Under the pieces are notes generated by a model, which worked only from the letters and a program-made list of their open reading frames with translations, made no database searches and had not been told where the DNA came from. The position numbers and the translations under genes were made by a program. From an uncultured Bacteroidales bacterium (GTDB taxonomy: Bacteria > Bacteroidota > Bacteroidia > Bacteroidales > Bacteroidaceae): a stretch of DNA of 64,000 nucleotides. The DNA is taken from NCBI GenBank assembly GCA_902781515.1, contig CACZJU010000007.1, positions 104,191-168,190 on the forward strand. The letters are read 5' to 3'. Below are positions 1-64,000 of the stretch, piece by piece (the stretch's first letter is position 1; the number at the start of each line of letters is the position of its first letter).

Positions 1-458
1 ACACCCATGAGCCAAATCAACAGGGTTGCTACAATGGGAATCCAAATGTTGTAACGACTGATTTTAGCCATCTGAGCCATCTTGAAGACAGGGGCTGCAA
101 TCAGGGCTACTACAGCAGGACGTATGCCTCTGAATACTCGTTCCACATAGATGTTGTCGCGGAACTGTTGAAACACCAACGCTATTGCCAGAATAATCAG
201 GAACGAGGGAAGGGCAGTACCAAGTGTAGTAACTATGGCTCCACGTTTTCCTCTCAGTTTGTAACCAATGAATATACCAATGTTGATGGCAAAGATACCA
301 GGACACGACTGAGCTACAGCAATAAGGTCGAGAAGTTCCTCTCGTCCTATCCACTGTTTCTCGTCAACCACCTTTGCCTCAATGAGTGGAATCATTGCAT
401 ATCCACCTCCTATTGTAAATAGTCCGATGCGGAAGAATGTAGTGAAAAGGTCCCACAT
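1..458 (-). CDS. Chromate-transporter (CHR) family membrane protein, partial
   Basis: Inner-membrane protein of the chromate ion transporter family, cut by the left edge; about 152 N-terminal residues are visible. Residues 10-26 carry the family motif IGLFTIGGGYAMIPLIE, followed by a Pro-Gly element (AQSCPGIFAINIG) and several hydrophobic helices, as in the short single-domain CHR proteins that are often encoded as adjacent pairs. The ATG at 458 lies one base after the purL stop codon, so the gene is almost certainly read from the purL message. The family name reflects chromate export in a few members; the substrate here is unknown. Confidence 0.8.
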   Translation of the reverse strand, partial: MWDLFTTFFRIGLFTIGGGYAMIPLIEAKVVDEKQWIGREELLDLIAVAQSCPGIFAINIGIFIGYKLRGKRGAIVTTLGTALPSFLIILAIALVFQQFRDNIYVERVFRGIRPAVVALIAAPVFKMAQMAKISRYNIWIPIVATLLIWLMG

Positions 459-459
459 A

Positions 460-3400
460 TTACTTTCTGGTTTCTATCCACTTACGTGCATTTACAAAAG
501 CTTCTATCCAAGGTGTAATGTCATCATTAATATGCTCGCTTGGATACCATCCGCACTGCCACGGGAATATGGCTCTTTCGAGGTGGGGCATCATTGCAAG
601 ATGACGTCCGTCCTTAGAGCAGATACCTGCTACAGCAAAGTCGCTACCATTGGGATTGGCAGGATATTCTGCATAGTTGTATTTAGCCACAATGCTGTAG
701 TCTTCTTCCTTACCGGGCAGATGGAACTTTCCTTCTCCGTGTGCCACCCAGATGCCGAGCTTCGAGCCACTCAGCGAGCCAAACATCACACTCTTGTTCT
801 TTGGAATAGTCAGACCCAAGAATGCCGATTCGAACTTATGGCTGTCGTTGTGCAGCATTCGAGGACGTTCCTCATTGTTAATTGTTAATTTTGAATTTTG
901 AATTAGACCAAGTTCCACCATCAACTGGCAACCGTTGCAGATACCCAGCGAGAGAGTGTCGGGACGAGCATAGAAACGGTCGAGAGCCTCTTTTGCCTTG
1001 GGGTTGAACAGGAAGGCACCAGCCCATCCCTTAGCAGAACCTAATACGTCGCTGTTTGAGAAACCGCCGCAGAACACTATCATGTTCACATCATCCAAGG
1101 TTTCGCGTCCTTCCACAAGGTCGGTCATCATCACGTCCTTAACGTCGAATCCTGCCAACCACAGGGAGTAAGCCATCTCGCGTTCGCCGTTTGTTCCTTT
1201 CTCTCGAATTATGGCAGCGCGAACACCTGAGTTCTTTCTTCTGTCGGCATCAAGTCCGTATTGTGAAAGTTTGCCACTGAATGTGGGAGCGAACTTAATT
1301 TCTACAGGTTGCTTCTTGTAGTTTTCCTTGCGCTCGTCGGCTTTTCTATTCATACTTTGCTGACGGTCGAGCAGATAGCTGCTTTCGTACCATACATCGC
1401 GCAGTTGGTCAATGTCGAGCGTAAGTTTCTCCTCGCCCTTCTTTACTATCATATTGCGCTCTTTGCATGGAACACCTATGTAGATGTATCCTACACCGGC
1501 TTCGTCCATCAGTTTCTTGAATTCGGCTTCGTGCTTCGTTGCCACCTGAACTACAACACCTGGGTTCTCAGCAAATAGAATCTTGGCGATACTATTCTCC
1601 TCGAAGTTGTTGAGATTAACCTTCAGACCGCCGTTGGTGTTGGCAAAGCACATTTCTAACAGTGTGGTTACAAGACCTCCTGCAGATATGTCGTGACCTG
1701 CTAATAACAGGCGTTTGTTGATACATTCCTGAACAGCGGTAAATGCATCGCTGAAGTATTCGGGATTTGTCACTGTCGGAACATCGCTGCCTACTTTGTT
1801 CTGGCTCTGTGCAAAAGCAGAACCGCCAAGTCGCAATTCGTCGAATGAGAAGTCGATGTGGTAGAGCGAAGAAGGAGTCTTGGTGTCCAGAACAGGACTT
1901 ACCACCTTGCGAATATCGCTTACCTCGCCGCCGCTGGTGACGATTACCGTTCCTGGACTTATTACCTTATCGCCGTTGGGATATTTCTGTGTCATAGACA
2001 GCGAATCCTTACCCGTAGGCACGTTGATGCCCAACTCGCAGCAGAAGTCGCTCAGAGCCTCCACACCTTGATAGAGTCGTGCGTCTTCACCTTCTTGCGA
2101 ACGGCAAGGCCACATCCAGTTGGCGCTCAAGCTAACGCTGTCAAGCCCTTCGGCAAGGGGAGCCCACACGATGTTTGTAAGACTCTCGGCAACTGCCAGT
2201 ACACTGCCTTTTGCTGCATCTGCCAGTCCTGCCTGTGGTGCGTGACCCAAAGCTGTGGCGATGCCGCGCTTTCCGCGATAGTCGAGAGCTACAACGCCAC
2301 AGTCAGACAACGGTAGTTGCAACTGACCCTGACATTGCTGACGTGCTACCTTTCCAGTTACACTACGGTCCACTTTGTTAGTCAGCCAGTCCTTACATGC
2401 AACGGCCTCCAGCGAAAGCACTTTTTCCAGACTATCTAAAATATCTAGATTTTCTAAATTGTCTAGGTCTTGATATTTGTGCTCGACTGTATTATCTCGC
2501 ATAATGGTCTTAGGCGAATGTCCGAACATATCGGCAACATCGAGGTCGAAGGGACGTACTCCGTCGCCCTGTTCAAAGGCAAAGTGAGCATCGCCAGTAG
2601 TTTCACCAACAACATACAGCGGAGCACGCTCGCGCTCGGCAATCTTGCGAACGTGGTCGAGATGCTCTTCCTGAATGAGCAGTCCCATACGCTCCTGACT
2701 TTCGTTGGCTATGATTTCTTTGCTCGACAATGTCTTGTCACCAATTGGCAGTTTCGTCATATCTATGAGACCGCCACATTCTTCCACCAACTCCGACAGG
2801 CAGTTCACATGTCCTGCGCTTCCGTGATCATGAATGCTGACAATAGGGTTGACTTCCTCTTCACAAAGGGCGCGAACAAGGTTGTTGGCACGCTTCTGCA
2901 TTTCCGGATTTGCACGCTGCACAGCATTCAACTCGATACCGTTAGAATAGCGACCTGTATCTACACTCGATACTGAGCCGCCGCCAAGTCCGATGCGATA
3001 GTTCTCACCACCCACAACAACTATCTTGTTGCCCTTCTTCGGAGTGCCTTTTAGGCAGTCGCGCTTTGTTCCGTAACCAACACCGCCTGCCAGCATTATC
3101 ACTTTGTCGTAGGCATACATCGGTTCGCCCTCTGCTTCCTGATGCTCGAAGGTGAGCACCGAACCGCAGATTAACGGCTGTCCGAACTTATTACCGAAAT
3201 CACTGGCACCATTCGAGGCCTTGATGAGTATCTGTTCGGGAGTCTGATAGAGCCACTTCCTTACAGGTAGAATCTTCTCCCAAGCACGTTCTTCCTTGGT
3301 ACGCGGATAGCTGGTCATATAAACCGCTGTTCCGGCAATAGGCCAGGAACCTACGCCACCTCCCATACGGTCGCGAATTTCACCGCCCGTACCTGTTGAT

Positions 3401-4185
3401 GCTCCATTGAAGGGTTCAACGGTGGTGGGGAAGTTGTGTGTTTCGGCCTTTATGCTTATCACACTTTCTATGTTCTTGATGATGAAATAGTCGCTTGTCG
3501 AATGGTCGGCAGGTGCGAATTGCTCTACAATAGGTCCTTCGGCAAATGCCACATTGTCCTTATATGCAGATATTATCTTGTGGGGATTCTCCTGCGTCGT
3601 CTTCTTAATCATTGCAAAGAGCGACGAGGGCATTTCCTTTCCGTCGATGATGAATGTGCCGCCGAAAATCTTGTGACGGCAATGTTCCGAGTTGATTTGT
3701 GCAAAGCCGAACACCTCAGAATCTGTGAGACGACGATTAAGACGTTTTTCTATACTGTGCAGGTATTCTATCTCCTCGGGACTCAGCGCCAGACCTTCCT
3801 CTTCGTTGTAGGACTCGAGGTCTTCAATCAGACGGATGGGAGCGGGTTTTATATCGACTGTGAAAATGTCTTGATTAAGTCCTTTATAGAGACGCTGAAG
3901 CATCGGGTCGTGTTCTGCGTCGGCACTTGACACGGGGAAGTATTCCTCTATACGCAAAATGCCGCGCAGATTCATATTTTGTGTAATCTCCACGGCATTT
4001 GTACTCCAGGGTGTCACCATTTCGCGACGGGGACCGACAAAGAAGCCCTCCATCTCAGTGCTTTCGAGCAATTTGGCATCACCGTAGAGCCAACTCAGTT
4101 TCTCAATCTCGTTTGTGTCGAGCACATGGTCGCATTGGGTAGCGATTATGCTCTGTTGTGGGGTCTTGAAAAAGGAAATTACCAT
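460..4185 (-). CDS. purL: Phosphoribosylformylglycinamidine synthase, large single-chain form
   Basis: Converts FGAR, ATP and glutamine to FGAM in cytosolic purine synthesis. The 1241 residues match the long single-chain PurL: an N-terminal domain, two AIRS-like halves (FAQINSEHCRHKIF near residue 165; AETHNFPTTVEPF) and a C-terminal glutaminase with nucleophile Cys in LGICNGCQ near 1083 and His-Glu in PHLERAIFPWQ near 1201. The ATG at 4185 is chosen over one seven codons upstream because a minus-strand TATTTTTG box at 4206-4213 puts the transcription start near 4200 and because the protein then begins MVISFFKTP, as family members do. Oddity: just after the active-site Cys the chain reads IQNSKLTINNEE, encoded by an AT-rich simple repeat like those found between genes here. 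Confidence 0.96.
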   Translation of the reverse strand: MVISFFKTPQQSIIATQCDHVLDTNEIEKLSWLYGDAKLLESTEMEGFFVGPRREMVTPWSTNAVEITQNMNLRGILRIEEYFPVSSADAEHDPMLQRLYKGLNQDIFTVDIKPAPIRLIEDLESYNEEEGLALSPEEIEYLHSIEKRLNRRLTDSEVFGFAQINSEHCRHKIFGGTFIIDGKEMPSSLFAMIKKTTQENPHKIISAYKDNVAFAEGPIVEQFAPADHSTSDYFIIKNIESVISIKAETHNFPTTVEPFNGASTGTGGEIRDRMGGGVGSWPIAGTAVYMTSYPRTKEERAWEKILPVRKWLYQTPEQILIKASNGASDFGNKFGQPLICGSVLTFEHQEAEGEPMYAYDKVIMLAGGVGYGTKRDCLKGTPKKGNKIVVVGGENYRIGLGGGSVSSVDTGRYSNGIELNAVQRANPEMQKRANNLVRALCEEEVNPIVSIHDHGSAGHVNCLSELVEECGGLIDMTKLPIGDKTLSSKEIIANESQERMGLLIQEEHLDHVRKIAERERAPLYVVGETTGDAHFAFEQGDGVRPFDLDVADMFGHSPKTIMRDNTVEHKYQDLDNLENLDILDSLEKVLSLEAVACKDWLTNKVDRSVTGKVARQQCQGQLQLPLSDCGVVALDYRGKRGIATALGHAPQAGLADAAKGSVLAVAESLTNIVWAPLAEGLDSVSLSANWMWPCRSQEGEDARLYQGVEALSDFCCELGINVPTGKDSLSMTQKYPNGDKVISPGTVIVTSGGEVSDIRKVVSPVLDTKTPSSLYHIDFSFDELRLGGSAFAQSQNKVGSDVPTVTNPEYFSDAFTAVQECINKRLLLAGHDISAGGLVTTLLEMCFANTNGGLKVNLNNFEENSIAKILFAENPGVVVQVATKHEAEFKKLMDEAGVGYIYIGVPCKERNMIVKKGEEKLTLDIDQLRDVWYESSYLLDRQQSMNRKADERKENYKKQPVEIKFAPTFSGKLSQYGLDADRRKNSGVRAAIIREKGTNGEREMAYSLWLAGFDVKDVMMTDLVEGRETLDDVNMIVFCGGFSNSDVLGSAKGWAGAFLFNPKAKEALDRFYARPDTLSLGICNGCQLMVELGLIQNSKLTINNEERPRMLHNDSHKFESAFLGLTIPKNKSVMFGSLSGSKLGIWVAHGEGKFHLPGKEEDYSIVAKYNYAEYPANPNGSDFAVAGICSKDGRHLAMMPHLERAIFPWQCGWYPSEHINDDITPWIEAFVNARKWIETRK

Positions 4186-4205
4186 AGCTAATAATTTTCG
4201 CGTCA

Positions 4206-4213
4206 CAAAAATA
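4206..4213 (-). promoter_or_regulatory. -7 promoter element of purL
   Basis: TATTTTTG on the minus strand matches the Bacteroidetes TAnnTTTG box and predicts a start near 4201, giving a leader of about 16 nt. Confidence 0.55.
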
Positions 4214-4245
4214 CGTTTTTATTCCTGCATTACAAAATTTTGAGG

Positions 4246-4253
4246 TACATTTG
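4246..4253 (+). promoter_or_regulatory. -7 promoter element immediately before the endo/exonuclease gene
   Basis: TACATTTG ends five bases before the ATG at 4258, so transcription would begin at or next to the start codon. No clear TTTG box at -33 is visible. Confidence 0.45.
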
Positions 4254-4257
4254 TGTT

Positions 4258-5247
4258 ATGAAATTCGCATTGTTAATACTTCTGTGTTTCTATTCACCCA
4301 TTGTTGTGGGGCAGCAGATTCGCATTCTCACGTGGAATATCGAAAATCTGTTCGATGCGAGACATGATACACTGAAGCACGACGAGGAGTTTCTTCCCGA
4401 AAGTGAACGGCAATGGACTTGGGGACGCTATTGGCGTAAGATTGAGGATGTTAGTCGTGTTGTTATGGGAGTAGGAGAGTCAGAACCACCGGCTCTCGTT
4501 GCCTTCCAAGAGGTTGAGAATGATAGTTGTATGATTACTCTCACGCGCAGGGGTACGCTACGCACGTGCGGTTATAAATATGTAATGACCAATAGTCCTG
4601 ATGTGAGAGGTATTGATGTTGCCTTAATGTATCGCCCCGATGTATTTCGGCTCATTATGAGCGAGAGCTGGCGCGTGCCTTCGCAGGAGCATGGGCTTCG
4701 TCCCACACGTGACATACTACATGCAAGCGGACAGCTTCCTAATGGCGATACTCTTCATGTTGTTGTCTGTCATTTGCCAAGTAGAGCAGGTGATGCCCGT
4801 CAGGGAATGCTCAATCGTCAGCTTGCCGTCAGTACTCTTTGTTCAAAGCTCGATTCTTTAATTCGTAATGTTCCAGATTGTCGGCTGATTGTTATGGGTG
4901 ATTTCAATGCAACACTTCGCGATAAGTCGCTTCGTCCTCTATTGTCACTAAAGGGCATCCGTCCGCTTACTCCCTTAGATATTCGTCCTAACGAGGGTAC
5001 GTATCGTTTTCAAGGCACTTGGAGTTGGATTGACCATGTGTTCGTGAGTGATAACCTCATCGGCAGCGTTAGCAATGTCAGGCTATACACTCAGCCTTGG
5101 ATGCAACGTCCTTCAGATGATGGCACTTGGTATCCCCGTCGTACTTATCTTGGTACAAAATACAACGGGGGCGTGAGTGACCACGTCCCCGTCTATCTCG
5201 ATTTGCATCCCCTCTTCAACTCCCCCGAGGGGGAGAGTCTTCCTTAG
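4258..5247 (+). CDS. Exported endonuclease/exonuclease/phosphatase-fold protein
   Basis: A 329-residue exported hydrolase of the EEP (DNase I-like) superfamily. A signal peptide covers roughly residues 1-20 (KFALLILLCF core, then GQQ). Metal-site motifs follow in order: LTWNIENLFDARHD just after the signal, FQEVEN, GDFNATLRD in the middle and SDHVPVYLD near the C-terminus. The substrate could be nucleic acid, a phosphoester or a lipid headgroup; the sequence does not decide. The start is the ATG at 4258; an upstream TTG would be encoded by the promoter itself. The stop codon overlaps the stop of the convergent kbl gene, and a GC-rich hairpin lies in the last codons. Confidence 0.85.
   Translation: MKFALLILLCFYSPIVVGQQIRILTWNIENLFDARHDTLKHDEEFLPESERQWTWGRYWRKIEDVSRVVMGVGESEPPALVAFQEVENDSCMITLTRRGTLRTCGYKYVMTNSPDVRGIDVALMYRPDVFRLIMSESWRVPSQEHGLRPTRDILHASGQLPNGDTLHVVVCHLPSRAGDARQGMLNRQLAVSTLCSKLDSLIRNVPDCRLIVMGDFNATLRDKSLRPLLSLKGIRPLTPLDIRPNEGTYRFQGTWSWIDHVFVSDNLIGSVSNVRLYTQPWMQRPSDDGTWYPRRTYLGTKYNGGVSDHVPVYLDLHPLFNSPEGESLP
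5220..5240. terminator. GC-rich hairpin at the convergent gene ends
   Basis: CTCCCCC and GGGGGAG form a tight hairpin within the last codons of the plus-strand gene, next to the kbl stop. No long T tract follows on either strand, so its role as terminator is uncertain. A similar C/G-run hairpin occurs near 63470. Confidence 0.3.
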
Positions 5248-6434
5248 CTCTTCAGCACTCCCAGTTCCTTACCGACCTTGATGAAGGCCTCGATGCATTT
5301 GTCGAGGTGCTCGCGTTTGTGACCGGCTGATAGTTGTACGCGAATGCGTGCCTGTCCCTTCGGAACAACGGGATAGTAGAAACCTGTTACGTAGATGCCT
5401 TCTTCCTGCATCTTAGCGGCGAATACCTGCGACAGTTTTGCGTCGTAGAGCATAACGGCACAGATGGCACTCTGTGTGGGCTTGATGTCGAAGCCTGCAG
5501 CTATCATCTTGTCACGGAAGTAGTTGACATTCTCAACCAAACGGTCGTGAAGTTCGTTGCTTTCCTTCAGCATCTTGAATACCTCAAGTGAGGCACCGAT
5601 GATACAGGGAGCCAGAGAATTGGAGAACAGATAAGGGCGCGAGCGCTGACGCAACAGGTCGATGATTTCCTTGCGACCAGTTGTGAAGCCTCCTAATGCG
5701 CCGCCGAAAGCTTTGCCCAGAGTGCCAGTATAAATGTCCACACGTCCGTAGGTATTGTAGAACTCGCTCACGCCGTGTCCCGTCTTACCCACAACGCCTG
5801 CCGAATGACTTTCGTCCACCATTACTAAAGCGTCATACTTTTCTGCCAAGTCGCAAATCTTGTCCATAGGAGCAACGTTGCCGTCCATAGAGAATACACC
5901 GTCAGTTACCACAATGCGGAACCTCTGTGCCTGAGCTTCCTGCAGACATTTCTCAAGCTCCGCCATATCGGCGTTGGCATAGCGATAGCGTTTTGCCTTG
6001 CACAGACGTACACCATCGATAATAGAGGCATGATTCAGGGCATCTGAGATGATAGCGTCTTCTTCGGTCAGCAGTGGTTCGAACACACCACCGTTAGCAT
6101 CGAAGCAGGCAGCGTAAAGAATGGTATCCTCTGTCTTGAAGTAATCACTTATGGCAGCCTCCAGTTGTTTGTGAATGTCCTGGGTACCGCAGATGAAACG
6201 AACGCTCGACATACCGAAGCCGCGCTCGTCCATCATCTTCTTGCTGGCTTCTATCAGACGTGGGTGGTCGCTGAGTCCCAAGTAGTTGTTGGCGCAGAAG
6301 TTCAGCACTTCCTTGCCTTTTACCTGAATGGCTGCACGCTGAGGTGTCTCAATGAGGCGCTCTTCCTTGTAAAGTCCGGCCTCGCGAATCTCTGTCAGAG
6401 TTTGGCAGAGGTGTTCTTTCATTTTTCCGTACAT
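5244..6434 (-). CDS. kbl: 2-amino-3-ketobutyrate CoA ligase (glycine C-acetyltransferase)
   Basis: PLP enzyme of the alpha-oxoamine synthase family that cleaves 2-amino-3-ketobutyrate with CoA to glycine and acetyl-CoA, the second step of threonine breakdown. Its 396 residues are full length. The PLP lysine is K241 in YTGTLGKAFGG, with the cofactor-binding VDESHSAG near 206-213. It is divergent from the threonine dehydrogenase gene at 6557, so both steps share one promoter region. It is a paralogue of the serine palmitoyltransferase at 44447; the MYGKMKEHL start and the neighbour separate the two. Confidence 0.95.
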   Translation of the reverse strand: MYGKMKEHLCQTLTEIREAGLYKEERLIETPQRAAIQVKGKEVLNFCANNYLGLSDHPRLIEASKKMMDERGFGMSSVRFICGTQDIHKQLEAAISDYFKTEDTILYAACFDANGGVFEPLLTEEDAIISDALNHASIIDGVRLCKAKRYRYANADMAELEKCLQEAQAQRFRIVVTDGVFSMDGNVAPMDKICDLAEKYDALVMVDESHSAGVVGKTGHGVSEFYNTYGRVDIYTGTLGKAFGGALGGFTTGRKEIIDLLRQRSRPYLFSNSLAPCIIGASLEVFKMLKESNELHDRLVENVNYFRDKMIAAGFDIKPTQSAICAVMLYDAKLSQVFAAKMQEEGIYVTGFYYPVVPKGQARIRVQLSAGHKREHLDKCIEAFIKVGKELGVLKS

Positions 6435-6462
6435 ATTTTAGCGTTTTAAGGTTACGACGTCA

Positions 6463-6470
6463 CAAAGATA
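6463..6470 (-). promoter_or_regulatory. -7 promoter element of kbl
   Basis: TATCTTTG on the minus strand, about 24 nt upstream of the kbl ATG after the expected spacing. Confidence 0.6.
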
Positions 6471-6477
6471 TAAATAA

Positions 6478-6510
6478 TTTTTCACTTTTCACTTTTCACT
6501 TTTCACTTTA
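6478..6510. repeat. Tandem TTTTCAC heptamer repeat
   Basis: Four near-perfect copies of a TTTTCAC unit lie between the divergent kbl and tdh promoters. This is one of many short AT-rich tandem repeats at gene junctions in this window. Confidence 0.7.
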
Positions 6511-6515
6511 TTTTC

Positions 6516-6523
6516 TATCTTTG
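6516..6523 (+). promoter_or_regulatory. -7 promoter element of tdh
   Basis: TATCTTTG on the plus strand; predicts a leader of about 29 nt before the ATG at 6557. Confidence 0.6.
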
Positions 6524-6556
6524 TCTGCGAAATCCATATACATATATCATAATACA

Positions 6557-7510
6557 ATGAAAAACATTCTTATCATCGGTTCCACAGGACAGATTGGTTC
6601 GGAACTAACTCGCGAACTTAGAGCACGTTATGGCAACAGTCACGTCGTTGCAGGCTACATTGCAGGAGCAGAGCCCAAGGGCGAACTTCTTGAAAGCGGA
6701 CCGGCAGCCATTGCCGATGTTACCGATGCCCAGCACATTGGTGATGTGGTGAGAGAATATAAAATCGACACTATCTATAATCTCGCAGCCCTGCTTTCTG
6801 TTGTTGCTGAGTCACGGCCACGTCTGGCTTGGAAGATTGGCATCGATGGACTATGGAAGGTTCTCGAAGTGGCTCGCGAAAACAAATGTGCTGTCTTCAC
6901 TCCCAGCTCCATAGGTTCTTTTGGTGCCGATACGCCTCACGATAACACTCCACAGGATACAATACAACGTCCGCGCACTATATATGGAATCTCGAAGGTT
7001 ACGACAGAACTGCTTAGCGACTATTACTATCTTAAGTATGGAGTAGATACCCGTTCGGTTCGCTTCCCAGGACTCATCTCATACCTTACTCTTCCGGGCG
7101 GCGGCACCACCGACTATGCTGTAGATATCTATTATTCTGCTGTTCGTGGCGAAAAGTTCGTATGTCCCATTGCCAAAGGAACTCTCATGGACATGATGTA
7201 TATGCCCGATGCCTTGAAAGCTGCAATACACATTATGGAGGCCGATGGTTCGCGCTTCATTCACCACAATGGCTTCAACGTGGCGTCTATGAGTTTCGAC
7301 CCCGATACCATATTTCGTGCTATTAAGGCTCATAAGCCCAACTTCGAGATGGAGTATCAGGTTGACCCATTGCGCCAGTCTATTGCTGACTCTTGGCCTA
7401 ACAAGATGGACGACTCATGTGCCCGTGCCGAGTGGGATTGGAAGCCTGACTACGACCTCGAGCGTATGACTGTAGATATGCTTTCTCACCTCGAACAGAA
7501 GCTCGCATAA
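6557..7510 (+). CDS. tdh: L-threonine 3-dehydrogenase, SDR type
   Basis: NAD-dependent short-chain dehydrogenase that oxidises L-threonine to 2-amino-3-ketobutyrate, the substrate of the divergent kbl product. The 317-residue protein opens with the Rossmann motif GSTGQIGSEL; the catalytic YGISK (Tyr-x-x-x-Lys) lies near residue 145 and PSSIGSFG supplies the serine. A plain NAD-dependent epimerase would look similar, but the sugar-nucleotide site is not evident and the kbl partnership favours threonine dehydrogenase. The ATG at 6557 is chosen because earlier in-frame start codons fall inside the promoter. Confidence 0.9.
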   Translation: MKNILIIGSTGQIGSELTRELRARYGNSHVVAGYIAGAEPKGELLESGPAAIADVTDAQHIGDVVREYKIDTIYNLAALLSVVAESRPRLAWKIGIDGLWKVLEVARENKCAVFTPSSIGSFGADTPHDNTPQDTIQRPRTIYGISKVTTELLSDYYYLKYGVDTRSVRFPGLISYLTLPGGGTTDYAVDIYYSAVRGEKFVCPIAKGTLMDMMYMPDALKAAIHIMEADGSRFIHHNGFNVASMSFDPDTIFRAIKAHKPNFEMEYQVDPLRQSIADSWPNKMDDSCARAEWDWKPDYDLERMTVDMLSHLEQKLA

Positions 7511-7549
7511 CTGACCTTTTTTAAATTCGCTTTAATCTTCGTCTTTAAG

Positions 7550-7674
7550 CATTACTAATGCATAAGGCGAAGCATTACTAATGTTTGACCTCATACATTA
7601 CTAATGCTTGAGGCGATACATTACTAATGTTTTTCTAAAAGACTACTAATGCGCGAGGCGGTACACTACTAATG
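7550..7674. repeat. Six-copy array of the 11-mer CATTACTAATG at 23-bp period
   Basis: CATTACTAATG occurs at 7550, 7573, 7596 and 7619, with variants at 7641 (GACTACTAATG) and 7664 (CACTACTAATG). Steps are 23, 23, 23, 22 and 23 bp. The 11-mer is an inverted repeat, CATTA-C-TAATG, while the 12-nt intervals differ. The array fills the space between convergent tdh and the GH125 gene, and the last copy overlaps the GH125 stop codon. Confidence 0.9.
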
Positions 7675-9129
7675 TGTTGGGTGGGGAGTAATGGAGTTGA
7701 GGAGGGAGAGTTTGCCGTCGGCAATGAGTTTAAGGATGAGCTCACCGAAGAGCGTATTTTGCCATGCAAACCAAGGACGGGTGTAACGGGTAGCATCGTC
7801 CTTATGGAAGGCTTCGTGAATGAAACCTGTGCCGGCATCGGTATCTACGAGCATCTGCAAACATTGACGTATTTCCTCATCGTTGGTAGAGGTGAAGGCA
7901 CGCATCATAATACTCATAGGCCATATCATGTCGAAGCCCACATGGGGACCGCCTATACCTTCGCCTGCCTTTCCGCTGAAGAAATAGGGATTGTCGTGAC
8001 TGAGAACAAAGCGTCTCGTATTACGATATATGGGGTTTTGGGGAGATACATCGCCAAGATATGCCATAGCAAGAAGTGATGGTACGTTGGCGTCGTCCAT
8101 AAGCAGTTGATTGCCAAAGCCATCAACTTCGTAAGCGTATATCTTTCCGTATTTAGGATGTTTGTGGACAGCGTGCTTGCGGAGAGCCGTTTCCACCTCG
8201 TCGGCCAGTGTGGTACATTCATTGGCAAGGGCAGCATCGTGGTTCACGCGTGTGAGCACATCGGCAGCCTTGCGCAGGGATGTTACTGCCATGAAGTTGG
8301 ATGGAATGAGGAAAAGTAGCACTGTGCTATCGTCGGAGGGACGGAAGGCCGAAGCGATGAGTCCGCAGGGCTTTATCGGATTGCCGTAGCCGCTGTGGCT
8401 CATGGTATCGTATTGTACTGGTGTACGGCGCTGGAAGCGGTATGGACCGTTCCCGCCTTTACGCTGTTGTTCGCGAAAAGTCTTCAGTATAAGCTTTACA
8501 GTTTCTTTCCAAAGGTCGCCGAAGATGGTATCATCACCCGTCTGGAGCCAGTATTCGTAGGCCAGTCGAATAGGATAGCAGAGGGAATCAATTTCATATT
8601 TACGTTCGTGAAGCCAAGGGTTCATCTGCGTCAGGTCGCTTTCCCACTCACTTCCCGTTGGGCTAATGTTGAAAGCATTTGCATAAGGATCTATGCAGAT
8701 AAGCCTGAACTGTCGCAGTATTGTGCCGCGAATCATGCGGCGAAGGTTCTCATCGTTCTTTGCAAATTGTACATAAGGCCACACCTGAGCTCCAGAGTCG
8801 CGCAGCCACATGGCGTGAATGTCGCCCGTATAGACAAAGGTATCGTCGTCGCCTTCGTCGGTTGTGGAGTAGTGCACAGTTGTGTCGAGGGTGTTGGGGA
8901 AACAGTTCTCGAACATCCATGCCAAATATGGCGCATTGCTAAGTAACTGCTTAACCTCTTGGATTTTCTGCTCGACGGCTGTGCTGCGGAACAGGCGTTT
9001 CTCAACCGGCGGACGACGAGTGATCTGTGTGTTATCGGCAGGAGCCGTAGAAAATGACAATGCGAGAGAATGAGAAAATGATAGTTGACTTGCGCTAAGC
9101 AGTAGGCAAATGATGAGGTATCTTTTCAT
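7669..9129 (-). CDS. Glycoside hydrolase family 125 exo-alpha-1,6-mannosidase, exported
   Basis: GH125 enzymes are metal-independent inverting exo-alpha-1,6-mannosidases that trim mannan or N-glycan chains. This 486-residue protein has a signal peptide (residues 1-22) and family signatures YTGDIHAMWLRDSGAQVWP, DGFGNQLLMDDANVPSLLA and RPWFAWQNTLFGELI, plus GGPHVGFDMIWPMS. It probably acts in the periplasm. The start is ATG 9129, where a signal peptide begins; upstream codons lack one. It lies 34 bp after the porin gene and may be co-transcribed with it. No SusC/SusD pair is nearby, so it is not in a typical polysaccharide locus. Confidence 0.9.
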   Translation of the reverse strand: MKRYLIICLLLSASQLSFSHSLALSFSTAPADNTQITRRPPVEKRLFRSTAVEQKIQEVKQLLSNAPYLAWMFENCFPNTLDTTVHYSTTDEGDDDTFVYTGDIHAMWLRDSGAQVWPYVQFAKNDENLRRMIRGTILRQFRLICIDPYANAFNISPTGSEWESDLTQMNPWLHERKYEIDSLCYPIRLAYEYWLQTGDDTIFGDLWKETVKLILKTFREQQRKGGNGPYRFQRRTPVQYDTMSHSGYGNPIKPCGLIASAFRPSDDSTVLLFLIPSNFMAVTSLRKAADVLTRVNHDAALANECTTLADEVETALRKHAVHKHPKYGKIYAYEVDGFGNQLLMDDANVPSLLAMAYLGDVSPQNPIYRNTRRFVLSHDNPYFFSGKAGEGIGGPHVGFDMIWPMSIMMRAFTSTNDEEIRQCLQMLVDTDAGTGFIHEAFHKDDATRYTRPWFAWQNTLFGELILKLIADGKLSLLNSITPHPTH

Positions 9130-9163
9130 GGTAATAAATGGGAATGAAGGAGAGATACTTGCG

Positions 9164-11365
9164 TCAGTTGAAGAAGTTCCACGAAACGCCGAAGTGGAAC
9201 GTGCGAGGATCCATAGGGTAGTGAGGTCCCCAGAACATACGTCCAGTGCCGGCATTGAGGTGATTCATTGCCAAATATAGACGGCAATGCTTGATGTGGA
9301 GATTGACGTAGGCATTAACGATGGGGTAGTTACCGATTTTCACCATGGGATTAGTATTGTCCTGCACGGCAAACTGCTGAATGGCAGGACTGTAGTCGGG
9401 CGCATAGTAGCGAGTGAAATAGCGTACGTCTCCACCTAATTGTACGTTGAGCACCTTAGCGATTTTGAATTGCAGGTACATGTTGCTGTAGAGTGAAATC
9501 TTTGGCAACGGCAATGCTGTCTGATTGCTTGAGGTCTGATACGTGATGTCGTTGTCCCAATGCCAAGGTCCGAAGGCCAGATTTTGACGAAGTGATGCAT
9601 GGAACACCTGTATGTTGCTTGAACTCTGTCGTACGGCAACGGAATGGGAATAGTCGGCTGGAAGGTAACTGGTACCATCACCGATGTAGTTATTCTTCAT
9701 TCCAAGGTACACATAGTTCTTGACATTCTCGAGACCTACATGTAAATGAGTGCCGATGCGCGGCAGATGTAGCTGTCCTTCGAAACGTGTGTGATATTCC
9801 TTGTCAAGCTCGTTTTCCCACCATGCAAACTGACTATGGTAGTGTTGGAAGTATATTTCGGGGTCTTCGCGGTTGACCTGTGCATGCAGTTCCACCTTTA
9901 ATGTGTCGCGCTTGCCCAGTTTGACGTCGAGCGAAACTTCACCATCTACATCGAAGTCACCCACGTTGTCACCTGCAATTATTACCTCGCCGCTAACGTT
10001 GTAGTGGATGAACTTGCCCTCAGTTCGCGTGATTTCACCACCTATGCTGATTTCATTCTCTGTGTATCGGCTACGCGAAGCATCACCCGTTGCAAGAGTG
10101 TCAGGCAGAGTGATTGTGGTGAGTTGGTGATTGGCAAACAAGGCTATGCCCATCTGTGCCCACTTGTTGAACCCCTCTCGTAGAGCCACTCCAACAGTGT
10201 TACGAACCGAAAGTCCCTTGGTACGGTCCTTCACATTTGTTAAATCACCATAGTAGTGGTTGGTGTAATACGAGGATGGTGTGTTGTAGGAGTAATATGT
10301 GTGGCGAAGGTTGTTGACACGCACCGTATGGATGATACTGGTGACAGGCACGAACTCCTTGGGAATGATTTGTTCGGACGTCCATTTCTGACGCAGCGAA
10401 TCGAGAGTCAGTCGGGTGCGCAGCGTATCTCCCTTAATCAGTTCTTGTATTGAGTCAGAGAGTTGGCTCAGAAATTCGATGTCGGAAGGCATCTTTGGAC
10501 GAACGCTGTCAGCCAGTTCTATCTCTCGTTCGAAACCAAGGTTGTAGCGGTGAGTGAGCAAAGCATCCTGATTCTCATTGCGGTTCCACGTTTCGGTGAG
10601 CAGAGTCGGAATGTCTTTCGAACTATACCGGCGTGGGAAACTCTGAGGATTACGAATGTAGGCATCGTTCTCTATGCCGCCGTTCTCTGCCATTTTGAAA
10701 TGGTTGAGATTTACGTAGGCATGGATGTTGTAACGGTCGCCGAGATAGTAACCAAACAGATTGCCAAGAAACTGACTGTTGGCTTGTGAGTTGTAGTATC
10801 CTCGTCCGTAGAGATAGTCGGCACGGAATCCAAGACCCGCATACTTGTTGATGTTCGTGGCAAAGTAGGCATGCACTCGCTCTTGACCATTCTGCGTGTT
10901 ACCCACCTTATGATAGGCCAGATTGGTCATTGGACTGAGAGTGTTGGAGAAACGGAAGTCGCGCAAGCCTCCCAACGAGAAGTCGAACGGCTGAAGGAAT
11001 ACCCACGGATTTTCAGCATCGCGATGCATGTAGATACGAGTGAGGCGAGGTGAGGCAAGATTACCGAGAATGTTGAATTCTCCATTATATCCATTCGTCT
11101 CGTTGTACCATTGAAACATGTGTATCATCGTGTCGAGATTCTCGGCTGGAATAATGTGTCCCAACCGCTCGTCGATGGTCCATTGAGTAACACCTATAGG
11201 TACATTCTCGATGTGAGTGTCGGTTGTATCGCGTCCCCAACTTGTCTTCTTTTTATTACCACCAGAAGAACTGCCGTCCATCATATTCTGCATATTGCCG
11301 AATCCCTGTGCCATTGTGGCAAGGGAAACCATGATTATGAATATGAATAATAGACGGCGCTTCAT
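9164..11365 (-). CDS. Putative outer-membrane porin (Porin_10 family)
   Basis: A 733-residue outer-membrane beta-barrel of the Bacteroidetes Porin_10 family. The signal peptide spans residues 1-19 (LLFIFIIMVSLATMAQ). A short Gly/Ser/Lys region is followed by alternating amphipathic strands rich in Tyr and Asn, and the chain ends in an aromatic residue pair plus Asn (FHFGVSWNFFN), as barrel proteins do. Solute specificity cannot be read from the sequence. It follows the oxidoreductase gamma subunit by 10 bp on the same strand; the functional reason is unclear. Confidence 0.78.
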   Translation of the reverse strand: MKRRLLFIFIIMVSLATMAQGFGNMQNMMDGSSSGGNKKKTSWGRDTTDTHIENVPIGVTQWTIDERLGHIIPAENLDTMIHMFQWYNETNGYNGEFNILGNLASPRLTRIYMHRDAENPWVFLQPFDFSLGGLRDFRFSNTLSPMTNLAYHKVGNTQNGQERVHAYFATNINKYAGLGFRADYLYGRGYYNSQANSQFLGNLFGYYLGDRYNIHAYVNLNHFKMAENGGIENDAYIRNPQSFPRRYSSKDIPTLLTETWNRNENQDALLTHRYNLGFEREIELADSVRPKMPSDIEFLSQLSDSIQELIKGDTLRTRLTLDSLRQKWTSEQIIPKEFVPVTSIIHTVRVNNLRHTYYSYNTPSSYYTNHYYGDLTNVKDRTKGLSVRNTVGVALREGFNKWAQMGIALFANHQLTTITLPDTLATGDASRSRYTENEISIGGEITRTEGKFIHYNVSGEVIIAGDNVGDFDVDGEVSLDVKLGKRDTLKVELHAQVNREDPEIYFQHYHSQFAWWENELDKEYHTRFEGQLHLPRIGTHLHVGLENVKNYVYLGMKNNYIGDGTSYLPADYSHSVAVRQSSSNIQVFHASLRQNLAFGPWHWDNDITYQTSSNQTALPLPKISLYSNMYLQFKIAKVLNVQLGGDVRYFTRYYAPDYSPAIQQFAVQDNTNPMVKIGNYPIVNAYVNLHIKHCRLYLAMNHLNAGTGRMFWGPHYPMDPRTFHFGVSWNFFN

Positions 11366-11375
11366 AAATCGGATT

Positions 11376-11921
11376 TTATCGTTCCTTAGTGATTATCTCG
11401 CGTCCACGCTGCAGAGCCTGCTCGTTGAGCGGGATGAGATGATGATGACGTTGGGGCAGTGTTTTGTGGAGAGCCTTCACCACGTTTTCGATACCAACGG
11501 TGTGACACACTTCAAGCATACCGCCCAGAACTATCATATTGAAACTCTTGATATTCTGCATCTCAGCAGCAGCGTCCATAGCATCAATCTTATAGACGTT
11601 GATATCGGTACGCTGTGGAGGAGTGCTTATGCCATAACCATCGTAGATGAGTATTCCACCTGGCTTTACCATTGGCTCGAACTTATCGAGTGATGGTTGG
11701 TTGAGAACAATTGCAATGTCGTAAGTGCTAAGTATGGGCGATGATATGGCTTCGTCGCTGACAATGACAGTCACGTTCGCTGTACCGCCTCGCTGTTCAG
11801 GACCATAAGCAGGCATCCACGTTACCTCCTTGCCTTCGAACAAACCGGCATAGGCCAGTATCTTGCCCATCGACAATACGCCTTGTCCGCCAAATCCTGC
11901 TATAATTATTTCGTTCTTCAT
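11376..11921 (-). CDS. korC: 2-oxoacid:ferredoxin oxidoreductase, gamma subunit
   Basis: Gamma subunit (181 residues) of a heterotetrameric 2-oxoacid (probably 2-oxoglutarate) ferredoxin oxidoreductase, which oxidatively decarboxylates the keto acid to the acyl-CoA and reduces ferredoxin. The N-terminal IIIAGFGGQGVLSMGKIL and the MPAYGPEQRGG element are typical of this subunit. It is last of the four subunit genes on the minus strand. Which keto acid is used (2-oxoglutarate, branched-chain or pyruvate) rests on family similarity. Confidence 0.88.
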   Translation of the reverse strand: MKNEIIIAGFGGQGVLSMGKILAYAGLFEGKEVTWMPAYGPEQRGGTANVTVIVSDEAISSPILSTYDIAIVLNQPSLDKFEPMVKPGGILIYDGYGISTPPQRTDINVYKIDAMDAAAEMQNIKSFNMIVLGGMLEVCHTVGIENVVKALHKTLPQRHHHLIPLNEQALQRGREIITKER

Positions 11922-11951
11922 TCTTAATTATCAATTATCAATTGTCCATTG
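11922..11951. repeat. AT-rich heptamer repeat between korB and korC
   Basis: Successive copies of TCAATTA/TCAATTG-like heptamers fill the junction. The same word family recurs at 15232, 16464, 18425, 20608 and 27808. Confidence 0.6.
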
Positions 11952-12722
11952 TCAATTAGAACCACCGTCTTTCAGGTCGCCAAGTTTGTAGAAGGCAAAC
12001 ATGCGGTCCTCCATCCATTGATTAGCCTGTTCGGGTGTCATCTTCCAACCCGATGAGCATGTGCCCACAATCTCTACCAAACAACTTCCCTTGCCCTGCA
12101 TGGAATATTCGAAAGCCTTACGAATAGCAGCTTTTGCACGACGGATGTATGCAACATTGCTAACAGCCTGACGACTTACAAAACATGTACCTTCGAGGGT
12201 GGCTGCTATCTCTGTCAGTTTCAGGGGATAGCCGTGAATGTCGGCCTGACGGCCGTAGGGGCAAGTCACCGTCTTCATACCCATTAGTGTTGTGGGAGCC
12301 ATCTGTCCGCCAGTCATTCCGTATATGGCGTTGTTGACAAAGATGATGGTGATGTTATCGCCACGATTCAGCGAATGTATAGCTTCGGCTGTACCTATGC
12401 ATGCAACGTCTCCGTCGCCTTGATATGTGAACACCAGATTTTCAGGACACAGACGCTTTGCGGCACATGCAATTGCTGGAGCACGTCCGTGAGCTGCTTC
12501 AATCCAGTCGATGTCGATGTATTTATACGCAAATACTGCGCAACCTACGGGCGATATACCCACAGCATTCTCTTCTACGCCCATCTCCTCAATGACCTCG
12601 GCAATGAGTTTGTGCACCACAGCATGACTGCATCCTGGGCAGTAGTGCATGGGAGTATCGTTGAGCAGGCGAGGTTTCTTATAGACAAGATTCTCCTCTT
12701 GTATGATATCTTCGTTTACCAT
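11952..12722 (-). CDS. korB: 2-oxoacid:ferredoxin oxidoreductase, beta subunit (TPP-binding)
   Basis: Beta subunit (256 residues) carrying the thiamine diphosphate site. MHYCPGCSHAVVHKL near residue 26 supplies cysteines typical of this subunit, and the TPP motif runs from GDGDVACIGTAE to NNAIYGMTGGQMAPTT. It pairs with the alpha subunit at 13008. The ATG at 12722 lies six bases after the stop of the small membrane protein, showing tight coupling. Confidence 0.92.
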   Translation of the reverse strand: MVNEDIIQEENLVYKKPRLLNDTPMHYCPGCSHAVVHKLIAEVIEEMGVEENAVGISPVGCAVFAYKYIDIDWIEAAHGRAPAIACAAKRLCPENLVFTYQGDGDVACIGTAEAIHSLNRGDNITIIFVNNAIYGMTGGQMAPTTLMGMKTVTCPYGRQADIHGYPLKLTEIAATLEGTCFVSRQAVSNVAYIRRAKAAIRKAFEYSMQGKGSCLVEIVGTCSSGWKMTPEQANQWMEDRMFAFYKLGDLKDGGSN

Positions 12723-12728
12723 TGGATA

Positions 12729-12974
12729 TTAAAACATGAATCGGACAAAGAACTCAGCAACCTTCAACACCATACCTACGGCGATTATCGCCATACCAAC
12801 AACGTGACGGTCGGGCATCCAGAAATAAAGCACCACACCCACCAGTGCCAACACCATAAACAGGGTGTTCAGCGTTGTGCGCAGTCCCTCCTTGTTGCTC
12901 AGGGTACTACGGTGTTTGCGTATGCGCTCCAGTTCCTCTTGCTGCTTTTGCAGCATCTTGCTTGCTTCGTCCAT
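12729..12974 (-). CDS. Small membrane protein inside the KOR cluster
   Basis: Unrecognised 81-residue protein. A charged N-terminal coiled-coil-like helix (residues 1-33, rich in Lys, Glu and Gln) is followed by two hydrophobic segments (about 37-53 and 59-77). It lies between the alpha and beta subunit genes of the oxidoreductase, 6 bp from korB, so it is co-expressed with them. It might tether the soluble enzyme to the membrane, but this is inference from position and topology only. Confidence 0.75.
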   Translation of the reverse strand: MDEASKMLQKQQEELERIRKHRSTLSNKEGLRTTLNTLFMVLALVGVVLYFWMPDRHVVGMAIIAVGMVLKVAEFFVRFMF

Positions 12975-13007
12975 TTAATCTTTAACTTCTTTAACTTCTA
13001 AAACTTC

Positions 13008-14090
13008 TTAAACCCTCATTCTCTCAACAGCCTCTACAATCTCATCCGGTCCGGGAACCATACCGCCCATGCGACCATAGTGGTGGACAGGTACGCGTCC
13101 CTCGACAGCAAGACGGATGTCTTCTATCATTTGTCCGGCATTGATTTCCACGCTGAGTATTCCCTTAACATGATTGCACAGACGTTTGATTTCCTCAGTT
13201 GGGAAAGGCCATAGGGTTATGGGGCGTAACATGCCCACGCGTAATCCCTTTGAACGGCAAATCTCGATAGACTTCTGTGCTATGCGTGATGCAGAGCCGA
13301 AAGCCACTATCAGATAGTCGGCATCGTCGGTCATATATTCCTCGAAACGAACTTCCTTAGCACGAATCTCTGCATATTTCTTCTGAAGACTGAGGTTGTG
13401 CTGTTCCATCTCGCGAGGCATCAGTTCAAGTGATGTAACTACACTCTTACCCTTTCCTTTCATGCCGATAGCTGCCCAAGGACATTCAGCACGTACCTCG
13501 TCCATTGTGCGACGGGGCTTCATTGGGGGAAGTACAACCTTCTCCATCATCTGTCCAATGACACCATCGCTGAGCATCATCACTGGAGTGCGATAACGGA
13601 AAGCCAGTTCGAAGGAAAGGTCCACGAAGTCTGCCATTTCCTGAACGCTTGCAGGTGCCAGTACAATGATGTTATAGTCGCCATTACCTCCTCCACGGGT
13701 GGCTTGGAAATAGTCGCCCTGACTGGGTTGGATTGTTCCTAAGCCAGGACCGCCACGCTGTACGTTGACAATGAGTCCGGGTAACTCTGCTCCTGCCATA
13801 TATGCTATGCCTTCCTGCATAAGTGCAATACCTGGGCTCGACGATGATACCATCACCTTCTTGCCAACAGCACCACCGCCATACAGCATATTGATGGCTG
13901 CCAATTCACTCTCTGCCTGCACCACAATCATGCCGGTTATCTTCCAAGGTTCTTCCTTGGCAAGGGTCTCCAGCACCTCGCTCTGTGGTGTTATGGGGTA
14001 GCCGAAGTATCCGTCGCATCCACAGCGAATAGCTGCATGGGCGATGGCTTCGTTACCCTTCATAAGTAAAATCTCGTTGTTATCCTCCAT
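13008..14090 (-). CDS. korA: 2-oxoacid:ferredoxin oxidoreductase, alpha subunit
   Basis: Alpha subunit (360 residues). The N-terminal half holds GNEAIAHAAIRCGCDGYFGYPITP, followed by SSSSPGIALMQEGIAYM and QRGGPGLGTIQPSQGD, which place it in the pyruvate/2-oxoacid ferredoxin oxidoreductase alpha family; the C-terminal half is the transketolase-like domain II (VGMLRPITLWPFP). It follows the ferredoxin gene by 6 bp. Together with korB, korC and korD it forms a complete four-subunit enzyme suited to an anaerobe. Confidence 0.92.
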   Translation of the reverse strand: MEDNNEILLMKGNEAIAHAAIRCGCDGYFGYPITPQSEVLETLAKEEPWKITGMIVVQAESELAAINMLYGGGAVGKKVMVSSSSPGIALMQEGIAYMAGAELPGLIVNVQRGGPGLGTIQPSQGDYFQATRGGGNGDYNIIVLAPASVQEMADFVDLSFELAFRYRTPVMMLSDGVIGQMMEKVVLPPMKPRRTMDEVRAECPWAAIGMKGKGKSVVTSLELMPREMEQHNLSLQKKYAEIRAKEVRFEEYMTDDADYLIVAFGSASRIAQKSIEICRSKGLRVGMLRPITLWPFPTEEIKRLCNHVKGILSVEINAGQMIEDIRLAVEGRVPVHHYGRMGGMVPGPDEIVEAVERMRV

Positions 14091-14096
14091 TGCTTT

Positions 14097-14312
14097 TTAC
14101 CTTTTACGATAGACCGTGATGCAACCATCGGGGCACACTTGAGCACAGCACGTGCAACCTGTGCACATGCCCTGACCCACTTGTTCGGCATATGGATAGC
14201 CCTTCTTGTTTACGGTCTTTGGGGTTAGTCGAATGATGTTCAGAGGACACGCTACGGCGCAAAGGTTACAGCCCTTGCATCGTTCGGTATCTACTACGAT
14301 TGCTCCTCTCAT
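14097..14312 (-). CDS. korD: 4Fe-4S ferredoxin-type delta subunit of the KOR complex
   Basis: A 71-residue 2[4Fe-4S] protein that accepts electrons from the oxidoreductase. Two cluster motifs are visible: CKGCNLCAVACP (residues 12-23) and CTGCTCCAQVCP (51-62). It is the first KOR subunit gene on the minus strand, 63 bp after the TPR gene. Confidence 0.9.
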   Translation of the reverse strand: MRGAIVVDTERCKGCNLCAVACPLNIIRLTPKTVNKKGYPYAEQVGQGMCTGCTCCAQVCPDGCITVYRKR

Positions 14313-14375
14313 ACTCTTTTAATCTCTTTTTACCTTATTATTATAATAAATTTTCACTATTACCTTTTCCATTCT

Positions 14376-14576
14376 TTATGGATTGAACATTTCCTTACAA
14401 TAGTAATTCAGAATATTTTCAAGCATCTCCTTAGCCTTAGCAGCAGGCGAGTCTGGGTCGAGCTCTATAGCGTGAATGTAGCATTCAAGAGCATGTTGCC
14501 AATCGCTTTGCTGACGAAAGGCATTCCCTTTGCGATAGAATTGCTCTGCTTCGCGGCGCTGCTCGTCTGATGCCAT
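14376..14576 (-). CDS. Small TPR protein
   Basis: A 66-residue protein with about one and a half tetratricopeptide helices: AEQFYRKGNAFRQQSDWQHA and LECYIHAIELDPDSPAAKAK. TPR units mediate protein contacts. The same gene order (TPR, ferredoxin, alpha, small membrane protein, beta, gamma) suggests a helper of the oxidoreductase, though nothing in the sequence shows this directly. Its ATG is 3 bp from the stop of the DUF4468 gene. Confidence 0.72.
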   Translation of the reverse strand: MASDEQRREAEQFYRKGNAFRQQSDWQHALECYIHAIELDPDSPAAKAKEMLENILNYYCKEMFNP

Positions 14577-14579
14577 TAT

Positions 14580-15218
14580 TTATTCCTCTACTACAGATTT
14601 GCGTACGGGCTTGACAGGTTCAACCTTTTGTGGCTCTTCGTTCTCGAAAGCGTCCATAGCAGCCTCGAACAGTTCCTCCATACGGTCAACAGTCTTCCTA
14701 CGGAACTTGGCGCTGATGGGGTAGAGCTTAGTCTGTGACTTGTTGAGGGCTTCGCTATCGGTAATCCAATCCTCAGCCTTGATGATACGACCGTTGTTTG
14801 TCTCCATATCCTCGTTGTAGTAATAGGATATGTTGGAAACGGCAATGCTTACACGCTGTCCGGCTGTTGTCACCTTTATCTGGTAACGGAAACGTGCACG
14901 GTCGAGAACAAAAGGCTTCTTCACGAATGTCATCCATTCGCAGATACGAGCAGTAATATCACCTGCCTCGTCACCCATCAGTCGGGCATATTTCCCTGGA
15001 GCCTCAATAGACTTCTCCACCAAACCGTTGACAAAAGCCAGCATCGTCTGATGAACCTCTTCCTCGCTCTTATCCTTTATGGAAAAGCTCTTCGTGAAAG
15101 TCACCATACCATTAATCTCGGGTACAGCCCCTTTCAGATACTTAGAGTCGTCTTTCTTACCCTTTGCTGCTGCGCCTACAGCCACAAGCAGCATCATGCA
15201 AATCAGTAATTTTCTCAT
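14580..15218 (-). CDS. Exported DUF4468-domain protein
   Basis: A 212-residue exported protein with signal peptide (residues 1-18) and a DUF4468 domain (about 35-180), a Bacteroidetes-restricted fold found in periplasmic or envelope proteins. The C-terminal 40 residues are acidic, then Lys/Val/Pro rich. Function is unknown. It lies between the MacB-like permease (20 bp upstream) and the TPR gene (3 bp downstream), so it is probably part of one long minus-strand transcript. Confidence 0.72.
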   Translation of the reverse strand: MRKLLICMMLLVAVGAAAKGKKDDSKYLKGAVPEINGMVTFTKSFSIKDKSEEEVHQTMLAFVNGLVEKSIEAPGKYARLMGDEAGDITARICEWMTFVKKPFVLDRARFRYQIKVTTAGQRVSIAVSNISYYYNEDMETNNGRIIKAEDWITDSEALNKSQTKLYPISAKFRRKTVDRMEELFEAAMDAFENEEPQKVEPVKPVRKSVVEE

Positions 15219-15238
15219 ATCGCTTATAATTCTTAATT

Positions 15239-16459
15239 TTACTCATATCTCAGCGCCTCAATTGGATCCATCGTAGCAGCCTTGTGAGCAGGGATATAAC
15301 CAAAGAGTAAACCGATGAGGGCACACACGCCGAAACTTACCAACACGCTCCACAGGGGAACGGTGGCTGGGAAACCTATCATATTGGCACCTCCACTCAG
15401 CAGATAGCCGAGACCTACGCCTATGACACCGCCTGAGAGACTTATCATGATACTCTCCAGCAGAAACTGACGACTGATGTCAATGCCTCGTGCACCAACA
15501 GACATACGCAGACCTATCTCCTTTGTACGCTCTGTCACAGACACCAGCATAATGTTCATGATGCCGATACCTGCTACCAAGAGAGAGAAGGCCGCAGCCA
15601 CCACAAGAACCGTCTGCAAGGTTGTCATTGTGCTCGACATTGTCTCCATCATCTCCTGTTGGGAACGTATGGTGAAATCATCATCCTCTCCTTCCTTTAT
15701 CTTATGATTACGACGCAGGATACCAGACACTTCTTCTATGGCATCATCACTAAGTTCCTCCTTAATGGCACTGACATTGATACTGCTGAAGAATGTCTGG
15801 GCAGCAATACGCTTCATGACGGTGGTGTAGGGGGCAATCATCACGTTGTCTTGGTCCATACCCCATGAGTTGTAACCCTTAGACTTCAGTATTCCCACGA
15901 TACGGAAAGGTATGCTCTTGAAGCGGATGGTCTTACCCACAGCGTCGAAGTTCTTGTCACCAAAGAGTTCCTCAACGATGGTGGTACCTACCACGCACAC
16001 CTTTGCGCTCTTTTTGATGTCTTCGTCGGTAAAGCAATCTCCGTCCTTTATTTCCCACAACTTGATACTCAAGTATTCCGTGCTCTCGCCGTAAACGGTT
16101 GTGGTGGTGTTCTTGGCACCATAGATAACCTGTCCGCTGGCATTCACTTCAGGACTTACGTGTGTAATCAGCTTTGCCTCGTTCTGTATGGCTTCGTAGT
16201 CTGCCATCTTCAGAGTTTGCATAGCAGAAGGGTCTTGTCGCACACCACCTCTCATGTCAGCACCCGGACGGATGGTGAGCAGATTGGTGCCCATCTTGGA
16301 AAGTTCCTTGCGTATGCTGTCCTTCGAACCTTGTCCGATAGCCATCATTGTGATAACTGCTGCCACACCGATGATGATGCCCAGCGTAGAAAGCAGGGTT
16401 CTGGACTTATTGCTCATGATGGCTGTAATAGCCACTTTCAAAAGGTTTGCAAAGTTCAC
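15239..16459 (-). CDS. MacB-like ABC transporter permease
   Basis: A 406-residue FtsX/MacB-family permease. One N-terminal membrane helix (about 20-42, following MSNKSRTLLSTLGIIIGVAA), a large periplasmic MacB_PCD domain (about 45-275) and three C-terminal helices (285-400) ending in PAHKAATMDPIEALRYE fit type VII ABC exporters. With the separate ATPase at 16498, the adaptor at 17253 and the TolC-like channel at 18458 it forms a tripartite exporter for an unknown substrate (macrolides, peptides or lipoproteins in relatives). Confidence 0.88.
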   Translation of the reverse strand: MNFANLLKVAITAIMSNKSRTLLSTLGIIIGVAAVITMMAIGQGSKDSIRKELSKMGTNLLTIRPGADMRGGVRQDPSAMQTLKMADYEAIQNEAKLITHVSPEVNASGQVIYGAKNTTTTVYGESTEYLSIKLWEIKDGDCFTDEDIKKSAKVCVVGTTIVEELFGDKNFDAVGKTIRFKSIPFRIVGILKSKGYNSWGMDQDNVMIAPYTTVMKRIAAQTFFSSINVSAIKEELSDDAIEEVSGILRRNHKIKEGEDDDFTIRSQQEMMETMSSTMTTLQTVLVVAAAFSLLVAGIGIMNIMLVSVTERTKEIGLRMSVGARGIDISRQFLLESIMISLSGGVIGVGLGYLLSGGANMIGFPATVPLWSVLVSFGVCALIGLLFGYIPAHKAATMDPIEALRYE

Positions 16460-16497
16460 TTTAACTCTTAATTCTTAATTTTTAATTCTTAATTCTC

Positions 16498-17253
16498 TTA
16501 GTCGTCTTGGTTTTTAGGCAGGGCTGCCAGAGCCTCAGCGGCAGAGAGTATATTGTGATTCTCCACATCCTCGCGAATTTTGCCGTCGCGCAACACGATA
16601 TTGCGACTGCTGTATTGGGCAATTTCAGGGTTGTGAGTCACGAATATTATTGTACGCCCCTGACGGTGCAGTTCTTGGAACAGTACCAGAATCTCGAAAC
16701 TGGTGCGAGTATCGAGGTTACCCGTTGCCTCATCGGCAAGGATTACTGCAGGGTTGTTCACCAAAGCACGGGCGATTGCTACGCGCTGCATCTGTCCACC
16801 AGACATCTGGTTCGACTTATGCTCCATACGGTCAGCCAGTCCTACTGCCCGAAGAGCCTTGACGGCAGCTTCGCGACGTTGCTTGGCAGAGTATGCGCTG
16901 TTGTACATCAGAGGCAGTTCCACATTCTCCACAGCCGTTGTCTTTGCCAGCAGGTTGTAGTTCTGGAATATGAATCCAATCTTGCGATTACGCAGTACAG
17001 CACGATCGCGGCGACGCATCTTTCTTACTGGAACTCCATCGAGAATGTATTCGCCAGAGGTGGGAGTATCGAGACATCCGAGCTGATTCAATAGAGTTGA
17101 CTTGCCAGAACCTGATGTTCCCATGATAGTGACGAACTCGCCCTCGTAAATCTTGAAACTCACGCCACGCAAGGCCTTTACGACCTCACTGCCGACGTGG
17201 AATTCACGACGTACGTTCTGCAATTCGATAACTACTTTCCGTTCTTCAGCCAT
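16498..17253 (-). CDS. MacB/LolD-type ABC transporter ATPase
   Basis: A 251-residue ATPase with Walker [13 protein letters not shown]-loop FIFQNYNLL, signature [15 protein letters not shown], Walker [14 protein letters not shown] and H-loop FVTHNPE. It energises the MacB-like permease. The ATG overlaps the TAA of the adaptor gene by one base (TAATG), showing translational coupling. Confidence 0.92.
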
Positions 17254-18413
17254 TACTTCGACTTCTTCTCGTTTTTGTTCTTGGGACGAGGCATGAAGGG
17301 ATTGCTTGCACCCTGTTCGGGCTCTTCCTCCATCATACCGTTCTGCACGTCGGTTAGCACCTCAGTACCTGCCGATGCGCCTTTTACGATTTGTGTCAGC
17401 GTTCCGTTTGTCAGACCTGTCTCTACTGCCAAAGCCTTGATGTTGGAACCTTCCTTCACCCAAAGCTTTTGAGGAGCATCCACGTCTGTTATTGTCTCGC
17501 CTTCGTTCAGCATTGCCTCGCTGGGCTTGAAGCGCAGAGCCTTTGCAGGAACGGCAAGCACGTCGCTAAGTTCAAGAGTGAATATTGTGACGTTGGCAGT
17601 AAGACCAGGTTTCAGTTTCAGGTCTTGATTTGGGGCACTGATAACTACTTCGTATGTTACCACATTGCTTTCCGTTGTTGCCTGCTGACGTACCTGTGTC
17701 ACACGTCCTTCGAATGTGTCGTTGGGGTAGGCGTCAACAGTGAACGATACTCGCTGTCCCTCCTTCACTTCACCTATGTCAGCCTCGTCAACGTCTGCGA
17801 TAACACGCATATCTGTAAGGTCTTTGGCAATCTTGAACAGGGTAGGAGTGTTAAAACTTGAAGCAACGGTCTGTCCTTCTTCCACCTCCTTCGAGAGAAC
17901 CACTCCGTCGATAGGACTTGTGATGGTGGCATATCCGAGGTCGGTCTGAGCACGCTTCACGCTTTCCTGCTGCTGAGCAACGGTCTGTTGTGCACGAACA
18001 TATGAAAGACGTGCTTGGTCGAAATCGTTGGCAGAGATAAGTCCTTGGTCATACAGAGCCTTGTAGCGCTCGTAGTTTACCTTTTGGTAATCGAGGTCGC
18101 TTTGTGCGCTTTTCAGATTAGCTTGAGCCGAAGCCAAGGTCGAGAGCAGATTGGTACGATCCAGTTCGGCAATCACCTGTCCTGCCTTTACCACGCTGTT
18201 GTAGTCAACATACAGCTTGCTCACGATGCCGCTCACCTGAGTACCCACATCCACACTGGTAACAGGCTCGATAGTACCGGTAGCCGTCACGCTCGTGGTA
18301 ATGTTTTGTATCTCTACGTTTGCCGTTGAATATGTAAACTCAGTCTTCTTCTTACAGTTTACACAGAGCACACAGAGAAGACAGAGGACACAGAGCTGTT
18401 TCATTCGTTTCAT
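17253..18413 (-). CDS. MacA-like periplasmic adaptor protein
   Basis: A 386-residue membrane-fusion protein: N-terminal signal, barrel-sandwich half (GTIEPVTSVDVGTQVSGIV), alpha-helical hairpin (about 85-165) and the second biotinyl-like half (ATITSPIDGVVLSKEVEEGQ). It bridges the ABC permease to the TolC channel. The signal is unusual: a hydrophobic run with five cysteines (LCVLCLLCVLCVNC), encoded by imperfect CTCTGTGT-like repeats. The last cysteine (about 20) could be lipidated, although the lipobox is not canonical. Confidence 0.87.
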   Translation of the reverse strand: MKRMKQLCVLCLLCVLCVNCKKKTEFTYSTANVEIQNITTSVTATGTIEPVTSVDVGTQVSGIVSKLYVDYNSVVKAGQVIAELDRTNLLSTLASAQANLKSAQSDLDYQKVNYERYKALYDQGLISANDFDQARLSYVRAQQTVAQQQESVKRAQTDLGYATITSPIDGVVLSKEVEEGQTVASSFNTPTLFKIAKDLTDMRVIADVDEADIGEVKEGQRVSFTVDAYPNDTFEGRVTQVRQQATTESNVVTYEVVISAPNQDLKLKPGLTANVTIFTLELSDVLAVPAKALRFKPSEAMLNEGETITDVDAPQKLWVKEGSNIKALAVETGLTNGTLTQIVKGASAGTEVLTDVQNGMMEEEPEQGASNPFMPRPKNKNEKKSK

Positions 18414-18457
18414 ATAATTATTCCATTATCAATTGTCAATTATCAATTAAATTTATA

Positions 18458-19804
18458 TTATAAATTTATCTCTTCTCCGCTGTAGAACTTCAGCAGTTGC
18501 ATGTTGAGCAGAGTGGTATATTTGCTTTGCAGCTCATCCTGCTTGGCATTCAGCAGATTGTCGTGCTCCTGACGCAGTTCTGCTATGTTCTTCAGTCCGT
18601 TGTTGAACTGAGCATTCAGCAGTTCGTATGTCGTTTCTGCACTCTGCAATTTTGCTCTTGCTGCAAGGAATCGCTGTTGATTGCTGTTGGCATTCAGCCA
18701 GTAGTTCTCAATGGTGCTTGCCAGCGTGTTCTTTTTATCCTGAAGGTCGAGCTGACTGTTTATCTTCTGCAGTTTTGCCTTCTCCACAGCAGTCTTGTTA
18801 CGACGGTTGTCGAAGATGGGTACGCTCAGATTCAAGGCGGCACTCAGGTTCACATTTGTCTTCATCTGCTGTCCCACGCTCTTGTTGCTGGCACTATAAT
18901 GACTGTCGCCTGCACTTGCACTGAGACCGATGGTGGGGTAATATCCTCGGCGTGCAATGTCGAGATTCATGTCTGCGGCATCGATACCCAGTTCTGCACT
19001 ACGAATCTCTGGGCGTGTTGCCACTGCCTCTTTGTAGATGCTTTGTGCTGAGGGTATGGGAGCAAGCACTTGCTCGTCGGTAGGAACTGTGCCCGTAACG
19101 TCAAAAGGAGTATTGAGAGGCAACTCAAGCAGGCTCTTCAACTGACGCTTGTAATTCAGTACCTGTGTCTCGCTGTTCACGATATTGTACTGTGTAGCAC
19201 GCCATTGAGCTTCCAGTTGGGAGAGATCGGCTTTCGAAATCTGTCCATGCTTCATCATCTGCTGTCCGCGCTCGTATTGGCTCTTGGCAGTCTGTTCCAG
19301 TTGCTCGTTCACCTTCTTAGCCTCTGTGCTATAGAGAATCTGCACATACAGTTGTGCTATCTGTTCCTGAATGGTCAGTTCGCTCTGTTGTGTCGAAAGC
19401 GAAGTTATCTGGTTTTGCAACTCCTGTGCCTTGATGTTCTTGTAGTTGATGCCACCATTCCATATTGTCCAGTTGGCAGTCAGTCCGTAAGAACCCTGTT
19501 CGGTCACCTTCTTCGAGGTGTTCGTCACCTGTCCGTTCTGCACAATGGCAGTGTTCTCTTCAAAGGGACGATAACTTAAACCTTGAGAAGTGGAGAAACT
19601 GAGGCTGGGGAACAGCGCACCTCGGTCTTGCCAGAGAGCCAGTTTTCCCTCATCCTCGCTGACGCGGCTCTTCTGTATCTGTATGTTGTTTTGTCGGGCG
19701 TGTTCGATGCAACGTGCCAGTGTCCATTGTTCTTGTGCTGCAACCTTTACTGAGAGCATAGTCAGAAGAACGAGGACGACATTGCGTAGTTTTATCTCAA
19801 ACAT
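18458..19804 (-). CDS. TolC-family outer-membrane efflux protein
   Basis: A 448-residue outer-membrane factor with signal peptide (residues 1-23) and the internally duplicated TolC helical repeat; WTLARCIEHARQNNIQIQKS opens the mature protein. It is the first gene of the exporter set and the likely partner of the MacA-like adaptor. A minus-strand TACCTTTG at 19836-19843 gives a leader of about 27 nt. Confidence 0.9.
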   Translation of the reverse strand: MFEIKLRNVVLVLLTMLSVKVAAQEQWTLARCIEHARQNNIQIQKSRVSEDEGKLALWQDRGALFPSLSFSTSQGLSYRPFEENTAIVQNGQVTNTSKKVTEQGSYGLTANWTIWNGGINYKNIKAQELQNQITSLSTQQSELTIQEQIAQLYVQILYSTEAKKVNEQLEQTAKSQYERGQQMMKHGQISKADLSQLEAQWRATQYNIVNSETQVLNYKRQLKSLLELPLNTPFDVTGTVPTDEQVLAPIPSAQSIYKEAVATRPEIRSAELGIDAADMNLDIARRGYYPTIGLSASAGDSHYSASNKSVGQQMKTNVNLSAALNLSVPIFDNRRNKTAVEKAKLQKINSQLDLQDKKNTLASTIENYWLNANSNQQRFLAARAKLQSAETTYELLNAQFNNGLKNIAELRQEHDNLLNAKQDELQSKYTTLLNMQLLKFYSGEEINL

Positions 19805-19835
19805 ATTCTCTTTATACCTTATTTATAATGCGGCC

Positions 19836-19843
19836 CAAAGGTA
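19836..19843 (-). promoter_or_regulatory. -7 promoter element of the TolC-MacAB operon
   Basis: TACCTTTG on the minus strand, about 32 bp before the first gene. It may drive the long run of minus-strand genes down to 7669. Confidence 0.5.
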
Positions 19844-19907
19844 CTGCTTTTCGGCGAGATGACCAAAAAATAGCCTTTCTTTTAACAATGGTTAAGGATA
19901 AAAACAC

Positions 19908-19915
19908 TATCTTTG
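19908..19915 (+). promoter_or_regulatory. -7 promoter element of ribE
   Basis: TATCTTTG on the plus strand. The predicted leader of about 75 nt is mostly TCGTAAT-type tandem repeats; no FMN riboswitch is recognisable. Confidence 0.5.
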
Positions 19916-19925
19916 CACCCATAAA

Positions 19926-19992
19926 TCATAATTCGTACTTTGTAACTCGTAATTCGTAATTAGTAATTAGTATTTCATAATTCGTAATTTAT
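19926..19992. repeat. TCGTAAT-type heptamer repeats in the ribE leader
   Basis: About eight imperfect copies of TCGTAAT/TAGTAAT words fill the leader. The same word family recurs at 21304-21330 before aspS. Confidence 0.6.
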
Positions 19993-19995
19993 ATC

Positions 19996-20598
19996 ATGTT
20001 TTCAGGAATCGTAGAAGAGACTGCCCGTGTTGTAGGCATAGAGAAGGAATTGGACAACCTGCATTTCACACTCACTTGCTCGTTTGTCAATGAACTGAAG
20101 ATAGACCAAAGCGTGTCGCACAATGGCGTCTGCCTCACAGTGGTGCGCCTGACCGACGACACTTACACCGTTACTGCCATGCGTGAAACCCTCGAACGCA
20201 GTAATCTGGGACTTCTCAAGGTGGGCGACGAGGTAAATGTGGAGCGCTCGATGATGATGAACGGCCGTCTCGACGGACATATCGTTCAGGGACATGTTGA
20301 CCAGACTGCCCGTTGCATCAGTGTTGAAGACCAGCAGGGCAGCTATGTGTTCCGTTTCCGCTACGAAGCAGATAAGGAAATGGCTCGTCGCGGTTATGTG
20401 ACTGTGGACAAAGGCAGCGTCACTGTGAATGGTGTCAGCCTGACTGTTTGCCGTCCCGATGACGACAGTTTCGAGGTGTGCATCATTCCCTACACCTACG
20501 ACAACACCAACTTCCACAATATCAAGGAAGGCACGGTCGTGAACCTTGAGTTCGACATCATTGGCAAGTACCTCAGCCGCATGATGCAGTTTGTCTGA
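19996..20598 (+). CDS. ribE: Riboflavin synthase, alpha chain
   Basis: Dismutates two 6,7-dimethyl-8-ribityllumazines to riboflavin. The 200 residues contain two lumazine-binding repeats: MFSGIVEETARV with NGVCLTVV in the first half, and GHIVQGHVDQTARC with VNGVSLTVC in the second. No other rib genes are adjacent. The start is the ATG directly before FSGIVEE, which is the invariant N-terminus. Confidence 0.96.
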   Translation: MFSGIVEETARVVGIEKELDNLHFTLTCSFVNELKIDQSVSHNGVCLTVVRLTDDTYTVTAMRETLERSNLGLLKVGDEVNVERSMMMNGRLDGHIVQGHVDQTARCISVEDQQGSYVFRFRYEADKEMARRGYVTVDKGSVTVNGVSLTVCRPDDDSFEVCIIPYTYDNTNFHNIKEGTVVNLEFDIIGKYLSRMMQFV

Positions 20599-20639
20599 TG
20601 AGTTATCATTCTTAACTCTTAATTCTTAACTCTTAATTA

Positions 20640-21284
20640 ATGATACATAGTATCATCTTCGATCTCGACGGAACGCTGACAGATACCCTCCGCGACCTCT
20701 GTGACAGCACCAACTTTGCCCTGCGTCAAATGGGGTGGGCGGAACGCTCGCTTGCCGAGGTTCGGCGCTTTGTTGGCAATGGTGTTCGACGACTTATAAA
20801 ACGCGCTGTTCCCCAAGATGTTAGTAATGACGACTTTGAGCAATGCTTTAAGATTTTTCAAGCGCATTATCTCGAACATTGTCAGGACCAGACATGCCTC
20901 TACGAAGGTGTGGCAGAGATGCTTCGCGAGGTGCACGAGGCTGGGTACAAGACAGCTATCGTGAGCAACAAACTTCAGGCTGGAGTAGATGAGCTTTACG
21001 AGACCTATTTTCGTGGCGTGGTGGATGTTGCAATAGGGGAGCGTGAAGGCATACGTCGTAAACCGGCGCCGGATATGGTGGAACTGGCTTTGAAAGAACT
21101 CAATGCCGACAAGTGTGAGACAGTGTATGTGGGTGATAGTGAGGTAGATGTGCAGACGGCACGCAACTCTGGTTTGCCCTGCATCAGTGTGCTTTGGGGC
21201 TTTCGCGACAGACAGGAACTGGAGGAGGCTGGTGCAACAACATTTATCAAACATCCCAGCGAACTCTTGGAAATACTAAAATAA
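20640..21284 (+). CDS. HAD-family phosphatase, phosphoglycolate phosphatase-like
   Basis: A 214-residue HAD hydrolase. Motif I FDLDGTLTDT (residues 7-16), motif II VSNK, Lys in RRKPAPDM and motif III VYVGDSEVDVQTA are all present, with a helical cap between about 20 and 85. It resembles Gph, which removes 2-phosphoglycolate, but the HAD family is broad and the substrate is not certain. It follows ribE by 41 bp; the spacer holds TTAACTC/TTAATTC heptamer repeats. Confidence 0.85.
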   Translation: MIHSIIFDLDGTLTDTLRDLCDSTNFALRQMGWAERSLAEVRRFVGNGVRRLIKRAVPQDVSNDDFEQCFKIFQAHYLEHCQDQTCLYEGVAEMLREVHEAGYKTAIVSNKLQAGVDELYETYFRGVVDVAIGEREGIRRKPAPDMVELALKELNADKCETVYVGDSEVDVQTARNSGLPCISVLWGFRDRQELEEAGATTFIKHPSELLEILK

Positions 21285-21289
21285 ATCTC

Positions 21290-21297
21290 TATCTTTG
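21290..21297 (+). promoter_or_regulatory. -7 promoter element of aspS
   Basis: TATCTTTG just after the phosphatase stop codon; predicted leader of about 37 nt, largely TCGTAAT repeats. Confidence 0.55.
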
Positions 21298-21338
21298 CAC
21301 CTCGTATTTCGTAACTCGTAATTCGTAATTATAATAAA

Positions 21339-23099
21339 ATGTATAGAACAAAGACCTGTGGCGAGCTTCGTCTTGCCAATGTTGGAGAGAGCGTAACCCT
21401 GAGCGGATGGGTTCAGCGCACTCGTAAGATGGGAGGAATGACGTTTGTTGACCTGCGCGACCGTTATGGCATCACTCAGTTGGTGTTCGACGAGCAGACC
21501 GATGCAGACCAGTGCGAACGTGCCAACAAGCTTGGACGCGAATGGGTGATTCAGATTATCGGTGAGGTTAGCGAGCGCCAGTCGAAGAACAAGAACCTGC
21601 CTACGGGCGACATAGAGATAATCGTGCGCCAGTTGAACGTCCTGAACGAGAGCATCACACCTCCGTTCACCATCGAGGAACAAAGCGACGGTGGCGACGA
21701 CCTGCGTATGAAGTATCGCTATCTCGACCTTCGCCGTCCAAATGTGCGCAAGAACTTGGAGCTGCGTCATAAGTTTGCTTTCGAAGTGCGCCGCTATCTC
21801 GACGAGCAGGGCTTCATGGAGATAGAGACTCCCGTCCTTGTGAACTCCACTCCAGAGGGTGCTCGCGACTTCGTGGTGCCTTCACGCATGAATCCAGGTC
21901 AGTTCTACGCTCTGCCTCAGAGCCCGCAGACACTGAAGCAGCTGCTCATGGTGGCTGGTATGGACCGCTACTTCCAGATTGTGAAGTGCTTCCGCGACGA
22001 AGACCTTCGTGCCGACCGTCAGCCCGAGTTTACCCAGATTGACTGCGAAATGTCGTTCGTCGAACAGGAGGACATCCTGCAAATGTTCGAGGGTATGAGC
22101 CGTCACCTCTTCAAGTCCATCCTCAATATCGACATACCCACACTGCCTCGCATGTCGTGGGCAGACGCCATGAAGTACTATGGCAGCGACAAGCCCGATA
22201 CACGTTTCGACATGAAGTTTGTGGAACTGATGGACGTGCTGAAGGGTACTGGCGAGTTTGGTGTCTTCAACGAAGCAGAATACATCGGTGGCATTTGTTG
22301 CGAGGGACAGGCTGTTTATACACGCAAGCAGCTCGACCAACTTACTGACTTCGTTCGCCGTCCGCAGATTGGTGCCAAGGGACTCGTGTATGCAAGAGTA
22401 GGAGAGGACGGTGTGCTCAAGTCCAGCGTCGATAAGTTCTACTCGCCCGAAGTTCTTGAGAACCTGAAGAATGCAATGAATGCCAAGCCCGGCGACCTCA
22501 TCCTCATCATCTCAGGTCCGGATACACTGAAGGCTCGCAAGCAACTGTGCGAACTCCGTCTGGAGATGGGTAGCCGCATGGGGCTGCGTCCAAAGGACAA
22601 GTTCTCTTGCCTGTGGGTTATCGACTTCCCAATGTACGAATGGAGCGACGAGGAACAGCGCCTGATGGCAATGCATCACCCCTTCACTTCTCCCAAGCCC
22701 GAGGATATTCCCTTGCTCGATACTGACCCAGCCAGCGTTCGTGCCAATGCCTACGATATGGTCATCAACGGCGTAGAAGTGGGCGGCGGTAGCATCCGTA
22801 TCCACGATGCCAAGCTGCAGCAGAAGATATTCGAGATTCTGGGCTTCACGCCCGAACAGGCACAGCAGAAGTTCGGCTTCCTTATGAATGCCTTCAAGTA
22901 CGGAGCACCACCTCACGGAGGACTGGCATACGGTCTCGACCGCTTCGTAAGCCTCTTCGCCCAGCTCGACAGCATCCGCGACTGCATCGCCTTCCCCAAG
23001 AACAACAGCGGTCGCGACGTCATGCTCGATGCCCCCGGCTTCATCGACCAGAGCCAGCTCGACGAACTCTCCCTTGCCGTTAATCTTCCACAGGATTAG
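21339..23099 (+). CDS. aspS: Aspartyl-tRNA synthetase
   Basis: Class IIb synthetase, 586 residues, that charges tRNA-Asp. The N-terminal OB-fold anticodon-binding domain ([23 protein letters not shown]) is followed by motif 1 ([17 protein letters not shown]), motif 2 (RCFRDED-like [20 protein letters not shown]), a bacterial GAD insertion and motif 3 ([14 protein letters not shown]). The length and insertion are those of the bacterial type. It is followed by a hairpin terminator at 23134. Confidence 0.97.
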
Positions 23100-23133
23100 A
23101 TTAGGGATTAGAGATATAATCTGAAATAAAAAG

Positions 23134-23162
23134 CACCCAGAGCGCAAGCCTGGGTGTTTGTG
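23134..23162 (+). terminator. Terminator after aspS
   Basis: CACCCAG pairs with CTGGGTG, extended by GC/GC around a GCAA loop, then TTTGTGTTT. It closely resembles the terminator at 24759 on the far side of the next gene. Confidence 0.75.
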
Positions 23163-23240
23163 TTTATAACAACTGGTGGCATTGTGTAGGCGTAAATCGA
23201 AAATATTTGCTCGTTTATTTGTGCGGTACAATCTATTTCG

Positions 23241-23248
23241 TATATTTG
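23241..23248 (+). promoter_or_regulatory. -7 promoter element of the Cys-rich lipoprotein gene
   Basis: TATATTTG with a leader of about 40 nt before the ATG at 23292. Confidence 0.5.
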
Positions 23249-23291
23249 CAACGTGTTATGATATAAATCATTAATAAATAGTATCTTAATC

Positions 23292-24737
23292 ATGAAAATA
23301 AAGAGTTTCCTGACTGTCCTCGCACTGAGCTTGCTGACATTGTCCGTCCTCACTTCCTGTGGTGACGACGACCCTGTGCCAGCCGTTACTACAGACGACA
23401 ACCACGACCATGACGACGACACACCACAGGCCGTAAAGTTAGAAGTGCTGAGAACGTGCGACTCGTGCCACGGGAGCAAGGAGTGTGTGAAGTGCGGCGG
23501 CTCGGGATACGGGTGCGATGTATGTAATAACACGGGCAAGTATTGTGCCGAGTGCAACAGTACTGGTCGACACAAGGAGTGCAACGGGACGGGCAACTGC
23601 AAGGAGTGTAGCGGTGACGGGTGGCAGAATTGTCTGCATTGCAAATATGGCGAATGCACCATCTGTGGTGGAACTGGGCGCTCGTCTGGCGGCAATACTT
23701 GTTGGACATGCAAGGGAACGAAGATATGCACGTGGTGCAACGGAACTCGCAAGTCGGGTAATCGTTGCTGGTACTGTGATGCGACGGGCGACTGTCCTGG
23801 ATGCGACAACGGAAAATGCCGGAAATGCGGCGGAACAGCCAAATGCTGGAAGTGCGGCGGCGATGCCCATTGTGCGCAGTGCGGCGGCAAGGGCGAATGC
23901 TATTATTGCGACGGCAAAGGCAAGAGATTTCTTCCTACCATCCAATTTTGGGGCGAAGGCGGCGACATTCAGCTGTTCATTATCTGCTCGTCGCAATGGG
24001 AGATATCAGCCGACGTCGACTGGATATCATTCTCATCCACGTCGGGTTACGGGAATGCTACGGTAACCGCAACTGCGCTCACTAACCCCAAATTCGAAGT
24101 CCGCTCCGGCACTGTAACAATCACCAGTGGCGACGAGAAAATAGAACTCTGGCTCCTGCAGGGTGCTAACATAGATGTCATCGATGACAACGACGGTGAC
24201 GATGACGATGACAACGATGATAATGGAGACAACGACGGCGACGAAGAAGAAGGAACGACAGTAAGTCTGGACTTAAAGAAGATGTTGGATAAACCGTTCG
24301 GCACCGTTAATGTCGACCTCAGGACAGCATCGTATCAACAAGTAAAGAATGCGATAACGGGTTCAGGGTATAAAATTTTTGAGTCCTCAGAAAATGTATC
24401 CCTTTATGTAATGGCTCACGAAAATCCGTTGTTAAAGACATTCACGTATTTCGACATGCCATTTCTCAGCTTCAATTTTGACATAACATATCATGAAAGA
24501 ACTTATTCTTACGGATTCGAAATCGATAAATCCAAGAACCCTAACGGGTATGAAAGCTATCTAAACAAAGTCGTTCAGGACTTCAGTCAGCATCTCGGTA
24601 TAACGATGACCAAAGTAAATTCCCAATTCTCTTTGGACGGATATTACGGTTATGACGCGAATTCTACTTATTATAGTGTTTCTATATACGAATGGGATGA
24701 TTATTATTCATTAACCATCTGTATTTCCTATCGTTAA
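23292..24737 (+). CDS. Cysteine-rich lipoprotein with 15 CxxC motifs and a BACON-like domain
   Basis: A 481-residue lipoprotein (lipobox LTSC, lipidated Cys23). After a short Asp/His linker, residues 57-212 hold 15 CxxC pairs, mostly spaced as in the DnaJ zinc-finger CxxCxGxG motif (for example CDSCHGSK, CGGSGYGC, CTICGGTG, CYYCDGKG). Residues 213-290 resemble a BACON domain (ISADVDWISFSSTSG; VRSGTVTITSGD). An Asp/Asn/Glu-rich acidic linker (292-318) leads to an unrecognised C-terminal domain (325-481) rich in Tyr. The 3' part is more AT-rich than the Cys region, suggesting a composite origin. It probably sits on the outer membrane and could bind zinc or be disulphide-rich; neither is shown. 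Start: the ATG that opens a signal peptide. Confidence 0.85.
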   Translation: MKIKSFLTVLALSLLTLSVLTSCGDDDPVPAVTTDDNHDHDDDTPQAVKLEVLRTCDSCHGSKECVKCGGSGYGCDVCNNTGKYCAECNSTGRHKECNGTGNCKECSGDGWQNCLHCKYGECTICGGTGRSSGGNTCWTCKGTKICTWCNGTRKSGNRCWYCDATGDCPGCDNGKCRKCGGTAKCWKCGGDAHCAQCGGKGECYYCDGKGKRFLPTIQFWGEGGDIQLFIICSSQWEISADVDWISFSSTSGYGNATVTATALTNPKFEVRSGTVTITSGDEKIELWLLQGANIDVIDDNDGDDDDDNDDNGDNDGDEEEGTTVSLDLKKMLDKPFGTVNVDLRTASYQQVKNAITGSGYKIFESSENVSLYVMAHENPLLKTFTYFDMPFLSFNFDITYHERTYSYGFEIDKSKNPNGYESYLNKVVQDFSQHLGITMTKVNSQFSLDGYYGYDANSTYYSVSIYEWDDYYSLTICISYR

Positions 24738-24758
24738 CCCAATCCATTTATACAATAT

Positions 24759-24792
24759 AAACACCCAGGGCACAAGCCCTGGGTGTTTTGTG
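24759..24792 (+). terminator. Terminator after the Cys-rich lipoprotein gene
   Basis: A perfect stem of at least 11 bp (ACACCCAGGGC with GCCCTGGGTGT), loop ACAA, then TTTTGTGTTTG. Strongly similar in sequence to the aspS terminator. Confidence 0.88.
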
Positions 24793-24936
24793 TTTGTTAT
24801 ATATTAATTGTATGTTATAATTTGTTTAATGGCTTGCCTTAACTTTTTTTAGATGCTTTTTAATGATATTTTAGGTCAGTACTATTCTTTTAACCAACCT
24901 ATACTATCCCAATATTAGAAAAGCGCAGGTATTCAC
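24793..24936. other. AT-rich intergenic stretch without recognised feature
   Basis: Region after the terminator with T-rich runs and no credible ORF. A possible promoter for the adjacent structured element could lie here, but no perfect TAnnTTTG word is seen. Confidence 0.4.
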
Positions 24937-25056
24937 CATACGCCACTCTGGTTTAGGACAACCTCTTACAGACTATGGGAAACCCACGCTATGCAGGTCT
25001 CATTATCTGTAAGTATTGCTCGTTCATCATTGAGGTCCTAATTCGAGTGGCGAATG
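24937..25056. ncRNA. Candidate structured RNA between the lipoprotein gene and the MNT/HEPN pair
   Basis: Nested inverted repeats with no ORF: CGCCACTC (24941-24948) with GAGTGGCG (25045-25052), extended by CAT/ATG across an A-A mismatch; TAGGAC (24954-24959) with GTCCTA (25035-25040); CTTACAG (24965-24971) with CTGTAAG (25007-25013); and an inner hairpin TGGG-aaa-CCCA (24976-24986). All helices are compatible in one fold. It lies upstream of, not within, the transcript predicted from the promoter at 25131. The strand is undecided. No known RNA family is recognised; a 6S-like RNA or a folded small mobile element are alternatives. Confidence 0.5.
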
Positions 25057-25069
25057 AGCAAATAAAGTA

Positions 25070-25085
25070 TACTTCCACCGAAGTA
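25070..25085. other. Small perfect hairpin TACTTC-cacc-GAAGTA
   Basis: A 6-bp stem with 4-nt loop just downstream of the candidate RNA, followed within 10 bases by a second palindrome (CATAA-ag-TTATG). No T tract follows, so it is not an obvious terminator. Confidence 0.4.
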
Positions 25086-25130
25086 CTACATAAAGTTATG
25101 TATTATTATTGAAATATCAAAAAATATCAT

Positions 25131-25138
25131 TAATTTTG
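25131..25138 (+). promoter_or_regulatory. -7 promoter element of the MNT/HEPN operon
   Basis: TAATTTTG with a leader of about 56 nt to the ATG at 25199. Confidence 0.5.
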
Positions 25139-25198
25139 CAGCAAAACAAGTAAGTTCGTGACGGATTTTAAAGGGTAATCAGTAGTTAGAGAGCGTTT

Positions 25199-25522
25199 AT
25201 GACAGCATCTGAAAAGAAAATGATAAGCAAGTTCAGGGAGACTGCAAAACGTGTTGTTCCTGAAGGCGGACAGGTGTGGCTGTACGGGTCGCATGCCCGT
25301 GGCGAAGCTCATTCGGATTCGGATTGGGACCTGTTGATTCTTCTGAATAAATCCTCCATCACAACTCAGGACGAAGACGGCATTGCTTATCCATTCGTTA
25401 TGGAAGGATGGAAGAACGAGGAGGCCGTCAGTCCACAGCTCTATACCTACGATGAGTGGAACGGTCTGTCATTTACACCATATTATAAGAATGTGGAACA
25501 CGACAAGGTACTGATACAATGA
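25199..25522 (+). CDS. MNT-type minimal nucleotidyltransferase
   Basis: A 107-residue nucleotidyltransferase-fold protein. The catalytic motif is intact: GSHARG at 30-35, then SDWDL with Asp42 and Asp44. Such MNT proteins are encoded with HEPN proteins; in characterised pairs of the MntA/HepT type the MNT enzyme modifies and silences a HEPN ribonuclease. The stop overlaps the start of the HEPN gene by four bases (ATGA). Whether this pair is a toxin-antitoxin system or has another role cannot be told from sequence. Confidence 0.85.
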   Translation: MTASEKKMISKFRETAKRVVPEGGQVWLYGSHARGEAHSDSDWDLLILLNKSSITTQDEDGIAYPFVMEGWKNEEAVSPQLYTYDEWNGLSFTPYYKNVEHDKVLIQ

Positions 25523-25926
25523 GCCTGAAAGAAGAAGAAAGACAGACTTTGGTGAGGTTGTATCTGACCAAAAGTGACGAGACCCTGGATGACGCTCGTT
25601 TATGTTGCAGTCAGGGCCGTTGGAATGCTACAGCGAACCGACTTTATTACGCATTATTTCACGCCATCACCGCATTGTTTGTAAGCAACGGAATACCCGT
25701 TGCGTCTCACAATGGAATGAAAGTGAAGTTTGGAAAAGAGTATGTCCTGACGGGTTTAGCCACAGAAGAGGAGGGAAAGTTGTTGTCGCAAATGGAAACT
25801 ATGCGCGAACGTGCTGACTACGACGCCACCTTTATGGCTACAAAGGCCGTCATCGACGAACGCTTTGGTTCCGTAGAACGAATGATTCAGCACATAAAGC
25901 AACTAACAACAAGAAACATTGCGTAG
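25519..25926 (+). CDS. HEPN-domain protein, partner of the MNT gene
   Basis: A 135-residue all-helical HEPN protein. The conserved segment NRLYYALFHAITALF puts Arg41 and His48 six residues apart (R-x6-H), and RERADY (96-101) is typical of the PF05168-type HEPN family rather than the HepT type, whose RNase motif is R-x4-H-x-Y. RNase activity is therefore possible but not assured. A strong terminator follows. Confidence 0.85.
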   Translation: MSLKEEERQTLVRLYLTKSDETLDDARLCCSQGRWNATANRLYYALFHAITALFVSNGIPVASHNGMKVKFGKEYVLTGLATEEEGKLLSQMETMRERADYDATFMATKAVIDERFGSVERMIQHIKQLTTRNIA

Positions 25927-25949
25927 CATATATTTTGAATTAATGCAAA

Positions 25950-25977
25950 AGAGCGCCTGTGAGGGTGCTCTTTTTTT
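25950..25977 (+). terminator. Terminator after the MNT/HEPN operon
   Basis: AGAGCGCC pairs with GGTGCTCT (one G-T pair), six-base loop, then a run of seven T. Confidence 0.9.
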
Positions 25978-26008
25978 GTTGTATTCAGCGTTTTTCAATT
26001 TGTAGCAA

Positions 26009-26154
26009 TGTAGCAACGTAGCAACGTCGCATTAAGGTGTTTCCATATCTGCAGAAAGCTATATATATTTCCATAACTGCCTGATATAGAAAGATTCCCG
26101 TCCCGCGGTTTGCATATCGAAAGGTGCTTAATGCTACGTTGCGACGTTGCTACA
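26009..26154. repeat. 146-bp element with 28-bp terminal inverted repeats
   Basis: Left arm 26009-26036 and right arm 26127-26154 are inverted copies matching at 26 of 28 positions; each is built of GTAGCAAC-type 9-mers and ends in ATTAAG/CTTAAT. One extra 9-mer flanks the left arm. The 90-bp core has a direct repeat, TTTCCATATCTGC (26040) and TTTCCATAACTGC (26068). There is no ORF. It resembles a MITE or a paired REP-type element. Confidence 0.8.
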
Positions 26155-26196
26155 AAACCACGTTTTGCCCTCGCACCCTTGTGCACATAAGCTGCC

Positions 26197-26291
26197 CGTC
26201 TTACGGCAATAAGACGCCCGTCTTACGGCGATAAGGTCTAGACCTTATGCCCACAGGTTAACTTAACCTTTGCCCATAGGTTGCATAACCT
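26197..26291. repeat. Cluster of successive palindromes
   Basis: CGTCTTA-cggcaa-TAAGACG (26197-26216), CTTA-cggcga-TAAG (26222-26235), an 18-bp perfect palindrome ATAAGGTCTAGACCTTAT (26231-26248), AGGTTAA-c-TTAACCT (26255-26269) and AGGTT-gcat-AACCT (26278-26291). The intervals share CGGC/GCCC words, so the cluster looks like a series of related units and not random palindromes. Confidence 0.8.
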
Positions 26292-26317
26292 TTCGGCAGG
26301 AGCGATAGTAATGCAAA

Positions 26318-26347
26318 GAAAGAGGCGGCCTGATGGTCGTCTCTTTC
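26318..26347. terminator. Bidirectional-looking terminator downstream of glyA
   Basis: A 13-bp stem with two G-T pairs (26318-26330 with 26335-26347) and a TGAT loop. It lies 65 bp beyond the glyA stop. T runs on either side are short. Confidence 0.65.
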
Positions 26348-26411
26348 GTTCTTAAATGATAAATATTAAATAATAAATGATAAATAATATTTAGCGTGTG
26401 AGCCGTTTGCC

Positions 26412-27692
26412 TTAGTAGGCGAAGAGGGGGTAGGAGGCCATGGTGGCGTTGACCTCGGCGCGAACGGCTGCGATGTTGTCAGGGTTCTCTGGGTCGTTGA
26501 GCACGCGCTCGATGAGCTCGGCAATCTTCACCATAAGGTCTTCCTTGGCACCGCGTGTGGTGATGGCTGGTGTGCCCAAGCGGATACCAGAGGTTTGGAA
26601 GGCAGAGCGAGAGTCGTAGGGCACCATGTTCTTGTTGACGGTGATGTCGGCATCCACAAGTGCGCGCTCAGCAACCTTACCTGTCATTTCTGGATATTTC
26701 GTGCGCAGGTCAACGAGCATAGAGTGGTTGTCTGTGCCGCCGCTGACAATCTGGAAACCACGCTTGATGAGCTCGTCGGCAAGCACCTTGGCGTTCTTCT
26801 GCACCTGCTTTGCCCACTCCTTGAACTCGGGCTGCAGAGCCTCGCCGAAAGCCACTGCCTTGGCGGCTATGACATGTTCCAGAGGACCGCCCTGAATGCC
26901 AGGGAATACGGCGCTGTTCAGGAGGGCTGACATCATCTTCACCTCGCCCTTCGGAGTGGTCTTGCCCCAAGGGTTGGGGAAGTCCTTGCCCATGAGGATG
27001 ATACCGCCACGGGGACCGCGCAGGGTCTTGTGGGTTGTGGAGGTGACGATGTGGGCATATTTCAGGGGATTGTCGAGCAAGCCAGCAGCGATGAGGCCTG
27101 CAGGGTGAGCCATATCAATCATCAGCAGGGCACCAACCTTGTCGGCAATCTCACGCATGCGCTTGTAGTCCCACTCGCGGCTGTAGGCAGAACCGCCACC
27201 CACGATGAGCTTGGGCTTGTTCTCCAGAGCCAGACGTTCCATCTCGTCGTAATCCACACGACCTGTTTCCTTGTTCAGATTGTAACCCACGGGTTTGTAG
27301 AGGATGCCGCTGGTGTTGACGTGCGAACCATGTGACAGGTGACCTCCGTGTTCGAGGTTCAGTCCCATGAAAGTGTCGCCTGGGTTCAGTACTGCAAAGA
27401 ATACGGCAGCGTTGGCTTGTGCACCAGAGTGAGGCTGCACGTTGGCATACTCGGCACCGAAGAGCTGGCATACGCGGTCGATAGCCAGTTGCTCCACTTG
27501 GTCAACTACTTGACAACCACCATAGTAGCGCTTGCCGGGATAGCCCTCGGCATACTTGTTGGTGAGGATGGAGCCCATAGCTTCCATTACCTCGTTGCTG
27601 ACATAGTTTTCGGAGGCGATGAGTTCCATGCCACGTGACTGGCGCAGGCGCTCGGCCTCAATCAGTTCAAATACTTTTTCGTCTTTTTTCAT
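26412..27692 (-). CDS. glyA: Serine hydroxymethyltransferase
   Basis: PLP enzyme, 426 residues, that interconverts serine and glycine with tetrahydrofolate, the main source of one-carbon units. The PLP lysine is in [15 protein letters not shown] near residue 228; ASENYVS near residue 26 and SGSQAN-like HSGAQAN near 93 are the cofactor region. It links to the glycine-forming kbl/tdh pair elsewhere in the window. The upstream region holds a tandem 23-bp repeat instead of a visible riboswitch. Confidence 0.97.
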
Positions 27693-27709
27693 TTATTTTA
27701 TTTTAAGAA

Positions 27710-27783
27710 GTTATACTCGCTTTGCTCGTGGGAGTTATATTCGCTTCGCTCATGGAGTTATGCTCGTTTCACTCGCGGAGTTA
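27710..27783. repeat. Three-copy tandem repeat of 23-24 bp between glyA and pyrI
   Basis: Units begin GTTATACTCGCTTTGCTCG (27710), GTTATATTCGCTTCGCTC (27734) and GTTATGCTCGTTTCACTCG (27757), with a fourth GTTA at 27780. Divergence is mainly at scattered bases. Confidence 0.85.
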
Positions 27784-27826
27784 AAAGGACGATACATTTG
27801 TCCCTTCCATTCTTAATTCTTAACTC

Positions 27827-28291
27827 TTAATTCTTAATTTCGACTAGTTTAATCTTGTCGAGCTTGATGATGGTGTTGCAGTAGTGGCACTTGAGGGCGT
27901 TGCGGTCGTCGCCGTGAACGTGGAAGTGAGTCTTCATCGGTTCGTTGTTTGTGATGCACTTCGGATTGGTGCAATGCACGATACCGTGCAGCTCGTCGGG
28001 CAGGGTGACGGTTCGCTTCTCCACAACATCGTAGTCGCGAATGATGCACAGCGTCAGGTTCGGACAAACCACCGCCAACTGGTTCAGCTCCTCGTCGGTA
28101 AAGAACTTGTCGGCAATCTTTATAATACTCTTCCTTCCCAGTTCCTGACTCTCCAGATTGTAGCCGATGGTGACGGCTGAGGTCATGCGGTCGAGATGCA
28201 GCAGGTTGACTACGGCAAACAGCTTGTTGGATGGGATATGGTCTATTACGGTGCCGTCCTTGATGGCAGCCACCATGAGTTGCTTCTTCAT
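27827..28291 (-). CDS. pyrI: Aspartate carbamoyltransferase regulatory chain
   Basis: Regulatory subunit (154 residues) of the class B aspartate transcarbamoylase, binding CTP/ATP in the N-terminal allosteric domain and contacting PyrB through a C-terminal zinc domain. The four zinc cysteines are visible in CTNPKC and CHYC. Its ATG overlaps the end of pyrB by four bases, so both chains are made together. Confidence 0.95.
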
Positions 28292-29235
28292 GATATGATG
28301 GTTTTGTCGTTACGAATCTCGTCGAGCGAAATACCCAGTGCATCGCAGAGCAGAGCCTGACGGGCATAGAGTCCGTTGCGAGCCTGCTCGAAATAGTATG
28401 CGTGTGGGTCGTCGTCGATGCTGTATTCTATCTCGTTGACGCGTGGCAGAGGATGCAGAATCTTCATGTTCGGACGAGCTTTTGAGAGCATATCCAGCTT
28501 AAGCAGATAGCGGTCCTTCACCCGTTCGTATTCCATCAGGTCGGTGAATCGCTCGCGCTGCACGCGTGTCATATAAAGAATGTCTGCTCCGCTGATGACG
28601 TCGGCGTTGAAGTCGGTGTGCTCAACGTAACGTATATTGTGGTCGCGGCAGAACTGCTTATATATCTCAGGCATAGCCAGTTCGTCGGGTGCAATGAAAT
28701 GGAACGTGGGGTTGAAATGATACATCGCATTCAGCATCGAGTGCACAGTTCGTCCGTATTTCAAGTCGCCTACGAGGAATATGTCCAGATTGTCGAGCCG
28801 GCCCTGTGTCTTGTAGATAGAGTAGAGGTCGAGCATCGTCTGCGAGGGATGCTGGTTGGCACCGTCGCCAGCATTCACTATGGGCACTGGAGCAATCTCC
28901 GAAGCATAGCGTGCAGCCCCTTCCAGATAGTGACGCATGACTATGATGTCGGCATAGTTCGATACCATCATTATGGTGTCCTTCAGCGTCTCTCCCTTCG
29001 TACCGCTCGTCACCTTTGGGTCGGCGAATCCGATGACGCGTGCCCCAAGACGGTTTGCTGCCGTCTCAAACGACAGACGCGTGCGTGTGCTGGGCTCGAA
29101 AAACAGGGTGGCTACTACTCGGCCTTCAAGAAGACGACGGTTGGGATGCCGCTCGAATTCCTCGGCCATTTGAATAAGATACTCAATTTTCTCACGACTG
29201 TGATCAGCAATCGTTACCAAACTGCGTTTTTCCAT
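28288..29235 (-). CDS. pyrB: Aspartate carbamoyltransferase catalytic chain
   Basis: Catalytic chain (315 residues) forming carbamoyl aspartate, the committed step of pyrimidine synthesis. The carbamoyl-phosphate motif [13 protein letters not shown] is at about 46-58 and HPLPRVNEI near 260. A minus-strand TAAATTTG at 29266-29273 is the likely promoter element. Confidence 0.96.
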
Positions 29236-29265
29236 ATTTTATATGGGCGTAATTAAATTGTGCGC

Positions 29266-29273
29266 CAAATTTA
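29266..29273 (-). promoter_or_regulatory. -7 promoter element of pyrBI
   Basis: TAAATTTG on the minus strand with a leader of about 26 nt. Confidence 0.5.
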
Positions 29274-29368
29274 CGTCTTTTTGCCAAGATAGACAATACA
29301 TAGGCACATATACTTTTAATAAAAGTAAAATTTTCAACTTCCTACTTCCTACTTTCAACTTTTCTTTG

Positions 29369-29376
29369 TAACTTTG
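29369..29376 (+). promoter_or_regulatory. -7 promoter element of the penicillin-binding protein gene
   Basis: TAACTTTG on the plus strand, leader of about 19 nt. Confidence 0.5.
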
Positions 29377-29399
29377 TACACTTCAAAGTCTTTGATGAA

Positions 29400-31787
29400 A
29401 TGCGTAAGAAATTAATGAGAACCCTATGGGTGCTGTTCTTCGGAATTGTTTTTTCCATTGCAGCCCTGTTTATACTCATAGAACGAGGTGTTATCGGCTA
29501 TATGCCCGACCTTCAGGAACTTGAGAATCCCGTTGACAAATATGCCAGCCAGGTCTTTTCCGACGACGGTGTACTACTGGGAACATGGAGCTACAGTCGT
29601 GCCAACCGTATCTTCGTCAGTTACGACGAGCTTTCGCCGTACCTCGTGCAAGCACTTGTGTCAACCGAGGACGAGCGTTTCTACGAGCATAGTGGTATAG
29701 ACTTCCGAGCCGTACTGCGTGCTGTTGTGAAGCGCGTAGTAATGCGCCAGAAGCAAGCCGGTGGCGGTAGCACCATCACACAGCAGTTGGCAAAGCAACT
29801 CTACAGTGCCAAAGCAGGCAACATCTGGGAGCGTGCCATGCAGAAACCCATCGAGTGGGTGATTGCTGTGAAGCTGGAGCGATACTACACGAAGGCGGAA
29901 ATCATCACCATGTACCTCAACTACTTCGACTTCCTCCACAATGCCGTGGGCATCAAGACCGCTGCCAAGACCTATTTTAGCAAAGACCCCAAGGACCTCA
30001 GTGTGACGGAATGTGCCACCCTGATAGGTATGTGCAAGAACCCCTCACTCTTCAATCCTGTGCGCCGTCCCGAACAAGCCAAAGGACGTCGTGATGTTGT
30101 CCTCGACCAGATGACGAAGGCTGGATGGCTGACAAAGGAGGAGGCTACGAAATACAAGGGTGAGCCCCTGGAACTCAACTTCCATCGTCAGGACCACAAG
30201 GACGGACATGCAACCTATCTTCGCGAATACCTGCGCACCATGCTTACTGCCAAGAAACCCAAGCGTGACAACTACGCATCGTGGCAGGACCAAAAGTTCT
30301 ATGAGGACTCTCTGGCTTGGGAAAACGACCCCCTCTATGGCTGGTGTACAAAGAACATCAATAAGAAGACCGGACAACCCTACGACCTCTATCAAGACGG
30401 ACTGAAAGTATATACAGCTATCGACAGCCGTATGCAGATGTATGCCGAGGATGCTATGAAGCAGCACGTTATCGGTACCCTGCAACCTGCCTTTGACAAG
30501 GAACGCAAGGGCTCGAAGAAGGCTCCATATGGTGCCAGCGTGTCGGAAAGCGACGTTGAGCGTCTGCTTCTTCGTGCCAAGCACCAGAGCGGACGATACA
30601 TTCAGATGAAAGCCAACGGTGCCAGCGATGCCGAAATAGACAAAGCATTCTCCACACCTGTGGAAATGACAGTCTATACCCCAAAGGGCGATGTAGATAC
30701 CCTGATGACACCTATGGACTCCATTAAGTACTACAAGGGCTTCCTTCGTTCCGGTTTTTTGTGCATCGACAACAATCGCGGATATGTGAAGGCATATGTC
30801 GGAGGTCTCGACTATGCCCACTTCCAGTACGATATGGTCAGCATGGGACGACGTCAGGTGGGTTCTACCATCAAACCCTATCTCTATGCTATGGCAATGG
30901 AGAACGGATGGACACCTTGCGATGTTGCTCCCAACGAACAGCGCACCTATGGCAACTGGACTCCGCGTAACGGCAGTCGTGCCAGATATGGTGAGATGGT
31001 GACCCTGAAGTGGGGCTTGGCACAGTCTAATAACTGGATTTCGGCCTACCTGCTGAACTCCATGAGTCCCGTCCTTTTCGTGAAATATCTGCATAAGTTT
31101 GGCATCAAGAACCGCAACATACAGCCCTCACTGGCACTCTCACTCGGTCCGTGCGAGGTTAGTGTTCTTGAGATGGTAACTGCCTACACTACATTCCCAA
31201 GAGGAGGTACCCGTGTGCAACCTGTCTTTGTGACCAAGATTACGGACGCCGACGGTAATGTTCTGGCAGAACTGAGCTCGTTGCAGGTGCGCAAGAACGA
31301 ACGCGACGAGAACGATACCCGTGAGGTACTGAGCGAGGATGCTGCCTACAAGATGGTGGACCTGATGCAGGGCGTTATAAACGGCGGTACGGGTAGTCGT
31401 ATGCGCAACCGTTATAACATCCGTGCCCAGATGGGAGGTAAGACGGGAACCACCAACGACAACTCCGACGGTTGGTTCATGGGCTACACGCCATCGCTGA
31501 CATTCGGCGCTTGGGTGGGTGGCGAAGAGCGCGACATACACTTCAACAGTATGGCGTACGGACAAGGTGCTGCTGCATCACTGCCCATCTGCGCTCTCTT
31601 CCTCCAGAAAGTATTTGCCGATGAAAATCTGCCGTATAATGAGAACGAGAAATTCGTGTTCCCCATTGGCTTCAATCTCTGCAGCAGCGGATTCGATGAC
31701 GACGGAGGCGACGGCGAAGAGATAATAGAAATGGTGGGTGCCGAGTACGGAACTCCACCTGCCCTTAACGATATGATGAACTATTGA
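29400..31787 (+). CDS. Class A penicillin-binding protein (PBP1A-like)
   Basis: Bifunctional peptidoglycan glycosyltransferase/transpeptidase, 795 residues, anchored by one N-terminal helix (residues 9-27). The GT51 domain shows catalytic Glu90 in STEDERFYEHSGID and GGSTITQQLAKQL; the transpeptidase domain has active Ser near 488 in GSTIKPYLY, an SNN motif, and KTGTT near 680. The acidic C-terminal tail (DDDGGDGEE) is unusual but short. It is the first gene of a plus-strand run; kdsB follows one base after its stop. Confidence 0.95.
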   Translation: MRKKLMRTLWVLFFGIVFSIAALFILIERGVIGYMPDLQELENPVDKYASQVFSDDGVLLGTWSYSRANRIFVSYDELSPYLVQALVSTEDERFYEHSGIDFRAVLRAVVKRVVMRQKQAGGGSTITQQLAKQLYSAKAGNIWERAMQKPIEWVIAVKLERYYTKAEIITMYLNYFDFLHNAVGIKTAAKTYFSKDPKDLSVTECATLIGMCKNPSLFNPVRRPEQAKGRRDVVLDQMTKAGWLTKEEATKYKGEPLELNFHRQDHKDGHATYLREYLRTMLTAKKPKRDNYASWQDQKFYEDSLAWENDPLYGWCTKNINKKTGQPYDLYQDGLKVYTAIDSRMQMYAEDAMKQHVIGTLQPAFDKERKGSKKAPYGASVSESDVERLLLRAKHQSGRYIQMKANGASDAEIDKAFSTPVEMTVYTPKGDVDTLMTPMDSIKYYKGFLRSGFLCIDNNRGYVKAYVGGLDYAHFQYDMVSMGRRQVGSTIKPYLYAMAMENGWTPCDVAPNEQRTYGNWTPRNGSRARYGEMVTLKWGLAQSNNWISAYLLNSMSPVLFVKYLHKFGIKNRNIQPSLALSLGPCEVSVLEMVTAYTTFPRGGTRVQPVFVTKITDADGNVLAELSSLQVRKNERDENDTREVLSEDAAYKMVDLMQGVINGGTGSRMRNRYNIRAQMGGKTGTTNDNSDGWFMGYTPSLTFGAWVGGEERDIHFNSMAYGQGAAASLPICALFLQKVFADENLPYNENEKFVFPIGFNLCSSGFDDDGGDGEEIIEMVGAEYGTPPALNDMMNY

Positions 31788-31788
31788 T

Positions 31789-32541
31789 ATGAAATTCATA
31801 GGTATAATTCCTGCACGATATGCTTCCACACGCTTCCCGGCAAAGCCTTTGGCGATGTTGGGAGGCAAGCCTGTTATACAAAGAGTATATGAACAGGTGA
31901 AGAGCGTGATGGACGATGTGTTTGTGGCTACCGACGACGAGCGCATACTGTCTGTCGTAGAGTCCTTCGGTGGTAAGGCTATAATGACACGTGAGGACCA
32001 CAAAAGCGGTACCGACCGTTGCTTTGAGGCTTATCAGAAATGTGGCATAGAGGCTGACGTGGTTATAAACATACAAGGTGACGAACCCTTCATTCAGCCC
32101 AGTCAGATACAGACCTTACAACGTTGTTTCGACGAAGTGTCAACACAAATTGCCACTCTTGTGAAACCCTTCACTCCTGCCGACGGACTTGAGACCTTGC
32201 AGAATCCCAATTCTCCGAAGGTGGTTGTTAGCGACGACTGGCGTGCTCTCTATTTCAGTCGTAGCGTGATACCATATCTTAGAGGTATTGACCAGAAGGA
32301 ATGGCTTTTACGCCACACCTTCTACAAGCATATCGGACTCTATGCCTATCGCACTGACACTCTCGGCGAGATTACACGCTTGCCGCAGAGCACATTGGAG
32401 AAGGCAGAAAGTCTGGAACAGTTGCGTTGGTTGGACAATGGCTACATTATTCGTGTGGGCACAACCGATGTCGAGACAATAGGTATTGATACTCCCGATG
32501 ACCTGAAGAAGGCTGAGGAGTTCTTGAAAATGAAAGATTGA
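31789..32541 (+). CDS. kdsB: 3-deoxy-manno-octulosonate cytidylyltransferase
   Basis: Activates KDO to CMP-KDO for lipid A-core assembly. The 250-residue protein starts MKFIGIIPARYASTRFPAKPL (the nucleotide-binding RxSxRxPxKPL signature, split here for length) and contains TREDHKSGTDRC and NIQGDEPFI, all diagnostic for KdsB. The sequence implies a KDO-containing lipopolysaccharide. Confidence 0.96.
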   Translation: MKFIGIIPARYASTRFPAKPLAMLGGKPVIQRVYEQVKSVMDDVFVATDDERILSVVESFGGKAIMTREDHKSGTDRCFEAYQKCGIEADVVINIQGDEPFIQPSQIQTLQRCFDEVSTQIATLVKPFTPADGLETLQNPNSPKVVVSDDWRALYFSRSVIPYLRGIDQKEWLLRHTFYKHIGLYAYRTDTLGEITRLPQSTLEKAESLEQLRWLDNGYIIRVGTTDVETIGIDTPDDLKKAEEFLKMKD

Positions 32542-32545
32542 GGTA

Positions 32546-33661
32546 ATGAGAAAAATTGTTTTCATATTAAGTATATTCGTTAGTTGTCAACTGCTGATTG
32601 TCAACTCTACACAGGCGCAGTCTATAACGGTTGGAACATACACCTTTCCAGACGGGGCTGTCTATCAGGGTGAGCTGTTTCATGGCAAGCCTTATGGTAC
32701 TGGAACAACTACGTTCCGCAATGGTGACGTACATCAGGGAAAGTATGTTAAAGGCAAGCGCGAGGGATATGGTGTATATCAGTTCTCCGATGGAGAGAAA
32801 TACGAGGGAGACTGGTTGCAGGACCATCAGCACGGCAACGGCACATACTACTTCAAGAATAATAATAAGTATGTAGGCCTATGGTATCGCGACTATCAGC
32901 AAGGTCATGGCACCATGATATACTATAACGGCGATGTTTATAAAGGCGGTTGGAAGGAAGACAAACGCGAGGGAATGGGCACGTACACCTATGCCAGCGG
33001 TGCCTACTATCACGGTACTTGGGTTGGCGATGTCAAGCAGGGACGTGGTAAGTTCGACTGGAACGACGGCAACGTCTATGAGGGTGACTGGCGCAACAAC
33101 CAGATGCACGGACAAGGGACATACACCTATGCTTCGGGTGATGTGTATGTAGGTCAGTGGGAAGACAATGTGCCACACGGACGTGGTATATATACATATA
33201 AGAATGGCGACCGCTACGAAGGTGTCTATGTACATGGCGAGCGAACCGGTGATGGTATTTCTACATTTGCCAATGGCGATAAGTACAACGGTCATTTCAA
33301 GAATGGCGAACAGGACGGCATGGGCACTTTCATCTGGAAGAGCGGTGCTACATACTTTGGACAGTGGAAAGCCAACAAACAGGAAGGACGAGGAAAATAC
33401 ACATGGAGCAACGGTAATATCTACGAAGGACAGTGGAAGAACGGTCTGATGGATGGTGAAGGAGTGCTCCGTGAGTTCGAGGGCGATAAGTTCAAAGGTA
33501 TTTTCAAGGAAGGAATGAAAGAGGGTCATGGAATCCTCGAAGATAAGAACGGAGTGCGATACGAAGGTGAGTTTCACAGAGACATGAAGGACGGAAACTT
33601 CGTCATTCGTGAGAACAACCAAACACGCAAGGCAACGTTCGTTCACGATGTAGAGCAATAA
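32546..33661 (+). CDS. Exported MORN-repeat protein
   Basis: A 371-residue exported protein built of about 14 MORN repeats (Y-x-G-x-W/F ... G-x-G pattern; units begin YEG, YVG, YKG, YHG and so on at about 23-residue intervals) from residue 38 to 355. The signal peptide (1-25, ending TQAQS) is encoded partly by a TTGTCAACT-type repeat. MORN arrays form elongated beta-meanders that bind proteins or lipids. It follows kdsB by four bases, so an envelope role is plausible; the function is unknown. Confidence 0.85.
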   Translation: MRKIVFILSIFVSCQLLIVNSTQAQSITVGTYTFPDGAVYQGELFHGKPYGTGTTTFRNGDVHQGKYVKGKREGYGVYQFSDGEKYEGDWLQDHQHGNGTYYFKNNNKYVGLWYRDYQQGHGTMIYYNGDVYKGGWKEDKREGMGTYTYASGAYYHGTWVGDVKQGRGKFDWNDGNVYEGDWRNNQMHGQGTYTYASGDVYVGQWEDNVPHGRGIYTYKNGDRYEGVYVHGERTGDGISTFANGDKYNGHFKNGEQDGMGTFIWKSGATYFGQWKANKQEGRGKYTWSNGNIYEGQWKNGLMDGEGVLREFEGDKFKGIFKEGMKEGHGILEDKNGVRYEGEFHRDMKDGNFVIRENNQTRKATFVHDVEQ

Positions 33662-33692
33662 TATTATAAACTAACAAATATAACAAGCGATT

Positions 33693-35846
33693 ATGGCAAC
33701 AACTAAGAAGGCTGCCACAGCCAAGAAGGCAACTTCTACAAAGAAGGCCGCTTCAACGAAGAAGACAACGTCGAAGGCTAAAACTTCAAGTAAGTCTAAA
33801 GCAAAGGCAAAAAATGAGGTGGCACCGGAACCTCAGCAACTGAAACTCCTTCGTAACGATAAATATCTGGCAGAATATGCCGGAGCCATAGAGGGACGTC
33901 ATCAGCATGCCGTTAACAAGATTAATGAGCTTACCAACAATGGTGCGAAAAATCTGAGCGACTTTGCCGATGGACATTTGTATTTTGGTCTGCATCAAAC
34001 AGAGAACGGCGAATGGGTTCTTCGCGAATGGGCTCCGAATGCTACAGCAATATATGTTATTGGCGACTTCAACAAGTGGGAAGAGAAGAAGAAGTATGCA
34101 ATGAAGCGTCTGAAGAATTCAGGCAACTGGGAAATTGTTCTTCCACAGGATGCTCTCAAGCATGGCGACCTTTATAAACTCAGCGTACATTGGGACGGTG
34201 GTCAGGGAGAACGCATTCCCGCTTGGGCAAAGCGCGTCGTTCAGGACGATGCCACGAAGATTTTCAGCGCACAGGTGTGGGCTCCGGAACCTTACAAGTG
34301 GAAAGTAAATAAGTTCAAGGCCGACACAAATCCTCTGTTCATCTACGAGTGCCATATCGGTATGGCACAGGATGCTGAGAAGGTGGGTACATATCGCGAA
34401 TTCAAGGATAATGTATTGCCTCGTGTCGTTAAGGACGGTTACAACTGCATACAGATTATGGCTATTCAGGAACACCCATACTATGGTTCCTTTGGCTATC
34501 ATGTCAGCAGTTTCTTTGCCGCTTCTTCACGCTTCGGTACTCCCGAGGAACTGAAGGAACTCATCGATGCTGCCCACGAAGCAGGTATTGCCGTTATCAT
34601 GGATATCGTGCACAGTCATGCTGTGAAGAACGAGATGGAAGGTCTTGGTAACTTTGCTGGTGACCCATGCCAGTATTTCTATCAGGGCGACCGTCGTGAG
34701 CATCCGGCTTGGGACAGCCTGTGCTTCGACTACGGAAAGAACGAGGTGCTGCACTTCCTTCTCTCCAACTGTAAGTTCTGGCTCGAGGAGTATCACTTCG
34801 ATGGTTTCCGTTTCGATGGTGTCACCTCTATGCTTTACTATAGTCACGGTCTTGGCGAGGCATTCATGAGCTATGGCGATTACTATAATGGTCATCAGGA
34901 CGACAATGCCATTTGCTACCTAACACTTGCCAACGAGGTAATACATCAGGTCAATCACAATGCCATCACCATTGCCGAGGAGGTTAGTGGTATGCCCGGT
35001 CTTGCTGCTCCCTTCAAGGATGGTGGCTATGGTTTCGACTATCGTATGGCAATGAATATTCCCGACTATTGGATTAAGACCATCAAGGAACTGCGCGACG
35101 AGGATTGGAAACCTTCGAGCATGTTCTGGGAGGTTAAGAACCGTCGTGCCGATGAAAAGACTATCTCATACTGCGAGAGTCACGACCAGGCACTTGTGGG
35201 TGACAAGACCATCATCTTCCGTCTCGTAGATGCCGATATGTATTGGCACTTCAAGATTGGTGACCAGAACTATACTGCCGACCGTGGTATTGCCCTGCAC
35301 AAGATGATTCGTCTGCTCACATCTTCAACCATCAACGGTGGTTATCTGAATTTCATGGGTAACGAGTTCGGTCATCCCGAGTGGATTGACTTCCCACGCG
35401 AAGGAAACGGATGGAGTCATAAGTATGCACGTCGTCAGTGGAACCTCGTAGATAATCCAGAGCTCTGCTTCCACTATCTTGGTGACTTCGACCGTGCTAT
35501 GCTGAAGACATTGAAGAAGGAAAAGAACATCCAGAAGACTCCTGTAGTAGAGATTTGGCACAACGATGGCGACCAGATTCTGGCTTATCAGCGTGGTGAC
35601 CTTCTGTTCTTCTTCAACTTCAGTCCCAACCGCAGTTACGATGGTTATGGCTTCATGGTGAAGGAGGGTTCTTATGACTATGTCCTGAATACCGACGACC
35701 CGAAGTTTGGCGGTAACGGATTGAACGACGACCGTGTTCGTCATCTCACAAACTACGATGCAGACCTCGCACGTGACGGTAAGGGCTGGTTGCAGCTCTA
35801 TCTGCCTGCTCGCTCGGCTTGCGTGCTTCGTCGTAACAAGGATTAA
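33693..35846 (+). CDS. glgB: 1,4-alpha-glucan branching enzyme with Lys/Ala/Thr-rich N-terminal tail
   Basis: GH13 glycogen branching enzyme, 717 residues. A CBM48-like domain (about 105-200; LREWAPNATAIYVIGDFNKW) precedes the catalytic barrel, with nucleophile Asp in DGFRFDGVTSM, acid Glu in TIAEEVSGM and Asp in YCESHDQAL. Residues 1-45 are an extra tail of TKKA/AKKA-like repeats resembling eukaryotic histone H1 and bacterial Hc1-type proteins; branching enzymes do not normally have one. The DUF6057 gene start overlaps the stop by one base. The only other glycogen-related gene here is the GT5-domain protein at 55697. Confidence 0.93.
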   Translation: MATTKKAATAKKATSTKKAASTKKTTSKAKTSSKSKAKAKNEVAPEPQQLKLLRNDKYLAEYAGAIEGRHQHAVNKINELTNNGAKNLSDFADGHLYFGLHQTENGEWVLREWAPNATAIYVIGDFNKWEEKKKYAMKRLKNSGNWEIVLPQDALKHGDLYKLSVHWDGGQGERIPAWAKRVVQDDATKIFSAQVWAPEPYKWKVNKFKADTNPLFIYECHIGMAQDAEKVGTYREFKDNVLPRVVKDGYNCIQIMAIQEHPYYGSFGYHVSSFFAASSRFGTPEELKELIDAAHEAGIAVIMDIVHSHAVKNEMEGLGNFAGDPCQYFYQGDRREHPAWDSLCFDYGKNEVLHFLLSNCKFWLEEYHFDGFRFDGVTSMLYYSHGLGEAFMSYGDYYNGHQDDNAICYLTLANEVIHQVNHNAITIAEEVSGMPGLAAPFKDGGYGFDYRMAMNIPDYWIKTIKELRDEDWKPSSMFWEVKNRRADEKTISYCESHDQALVGDKTIIFRLVDADMYWHFKIGDQNYTADRGIALHKMIRLLTSSTINGGYLNFMGNEFGHPEWIDFPREGNGWSHKYARRQWNLVDNPELCFHYLGDFDRAMLKTLKKEKNIQKTPVVEIWHNDGDQILAYQRGDLLFFFNFSPNRSYDGYGFMVKEGSYDYVLNTDDPKFGGNGLNDDRVRHLTNYDADLARDGKGWLQLYLPARSACVLRRNKD

Positions 35847-36991
35847 TGAGATACGTCTATCCACATATACGCAAAATCGCACAGGGGATTAATTTCCTCT
35901 GTGCTGCGTATTTTGTGGTGTTCTCTTTCCTTTTTCTCTTTTGCTTGCAGAGTGACCTCTTGACACAGGTGAAGTACCAGATGTCTAGTAGCGAAGATTC
36001 CTCGTTCAGTCCTTTCTGGGCAGCAACACTCTGCACGCTGATCCTTTGGTCTTTGGGAGTTCTCTTAAAGCGCCTGCTTCATTGGTTGCCCCTGCGCCTC
36101 AAGGCTCTTATATGGTTTGTACCATTTCTTCTATTGGCATTCCTCACTCATTGGCGTTTCCCTCAGTATGGTGATTCAGGTACCATGCCTTCGCCTTTGT
36201 ATCTTGTTTTATATGTTATTATATACATATATCTGCTTTTGAGAGGATATGCCCACATCGATTCTTCCAAGGAGCACGAAACATTCTCCACCTATGCATG
36301 GCCTAATGTCTTGCTGCTAATCCTGATGTCGTGTATGTCAATATCGTTCAGTAACACCGATATTGTAATGCATCGTACTCTCAGAGCTGCCAGTCAGTTG
36401 GCTGATGCCGACTACGATGGAGTTCTTGAAACAGCACGTTACGAGCAGCATCCTTCGCAACAACTTTCAGCAATGACAGCTCTTGCGCTCAGCAATAGGG
36501 GAGAGTTGGGTGAACATCTTTTTGCCTATCCTCAGCCATTCGGAAGCGAGGGATTGTTGCCTCAGTTGGCTGACACAGCACTTTTCTTCAATCTTCCTTT
36601 AGCTGCAGGTAATCATATAGGTTACAAACGTGGACCTCGTTCTCGTGTTTCACTTTTCCTTGAAGTCATTTCCACAATGCCGAAGGCGAAACCCTCTGTT
36701 CGTGATTATCGTCTGGCAGCAGCCTTGCTCGATAGGGACCTGCCTCGTTTTGCTTCTATTTTGAAGAGTGATACAGCGTCTGTTCCTATGCCGATACATT
36801 ATCGTGAGGCAATGCTTCTTCATTCATATTTAACCAACGATTCAACAATCGCTCCTGCTGACAGTTTTCTTACGGCTGATTTCCAAGAGTTCCGCTTGTT
36901 ATTAGACGAAAGCGGCACCAAAGACGAGCGGGAGTTTCGTTGCCGCAATCGCTTTGGTGCCACGTATTGGACTTATTTCTATTTTCATTAA
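35846..36991 (+). CDS. DUF6057-like multi-pass membrane protein
   Basis: A 381-residue protein with about five membrane helices in the first 190 residues (for example FLCAAYFVVFSFLFLFCL, LIWFVPFLLLAFLT, YLVLYVIIYIYLLL, PNVLLLILMSCMSIS) and a helical, TPR-like soluble half. It resembles the Bacteroidetes DUF6057 family. The first base of its ATG is the last base of the glgB stop. Its stop shares two bases with the stop of the convergent gene at 36988. Function unknown. Confidence 0.72.
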   Translation: MRYVYPHIRKIAQGINFLCAAYFVVFSFLFLFCLQSDLLTQVKYQMSSSEDSSFSPFWAATLCTLILWSLGVLLKRLLHWLPLRLKALIWFVPFLLLAFLTHWRFPQYGDSGTMPSPLYLVLYVIIYIYLLLRGYAHIDSSKEHETFSTYAWPNVLLLILMSCMSISFSNTDIVMHRTLRAASQLADADYDGVLETARYEQHPSQQLSAMTALALSNRGELGEHLFAYPQPFGSEGLLPQLADTALFFNLPLAAGNHIGYKRGPRSRVSLFLEVISTMPKAKPSVRDYRLAAALLDRDLPRFASILKSDTASVPMPIHYREAMLLHSYLTNDSTIAPADSFLTADFQEFRLLLDESGTKDEREFRCRNRFGATYWTYFYFH

Positions 36992-38070
36992 TGGCGTCCG
37001 CCTCTTGAGCTTCCACCGAAGCCTCCTCTGCTACTTCCTCCTGAGAAACTTCCTCCTCTGCTGCTGCCAGAGAAACTTCCTCTCGAACTTCCACCAGATA
37101 GACTTCCGCCTCTGCTTCCCCCTGAGAAACCACCTCTTGAGCTTCCGCTAAAGCTTCCTCTTGAACTTCCGCCAGAGAAACTACCTCCCCTGTTTCCTCC
37201 TGGGAAACTGCCTCTTGAGCTTCCGTTGAAGTTGTTTCTTGAACCGTTGTTAAGGCTTGAGCCTCTATCTATGTTTCCATGATTATCGCTCAATGAACCG
37301 TGACTGCGTCCATGGTCGTTGTTGTGACTTAAATCGCTATGGTTTCGTCCGTTGTCGTTATGTCCGCGTCCAAAGTCACTATGATTGAAACTGTTGTCGT
37401 TGTGATGACGTCCGAAATCGTTATGGCTGCGTCCGTTATCATTATGATTGCGTCCAAAGTCGTTGTGATGACGTCCGTTATCCAGACCATGTCCTCTGTG
37501 CTCAATGTGGTAACCTGGACCTCCGCGATGTGAAATCGAATGGTGGTCGTGAGGACGTCCAATCATCGTGTGATGATGTCCGCGTAATCCTCCGTTCCAA
37601 ATCGGACGTCGACTGGCGTAGAATCCGTGACTGTAATAGAATCGACCGTGTCCGCCTCTGTATTCCCAGAAGATGCTGGGACGATGATAGTAGAAGTGTG
37701 TGCGTGCATAGTAATCGTAAACAGGGAAGTACCAAGCTCCGCTGCGCCAGAGAAGAGGACGGAACAGATAGCTTGAAGCTACGAAAGCCGTCCATTGCCA
37801 TGCGTGCAGAATCTCACGCAGGTCCTCGTTACGATAGGTAAGATAACGAGAATCCAGAAGGTCGGCTTCTGTGTTAATAGACAGCAGGTAGTCGAGATTG
37901 ATTTCGTAGGCATCATTATACTGCTGCTCGTTCAGATTCAGCTCGTATGCCATCTTGTCTGTCAGGTAGTAAGCCTGCTCGCGTGCAGTCTCATAATCCA
38001 TGGCATTGGCGCCCATCCAAGCCGTCATTGCCATCACTAAAGTCATCATGTAACGTTTCATAGTTTTCAT
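36988..38070 (-). CDS. Exported protein with Gly/Ser/Arg- and His/Asn-rich low-complexity tail
   Basis: A 360-residue exported protein. The signal peptide (about 1-23, ends GANA) is followed by a folded Tyr/Trp-rich region (24-150). The His/Asn/Asp/Gly tract (about 175-270, NHNDNGRSHNDFGRHHND-like) could bind metal, and the last 90 residues are SSRGSFSGGSSRGG repeats. I do not recognise the family. An ATG at 38061 is an equally good start; the longer reading to 38094 would lie inside the promoter. The repetitive DNA of the tail is prone to slippage. Confidence 0.75.
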   Translation of the reverse strand: MKTMKRYMMTLVMAMTAWMGANAMDYETAREQAYYLTDKMAYELNLNEQQYNDAYEINLDYLLSINTEADLLDSRYLTYRNEDLREILHAWQWTAFVASSYLFRPLLWRSGAWYFPVYDYYARTHFYYHRPSIFWEYRGGHGRFYYSHGFYASRRPIWNGGLRGHHHTMIGRPHDHHSISHRGGPGYHIEHRGHGLDNGRHHNDFGRNHNDNGRSHNDFGRHHNDNSFNHSDFGRGHNDNGRNHSDLSHNNDHGRSHGSLSDNHGNIDRGSSLNNGSRNNFNGSSRGSFPGGNRGGSFSGGSSRGSFSGSSRGGFSGGSRGGSLSGGSSRGSFSGSSRGGSFSGGSSRGGFGGSSRGGRH

Positions 38071-38091
38071 TGTTTTGGTTGTTTGATGTTG

Positions 38092-38099
38092 CAAAATTA
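38092..38099 (-). promoter_or_regulatory. -7 promoter element of the Gly/Ser/His-rich protein gene
   Basis: TAATTTTG on the minus strand. It implies transcription from about 38087 and rules out the ATG at 38094. Confidence 0.5.
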
Positions 38100-38214
38100 C
38101 GCATTACCAATTTCGCTACAAACGTATTTTTCCTATTCCGTATGGGGAAAATCCCTACTCCTTGTCGGTCCTTCCCTATACGCGCGCGATACCATATTAT
38201 AAATAAATGTTACT

Positions 38215-38252
38215 TATTCGTGTTGTTTATTCGTGATATATTCGTATCTTTG
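38215..38252 (+). promoter_or_regulatory. ilvE promoter with three TATTCGTG repeats
   Basis: TATCTTTG (38245-38252) is the -7 element. TATTCGTG at 38215 and 38228 and TATTCGTA at 38239 are direct repeats at 13- and 11-bp steps; the last overlaps the -7 element, a layout compatible with a repressor site. Confidence 0.5.
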
Positions 38253-38289
38253 CAGGCGAAAAGAAAAACTAATTAAGGATAAAAAGATT

Positions 38290-39312
38290 ATGGAACAGAT
38301 TGATTGGAAAAATCTTTCGTTTGGTTACATCAAGACCGACTATAATGTACGCTGCTACTACCGCAATGGCAAGTGGGGCGAGATTGAAGTAAGCAGTGAG
38401 GAAACTATTCCTATGCACATGGCTGCCGTGTGTCTCCATTATGGACAGGAGGCATTCGAGGGAATGAAGGCTTATCGTTGTCCTGATGGCAAGGTGCGTG
38501 TATTTCGTACAGAAGAGAATGCTGCACGTATGCAGTCAACGGCTCGCGGCCTCGTTATGCCAGAGGTTCCTACAGAAATGTTCAACGCTATGATTGATCG
38601 CGTCATTAGTCTCAATCAGCGTTTCATTCCTCCATACGAAAGCGGTGCCACACTCTATCTGCGTCCTCTGCTTATCGGCACTAGCGCACAGGTGGGTGTA
38701 CATCCTTCTGAGGAATATCTTTTCTTGATATTCTGCACACCCGTAGGTCCGTACTTCAAGGGCGGCTTTGCTACCAACCCCTATGTAATCACTCGTGAAT
38801 ACGATCGTTCAGCACCCCTCGGCACTGGTTGCTACAAGGTAGGTGGTAACTATGCTGCCAGCCTCCGTGCCAACAAGTGGGCTCACGAACAGGGTTACTC
38901 TTGTGAGTTCTATCTCGATGCCAAGGAGAAGAAATATATCGACGAATGTGGTGCTGCAAACTTCTTCGGTATCAAGAACAACACTTATGTTACTCCTAAG
39001 AGTACCAGTATTCTGCCTTCTGTTACCAACAAGAGCCTTATGCAACTGGCAGAGGATTTGGGTATGAAGGTTGAGCGCCGTCAGATTCCTCTCGAAGAAC
39101 TTGAGACATTCGAAGAAGCAGGAGCCTGCGGCACAGCAGCTGTCATCTCACCAATCGAACGCATTGATGACCCTGAGAACGGCAAGAGCTATGTGTTCAG
39201 CAAGGATGGTAAGCCCGGTCCCATCAGCACTAAGTTGTTCAACAAACTCATTGCCATTCAGTACGGTATCGAACCGGACATTCACGGATGGACACGTGTA
39301 GTTCTCGAATAA
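38290..39312 (+). CDS. ilvE: Branched-chain amino acid aminotransferase
   Basis: PLP class IV aminotransferase, 340 residues, for leucine, isoleucine and valine. The PLP lysine is in GTGCYKVGGNYAAS near residue 183; YLDAKEKKYIDECGAANFF and the C-terminal EAGACGTAAVISPI are typical of the larger BCAT type. The ATG at 38290 is chosen because the preceding in-frame codons overlap the promoter. No other ilv/leu genes are adjacent. Confidence 0.94.
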   Translation: MEQIDWKNLSFGYIKTDYNVRCYYRNGKWGEIEVSSEETIPMHMAAVCLHYGQEAFEGMKAYRCPDGKVRVFRTEENAARMQSTARGLVMPEVPTEMFNAMIDRVISLNQRFIPPYESGATLYLRPLLIGTSAQVGVHPSEEYLFLIFCTPVGPYFKGGFATNPYVITREYDRSAPLGTGCYKVGGNYAASLRANKWAHEQGYSCEFYLDAKEKKYIDECGAANFFGIKNNTYVTPKSTSILPSVTNKSLMQLAEDLGMKVERRQIPLEELETFEEAGACGTAAVISPIERIDDPENGKSYVFSKDGKPGPISTKLFNKLIAIQYGIEPDIHGWTRVVLE

Positions 39313-39359
39313 TACATTACAGACTTGACGGATTAAGAAACTTTAGACTATTGAACGCA

Positions 39360-39391
39360 AATAAGGACTATCCCGTGGGGTAGTCCTTATT
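39360..39391. terminator. Strong hairpin after ilvE
   Basis: An 11-bp perfect stem (AATAAGGACTA with TAGTCCTTATT) continued by CCC-gt-GGG. T runs are short, but the symmetry would let it serve ilvE on plus and the adjacent RNA candidate on minus. Confidence 0.75.
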
Positions 39392-39394
39392 CGT

Positions 39395-39603
39395 ATGAAA
39401 AAGCCGCACTTCGGTGATGTGATGAAACTCCGAGTAAATAAGTTTTGAGCGCCCGCATCCTTTGTAATCCGCCGGTCATCGCTGACTACCCTTTGGGGGC
39501 GCGGCCCGCCATTGGAGTGCGTAAGCATTCTCGGTTTTCAGTATTATTTGATGAGTATCCCAGTCAAACCTCGTGCGGCTGTGTATGGCTGTTCGTTTCT
39601 CTT
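39395..39603. ncRNA. Candidate structured RNA between ilvE and tRNA-Ala
   Basis: About 200 nt without a credible ORF that fold into several compatible helices: closing stem AGCCGCAC (39402-39409) with GTGCGGCT (39573-39580); second stem GAAA-ct-CCGAG (39424-39434) with CTCGG-t-TTTC (39530-39539); inner stem GCGCCC (39449-39454) with GGGCGC (39497-39502) holding GTCA-tcgc-TGAC; hairpin GAGTGC-gtaa-GCATTC (39515-39530); hairpin TTTGA/TCAAA (39547-39568). On minus it has a promoter word (39608-39615) and the closing stem is followed by TTTTT, supporting a minus transcript of about 205 nt. The GTAA loop would be a GNRA tetraloop on plus, so the strand is not settled. Not recognised as RNase P, tmRNA or SRP RNA. 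Confidence 0.55.
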
Positions 39604-39607
39604 GGTG

Positions 39608-39615
39608 CAAAGTTA
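39608..39615 (-). promoter_or_regulatory. -7 promoter element reading into the structured RNA
   Basis: TAACTTTG on the minus strand, located a few bases outside the folded region; no other gene is positioned to use it. Confidence 0.5.
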
Positions 39616-39695
39616 GTGTTTTTGTTATCACAGAAAAAACTTATTGCAATAGATATTTCAAAGTAGAGGTAATTTATAAAAAAGTGTGGAAAATA

Positions 39696-39727
39696 TTTGC
39701 GGGAGTGGGGAAGAGTTCGTAACTTTG
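39696..39727 (+). promoter_or_regulatory. Complete promoter of tRNA-Ala
   Basis: TTTG at 39696-39699, a 20-bp spacer and TAACTTTG at 39720-39727 match both boxes of the Bacteroidetes housekeeping promoter. The tRNA begins 17 bp later. Confidence 0.75.
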
Positions 39728-39743
39728 TCACGCAAATGTGCAA

Positions 39744-39818
<75 letters not shown>

Positions 39819-39824
39819 CAAAAC

Positions 39825-39858
39825 AAAGAGAATAATCCAATAGGGTTGTTCTCTTTTT
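39825..39858 (+). terminator. Terminator of tRNA-Ala
   Basis: AAAGAGAATAA-t-CC pairs with GGTTGTTCTCTTT (one bulge, one G-T), followed by a T run. Confidence 0.85.
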
Positions 39859-39883
39859 ATTTGTGTATTTAACAGGATTTTAG

Positions 39884-39891
39884 TATTTTTG
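39884..39891 (+). promoter_or_regulatory. -7 promoter element of the M6 protease gene
   Basis: TATTTTTG, with a predicted leader of about 15 nt. Confidence 0.5.
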
Positions 39892-39910
39892 CAGCGCATA
39901 ATTATAGATT

Positions 39911-41485
39911 ATGATGTTTCTACGTACTATATTTACAGCGATATTCTGTTTTGTCGCATTGGAAGTAATAGGTCAGGACGACACTTTTATGATGTTTGAA
40001 CGTCCTGAGTGTGATGTGCATTTCACACCGCAGGTTGCAGCCAGACGCGACGGTGTTAAGCGTGTTGGCTCACAGTCTGCTGCTCCATTGAAGTCGTCTG
40101 GTGTACAGCGTGTTCCAGTAGTTCTTGTGAATTTCAAGGATGTTAAGTTCTCGGCTGCTCCAGACAGTGCATCAGTAAACGAGTTTTATCAGAAGTTCTG
40201 CAATGGCACTATGGACGGCAAGCGTTATACAGGACATGGGAGTTATGGTAGCATACGTGACTATTTTATTGCGCAGAGCGATTCTGTATTCTTCCCCTTG
40301 TTCGATGTCATTGGACCTGTGACTCTGGATTCTGTGGTAAGTTATTACGGAAAGAATAATCCAGGACGCGACACTAATTATGGTAAGTTCACCAGCGAGT
40401 CGCTGAAGAAGGCTATGACATCGTTCAGTGACTGGAGTAAGTTTGACAACGATGATAACGGAACCATAGACATCGTATTTTTCATATATGCGGGATTTGG
40501 TGAGAGCAACACTCGCAATAAGCATCCAGAATTGATTTGGCCAAAGGAAACAACATCGAGTACGATAATTGACGATTGGGTGTTCGCCACTAGTGGCGTT
40601 ACATGTGAGGCCCGACCGAAGTGGAACGAGAATTACACGGAAATTGTGGACACTATTACCGACGGAGTGGGGGTTTTCATACATGAGCTTAGTCATGCGC
40701 TTGGTTTACCTGATTTCTACGACACTAACTACAAAGCATTCGGTATGGACATTTGGAGTGTAATGGACTATGGAGAATATGGTGTGGATAGTGGACGTAC
40801 ACCAGGCAATTACACCGCCTACGAACGTGATTTTATGGGCTGGCGTCAATTGAAGACTCTAACGGAACCATGTGTTGTCACCATTCCCTGTTTTGCCGAT
40901 GGAGGTACTGGATACAAGATTGTGAACGATGCTAATCCAAATGAATTCTATGTCATAGAGAACCGTCAGCCTAAGGGCTGGGATAGTCGAATTGGCAAGT
41001 ACGGACACGGTTTGCAAGTGACTCATGTGGACTATTATAGTAATAAATGGAATGGCAATAGCGTGAATACGGATGCTAAACATCAGTGTATGACCATCAT
41101 TGCAGCCAATAACAACTATAATGGAGTAAACGAAGGAGATCAGCAGGCATGGATAGCTGCAATCCCAGGCCAATTGTATCCGGGTAATACCTATAACTAC
41201 AGTTTGACGGACGAGTCAACACCTGCAGCACAAGTGTTCTCGAAATCAGTGGTATATACTGGAGCACTCATGCACAAGCCACTTAATGCCATAATAGAGA
41301 ACGAGGACGGGACCATTACTGTCTATTTTATGACAGAGCCTGTTGGCATTCATTCAATTCAAAATTCAAAAGTTAATATTCAAGATGAAGTATACGATTT
41401 AAGTGGTAGACGCGTTTCAAAACTTCATCGCGGCATTAACATCATACGCAATGCCGATGGCTCTGTACGCAAGGTTATGCGCTGA
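39911..41485 (+). CDS. Secreted M6-family metalloprotease with type IX-like C-terminal tail
   Basis: A 524-residue secreted zinc protease. The signal peptide covers residues 1-21. The active site HELSHALGLPDFYD (HExxHxxGxxD, near residue 258) belongs to the immune-inhibitor A-like M6 family, and the preceding VVLVNFKDVKF and GSYGSIRDYF segments fit. The last 35 residues (VYDLSGRRV ... GINIIRNADGSVRKVMR) look like the type IX secretion sorting tail seen in Prevotella. The linker just before it (IHSIQNSKVNIQDE) is encoded by an AT-rich simple repeat. The substrate is unknown. Confidence 0.88.
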   Translation: MMFLRTIFTAIFCFVALEVIGQDDTFMMFERPECDVHFTPQVAARRDGVKRVGSQSAAPLKSSGVQRVPVVLVNFKDVKFSAAPDSASVNEFYQKFCNGTMDGKRYTGHGSYGSIRDYFIAQSDSVFFPLFDVIGPVTLDSVVSYYGKNNPGRDTNYGKFTSESLKKAMTSFSDWSKFDNDDNGTIDIVFFIYAGFGESNTRNKHPELIWPKETTSSTIIDDWVFATSGVTCEARPKWNENYTEIVDTITDGVGVFIHELSHALGLPDFYDTNYKAFGMDIWSVMDYGEYGVDSGRTPGNYTAYERDFMGWRQLKTLTEPCVVTIPCFADGGTGYKIVNDANPNEFYVIENRQPKGWDSRIGKYGHGLQVTHVDYYSNKWNGNSVNTDAKHQCMTIIAANNNYNGVNEGDQQAWIAAIPGQLYPGNTYNYSLTDESTPAAQVFSKSVVYTGALMHKPLNAIIENEDGTITVYFMTEPVGIHSIQNSKVNIQDEVYDLSGRRVSKLHRGINIIRNADGSVRKVMR

Positions 41486-41494
41486 TATATTATA

Positions 41495-42595
41495 TTAAAG
41501 AGGAATAACAGGGCGCTGCACCACTATGGTGTCGCGCTTTTTTCGTATGGCAGGTTGTGGAGTTGATGCTCCGCTTTGATGGCGTGCTTGACCGCGATAT
41601 TGTGCCCAGCGGTCCATTGTCTGTCGCACGTAGTCGTGAGTTTCGCTACCGCGAAGATAGCCGTATTTTACGATTGAAAGCTGATAGTAGGCAGGTTGTG
41701 CAAGAAGCAACAGACGCGGTTCTACGTCGCGCCAGATACGTGGATTTCCTCCCTGATGTTGGGTGAGAGCCATTGCATCGCGCACATGATTGGCTCCCCC
41801 GTTGTAGGCTGCAAGAACATACGGAATGCGTGCCGACTGGGGAGAGATGTCTGAGAACGAGCGATCGAGTTGTCGCAGATAGCGTACAGCACCTTCAATG
41901 TTGGCATTAGCATCGAATACATCGCTAACTCCCATCAAACTTGCAGTAGCAGGCATAAGTTGCATCAAGCCCTTAGCACCAGCCCAAGATACAGCTTTAG
42001 GGTCAAATCCGGATTCTTGATAACATTGAGCAGCAAGAAGTCGCCAGTCCCATCCAAGACTTGTGGCATTGCGTTGGAATAGGGCATCGTATTCGCTGAT
42101 GCGTCCGGCGGCTGCATCCAGCATTGGCGGACGTGAATTACGACGAGCTGGAAGATTTATTGTAGTGGGATTACGTAGGCTATCTGCCATACCAGGTTTG
42201 TACCATTCATCGACGGCTTCTGCCAGCAAAGGTGCATCTGTGCCTACAAGCCATTTTGCACGTGTCTGTAGCACACCTTCTTCCTTTGGCATTTCCATAG
42301 CTACGATGTCAACCTCACCTGCCTTCAGACGGCGAAGCATCTCTATGGTATCATGAGCAACCTCGATACGCAGACGCACACCAATGCTCTTGGCAAACGT
42401 TTCTACGAGGTCGTGCTGAAGACCGAAACCGCGTCCGCGATATTCGAAGTATGTGTCAGGTCCGGATAAAGTGGTGGCAATCAGTTCTCCCGATTGCTGT
42501 ATCTCGTAGAGGTCACATGATGCAACGGAAGAATCGTTTTCGACATCACTACCGAAAACCGACGATGTTGTGTTGCGTTGTTCATTACAGCCCAC
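41495..42595 (-). CDS. MltF-like lytic transglycosylase lipoprotein, start codon unclear
   Basis: Probable membrane-bound murein transglycosylase. An N-terminal solute-binding-like domain (GLQHDLVETFAKSIGVRLRIE; GEVDIVAMEM) precedes an SLT domain whose catalytic Glu is in AAQCYQESGFDP, with GLMQLMPATA. The coordinates start at the only permitted start codon, a GTG at 42595, but this lies inside an obvious lipoprotein signal: the same frame upstream reads RSFSLILAILATIFVGC and has no ATG, GTG or TTG before a TGA at 42674-42676. The true start is probably a non-standard codon, or a mutation or base error has removed it. The gene follows udk directly. Confidence 0.8.
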   Translation of the reverse strand: MGCNEQRNTTSSVFGSDVENDSSVASCDLYEIQQSGELIATTLSGPDTYFEYRGRGFGLQHDLVETFAKSIGVRLRIEVAHDTIEMLRRLKAGEVDIVAMEMPKEEGVLQTRAKWLVGTDAPLLAEAVDEWYKPGMADSLRNPTTINLPARRNSRPPMLDAAAGRISEYDALFQRNATSLGWDWRLLAAQCYQESGFDPKAVSWAGAKGLMQLMPATASLMGVSDVFDANANIEGAVRYLRQLDRSFSDISPQSARIPYVLAAYNGGANHVRDAMALTQHQGGNPRIWRDVEPRLLLLAQPAYYQLSIVKYGYLRGSETHDYVRQTMDRWAQYRGQARHQSGASTPQPAIRKKRDTIVVQRPVIPL

Positions 42596-42621
42596 AAATA
42601 TCGTCGCAAGTATAGCAAGTA

Positions 42622-43245
42622 TTAAAGAGAAAGACCTGGACGTAGGCGATGGATAATGTAGGTACGCATGATTTCAATAGCACGACTATTGCTTCCTCCC
42701 TGTGGTACAATGAGGTCAGCATATCGCTTGGTGGGTTCGATGAACTCTTCGTGCATGGGTTTCAGGACGTCGAGATAGCGGTCGATGACCATCTGTGTGG
42801 TACGCCCGCGTTCCACAGTGTCACGCTGGATGACGCGTATCAGTCGTTCGTCGGCATCAGCATCCACGAATATCTTCAAATCCATGAGGTCACGTAATTC
42901 CTTCTTCCAAAGTGCCATAATACCTTCGATGATAATAACCTCGCAAGGCTCAACGTGTACTGTTTCAGCTTGACGGTTGCTCTCGATGTATGAATAGGTG
43001 GGCTGTTCGACGGCACGTCCATTGCGCAAATCCTCAATCTGTCGTGTCAGTAGTTCCCAATCAAAGGCATCGGGATGGTCAAAGTTTATTTTCCTGCGCT
43101 CTTCCATTGTCAGATGCGTAGTGTCGTTGTAATACGAGTCTTGAGGAATTAGGGCAATCTTGTCGCATGGCAGAGCCTCTACGATTTTGCGTACTACAGT
43201 GGTTTTTCCACTGCCTGTTCCTCCTGCGATACCAATGATATACAT
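42622..43245 (-). CDS. udk: Uridine kinase
   Basis: Phosphorylates uridine and cytidine in pyrimidine salvage. The 207-residue protein has P-loop GGTGSGKTTVV (residues 8-18), IPQDSYYND, NFDHPDAFDW and RDTVERGRTTQMVIDRYLD, all typical of Udk. The cytidine deaminase at 61565 acts in the same salvage route. Confidence 0.95.
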   Translation of the reverse strand: MYIIGIAGGTGSGKTTVVRKIVEALPCDKIALIPQDSYYNDTTHLTMEERRKINFDHPDAFDWELLTRQIEDLRNGRAVEQPTYSYIESNRQAETVHVEPCEVIIIEGIMALWKKELRDLMDLKIFVDADADERLIRVIQRDTVERGRTTQMVIDRYLDVLKPMHEEFIEPTKRYADLIVPQGGSNSRAIEIMRTYIIHRLRPGLSL

Positions 43246-43298
43246 ATTTATAAATTAATTATATTATATTTTCGCCTTTATGCTTTTGCCTTTAGTCC

Positions 43299-44336
43299 TT
43301 AGACCTTCAACATTTTCAATAATTCCGAGTTGATACGCTTGATGCGTTCACCTTGTTCTACAAAGTCTTCGCGCAGTTTGTTCATTTCTTGTTGCATCTT
43401 ATCCTGAATGTCGAAGAATGCACTACGCAGAGGCGATGCAAGGGCTTGTTCATCGTTGTTGACGACAACACGGATTCCATGCGGTACTATGCGAACATCG
43501 ATGTCGGTTCCGCATTCCATAGGGTCGCCATCGTAGTGTACAACACCTGGTTCTGTGCGACGTATGTGCATACTGCGGCATTGGAATGTGCGAGCGTGGG
43601 GATTCTTATCTATAGTCTTGTTCAGCAATTGTACCACAACCTGCGGAGCCTCCAACAGGTTGAATGGCTCAAGAAGTGTGACATCCATCAGTCCGTCGGT
43701 CATGGAAGCAGAAGGAGCGATGTACACATTGTTGCCGTACTGTGATGCATTGGCACAGGCAATGAGAAATGCTTCGTGAGTTTGTTCCTGTCCGTCGAAA
43801 CTGATTTGATATGTCTCTGGTTTATAAGTTAGCCCCCCCTTTAATGTACTGTCAACATAGGTCATGAATCCACGCTTACCTGCATGTGCAAAACGTTCGC
43901 TGATAAAGGCATCGAAACCCACACCACAGGTACAGAAGAATGGATGGTCGCAGATAATCCCGTAGTCAAGTTCTTCTACATTACATTCTGATATAATTTT
44001 TAAGGCTCCTACGGGATTTATGGGAATGTAGAGATGACGTGCCAACCCGTTACCGCTGCCACATGGAATGATTCCAAGTGCCGTCTGAGTGTGCACCAAT
44101 GAACGTGCCACCTCGTTTACTGTACCATCGCCACCGACCGCAACAGCTACGTCCACGCCTTCTTCTGCTGCTTCCTTTGCCAGTTGGGCTGCGTGACCAG
44201 AACGCTCGGTGAACACCTTCTCCACAATGAAACGTTCCTCGTCGAGATACTCTGGAATAAGCTTCAGAATACTCTCTTTTCCACGAGTCCCAGATATGGG
44301 ATTCACTATGAAACGAATACGTTTTCTCTGGTTCAT
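43299..44336 (-). CDS. Diacylglycerol/sphingoid kinase family lipid kinase
   Basis: A 345-residue lipid kinase of the DAGK catalytic family. RIRFIVNPISGTRGKE opens the chain, AVGGDGTVNEVA is the nucleotide-binding GGDGT motif (about 65-76), and IIPCGSGNGLARHL follows. Bacterial members phosphorylate diacylglycerol, ceramide or phosphatidylglycerol. It is divergent from the serine palmitoyltransferase gene, which favours a sphingolipid or ceramide substrate; this is inference from context. A minus-strand TATTTTTG at 44341-44348 sits five bases from the ATG, so the message may be leaderless; a TTG start 15 bases upstream would overlap the promoter. Confidence 0.87.
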   Translation of the reverse strand: MNQRKRIRFIVNPISGTRGKESILKLIPEYLDEERFIVEKVFTERSGHAAQLAKEAAEEGVDVAVAVGGDGTVNEVARSLVHTQTALGIIPCGSGNGLARHLYIPINPVGALKIISECNVEELDYGIICDHPFFCTCGVGFDAFISERFAHAGKRGFMTYVDSTLKGGLTYKPETYQISFDGQEQTHEAFLIACANASQYGNNVYIAPSASMTDGLMDVTLLEPFNLLEAPQVVVQLLNKTIDKNPHARTFQCRSMHIRRTEPGVVHYDGDPMECGTDIDVRIVPHGIRVVVNNDEQALASPLRSAFFDIQDKMQQEMNKLREDFVEQGERIKRINSELLKMLKV

Positions 44337-44340
44337 GTCA

Positions 44341-44348
44341 CAAAAATA
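44341..44348 (-). promoter_or_regulatory. -7 promoter element of the lipid kinase gene
   Basis: TATTTTTG on minus, ending five bases before the start codon, predicting a start at or near the first base of the ATG. Confidence 0.5.
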
Positions 44349-44392
44349 CAAAATATATTACAAAGCACAATGCATAATTCACAATTATTTTG

Positions 44393-44400
44393 TATCTTTG
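44393..44400 (+). promoter_or_regulatory. -7 promoter element of the serine palmitoyltransferase gene
   Basis: TATCTTTG with a leader of about 42 nt. Confidence 0.55.
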
Positions 44401-44446
44401 CACCCTGAAAAATAAGAACGAAAGAAAGTAGATTTAAATCTCCAAT

Positions 44447-45631
44447 ATGGGACTTTTACAAGAGAAATTATCGCACTACACTTTGCCACAGGAGTTTATG
44501 GCTCGTGGCATTTATCCTTATTTCCGTGAAATTGAAGGAAAACAGGGCACCGAGGTGATGATGGGCGGCAAGCGTGTTTTAATGTTTGGTTCTAACGCCT
44601 ATACAGGTCTCACAGGCGACCAGCGCATCATTGATGCTGGTTGTGCTGCTATGCAAAAGTATGGCAGTGGTTGTGCAGGCAGTCGTTTCCTGAATGGAAC
44701 TTTAGACATTCATGTAGAACTCGAGAAGGAACTGGCAGAGTTTGTAGGCAAGGATGAGGCTCTGATATTTGCCACAGGTTTTACCGTAAACAGTGGCGTT
44801 ATCAGTCAGTTGGTTGGAAAGAATGACTATATCATTTGTGATGACCGCGATCATGCGAGTATCGTAGATGGACGCCGTCTGTCGTTTGCCACACAGTTGA
44901 AGTTCAAACACAACGATATGGCAGACTTGGAGAAGCAACTCCAAAAGTGTGAACCTGAAGCCATTAAACTTATTATTGTAGATGGTGTGTTCTCAATGGA
45001 GGGCGACCTTTGCAAACTTCCTGAAATCGTCGAGCTGAAGAAGAAATACAATGCCAGCATTATGGTAGATGAAGCTCATGGTATTGGTGTATTTGGACGT
45101 CAGGGACGCGGTGTTTGTGACCACTTTGGACTGACAAAGGATGTTGACCTCATTATGGGTACATTCTCTAAATCATTGGCTTCAATCGGTGGATTCATAG
45201 CTGCTGATTCCAGCATCATCAACTGGTTGCGTCATTCTGCTCGTACATACATCTTCTCTGCAAGTTGTACGCCTGCCGCTACAGCGGCCGCTCGCGAGGC
45301 TTTGCATATCATTCAGCAAGAGCCCGAACGTCTGAAGGCATTGTGGGATGTTACCAACTATGCATTGAAGCGTTTCCGTGAAGAAGGATTTGAAATCGGT
45401 GACACTGAGAGTCCAATCATTCCTTTGTATGTTCGCGATACAGAGAAGACCTTTATGGCTGTGGCTATGGCGTTCGATGAGGGCGTGTTCATCAACCCCG
45501 TTATTCCTCCGGCATGTGCTCCACAAGACACACTGGTTCGCTATGCACTTATGGCTAATCACACCAACGCTCAGGTCGATGAATCTGTCGAGAAACTGAA
45601 GAAGGTGTTCAAGAAACTGGAAATACTTTGA
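44447..45631 (+). CDS. spt: Serine palmitoyltransferase
   Basis: PLP enzyme of the alpha-oxoamine synthase family, 394 residues, condensing serine with an acyl-CoA to 3-ketosphinganine, the first step of bacterial sphingolipid synthesis. The PLP lysine is K242 in MGTFSKSLASIGG, with VDEAHGIGVFG near 207-217 and GSGCAGSRFLNG near 73-84. The SKSLA context and the N-terminus separate it from its paralogue kbl at 5244 and from the BioF/HemA types. The helicase start TTG overlaps its TGA stop. Confidence 0.9.
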   Translation: MGLLQEKLSHYTLPQEFMARGIYPYFREIEGKQGTEVMMGGKRVLMFGSNAYTGLTGDQRIIDAGCAAMQKYGSGCAGSRFLNGTLDIHVELEKELAEFVGKDEALIFATGFTVNSGVISQLVGKNDYIICDDRDHASIVDGRRLSFATQLKFKHNDMADLEKQLQKCEPEAIKLIIVDGVFSMEGDLCKLPEIVELKKKYNASIMVDEAHGIGVFGRQGRGVCDHFGLTKDVDLIMGTFSKSLASIGGFIAADSSIINWLRHSARTYIFSASCTPAATAAAREALHIIQQEPERLKALWDVTNYALKRFREEGFEIGDTESPIIPLYVRDTEKTFMAVAMAFDEGVFINPVIPPACAPQDTLVRYALMANHTNAQVDESVEKLKKVFKKLEIL

Positions 45632-46926
45632 TAGACCTTAGCAAACTGGGCATTGATACACTGAATGCCATGCAGCAGGATACTGCTCAGGCATATCGTC
45701 GTTCGGACAGCCTGGTGCTATTGAGTCCTACTGGCAGCGGAAAGACATTGGCTTATTTGTTGCCATTGATAGAGAGCCTGAAAGCAGATAACAATGCTGT
45801 TCAGGCTCTAGTTGTTGTTCCCAGTCGCGAGTTGGCAATGCAGACAGTTTCCGTTATCAAGCAGATTGGTACACAGATTCGTGCTTTAGCAGTCTATGGT
45901 GGTCGTCCGGCAATGGACGAGCATCGTACAATGCGCGGACTGCAACCGCAGATCATTGTGGGAACACCAGGGCGCTTGCTCGACCATCTTACAAAAGATA
46001 ATTTTTCAACGTCTGAATTATTTACACTCATCATCGATGAATTTGACAAATGTCTGGAGTTGGGATTCAGGGAGGAGATGTCGAAAATATTTGCTCACCT
46101 TAATAATGTAAAGAAGCGTTTTCTGCTTTCTGCAACAGATAATGAAGAGATAACGCGCTTTCTTCCTGAATATACAAGACTCGATTTCCTCGACCATGAG
46201 AACCATGATGAGCGAATAGAGCAGTGGGTTGTAAACTCTCCTGAGAAGGACAAACTATTTACTCTAAAACAAATGTTGCTCGGTTTTGGGCAGCAGAGTA
46301 GTATCGTTTTTGTTGGATTCCGCGAGAGTGTTGAAAGAGTAGCCAAATATCTCGAAGGAGAAGGGTTTACCATTTCTGCCTTACATGGTGGAATGGAGCA
46401 GAAAGAGCGTGAACGTCAGTTGTTCCGTTTTGTGAATGGTAGCGCAAATATCCTTGTAAGTACGGATTTAGCAGCCCGCGGATTAGATATTACAGACCTT
46501 GACAATGTTATTCACTATCATCTGCCGTTGAACGAGGATGCTTTTGTTCATAGAAACGGACGTACAGCCCGATGGGATAAGAGCGGACGAAGTTTCCTTA
46601 TTATAGGTCCAGAAGAGAAAACCCCTGAATATGTTACAGAAGTTCAGGAGTACTCCATTTCTGGACAACGTATCGCTTGTCCTTCTGCACCCAAATGGAT
46701 TACACTCTATATAGGCAAAGGAAAGAAGGATAAAATATCGCGAGGCGATATTGCAGGTTTTTTGATGAAGATTGGTGGATTAGAGCGCGAAGATGTAGGA
46801 CGTATTGATGTGTGCGAACATCACTGTTTTGTGGCAGTCAAACGTTCTAAATCGAAGGAGGCCCTTGCTCGACTGCGTGGGCAGAAGATTAAGGGCATCC
46901 GTACGATAATAGAGGTGATGAAATAA
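45628..46926 (+). CDS. DEAD-box-family RNA helicase with a DEFD motif II
   Basis: A 432-residue superfamily 2 helicase. Motifs in order: I SPTGSGKT, Ia VPSRELAMQ, GG, Ib TPGRLLDH, II DEFDK (DEAD in most relatives), III SAT, IV FVGFRES, V DLAARGLDI and VI HRNGRTARW. The C-terminal 70 residues resemble a DbpA-like RNA-binding domain (ISRGDIAGFLMKIGGL). The TTG start at 45628 overlaps the preceding stop as TTGA; the next ATG is 14 codons in. It probably works in ribosome assembly or mRNA turnover. Confidence 0.87.
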   Translation: MIDLSKLGIDTLNAMQQDTAQAYRRSDSLVLLSPTGSGKTLAYLLPLIESLKADNNAVQALVVVPSRELAMQTVSVIKQIGTQIRALAVYGGRPAMDEHRTMRGLQPQIIVGTPGRLLDHLTKDNFSTSELFTLIIDEFDKCLELGFREEMSKIFAHLNNVKKRFLLSATDNEEITRFLPEYTRLDFLDHENHDERIEQWVVNSPEKDKLFTLKQMLLGFGQQSSIVFVGFRESVERVAKYLEGEGFTISALHGGMEQKERERQLFRFVNGSANILVSTDLAARGLDITDLDNVIHYHLPLNEDAFVHRNGRTARWDKSGRSFLIIGPEEKTPEYVTEVQEYSISGQRIACPSAPKWITLYIGKGKKDKISRGDIAGFLMKIGGLEREDVGRIDVCEHHCFVAVKRSKSKEALARLRGQKIKGIRTIIEVMK

Positions 46927-46936
46927 TATCTCTTTA

Positions 46937-48547
46937 CTATTTCTTTTCCGGATAAGTCTTACCGTCATCGATTAGCTGTAGAGCCTGATTAACTACAGCA
47001 TCTTCGGTGTTGAGGTATTGTATGTAATCGGCAGTGTTGCGTGCTTCGTAGATTATGCTCCCATATATTGCACGTTCAAACAGGCGTCGGCTACGATAGA
47101 GCATCAGGTTTCGACGTTTCAGTCCTTCTTGTTCTGCATACGATGCAAACTGCTCCAAAAGATTCTGTCGAGAGAGGTATTTAATAAGGTCCTGTACATT
47201 GTTATATTTCTTTAATGTTGGACGATTCCGATCGGTATATTCAAAAGCAAATTGTCGAATGTGACCACCGAATGCTGCTTCTTTATAATAAGATGTAACA
47301 TTACTTGTATCTTCAGGTACAAAGATGTCTGGTGTGATTCCGCCGCCGCCATATACTTTGCGTCCGATTCTTGTCTTGTAGGCCTCGCCTGTCTGATGTA
47401 TGCTGTCCTGGGTGAAGTATTCACCGCGCTCGTATCTTGCTATAAGTTCATTTTCATAATCTTCATCGTGACCAGGCACGTATGGTTTCTGTATGCAACG
47501 CCCTGAGGGTGTATAGTATCTTGCAACGGTAAGACGTACCAAACTGCCGTCCTTGAATTCCATTGGTTGTTGTACAAGACCTTTACCAAACGAACGTCTA
47601 CCGATGATGGTTCCTCGGTCGTTATCCTGAATAGCACCTGCAAGAATCTCACTGCTGCTGGCTGATCCCTCATCTATAAGTACAACTAAAGGTAATTTGG
47701 TGAAAGAACCACGTCCGTCACTTCTATAATCTTCGCGTGGAGACTTACGTCCTTCTGTATAAACAATGAGCTGGCGGTTCGGAAGAAATTCATTGGCCAT
47801 CTGAATTGCTATGTGCATATATCCTCCGCGATTGCCTCTAAGGTCAAGAATAAGTTCCTTCATTCCTCTGATGTTTAACTCAGCCATAGCAATCATGAAT
47901 TCGGAATAGGTCTGCTCGCCGAAATTCTTTACTCTGATATATCCAGTGTGGTTGTTTATAAGATATGCAGCATCTATACTTTTTACAGGAATATCTCCGC
48001 GTACCACTTTTATTCTGAAAGGTTTGGGACGGCTACGTCTCTTTATTTCCAAGCTTACGACTGAACCTTTTTTCCCCTTCAGGTGTTTCATCACTTCATG
48101 TTGCTCCATTCCTACGAGATTAATCGTATCGGCTTTTGTAATCCTGTCGCCAGCCATAATTCCTGCCTTTTCCGAAGGACCTCCCTCGATAGCCTGCATC
48201 ACGTATACAGTATCGTTGGGCATTGTGAAACTGATGCCGATACCCGAAAAACTGCCTTTCAGGTCTTCGTTGGCTTCTTCTGCATTGTCCTGTGAAATGT
48301 ACGAAGAGTGGGGGTCGAGCTCGGAAAGAATCTTAGGCATCGATTGTTCCACCAATGAGTTCATATTCACAGTATCTACATATTGATTGTCTATCATCTG
48401 CAGCAGGTAATTGATTTTGTTGCTACCTGTGTTGATGATACTCAGACGATTGCCGGAGAAATGATTGGCGTAAAACGTTCCTATCAGAATGCCGCCAATG
48501 AGACTTATTGATATAAGTACCGGTGTTAACCGCGATTTGTTGTTCAT
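46937..48547 (-). CDS. S41-family C-terminal processing protease
   Basis: A 536-residue CtpA/Tsp-like protease held by an N-terminal signal or anchor (residues 9-30). A PDZ domain (about 85-165; GIGISFTMPNDT) precedes the catalytic domain, with Ser in DEGSASSSEILAGA and Lys in IGRRSFGKGLVQ, the Ser/Lys dyad. About 130 C-terminal residues are an extension. It probably trims or degrades periplasmic proteins. It is the last gene of the minus-strand run from 56518, five bases after the dCMP deaminase gene. Confidence 0.92.
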   Translation of the reverse strand: MNNKSRLTPVLISISLIGGILIGTFYANHFSGNRLSIINTGSNKINYLLQMIDNQYVDTVNMNSLVEQSMPKILSELDPHSSYISQDNAEEANEDLKGSFSGIGISFTMPNDTVYVMQAIEGGPSEKAGIMAGDRITKADTINLVGMEQHEVMKHLKGKKGSVVSLEIKRRSRPKPFRIKVVRGDIPVKSIDAAYLINNHTGYIRVKNFGEQTYSEFMIAMAELNIRGMKELILDLRGNRGGYMHIAIQMANEFLPNRQLIVYTEGRKSPREDYRSDGRGSFTKLPLVVLIDEGSASSSEILAGAIQDNDRGTIIGRRSFGKGLVQQPMEFKDGSLVRLTVARYYTPSGRCIQKPYVPGHDEDYENELIARYERGEYFTQDSIHQTGEAYKTRIGRKVYGGGGITPDIFVPEDTSNVTSYYKEAAFGGHIRQFAFEYTDRNRPTLKKYNNVQDLIKYLSRQNLLEQFASYAEQEGLKRRNLMLYRSRRLFERAIYGSIIYEARNTADYIQYLNTEDAVVNQALQLIDDGKTYPEKK

Positions 48548-48552
48548 ACTTT

Positions 48553-48972
48553 CTATTCTGTAAGTTGCAATACTTCAATACCTGCGCGGCGAAGCAAATC
48601 CACACCATCCGTCATACGATACGAACGAGAATAGATAACTCGTTTTATACCTGACTGAATGATGAGTTTTGAGCATTCGATACATGGGGCATCTGTGACA
48701 TATAGTGTGGCTCCGTCACTATTGTTTCCAGAGCGGGCTATCTTTGTTATGGCATTTGCTTCGGCATGTAAGACATATGGTTTGGTTACATTGTTTTCAT
48801 CCTCACAGACATTCTCAAAACCTGAAGGCGTGCCGTTGTAGCCATCACTTATAATCATTTTGTCCTTGACAATCAGAGCACCGACCTTTCGTCTGGTGCA
48901 GTAACTGTTTTCAGACCAGATTTCTGCCATCCGTAAATAGCGAAGGTCTAAATCATGTTGTTTCTTATCCAT
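48553..48972 (-). CDS. dCMP deaminase
   Basis: Zinc enzyme that converts dCMP to dUMP for dTMP synthesis; 139 residues. Zinc and catalytic residues are visible in VLHAEANAI (His and Glu) and TDAPCIECSKL (two Cys). The start is the ATG at 48972 (MDKKQHDLDLRY); it overlaps the dcp stop as ATGGATAA. A start four codons upstream is also open. Confidence 0.92.
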   Translation of the reverse strand: MDKKQHDLDLRYLRMAEIWSENSYCTRRKVGALIVKDKMIISDGYNGTPSGFENVCEDENNVTKPYVLHAEANAITKIARSGNNSDGATLYVTDAPCIECSKLIIQSGIKRVIYSRSYRMTDGVDLLRRAGIEVLQLTE

Positions 48973-51013
48973 TGCTAATGCCATTTCGTTTCAATAATGC
49001 TTCTATAGTTGGCTCTCCACCACGGAACCTGCGATACAGGGTCATAGGTGGTTCGGATGCTCCGCGTGACAACACTTCGTTGCGGAAACGGTTGGCTGTT
49101 TCTTGATTGAAGATTCCTTCGTGCTTGAAAACAGCAAAAGCATCGGCATCCATCACTTCTGCCCACTTGTAACTATAGTATCCTGCAGCATACCCGCCAC
49201 TCATGATGTGACCAAATTGGGCACTCATGCACACACCTTCCATTTTTGGTAGCATCTGACAACTGGATTGTGCTTTTTGTTCAAATTCCAGAACATCATC
49301 CTCGAAGTCGTTCTCCAATGTGTAGTACGCCATATCGAGCAATGCAAGACTTACTTGTCGGATGCAAGCATAGCCAGCCATGAAATTCTTACTGCGAATG
49401 ATTCGGTCGATGAGTTCCTGTGGAATAGGTTCTCCAGTTTCGTAGTGACGTGCAAATGTGTTGAGGAACTCAGGCTCTGTGACATAGTTCTCCATGAATT
49501 GACTTGGTAGTTCCACAAAGTCCCACCAAACATTGGTGCAGGATAGACTTTCGAACCTTACTTTCGAGAAGAGAGCATGAAGCGAGTGCCCGAATTCGTG
49601 GAGGAATGTTTCCACTTCTCCCAGTGTCAGCAATGCCGGCTTATCCTCTGTAGGTTTAGTGAAGTTCATGCAAACTGAAACATGCGGACGACTGTCACCT
49701 CCTTCTTCTTCATCTATCCATTGTTCCTTGTATGTAGTCATCCACGCACCACTTTGCTTTGAACTACGTGGATGGAAATCGGTATATAGCAGTCCCAGAT
49801 ATTCACCATCCTTGTCCTTCACTTCCCATGCCTCAACATCAGGGTGATAAACTTGAACATCATCGCGCTTGTGGAATGTAATACCATAAAGTGTGGTGGC
49901 TAATCCGAAAACTCCCTTCTTCACTTGTGAGAGTTCAAAGTAGGGGCGCAGCATTTCACTATCGATATTGTAACGCTGCATACGCAACTTATGGCTGTAG
50001 TACGAGAAATCCCAAGGCTTAAGTTTGTATTCTGAACCCTCAGTCTCACGTGCCAATGCTTCTATTTCCTCCACTTCTCGCTTTGCTGTAGGCATATAGG
50101 CCTCCCGTAGTTGTTTTAGCAAATCATTAACCCTTTCAATATTCTCTGCACAGCGCTTTACGAGAATGAAGTCGGCAAATGTCTTATAGCCGAGAATATT
50201 TGCCAGGCGTCGGCGTAGATTTACGATACGAGGTATCAGTCGCAGATTATTCGACTCATTGTCGTGAGTGCAAATGGTCATGTGTGCCATATACATCTGG
50301 CGACGAAATTCCGCATTGTCGGCATAAGTCATGAACGGTCCGTAGCTGGGTGCGTGCAGAGTGAACAGCCATCCTTCCAATCCCTTCTCTTTAGCGGCAA
50401 GGGCTGCAGCCTCTATTTGGCTGTCTGGCAACCCACTCAAATCTTCATGTTTCGTAATATGCAGTTGGAAGGCATTTGTTTCCTTCAGCATATTCTGTTG
50501 ATATTGCAGCGTGATTTGGCTGAGTTCCATTTGCAACTGTGAAAACTCGCGTTTCTTTTCTTCGCTGAGCAAGGCACCATGTCTCACAAACGACTGGTAC
50601 ATATTTTCCAGCAGCGTGTTCTCTTCAGTTGTCAGTTCACGGTGATTCTCATAAACAGCCTTAACCCTGTGCCACAGTTTTTCATCGAGCATTATCTTAT
50701 TGCTGTGCTCAGTCAGTATTGGTGACATCTTCTGTGCCAAAGCATCCATTTCGTCATTTGTATTGGCACTCAGCAAGTTGAAGAAAATGTTTGTGACTCG
50801 TGTCAGGGTGCGGTCACCCTTGGGTATTATGGTATTTTCGAATGTTGGTTCATCGGGATTTGAGGTTATGCGCTCTATGTCGGCAATATCGCGCTTCATA
50901 CCTTCCATCATAGCCTCTTCGTAATCTTCGAAGCGGATTTCGTTGAAAGGAGCACTGCCGAACGGCGTAGTGAACTTCTTCTCCAGTAATATGTTGTTCT
51001 TCGTTTCCTCCAT
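48965..51013 (-). CDS. dcp: M3-family peptidyl-dipeptidase
   Basis: Zinc metallopeptidase, 682 residues, of the oligopeptidase A/Dcp family. The zinc motif HEFGHSLHALF lies in the C-terminal half and TTPFGSAPFNEI at the N-terminus is typical. There is no signal peptide, so it is cytosolic; it would finish degradation of oligopeptides. It overlaps the dCMP deaminase gene and is five bases from apbE. Confidence 0.92.
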   Translation of the reverse strand: MEETKNNILLEKKFTTPFGSAPFNEIRFEDYEEAMMEGMKRDIADIERITSNPDEPTFENTIIPKGDRTLTRVTNIFFNLLSANTNDEMDALAQKMSPILTEHSNKIMLDEKLWHRVKAVYENHRELTTEENTLLENMYQSFVRHGALLSEEKKREFSQLQMELSQITLQYQQNMLKETNAFQLHITKHEDLSGLPDSQIEAAALAAKEKGLEGWLFTLHAPSYGPFMTYADNAEFRRQMYMAHMTICTHDNESNNLRLIPRIVNLRRRLANILGYKTFADFILVKRCAENIERVNDLLKQLREAYMPTAKREVEEIEALARETEGSEYKLKPWDFSYYSHKLRMQRYNIDSEMLRPYFELSQVKKGVFGLATTLYGITFHKRDDVQVYHPDVEAWEVKDKDGEYLGLLYTDFHPRSSKQSGAWMTTYKEQWIDEEEGGDSRPHVSVCMNFTKPTEDKPALLTLGEVETFLHEFGHSLHALFSKVRFESLSCTNVWWDFVELPSQFMENYVTEPEFLNTFARHYETGEPIPQELIDRIIRSKNFMAGYACIRQVSLALLDMAYYTLENDFEDDVLEFEQKAQSSCQMLPKMEGVCMSAQFGHIMSGGYAAGYYSYKWAEVMDADAFAVFKHEGIFNQETANRFRNEVLSRGASEPPMTLYRRFRGGEPTIEALLKRNGISNG

Positions 51014-51018
51014 CGTAC

Positions 51019-52035
51019 TTATTTTATTTTATCGCTGAGCGATGCAGAACTCCAGATGCTGTATTTGCCCTTGGAGTCTGTATATATGAAGTATGCCTGC
51101 AGCTCTGGATGTTTGTTCAAAACAGATTGTGCACTGTCTAATCCCATTACCATAAACGATGTTGCAAAAGCATCAGCCATTGCGCATGTTGGTGCCAATA
51201 CTGTGCTTGATAGAATGCTGTGCTGTACGGGATATCCCGTAGCTGGGTCTATGGTGTGAGCCAATTTCCTTCCATCTGCACTTATATAATAATTGCGATA
51301 ATTACCGCTGGTTGCCATTGCACAATCTGTAAGTCTCAGTATTGTTTCTATTTCGTGATTGGTGCTAAGACTGTCGTCCACAGGTTTGTTTACACCAATC
51401 GACCAGTCATTACCTTTCGGATTGCAACCGCTGACAACTATTTCACCACCAATTTCTATCATGAAGTTTTTAATGCCGTGACTCCTGAATAGATGTGCCA
51501 CTTGGTCAACACCAAAACCTTTAGCAATAGCGCTTAGGTCGAGAACCATGCGTGGGTCAGCTTTTGTAACAAGTCCGTTTTCCAGAGAAACTCCCTGCCA
51601 TCCTACAAATTGACGGAGCGAGTCAACTTGCATACTATCGGGCATAGAACCATTCTTGAATCCAAATCCCCATGCGTTCACTAATGGTGCAACGGTGATG
51701 TCGAAAGCTCCATTTGTTGCCTGACTAATTTGTTGTGCTTGCGTGAAGACTACATCGAACAACGAATCTGTCTTGTTGCTTTCATTACGATTGATGCGAC
51801 TAAGGGTAGATTGAGGGTTGAACATTGATAGAGAGGCATCAACCTGTTGCAATACCTCGATAATTGATGTCTGTAACGAGGAGTCGCTTTGATATGTAGC
51901 GTGCCAAACAGTGCCGAATATAGTTCCTTCATTTTGTTGGAAGGACACGTTGCTCGGTCTGTGGCGCTGTATAATCAGGAAAGTGCCTATGATGAGTAAT
52001 AGCAGGAATGGTAACTGCCATTTCTTATTATTCAT
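51019..52035 (-). CDS. apbE: FAD:protein FMN transferase
   Basis: Attaches FMN through a phosphoester to Ser/Thr of target flavoproteins such as NqrB/NqrC or RnfG. The 338-residue protein has an N-terminal membrane or signal segment (residues 8-23). TIFGTVWHATYQ, VDASLSMFNPQSTLSRIN, LDLSAIAKGFGVD and EIGGEIVVSG, then TSGNYRNYY and HTIDPATGYP, are the ApbE signatures. Its ATG overlaps the DUF6048 stop by eight bases. No target genes are adjacent. Confidence 0.93.
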   Translation of the reverse strand: MNNKKWQLPFLLLLIIGTFLIIQRHRPSNVSFQQNEGTIFGTVWHATYQSDSSLQTSIIEVLQQVDASLSMFNPQSTLSRINRNESNKTDSLFDVVFTQAQQISQATNGAFDITVAPLVNAWGFGFKNGSMPDSMQVDSLRQFVGWQGVSLENGLVTKADPRMVLDLSAIAKGFGVDQVAHLFRSHGIKNFMIEIGGEIVVSGCNPKGNDWSIGVNKPVDDSLSTNHEIETILRLTDCAMATSGNYRNYYISADGRKLAHTIDPATGYPVQHSILSSTVLAPTCAMADAFATSFMVMGLDSAQSVLNKHPELQAYFIYTDSKGKYSIWSSASLSDKIK

Positions 52036-52756
52036 GTTTCAGGATATTTTCGATGTTAATTGTATTATTCTTTTTCTTCTTCGTAGTCCGACTCACGTCG
52101 AATATCAGGTTTACCGTTCCTCCGAATGTACTGCTTCCTTTTTTTCCGTATCCGGGAATATAGTAAGGCTCGCCATAATCACTTATATTTTGTTTGAGGC
52201 GTGCTTTGAAACGTAGGTTCCACCCCAGTCGGATGAATGACCATATCTTTGTTTCACACCCAAGAGAAAACTCCAGCCAATGAGCCTGACCTTGTTGGTT
52301 GTTGAACTTGAACGAACCTGTTGAAGGCCAGATAGGGTCTGTGAATGCAGGATCTTCGAAGTCGTACTTAAAGCTGCTGAAACCATAGCGCAGACCACCC
52401 ATAAATCGGTTGCCGTTGTGCTTCTTGTTGAAGTTGTAATCCATACCTACACGAAAGTATGGGGCACGTGTGTGGAATTTGTTCTGATTCTCCTGTCCCT
52501 CTCTGTCGCTCTCGCCAATACCTAATTCGCATAGAGGGAAGAAATGGTCGCGGAAGTTAAGTCTGGCACCAACCTCCAACTGGTCGAAGCGAGCACCTAC
52601 AGCCTTCATTGTCGGTCCGGCAAGATCTGCAAACACTGCTACACCGCAAAATAAAGGCGCCTTTGGAATGGGCTCCTTTTTCTCCTTTGCCTTTGAACCT
52701 ATTGGTGTGAGGCTAAGAAGCAGGATGCAGATATACGCGAATGTTCTCTTGACCAT
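52028..52756 (-). CDS. DUF6048-like outer-membrane beta-barrel protein
   Basis: A 242-residue exported protein with signal peptide (1-23) and beta-barrel character: VGARLNFRDHFFPLCELGIG, APYFRVGMDYNFN and LEFSLGCETKIW are alternating strands. It resembles the Bacteroidetes family DUF6048, often next to DUF6452. It starts inside the DUF6452 gene with a 44-bp overlap. Function unknown. Confidence 0.75.
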   Translation of the reverse strand: MVKRTFAYICILLLSLTPIGSKAKEKKEPIPKAPLFCGVAVFADLAGPTMKAVGARFDQLEVGARLNFRDHFFPLCELGIGESDREGQENQNKFHTRAPYFRVGMDYNFNKKHNGNRFMGGLRYGFSSFKYDFEDPAFTDPIWPSTGSFKFNNQQGQAHWLEFSLGCETKIWSFIRLGWNLRFKARLKQNISDYGEPYYIPGYGKKGSSTFGGTVNLIFDVSRTTKKKKNNTINIENILKHE

Positions 52757-53210
52757 TATAGTTGACAGATGGATTCACCAAAACCACAGAATCGACATAA
52801 TTGGTGGTAGTCGTTGTGTAGCTTATGCTTTGTATTTGGTGAAACATTGTGGTTGGACAGTCTGGCGACTCGTAATGAGGAATGTTTTCCTTGTTGACCT
52901 GCATTGTCACAGAGTGATGTGTGTCTGAGGCGATATTGTAGAAATCCAGTGTCAGCGTGTCGGCATCCAGCCAATAGCTCAAGGGCACATCTATGTTTTT
53001 TACCTTTATACCCCGATTATACAGAACAGAATCTGTGCCTTCGGCTGTGACGTTCAAGGTGTCGGTAATAGAAACCTCCTTCTTAGTTTCAGAGTCATAA
53101 AAGGCAATGTTCAGTGCCACCACATTATTGATGGTACAGTCTATGCTGTCACACCCAACAATAAATAGTGCTACAAACGCTAATGCCGATATGATGCTGC
53201 GAATCCTCAC
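52713..53210 (-). CDS. DUF6452-like lipoprotein
   Basis: A 165-residue lipoprotein (lipobox FIVGC near residue 20) followed by a beta-rich domain. It resembles the DUF6452 family, which is usually paired with DUF6048 as here. The 44-bp overlap with the next gene is longer than usual but both frames are supported by family-like sequence. Its ATG overlaps the stop of the GT2 gene by four bases. Confidence 0.75.
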   Translation of the reverse strand: MRIRSIISALAFVALFIVGCDSIDCTINNVVALNIAFYDSETKKEVSITDTLNVTAEGTDSVLYNRGIKVKNIDVPLSYWLDADTLTLDFYNIASDTHHSVTMQVNKENIPHYESPDCPTTMFHQIQSISYTTTTTNYVDSVVLVNPSVNYNGQENIRVYLHPAS

Positions 53211-54166
53211 AGTTCCTTCTCAATTTTGTAGTTGTTGCGTTCTTGTGAATTTCTGCTGATAAGCTCGCCAAGGAATCCGGCTACAAACAATTGCGTACCC
53301 AGAATCATCATGGTGAGTGCCAGATAGAAGTAAGGCGAGTCTGTAACCAGACGTGCAGGAACACCTGCAGCCAGACAGTATAACTTGTTACCTCCAACAA
53401 CGGCTGCTGCTATGAAACCTATCATGAACATAAGTGTGCCGATGAAGCCAAAGACGTGCATGGGCTTGAGGCCGAAGCTGTCGAGGAACCACAATGAAAG
53501 CAAATCCAGATATCCGTTTACGAATCGGTTCCATCCCATGAACTTTGACTTACCGTGCTTGCGTGCTTGGTGGTGAACCTTCTTCTCACCGATTTTGCTG
53601 AAGCCCGCATTCTTTGCCAGATATGGAATATAGCGATGCATCTCGCCGTACACTTCTATATTCTTCACCACATCGCGTCGGTAGGCTTTCAGTCCGCAGT
53701 TGAAGTCGTGCAGGTTCTTTACGCCGCTCACGGCACGAGCTGTAGCATTGAAGAGTTTTGTGGGAATAGTCTTCGACAGAGGGTCACCCTGACTGCGGTT
53801 CATCTTCCATCCGCTCACCAGATCGTATCCGTCCTCAACAATCATACGACGCAGTTCTGGTATTTCATCGGGCGAGTCCTGAAGGTCTGCATCCATTGTT
53901 ATCACCACATCTCCCTTTGCCTTTTCGAATCCGCAATACAGGGCAGGACTTTTGCCGTAGTTACGACGGAATTTTATTCCCTTCACCTCGGCGTTCTCCT
54001 TCTGCAGTTCTTCAATTACTTGCCACGAGCGGTCAGTACTGCCGTCGTCAACAAATATCACTTCATAAGTGAATTTATTTTCTTGCATTACGCGCTTAAT
54101 CCACGCATATAATTCTGCTAACGATTCATCCTCGTTGAACAGAGGAACTATTACCGATATATCCAT
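53207..54166 (-). CDS. GT2 glycosyltransferase, dolichol/polyprenyl-phosphate type
   Basis: A 319-residue membrane glycosyltransferase of the GtrB/ArnC/DPM1-like group. The GT-A domain opens with ISVIVPLFNEDESL, VDDGSTD and metal-binding TMDADLQDSP; two C-terminal helices (about 233-255 and 270-295) anchor it. Relatives transfer a sugar from a nucleotide to a polyprenyl phosphate. It lies 18 bp after the DUF4270 gene. Confidence 0.88.
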   Translation of the reverse strand: MDISVIVPLFNEDESLAELYAWIKRVMQENKFTYEVIFVDDGSTDRSWQVIEELQKENAEVKGIKFRRNYGKSPALYCGFEKAKGDVVITMDADLQDSPDEIPELRRMIVEDGYDLVSGWKMNRSQGDPLSKTIPTKLFNATARAVSGVKNLHDFNCGLKAYRRDVVKNIEVYGEMHRYIPYLAKNAGFSKIGEKKVHHQARKHGKSKFMGWNRFVNGYLDLLSLWFLDSFGLKPMHVFGFIGTLMFMIGFIAAAVVGGNKLYCLAAGVPARLVTDSPYFYLALTMMILGTQLFVAGFLGELISRNSQERNNYKIEKEL

Positions 54167-54184
54167 CTTTGTGTTGATTGTATT

Positions 54185-55687
54185 TTATTGTGCAAAGTGA
54201 CTGTACACGACTTGCAGAGTCAGTGGGGTAGTGCCTCCGACGAGTCGTACGCAGCCCAACGACAAATCATGTGTCACACTTACCTGTGCGTTCACAGTGT
54301 ATCCGCTTGTTGTGGTAGTGGCGGTACTGGTAGAAACGGGAATTACCAGCACTTTGTCCCAGTCGGGATTTTGGGTACTGTACACAGTGTTCCATTCCGT
54401 AGCGGTGTATTCTGGCAGTCCGGCAGCCGCACGTTTTTCGTTCTCCTCACGCATTGCCTGCATCTTCTCGTTGTAGCAATAAGTAATCATTCTGCCGATA
54501 TTCGAGAATGTGTACGAGCCGTAGGAAGAGGAATAACTTGTTGTGTAACTTGTGCGTCCGTCTGCAACCTTGTGGTTTTTGAAGAAATCACCAACCTCCT
54601 GTTTGCGTATCATCAGCAACTCCTGTGGCGTTTCCAACTGCAAGCCAGTCTGTTTCTTGTTGTATCGTGTGAGAATCAAACTTGCCATACTTACGCTGTC
54701 TGTGGCGTGTTCATCAATAAACACGCTGTCGATGGGCAGCTTCAGTTCTGTGCAAATGCTGGCAGGCGTCTTCAGATATGTGCAGGTACCTATTGCCAGC
54801 AGTGAATCTACATTGTCGTTGCTGAAGTGTGTTGTCTGTATTACCTCGGGTGTGGCTGCAAAGCGTGTTACTGCGTTATATACAGTATCTTCGTCGAGAC
54901 GGTCACCTATGCGGTAGAACAGGTTTATTGCTCCGACATAAACCGACAACATTGTGCCTTTGCCGCCTGTAGTGCGGAAATAAAGTCCGGGCATTACTTT
55001 GCGAATGAATGTATAGGAGTCGCGGAAATCGTCAGGGTTGTTGTAATAGTGGTCAATTATTTTCTGACCAAATGATGCAGGAAGCATCACTCTTACATTG
55101 TTGTTGTGCGACGTACTGGAAAGAGTCAGTTCATCTACGTTCAAATCGCGAGGCGTAAACACTCGTGAAGTCAGTGGTTTTGCTCCTACGGGCAGGAAAC
55201 GTTTCAATTCGGTGTCTGTGTAGTATGTCGAGTCCTCGCTCATTATGCTATCTGGGTGCAGGGACATAGCATACACCTGCAGCTTCATGGGTGTGTTGTC
55301 CGAACCGCAGTAGTTGTCGAAGTAGAGTCTTACCTCGCATGAGTCGCATTGTGGTACACCGCGTGTAGGAACACCAGCCACATTGCCAATCATCAGTTCC
55401 TTATCGGGGAAACGATAATTCTCCATTGTGTAGAATTGCGCAGCGAAATCGGCTGTGATGTCGGTTCCTGTTTCTGGGTCGGTTATAGCTCCAAGATAAG
55501 AGATGGCGCTGTTAGCTTCCACAGAATCCATCTTCACTGAACGTGATATTACTTGGTAGAGAGCTGTTGAGTTAGTGATACCGTCGTTGCTTGGGAAAAT
55601 ACCCATGTTTGCGGTATTGTCGTCGCACGCCACAAGTGTCAGCGTGGCTATTGTTAGTGCTGATATGCTACGGAGAATATGTTGCAT
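54185..55687 (-). CDS. DUF4270-domain lipoprotein
   Basis: A 500-residue lipoprotein (LVAC lipobox near residue 20) of the Bacteroidetes DUF4270 family. Early cysteines (CDSCEVRLYFDNYCG), YVGAINLFYRIGDRLDED and the C-terminal LQVVYSHFAQ are visible. The role is unknown; it is normally found next to the GT5-domain gene, as here, suggesting surface glycan work. Nine bases separate the two. Confidence 0.8.
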   Translation of the reverse strand: MQHILRSISALTIATLTLVACDDNTANMGIFPSNDGITNSTALYQVISRSVKMDSVEANSAISYLGAITDPETGTDITADFAAQFYTMENYRFPDKELMIGNVAGVPTRGVPQCDSCEVRLYFDNYCGSDNTPMKLQVYAMSLHPDSIMSEDSTYYTDTELKRFLPVGAKPLTSRVFTPRDLNVDELTLSSTSHNNNVRVMLPASFGQKIIDHYYNNPDDFRDSYTFIRKVMPGLYFRTTGGKGTMLSVYVGAINLFYRIGDRLDEDTVYNAVTRFAATPEVIQTTHFSNDNVDSLLAIGTCTYLKTPASICTELKLPIDSVFIDEHATDSVSMASLILTRYNKKQTGLQLETPQELLMIRKQEVGDFFKNHKVADGRTSYTTSYSSSYGSYTFSNIGRMITYCYNEKMQAMREENEKRAAAGLPEYTATEWNTVYSTQNPDWDKVLVIPVSTSTATTTTSGYTVNAQVSVTHDLSLGCVRLVGGTTPLTLQVVYSHFAQ

Positions 55688-55696
55688 TTCGGATGT

Positions 55697-56518
55697 TTAC
55701 TCTTCGGGTTGTGAATTTTTTTCTGTCCCCCAGGTCTTGTCGGCAAATTCCAGATATTGTGCAGGATTGTTGCCTTCCAACACGGGCTTGCCCAGTTCTT
55801 TGGCATAGGCTGCAAGCTTTTCGTTGGGCTTGGCCAGTGTTACTGCATCGGAGTAGCGTATTGCCAGTTTGTACATGCTTTCGGGTGTGAATGGATTCTC
55901 GAATCCTTCAAGACATTGTGCATTGGCTTCGCGGAACTCCATCTGCCTTCCTATTTCTTCTACTGTCGATTCGCGTGTCAGCAGGTTGGGAGTAGCTGTG
56001 TATATCACACGACAGTCACGGAAGCATGGTTCTTCGGCGTATGCAGTCTTCAGGTAGAGGGGGATAAACGATGAAGTCCATCCCTGACAGAATACTACTT
56101 CTGGAGTCCAGCGCAGGCGTTTAACAGTTTCCAGAACGCTGCGTCCGTAGAAAATAGCACGCATGAAGTTGTCGTCGTATTCCTTTCCCTCGCGGTCTAT
56201 TTCTGCCAGTCGTTTGCCAAAGAATTCATCATCGTCGATGAAATACACTTGCATACGTGTGCCCATGATTGAGGCAACCTTGATAATGAGCTGGTAGTCT
56301 GTGTCGTCAACGACAATGTTCATTCCGGATATGCGCTGCACGGGATGAAGCTGATTGCGGCGCTCGTTGATGTTGCCCCATTTGGGCATAAAAACTCGTG
56401 TCTCACGGTTGTCGTCGAGGGCAGCCATTGGAATATCGCGTCCCAGATGTGTCAGTTCTGATTCTGGAACATAGGGGACGATTTCTTGTGTGATAAATAG
56501 AATCTTCTCAGCTTTCAT
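55697..56518 (-). CDS. Glycogen/starch synthase N-terminal (GT5) domain protein
   Basis: A 273-residue protein matching only the N-terminal half of glycogen synthase: KILFITQEIVPYVPESEL at the start (where full enzymes have a Lys-Thr-Gly-Gly-Leu motif for ADP-glucose) and VVFCQGWTSSFIPLYL. The C-terminal nucleotide-binding half is absent, and KTGGL is replaced by PESEL. It may therefore be non-catalytic or need a partner. It is divergent from panC. Confidence 0.8.
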   Translation of the reverse strand: MKAEKILFITQEIVPYVPESELTHLGRDIPMAALDDNRETRVFMPKWGNINERRNQLHPVQRISGMNIVVDDTDYQLIIKVASIMGTRMQVYFIDDDEFFGKRLAEIDREGKEYDDNFMRAIFYGRSVLETVKRLRWTPEVVFCQGWTSSFIPLYLKTAYAEEPCFRDCRVIYTATPNLLTRESTVEEIGRQMEFREANAQCLEGFENPFTPESMYKLAIRYSDAVTLAKPNEKLAAYAKELGKPVLEGNNPAQYLEFADKTWGTEKNSQPEE

Positions 56519-56546
56519 CTTTTATAAAAATATAATATTTCGCGTG

Positions 56547-56554
56547 CAAAGTTA
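56547..56554 (-). promoter_or_regulatory. -7 promoter element of the GT5-to-S41 operon
   Basis: TAACTTTG on the minus strand, leader of about 24 nt; it may drive the nine-gene run to 46937. Confidence 0.5.
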
Positions 56555-56686
56555 CGAAAAAAGCGCGACATTATCCATATTTACCCCCATATTTCACGTT
56601 TTTTACGGATTTATTGGGTCATTTTTTTCATTATCTCGATAATTATGCGTTAATTTGCACCCCAAAATAAAGAATTATACGCACGA

Positions 56687-57538
56687 ATGGAAGTAATTTC
56701 TACTATTTCGGCTCTGCGCCAGCGTCTCGATGAAGCACGCAATCAGGGTCAGACTATAGGTTTGGTGCCAACGATGGGAGCCTTGCACGAAGGTCATGCT
56801 TCACTCGTTCGCCGCAGCGTCAGCGAGAACGACATTACGGTCGTCAGCATCTTCCTCAATCCCACCCAGTTTAACGACAAGACGGACCTTGCAAAATACC
56901 CTCGTACTCTCGAGGCCGATTGCGCTCTTCTGGAACAATGTGGAGCCACTATCGCTTTTGCTCCGTCTGTTGAGGAAATCTATCCTGAGCCCGATACTCG
57001 TCAGTTCAGCTATCCTCCTACCGACAGCGTAATGGAGGGTGCTTTCCGTCCTGGACATTTCAACGGTGTGTGCCAGATTGTTTCCAAGCTGTTCCAGATG
57101 ACCAATCCCACACGTGCCTATTTCGGTGAGAAGGATTTCCAGCAGATAGCCGTCATTCGTCGTATGGTCGATGATCTTGGCTTCCAGCTCCAGATAGTTC
57201 CTTGTCCCGTCATTCGTGAAGAAAGCGGTCTTGCTCGCAGCAGTCGCAATACCTTGCTCACCGCTGAGGAACGCAATATCGCCAGCAATATCTATCGTGT
57301 ACTGAAAGAAAGCCGTCAGTGGATGACGGAAGCCAGTGTGGCAGAGGTTCACGACCGTGTTTGCAACGAGATAAACGCCATCGATGGACTCGAGGTGCAG
57401 TATTATAGCATCGTTGACGGTCGCAGTCTGGCTGAGGTTTCCTCATGGGACGATTCCTCAGATATAGTAGGATGCATCACTGTCTATTGCGGCAGTCAGC
57501 CCATACGTCTTATCGACCACATCAGATATAAAGGGTAA
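56687..57538 (+). CDS. panC: Pantoate--beta-alanine ligase
   Basis: ATP-dependent ligation of pantoate and beta-alanine to pantothenate. The 283 residues include [34 protein letters not shown] and the KMSKS-like [13 protein letters not shown]. panD, which makes the beta-alanine, follows five bases later. No promoter word matches perfectly; TTAATTTGC at 56650 is close. Confidence 0.96.
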
Positions 57539-57543
57539 AAGAG

Positions 57544-57888
57544 ATGATGATAGAAGTTCTGAAATCCAAGTTGCACTGTGTGCAGGTTACTGAGGCTAAC
57601 CTCAACTACATGGGTAGTGTTACCATCGACGAGGATTTGATGGATGCCGTAGGCATTATTGCCGGCGAGCGTGTTTACATCGTAAACAACAACAATGGTG
57701 AGCGTTTCGACACCTATGTCATCAAGGGCCAGCGTGGTTCGGGTTGCGTTTGTCTCAACGGAGCAGCAGCCCGTAAGGTTCAGGTTGGCGACACCGTCAT
57801 CATCATGTCTTATGCGATGATGGATTTCGAGGAGGCAAAGACCTTCAAGCCTCGCGTCGTCTTTCCCCAAAACAACCGCGTGGTGTAA
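57544..57888 (+). CDS. panD: Aspartate 1-decarboxylase
   Basis: Pyruvoyl enzyme that makes beta-alanine from aspartate for panC. The 114-residue proenzyme self-cleaves at Gly-Ser in [12 protein letters not shown] (near residue 24-25). [14 protein letters not shown] and [13 protein letters not shown] are typical. It forms a two-gene operon with panC. Confidence 0.95.
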
Positions 57889-57927
57889 AAAAAGGAGCAA
57901 GAATTTTTAATTATTAATTATTTATTG

Positions 57928-57935
57928 TACCTTTG
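57928..57935 (+). promoter_or_regulatory. -7 promoter element of the tRNA-Thr transcript
   Basis: TACCTTTG places the transcription start near 57940, so both 73-bp leader repeats would be in the tRNA precursor. Confidence 0.6.
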
Positions 57936-57957
57936 CACCCGATTTGAAAAACAAGTT

Positions 57958-58114
57958 GCCGAATTATTGGAGCAGCGAGAGCAGAAGCAAAGTTCACTTT
58001 GATTATGCCGAGTCGTGACAATAATCTGGAAAAAGGAAGAGGCCGAATTATTGGAGCAGCGAGAGCAGAAGCAAAGTTCACTTTGATTATGCCGAGTCGT
58101 GACAATAATCTGGA
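57958..58114 (+). repeat. Two tandem 73-bp elements in the tRNA-Thr leader
   Basis: Copies at 57958-58030 and 58042-58114 are identical and repeat at 84 bp. Each starts GCCGAATT, as the tRNA itself does, and is 73 nt long like the tRNA; GAGCA is at position 22 in both. Internally ATTATTG (6-12) pairs with CAATAAT (62-68), and CAAAG-ttca-CTTTG forms a mid hairpin. The second copy is separated from the tRNA by a perfect hairpin, TTGTTC-gaa-GAACAA (58115-58129). Confidence 0.92.
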
Positions 58115-58129
58115 TTGTTCGAAGAACAA

Positions 58130-58202
<73 letters not shown>

Positions 58203-58209
58203 CAAAACA

Positions 58210-58243
58210 AAAAGGAGTTCCTCACTAACGGGAACTCCTTTTG
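58210..58243 (+). terminator. Terminator of tRNA-Thr
   Basis: A 12-bp perfect stem (AAAAGGAGTTCC with GGAACTCCTTTT) ending in T, just after the tRNA. Confidence 0.9.
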
Positions 58244-58261
58244 TTATTCACTTCGGACAGT

Positions 58262-58305
58262 AGTTAACTACTTATCTACTTAACTACTTAACTACTTAAC
58301 TACTT
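58262..58305. repeat. CTTAACTA octamer repeat 3' of cstA
   Basis: Five imperfect copies of the CTTAACTA octamer. The same unit recurs at 59778-59850 on the other side of cstA. Confidence 0.75.
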
Positions 58306-59775
58306 CCTGCCTTTTACTTTAAAAATCGCGAATCGAACGATAATCGTCAACGTGAGAGCTGCTGCCAGCGACAGGGACAACGTGTGCGGTAAGCCCAGAA
58401 TGGTGGGCGAAGTGAAGAAGAAATCCGTAACCACCATCGTCATGAATATGGCAGGCAATAAGGTCATCCAGTAACATTTGTGCTTGCCTGCGAGATATAC
58501 CGAGCACATCCACAACGTAATTGCAGCCATCACCTGTGTGCCCCAAGCAACATATTGCCATACGGTACCGAATCCAGAGGGATTACCTATCTGCCAGGCA
58601 AGCAGGGCGATGCCTACTGCAAAAACAGGAACAGACAGCAACAGACGACTGCGAATAGATGTTTGTCGCCAGCCGAAAGTCTCTGCAAGAATCAGTCGGG
58701 CTGCACGGAACGAAGAGCCACCAGTGGTGATGGGAGCAGCCACAATACCCAGTAGGGCAAGGATACTTCCGAAAGTCTTTAACCAACTGGTACAGATTGT
58801 ATTAACTACGGTTGGTGCATCAAAGAATTGAACTAACGAACGGGCAGTCTGTCCTTCGAATGCAGCTATGGTTTCGGGCGGACAAACCTCGCGCCATCCT
58901 CCTGAGAAGAAGAAATAATTACTCAGAGTTGCCCACACCAGAGCAACAATACCCTCGGTAATCATTGCTCCGTAGAATACGGCGCGTCCCTGACGTTCCG
59001 ACTTCATACAGCGAGCCATCATAGGCGACTGCGTGGCGTGGAAACCGCTTACGGCTCCGCAGGCAATAGTCACGAACAGGGCAGGGAAGAGGCTCTGCTG
59101 CAAGCCCAGTCGCTCGCGGCCCCAGTTGCCAAGTCCGTCCCACACCTCTGGCAGTACGGGATTCTTCACCACCATCACAGCTCCCAGTGCCACCACCATG
59201 AACAGCATGGACATTGCAAAGAGAGGATAGACCTTTCCGATAACTTTATCCACTGGCATCATAGTGGTTGCGATGTAGTATGCAAAGATGATAAGCACCC
59301 ACATCATTCTGTCGCCCCAAATGCCGCTGAGTATGATTGCCGGACAATAAACGAAGAAGGCTCCCACGAGCATCATCATCATCATTGTGAACACCACAAG
59401 AGCGCGGCGTGCCGTAGGACCGAGATAGCGTCCGGTCAGTTCTGCCAGTCCCTCTCCGTCGTGACGTAGCGACAGCATTCCGCTCATGTAGTCGTGTACT
59501 GCTCCACCAAATACGCATCCGAAGACTATCCACAGATACGCGGCAGGACCGAACCAAGCACCCATAATGGCACCGAAGATGGGACCTGTGCCTGCGATGT
59601 TCAGAAACTGAATCATGAAGATTCTCCAGCCCGGCAACACTATGTAGTCGATTCCGTCGGCTTTCTTCACAGCCGGGGTCTCTCTGTCGTCAGGACCGAA
59701 CACGCGTTCCACCACACGCCCATAGAGCATATAGCCCAGAATGAGGGCTGCCAAACTAATCAAAAACGTTATCAT
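58300..59775 (-). CDS. cstA: CstA-family carbon starvation/peptide transporter
   Basis: A 491-residue polytopic membrane protein of the CstA family, linked to peptide or pyruvate uptake. It contains LNIAGTGPIFGAIMGAWFGP near residue 60 and GCVFGGAVHDYMSGMLSLRH near residue 87, both highly conserved, and about 13 hydrophobic helices. It is shorter than E. coli CstA (about 700) but matches the Bacteroidetes form. Octamer repeats flank both ends, and no promoter word is evident. Confidence 0.92.
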   Translation of the reverse strand: MITFLISLAALILGYMLYGRVVERVFGPDDRETPAVKKADGIDYIVLPGWRIFMIQFLNIAGTGPIFGAIMGAWFGPAAYLWIVFGCVFGGAVHDYMSGMLSLRHDGEGLAELTGRYLGPTARRALVVFTMMMMMLVGAFFVYCPAIILSGIWGDRMMWVLIIFAYYIATTMMPVDKVIGKVYPLFAMSMLFMVVALGAVMVVKNPVLPEVWDGLGNWGRERLGLQQSLFPALFVTIACGAVSGFHATQSPMMARCMKSERQGRAVFYGAMITEGIVALVWATLSNYFFFSGGWREVCPPETIAAFEGQTARSLVQFFDAPTVVNTICTSWLKTFGSILALLGIVAAPITTGGSSFRAARLILAETFGWRQTSIRSRLLLSVPVFAVGIALLAWQIGNPSGFGTVWQYVAWGTQVMAAITLWMCSVYLAGKHKCYWMTLLPAIFMTMVVTDFFFTSPTILGLPHTLSLSLAAALTLTIIVRFAIFKVKGRK

Positions 59776-59777
59776 CT

Positions 59778-59850
59778 GGCTTAACTACTTAACTACTTAA
59801 CTACTTAACTACTTAACTACTGACTACTTAACTACTGACTACTTAACTAC
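59778..59850. repeat. CTTAACTA octamer repeat 5' of cstA
   Basis: About nine copies of CTTAACTA and CTGACTA units between cstA and the ABC-F gene. They occupy the likely promoter region of cstA. Confidence 0.8.
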
Positions 59851-59875
59851 TTCTGAAAGTTGAGCATATAATATG

Positions 59876-61498
<1,623 letters not shown>

Positions 61499-61502
61499 TT
61501 AT

Positions 61503-61550
61503 AAATACGAAATACGAAATACGAAATACGAAATACGAAATACGTAATTC
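61503..61550. repeat. ACGAAAT heptamer repeat upstream of the ABC-F gene
   Basis: Six tandem ACGAAAT copies between the ABC-F start and the cdd stop. Confidence 0.8.
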
Positions 61551-61564
61551 TTATTTAGTTAAGC

Positions 61565-62047
61565 CTATTTCTCTAGTGAGGTGGAAATGAATTGGAAAGG
61601 CAGGAGGTCTTTGACGGAGTTGACGACATGAGTGCCGCTGGCACCGTAGAGAAGCACGCGCATAGGGTGCTTGTAGCGGTCTTCCACCTCCAGCATCACC
61701 TGTCGGCAGGCACCGCAGGGCGATATTGGTTCTGGATAGAAATGCCCGTTGGCGTATGCGGCAACTGCCAGAGCCACGATGGGCTGGTCGGGGTGCGTGT
61801 GCTGTGCGTGGAAGATAGCAGTGCGTTCGGCACACAGTCCCAACGGATACGATGCATTCTCCTGATTGCTGCCCGTGACAATGGTGCCGTCTGCCAGTCG
61901 CAGTGCAGCCCCCACTTTGAATTTGGAATATGGACTGTAACTGTTCTTTGTGGCTTCCTTTGCCAGGTTCACGATTTCACGGTCTTCAGCACTAAGCTCG
62001 CTGTCATCATAGACACAAACTTCGCTCTTAATCTCGTACTTTTCCAT
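61565..62047 (-). CDS. cdd: Cytidine deaminase
   Basis: Zinc enzyme that converts cytidine and deoxycytidine to uridine forms in salvage; 160 residues. Zinc ligands and catalytic Glu are in GLCAERTAIF and CGACRQVMLE, with NASYPLG before them. The start is the ATG at 62047 (MEKYEIKSEV); a longer reading from 62098 would cross the minus-strand promoter word at 62069-62076. Confidence 0.94.
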   Translation of the reverse strand: MEKYEIKSEVCVYDDSELSAEDREIVNLAKEATKNSYSPYSKFKVGAALRLADGTIVTGSNQENASYPLGLCAERTAIFHAQHTHPDQPIVALAVAAYANGHFYPEPISPCGACRQVMLEVEDRYKHPMRVLLYGASGTHVVNSVKDLLPFQFISTSLEK

Positions 62048-62068
62048 AATTATGGCGCTATATTTTTG

Positions 62069-62076
62069 CAAAGTTA
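62069..62076 (-). promoter_or_regulatory. -7 promoter element of cdd
   Basis: TAACTTTG on the minus strand; leader of about 17 nt. Confidence 0.55.
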
Positions 62077-62120
62077 CAAAAATATTTTGAATTTTCAATT
62101 TTCAATTTTCAATTTATCGC

Positions 62121-62128
62121 TATCTTTG
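62121..62128 (+). promoter_or_regulatory. -7 promoter element of the glucosaminidase gene
   Basis: TATCTTTG on plus; a GTG sharing its last base could be misread as a start, but the ATG at 62152 begins the signal peptide. Leader of about 19 nt. Confidence 0.6.
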
Positions 62129-62151
62129 TGCCGATATTAACTAAAAATACA

Positions 62152-63135
62152 ATGAAACGCCTCCTCCTTCTCTTTTTAATTTTCAATTTTCAATTTTCAA
62201 TTTTCAATTATGTCTGCGCCCAGCGTCCCAATCAAGCCTACTGGGACTACATCGAGAAATACAGCTCGATGGCGCAGGACCAGATGCGACGTCACGGCAT
62301 TCCTGCCAGCATCACTCTGGCACAGGGACTTCTTGAGAGTGGGGCAGGGAAGAGCGACCTTGCCGTCAGGGCCAACAACCATTTCGGCATCAAGGTGGGC
62401 ATGAATTGGACAGGACCTTATGTCGTCAAGAGCGACGACCGTCCCGACGATAAATTCCGTAAGTACAACTCTGTAGCAGAGAGCTATGAGGACCATGCAC
62501 AGTTCCTCAAACAGCCTCGCTATAAGAGCCTATATAATCTGTCGTCAACCGACTACAAAGGCTGGGCGCAGGGACTCAAACAGTGCGGCTATGCCACCAG
62601 TCCCACCTATGCGCAGCAGCTCATCACCATCATCGAGAACTACGAACTCCATCAGTACGACAACGGCACTTCAGGACACAACAAGAAACACAACAGCCGC
62701 TGGTCGTGGATTCATGGCATCGATGTCAACAAGCAGCAGTCATCAGGTCAGCTCTCTACCCGTGAACAGGCCGAACAGGTGTTCTTCTCTACGCACACCG
62801 TATATGCCAACAACCGCAACTACTACATCGTAGTGCAGCCCGGCGACAATCTTCCCACTCTCTCCATGATGACTGGCGTGTCGAAGCGCAAACTGCGCAG
62901 CTACAACGAACGTCCCAAGGACTACGTTCCACAGCCCGGCGACATCCTCTATCTGCAGAAGAAACGCTCCAAGGCCGACAAAGCCATGAAAGGCATTCCT
63001 CACAGAGTCGAGGCAGGCGAGTCGATGTACAGCATCGCCCAGCGCTATGGCATCCGTCTTGAGAGCCTCTACAAGCTCAACTGCCTCTCGCCCGACTACG
63101 TTCCCAGTCCCGGCCACCTCCTCCGCCTCTACTAA
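62152..63135 (+). CDS. Exported N-acetylglucosaminidase-domain protein with LysM repeats
   Basis: A peptidoglycan hydrolase of 327 residues. A signal peptide (1-24) is followed by a glucosaminidase/FlgJ-like domain (about 32-165; SITLAQGLLESGAGKSDLA, ANNHFGIKVG, YNSVAESYEDHAQFL) and two LysM-like repeats (about 220-270, YYIVVQPGDNLPTLSMMTG; about 284-327, HRVEAGESMYSIAQRYG). The catalytic Glu is in LLESGAGKS. The signal peptide reads LIFNFQFSIFN because it is encoded by four copies of an ATTTTCA-type heptamer that is also present just upstream of the gene. Confidence 0.92.
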   Translation: MKRLLLLFLIFNFQFSIFNYVCAQRPNQAYWDYIEKYSSMAQDQMRRHGIPASITLAQGLLESGAGKSDLAVRANNHFGIKVGMNWTGPYVVKSDDRPDDKFRKYNSVAESYEDHAQFLKQPRYKSLYNLSSTDYKGWAQGLKQCGYATSPTYAQQLITIIENYELHQYDNGTSGHNKKHNSRWSWIHGIDVNKQQSSGQLSTREQAEQVFFSTHTVYANNRNYYIVVQPGDNLPTLSMMTGVSKRKLRSYNERPKDYVPQPGDILYLQKKRSKADKAMKGIPHRVEAGESMYSIAQRYGIRLESLYKLNCLSPDYVPSPGHLLRLY

Positions 63136-63210
63136 CTCATACTCTATTTATTGTCAAATCTTATTTCATAGATACTAAGAAGTAAATTACACCGACATCC
63201 ATAAATCCCT

Positions 63211-63247
63211 AAAAGCTCCCGATGTCAAACGACACAGGGAGCTTTTT
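63211..63247 (+). terminator. Terminator after the glucosaminidase gene
   Basis: AAAAGCTCCC pairs with GGGAGCTTTT, loop of 16 nt, then T5. Confidence 0.85.
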
Positions 63248-63340
63248 CATTCTTTCATTCTTTCATTCTTTCATTCTTTCATTCTTTCATTCCTTCATTT
63301 TTTCATTCTTTCATTCTTTCATTCCTTCATTCCTTCATTT
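63247..63340. repeat. TTTCATTC octamer microsatellite
   Basis: About eleven tandem copies of TTTCATTC with a few TTCC variants, directly after the terminator. Frames through it give Phe/His/Ser-rich peptides that are not genes. Confidence 0.9.
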
Positions 63341-63341
63341 T

Positions 63342-63437
63342 CTAGAGGAGGCCGAGGGCGTTGCTGGCTTGTACTGCTCCTGCGCCGCCGAATGCGGCTA
63401 TGATGGCGGTCGCCAGTTTCCACAGGAACTTAATCAA
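63342..63437 (-). CDS. Possible 31-residue membrane peptide next to the HU-like gene
   Basis: A short frame reading (L/M)IKFLWKLATAIIAAF followed by GGAGAVQASNALGLL, starting at a TTG (63437). It contains one hydrophobic helix. Tiny one-helix proteins often follow HU-like genes in Bacteroidales (the so-called smalltalk proteins), and the layout fits, but there is no ATG and the upstream frame also stays open to 63525. Low confidence. Confidence 0.35.
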   Translation of the reverse strand: MIKFLWKLATAIIAAFGGAGAVQASNALGLL

Positions 63438-63469
63438 TTGTCTTTTTGCTTCTGGTTTCAGTTTAAAGT

Positions 63470-63557
63470 CCCCCCCTCCCGAGGGGGCGACTGGGGTCTT
63501 CAGAGTAGTGACTGAATGTCACTACGGCCCCACAAAGGGGAGCGAATTCCCATTCGC
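63470..63557. repeat. Cluster of three hairpins between the small ORF and the HU-like gene
   Basis: A C7/G5 hairpin (CCCTCCCGAGGGGG), GTAGTGAC-tgaat-GTCACTAC (63505-63525) and GCGAAT-tccc-ATTCGC (63542-63557) occur in succession. The first recalls the hairpin at 5220. No ORF is credible across the cluster. Confidence 0.7.
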
Positions 63558-63585
63558 GACGGAGGGTGGGAGGGGGGTAGGCCTT

Positions 63586-64000
63586 CTATTCGGTCTGGTC
63601 GTCGCCACCGCCGTTGTCGCCACCTTCGGTGACACCAAGCTCGGTATTGATGGCTGCCTTCTCCTCCTTGCGGGCCTTGGCCTGCTGCTCGCGGGTGGTC
63701 ACGTAGTTGAACTCGGCTTCGCTCAACAGGTCGGAGAACTCGCTACCACGGTCCCAGCGCACGTTCACGCCCTTGATATGGGCAGAGGGGTTGAACTCAT
63801 CGGCGCTGTCCACGCCCTCGCTACTGATGGTGCAGTAGAACGAACCCATCTCGCCGAGGTTCACCTTCTTGCCTTCCAGCAACTGCTCACGGATGCAGTC
63901 CACCGCCTTGGTCAGCACACCTACGATGATGTCGCGGGTGTAGGGCGAGCCGTGCATCTGGATGTGCTTCGCCAGCTTCTGAATGTCAATCACTTCGGTG
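63586..64000 (-). CDS. HU-like DNA-binding protein, partial at right edge
   Basis: C-terminal 138 residues of an HU/IHF-like (DNABII) protein of the Bacteroidetes type. IQKLAKHIQMHGSPYTRDII, KKVNLGEMGSFYCTISSEGV and HIKGVNVRWDRGSEF match the variant HU fold. The tail is acidic and Gly-rich (GGDNGGGDDQTE). The frame continues to the window edge and the GTG at 63993 is unlikely to be the start, so the N-terminus lies outside. Confidence 0.8.
   Translation of the reverse strand, partial: TEVIDIQKLAKHIQMHGSPYTRDIIVGVLTKAVDCIREQLLEGKKVNLGEMGSFYCTISSEGVDSADEFNPSAHIKGVNVRWDRGSEFSDLLSEAEFNYVTTREQQAKARKEEKAAINTELGVTEGGDNGGGDDQTE

Follow-up and report, generated by a model that had tools for sequence, protein, structure and literature searches.

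The interval between ilvE and a tRNA-Ala gene in the stretch analysed here (the window, 64,000 nucleotides from an uncultured Bacteroidales bacterium) raises the question of which RNA, if any, it encodes, from which strand, and whether that RNA is connected with 23S rRNA. A preliminary description made from the letters alone had pointed to a small structured RNA encoded by the minus strand, "unassigned" and with "no gene to explain" it, and had suggested that it possibly is derived from or mimics part of 23S rRNA. The structured RNA and its strand have been borne out by covariation, with none of 500 shuffles equalling the observed values, and the missing assignment has been supplied, as the locus is Rfam RF01693. 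The feature is real and conserved, but it belongs to an already catalogued RNA family. We are highly confident that it represents the 6S RNA gene of this uncultured Prevotellaceae-type Bacteroidales genome, with proposed 6S-type transcription and function.

Family membership of the locus

The Rfam covariance-model search that had been put forward as a check was run with cmscan and returned a full-length match to RF01693 on the minus strand at window positions 39396-39580 (124.7 bits, E 2.7e-20), covering model positions 1-179 of 179. The score lies above the curated gathering score of 60 bits by which membership is decided, and the conserved apical stem with compensatory changes that also marks the family is present as helices 6 and 7 (12 of 16 pairs). 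The window locus shares with RF01693 the full-length match, the strand, the apical structure and the conserved words. Our own model R1, in which the window is one of the 60 training rows, scores 157 bits at the same site. Across the draft genome to which the window belongs (46 contigs, 86% complete), this is the single RF01693 match. No open reading frame of at least 80 aa lies over the RNA stretch, open stretches reaching at most about 58 codons in the translated slice. For the adjoining ilvE, the top matches in named genomes among those listed are 96% and 91%, in Prevotellaceae and Bacteroidaceae MAGs.

Rfam names RF01693 Bacteroidales-1 and describes it as "6S-Bacteroidales RNA suggested". 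A permissive scan of 39330-39740 returned the RF01693 match again; second by bits was 6S-Flavo, likewise on the minus strand, with 19.2 bits (E 4.3) against a gathering score of 85. Canonical 6S RNA (RF00013) gave no match at the gathering threshold, nor at E up to 10 on 39330-39740, and this result, together with the wording "suggested" in Rfam, weakens the "6S" identity. Canonical 6S RNA (E. coli ssrS) follows a rod plan with a length of about 185-200 nt, and the window RNA is alike in both respects.

Structure, promoter and transcript ends

Covariation was assessed in an alignment of 60 sequences (59 distinct rows, the window included) that were aligned by sequence only and comprised 30 loci from searches of the window's own genome and of the same genus and 30 new loci from an order-wide search. 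Because weaker matches without a locus (9 of 40 same-genus rows and the weaker order-wide rows) were left out, the covariation counts reflect the better-scoring members, in which the structure named by us has 93.1% of its cells paired, 24 of 44 pairs changed on both sides and a covariation score of 0.367. No shuffle out of 500 matched this structure in pairing, two-sided changes or covariation score, and sliding the partners by 1-3 columns as a control left 37.8-48.3% paired. Covariation in homologues, which the preliminary description had named as the evidence to look for, is therefore present. The features are collected in Table 1.

Table 1. Features of the RNA locus and its surroundings in window coordinates.
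Feature	Position	Strand	Basis or remark
Predicted 6S RNA gene (Bacteroidales-1, RF01693)	39396..39603	-	cmscan and R1; predicted transcript about 200 nt, 5′ end placed near 39603 from the promoter word
Closing stem, 5′ arm AGCCGCAC	39573..39580	-	helix 1
Closing stem, 3′ arm GTGCGGCT, continuing into U-run 39398-39402 (resembles a terminator)	39402..39409	-	helix 1
Possible inner stem, 5′ arm, GATACTC here (majority GAAACTC)	39553..39559	-	helix 3
Possible inner stem, 3′ arm, GAGTTTC	39424..39430	-	helix 3
Predicted central bubble, 5′ strand	39526..39552	-	unpaired in Rfam
Predicted central bubble, 3′ strand	39431..39450	-	unpaired in Rfam
Apical stem with terminal hairpins	39451..39525	-	helices 6 and 7, Rfam structure
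-7 promoter element TAACTTTG (Bacteroidota TAnnTTTG)	39608..39615	-	sequence word and homologue counts
T-run roughly where a -33 element would lie (weak)	39634..39639	-	spacer of 18-20 nt to the -7 word
Hairpin separating ilvE from the 3′ end of the 6S gene; may terminate the convergent ilvE	39363..39388	+	read from sequence

The RNA is a rod consisting of a closing stem, a putative central bubble and an apical stem. A stem joining the 5′ and 3′ ends, one of the criteria applied here for a 6S RNA, is provided by helix 1, in which 98.9% of cells are paired and 7 of 8 pairs carry two-sided changes; RNAalifold finds this closing stem too. It also constitutes the best test of the structure, since the Rfam structure line of RF01693 is unpaired there and the search consequently imposed no pairing, whereas the 60-row alignment supports the stem by two-sided changes. 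The closing stem followed by a T-run that had been seen in the single sequence is thus retained, AGCCGCAC being able to pair with GTGCGGCT, which leads into the U-run. Within the closing stem, a further short stem (columns 12-19 with 194-199) is 88.9% paired, with 4 of 6 pairs changed on both sides. At the other end of the rod, apical helix 6 is 92.5% paired with two-sided changes at 9 of 12 pairs, and helix 7 is 100% paired with such changes at 3 of 4 pairs. The words ATGGCG and GATTACA in the apical stem are invariant across the 60 sequences. The RNAalifold consensus comprises 32 pairs, 21 of them with two-sided changes, and contains both the closing and the apical stems.

The inner stem adjoining the bubble (helix 3) is 93.2% paired, with two-sided changes at 0 of 7 pairs, and RNAalifold replaces it by two 3-pair helices (columns 20-22/49-51 and 160-162/181-183) without compensatory change. 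Owing to this lack of two-sided changes and to the preference of RNAalifold for the two other short helices, the inner stem is listed only as possible. In 8 of the 60 sequences (L003, L005, L006, L010, L018, L026, L028 and L029), a C is inserted at column 186 of the possible 3′ arm, always together with a G at column 25 of the 5′ arm; this pairing-up is perhaps a single event in one clade. Of the helices tried inside the bubble (CCGA/UCGG and GACA/UGUC), one is 93.8% paired with two-sided changes at 0 of 3 pairs and the other 81.8% paired with such changes at 1 of 4. Such scarce covariation would fit an open central bubble without proving it; in the minimum-energy fold the bubble is partly paired, and RNAalifold puts two short hairpins at its edge. 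We take the 5′ strand of the bubble to be the putative template strand for pRNA, by analogy with E. coli 6S RNA.

A promoter word at one end of the RNA, part of the original observation, was confirmed as TAACTTTG, and its consensus recurs in the homologues. In 54 of the 60 sequences (window included), TAnnTTTG stands no more than 75 nt upstream of the match, compared with none of the 60 downstream stretches and one of the 60 reverse-complemented upstream stretches; the 200 dinucleotide shuffles averaged 4.2 and never exceeded 9. The distance from the promoter word to the stem differs among homologues, from 5 to 60 nt. An exact TTTG at -33 is absent in the window, where a T-run takes its place. 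TAnnTTTG is described as the consensus -7 element for the Bacteroides primary sigma factor, and promoters of the host lineage differ in this respect from the -35/-10 promoters of canonical 6S RNA, in the part of that report drawn on here (PMC7366714). Transcription is predicted to proceed on the minus strand, probably from the TAnnTTTG promoter, and to yield about 200 nt ending in the RNA's own closing stem and U-run.

Relation to 6S-Flavo and alternative readings

Homology to another recognised 6S family was a further criterion for the 6S assignment, and it was found through R1, a model built from RF01693 matches only. A search of 118 genomes of the phylum with RF01685 (6S-Flavo) yielded matches with E no higher than 0.001 in 13, of which 4 exceeded the cut-off. 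R1 finds 12 of these 13 6S-Flavo loci at the same place and on the same strand, including all 4 over the RF01685 cut-off, with E-values of 7e-10 to 4e-5 that are rough because of a short calibration; one further listed hit has E 0.13. The RF01693 model itself reaches 3 of the 13 loci at E below 0.01. Even with rough E-values, the agreement in position at 12 of the 13 loci is strong. Words such as ACUCA and GGAGUUU are common to both RNAs, whereas the models differ in length (108 positions in RF01685 against 179 in RF01693) and the window scores far below the RF01685 gathering score, as given above. The Rfam output assigns no clan to either family. Taken on sequence alone, the strand, the family membership, the closing and apical stems, the promoter word, the single match in the draft genome and the homology to 6S-Flavo may be regarded as established.

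The suggestion that the RNA is derived from or mimics 23S rRNA rested on five words said to occur in the order of domain V, namely GTTTGACTGGG, CCGGCGG, CGCTCAA, TACTC and TCATCACATC. Comparison with the 23S genes of E. coli and five Bacteroidales was made by local alignment with dinucleotide shuffles, domain V being defined as the 620 bases that precede a marker word. In favour of the suggestion, GTTTGACTGGG, CGCTCAA and TACTC do follow one another as stated in domain V of both E. coli and the five Bacteroidales, and in E. coli four of the five words keep the stated order. The full series of five does not hold, as CCGGCGG occurs nowhere in the E. coli gene and is absent from domain V of the five Bacteroidales genes, in which TCATCACATC is missing as well. 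Of 500 shuffles each, just 17 attained the domain V alignment score of E. coli and 13-23 that of the individual Bacteroidales genes (about 3-5%), but this score consists of a single 11-base exact word in a region picked after the fact, and over the whole gene the corresponding figures were 22 of 500 and 73-108 of 500. A separate E. coli run with three scorings gave 20, 16 and 5 of 200 shuffles for domain V and 26, 103 and 17 of 200 for the whole stretch; with a 23S sequence reaching only model position 2044, the observed score was met by 252 of 300 and 65 of 200 shuffles under two scorings. A search for a 23S match in the window's own draft genome returned none. Among the 60 homologues (window included), the five words were found in 4, 2, 4, 20 and 32 sequences, respectively, the most frequent of them, TCATCACATC, being the one that the five Bacteroidales 23S genes lack. 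Since a relic or a mimic would be expected to keep the words, the resemblance is taken as chance, a reading that the preliminary description had itself allowed for. With words unconserved in homologues and an alignment not clearly above shuffles, a 23S fragment or mimic was rejected and is considered extremely improbable.

The GTAA tetraloop that had been noted on the plus strand would instead point to a functional RNA of that strand, such as a 3′ element of ilvE. Any stem remains a stem in its complement, and the plus strand folds at -60.1 kcal/mol. Against shuffles, however, its folding energy has a z of -0.25 (86 of 200 as good), compared with -1.54 for the minus strand (12 of 200 as good); single-sequence folding is unexceptional and would not have sufficed as proof by itself. 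The many G-U pairs on the minus strand (e.g., 16 U-G cells at the last closing-stem pair) become C-A on the plus strand, the promoter word and the U-run fit the minus strand, and none of the other 59 loci showed ilvE next to the RNA within flanks of up to 1.5 kb. The plus-strand reading is accordingly given almost no credence. Slightly more weight, while still very unlikely, attaches to a trans-acting structured RF01693 RNA with a function other than that of 6S RNA (e.g., protein titration or base pairing), for which the "6S" label would be wrong. In the portions of Weinberg et al. 2010 drawn on here (PMC2864571), Bacteroidales-1 is a noncoding RNA candidate that receives no 6S assignment and 6S-Flavo is reported apart; Rfam's own wording is equally cautious, and a polymerase-binding test was not met with in the portions of the literature cited here. 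These points are opposed by the significant homology to the 6S-Flavo loci, by the rod with its covarying closing stem, and by the 6S RNA with pRNAs reported for B. thetaiotaomicron (PMC7366714, in the passages concerned).

With the assignment as a 6S RNA, a candidate described as "unassigned" acquires a name and probably the role of a global regulator, and the proposed connection with 23S rRNA falls away. The additions to the known family are modest, consisting of covariation for a closing stem that is missing from the Rfam structure line and of a significant link between RF01693 and RF01685.

Proposed function, distribution and genomic context

By comparison with 6S biology, the rod-shaped RNA most likely imitates an open promoter. 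It would bind the housekeeping RNA polymerase holoenzyme, with a primary sigma of the sigma-ABfr type, as growth slows, and synthesis of a short pRNA by the polymerase on the bubble's 5′ strand would then set the RNA free. The likely function is thus sequestration of the RNA polymerase holoenzyme with release by pRNA synthesis; for transcription, polymerase binding, pRNA synthesis and growth-phase control, we infer from the general biology of 6S RNA. In the relevant part of their report, Ryan et al. published the 6S RNA of B. thetaiotaomicron, crediting the prediction to Wehner et al. 2014, with dRNA-seq evidence for two pRNA classes (PMC7366714); its identity with the RF01693 locus is presumed. 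According to the sections consulted, a 6S RNA has also been detected in Flavobacterium psychrophilum (PMC9723704), and a reannotation of P. gingivalis lists one Bacteroidales-1 RNA per strain (PMC5771137). A more speculative reading, which we hold to be possible though rather unlikely, merges Bacteroidales-1 and 6S-Flavo into a single 6S family spanning the Bacteroidota, with a conserved bubble sequence tuned to the phylum's unusual primary sigma (TAnnTTTG) and not to sigma-70. The union of the families would rest on the R1 hits to 6S-Flavo loci, and the tuning to sigma is conjecture; if true, this reading would offer a natural test of the co-evolution of 6S RNA with promoter recognition.

Within the genus, 32 of 36 genomes have an RF01693 match, and the 4 that lack one are 61-83% complete. 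Order-wide, 113 of 393 genomes (own included) gave a match, 81 of the 393 over the family cut-off. R1, built from the 60 sequences, matched 110 of the 393 and thus brought no gain, although each search caught some genomes missed by the other. Because both order-wide searches were run under strict filters, with six candidates scored per genome, absence, divergence and filter loss are indistinguishable in the 280 of 393 genomes without an RF01693 match. For these genomes in particular, the closing stem and the 6S-Flavo link could improve the annotation of Bacteroidota 6S RNA. One same-genus genome (G026) carries a second, diverged RF01693 match of 105.2 bits on a 3.7-kb contig (C148, locus L067, 638-816, minus strand), about 56% alike to the other copy by a crude global score; it is a paralogue or contamination.

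The genomic position of the RNA is poorly conserved. With flanks of 1.5 kb, shorter in a few cases, the ilvE and M6 peptidase genes of the window adjoin the RNA in a single locus of the 60, that of the window, and tRNAs lie beside it in 3 of 60, window included. The proposal to align the ilvE to tRNA-Ala interval from other genomes proved unworkable as put: within flanks of up to 2 kb, the RNA was found beside ilvE in none of 80 loci from named genomes (the best 80 of at least 571 confirmed, 9 of the 80 being incomplete). The tRNA-Ala side is kept in G001, the closest genome by RNA sequence among those compared, where tRNA-Ala and a 61%-identical peptidase adjoin the RNA and ilvE was not found. 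The same genome has two overlapping RF01693 matches at two contig ends, probably one gene split by assembly. As to the neighbouring genes of the window, an M6-type metalloprotease gene lies downstream of tRNA-Ala at 39911-41485 on the plus strand (PF05547, 48.6 bits, Pfam; TIGR03296, 151 bits, NCBIfam), and the open reading frame at 36988-38094 on the minus strand has a long tail of low complexity in which Gly, Ser, Arg, Asn and His abound.
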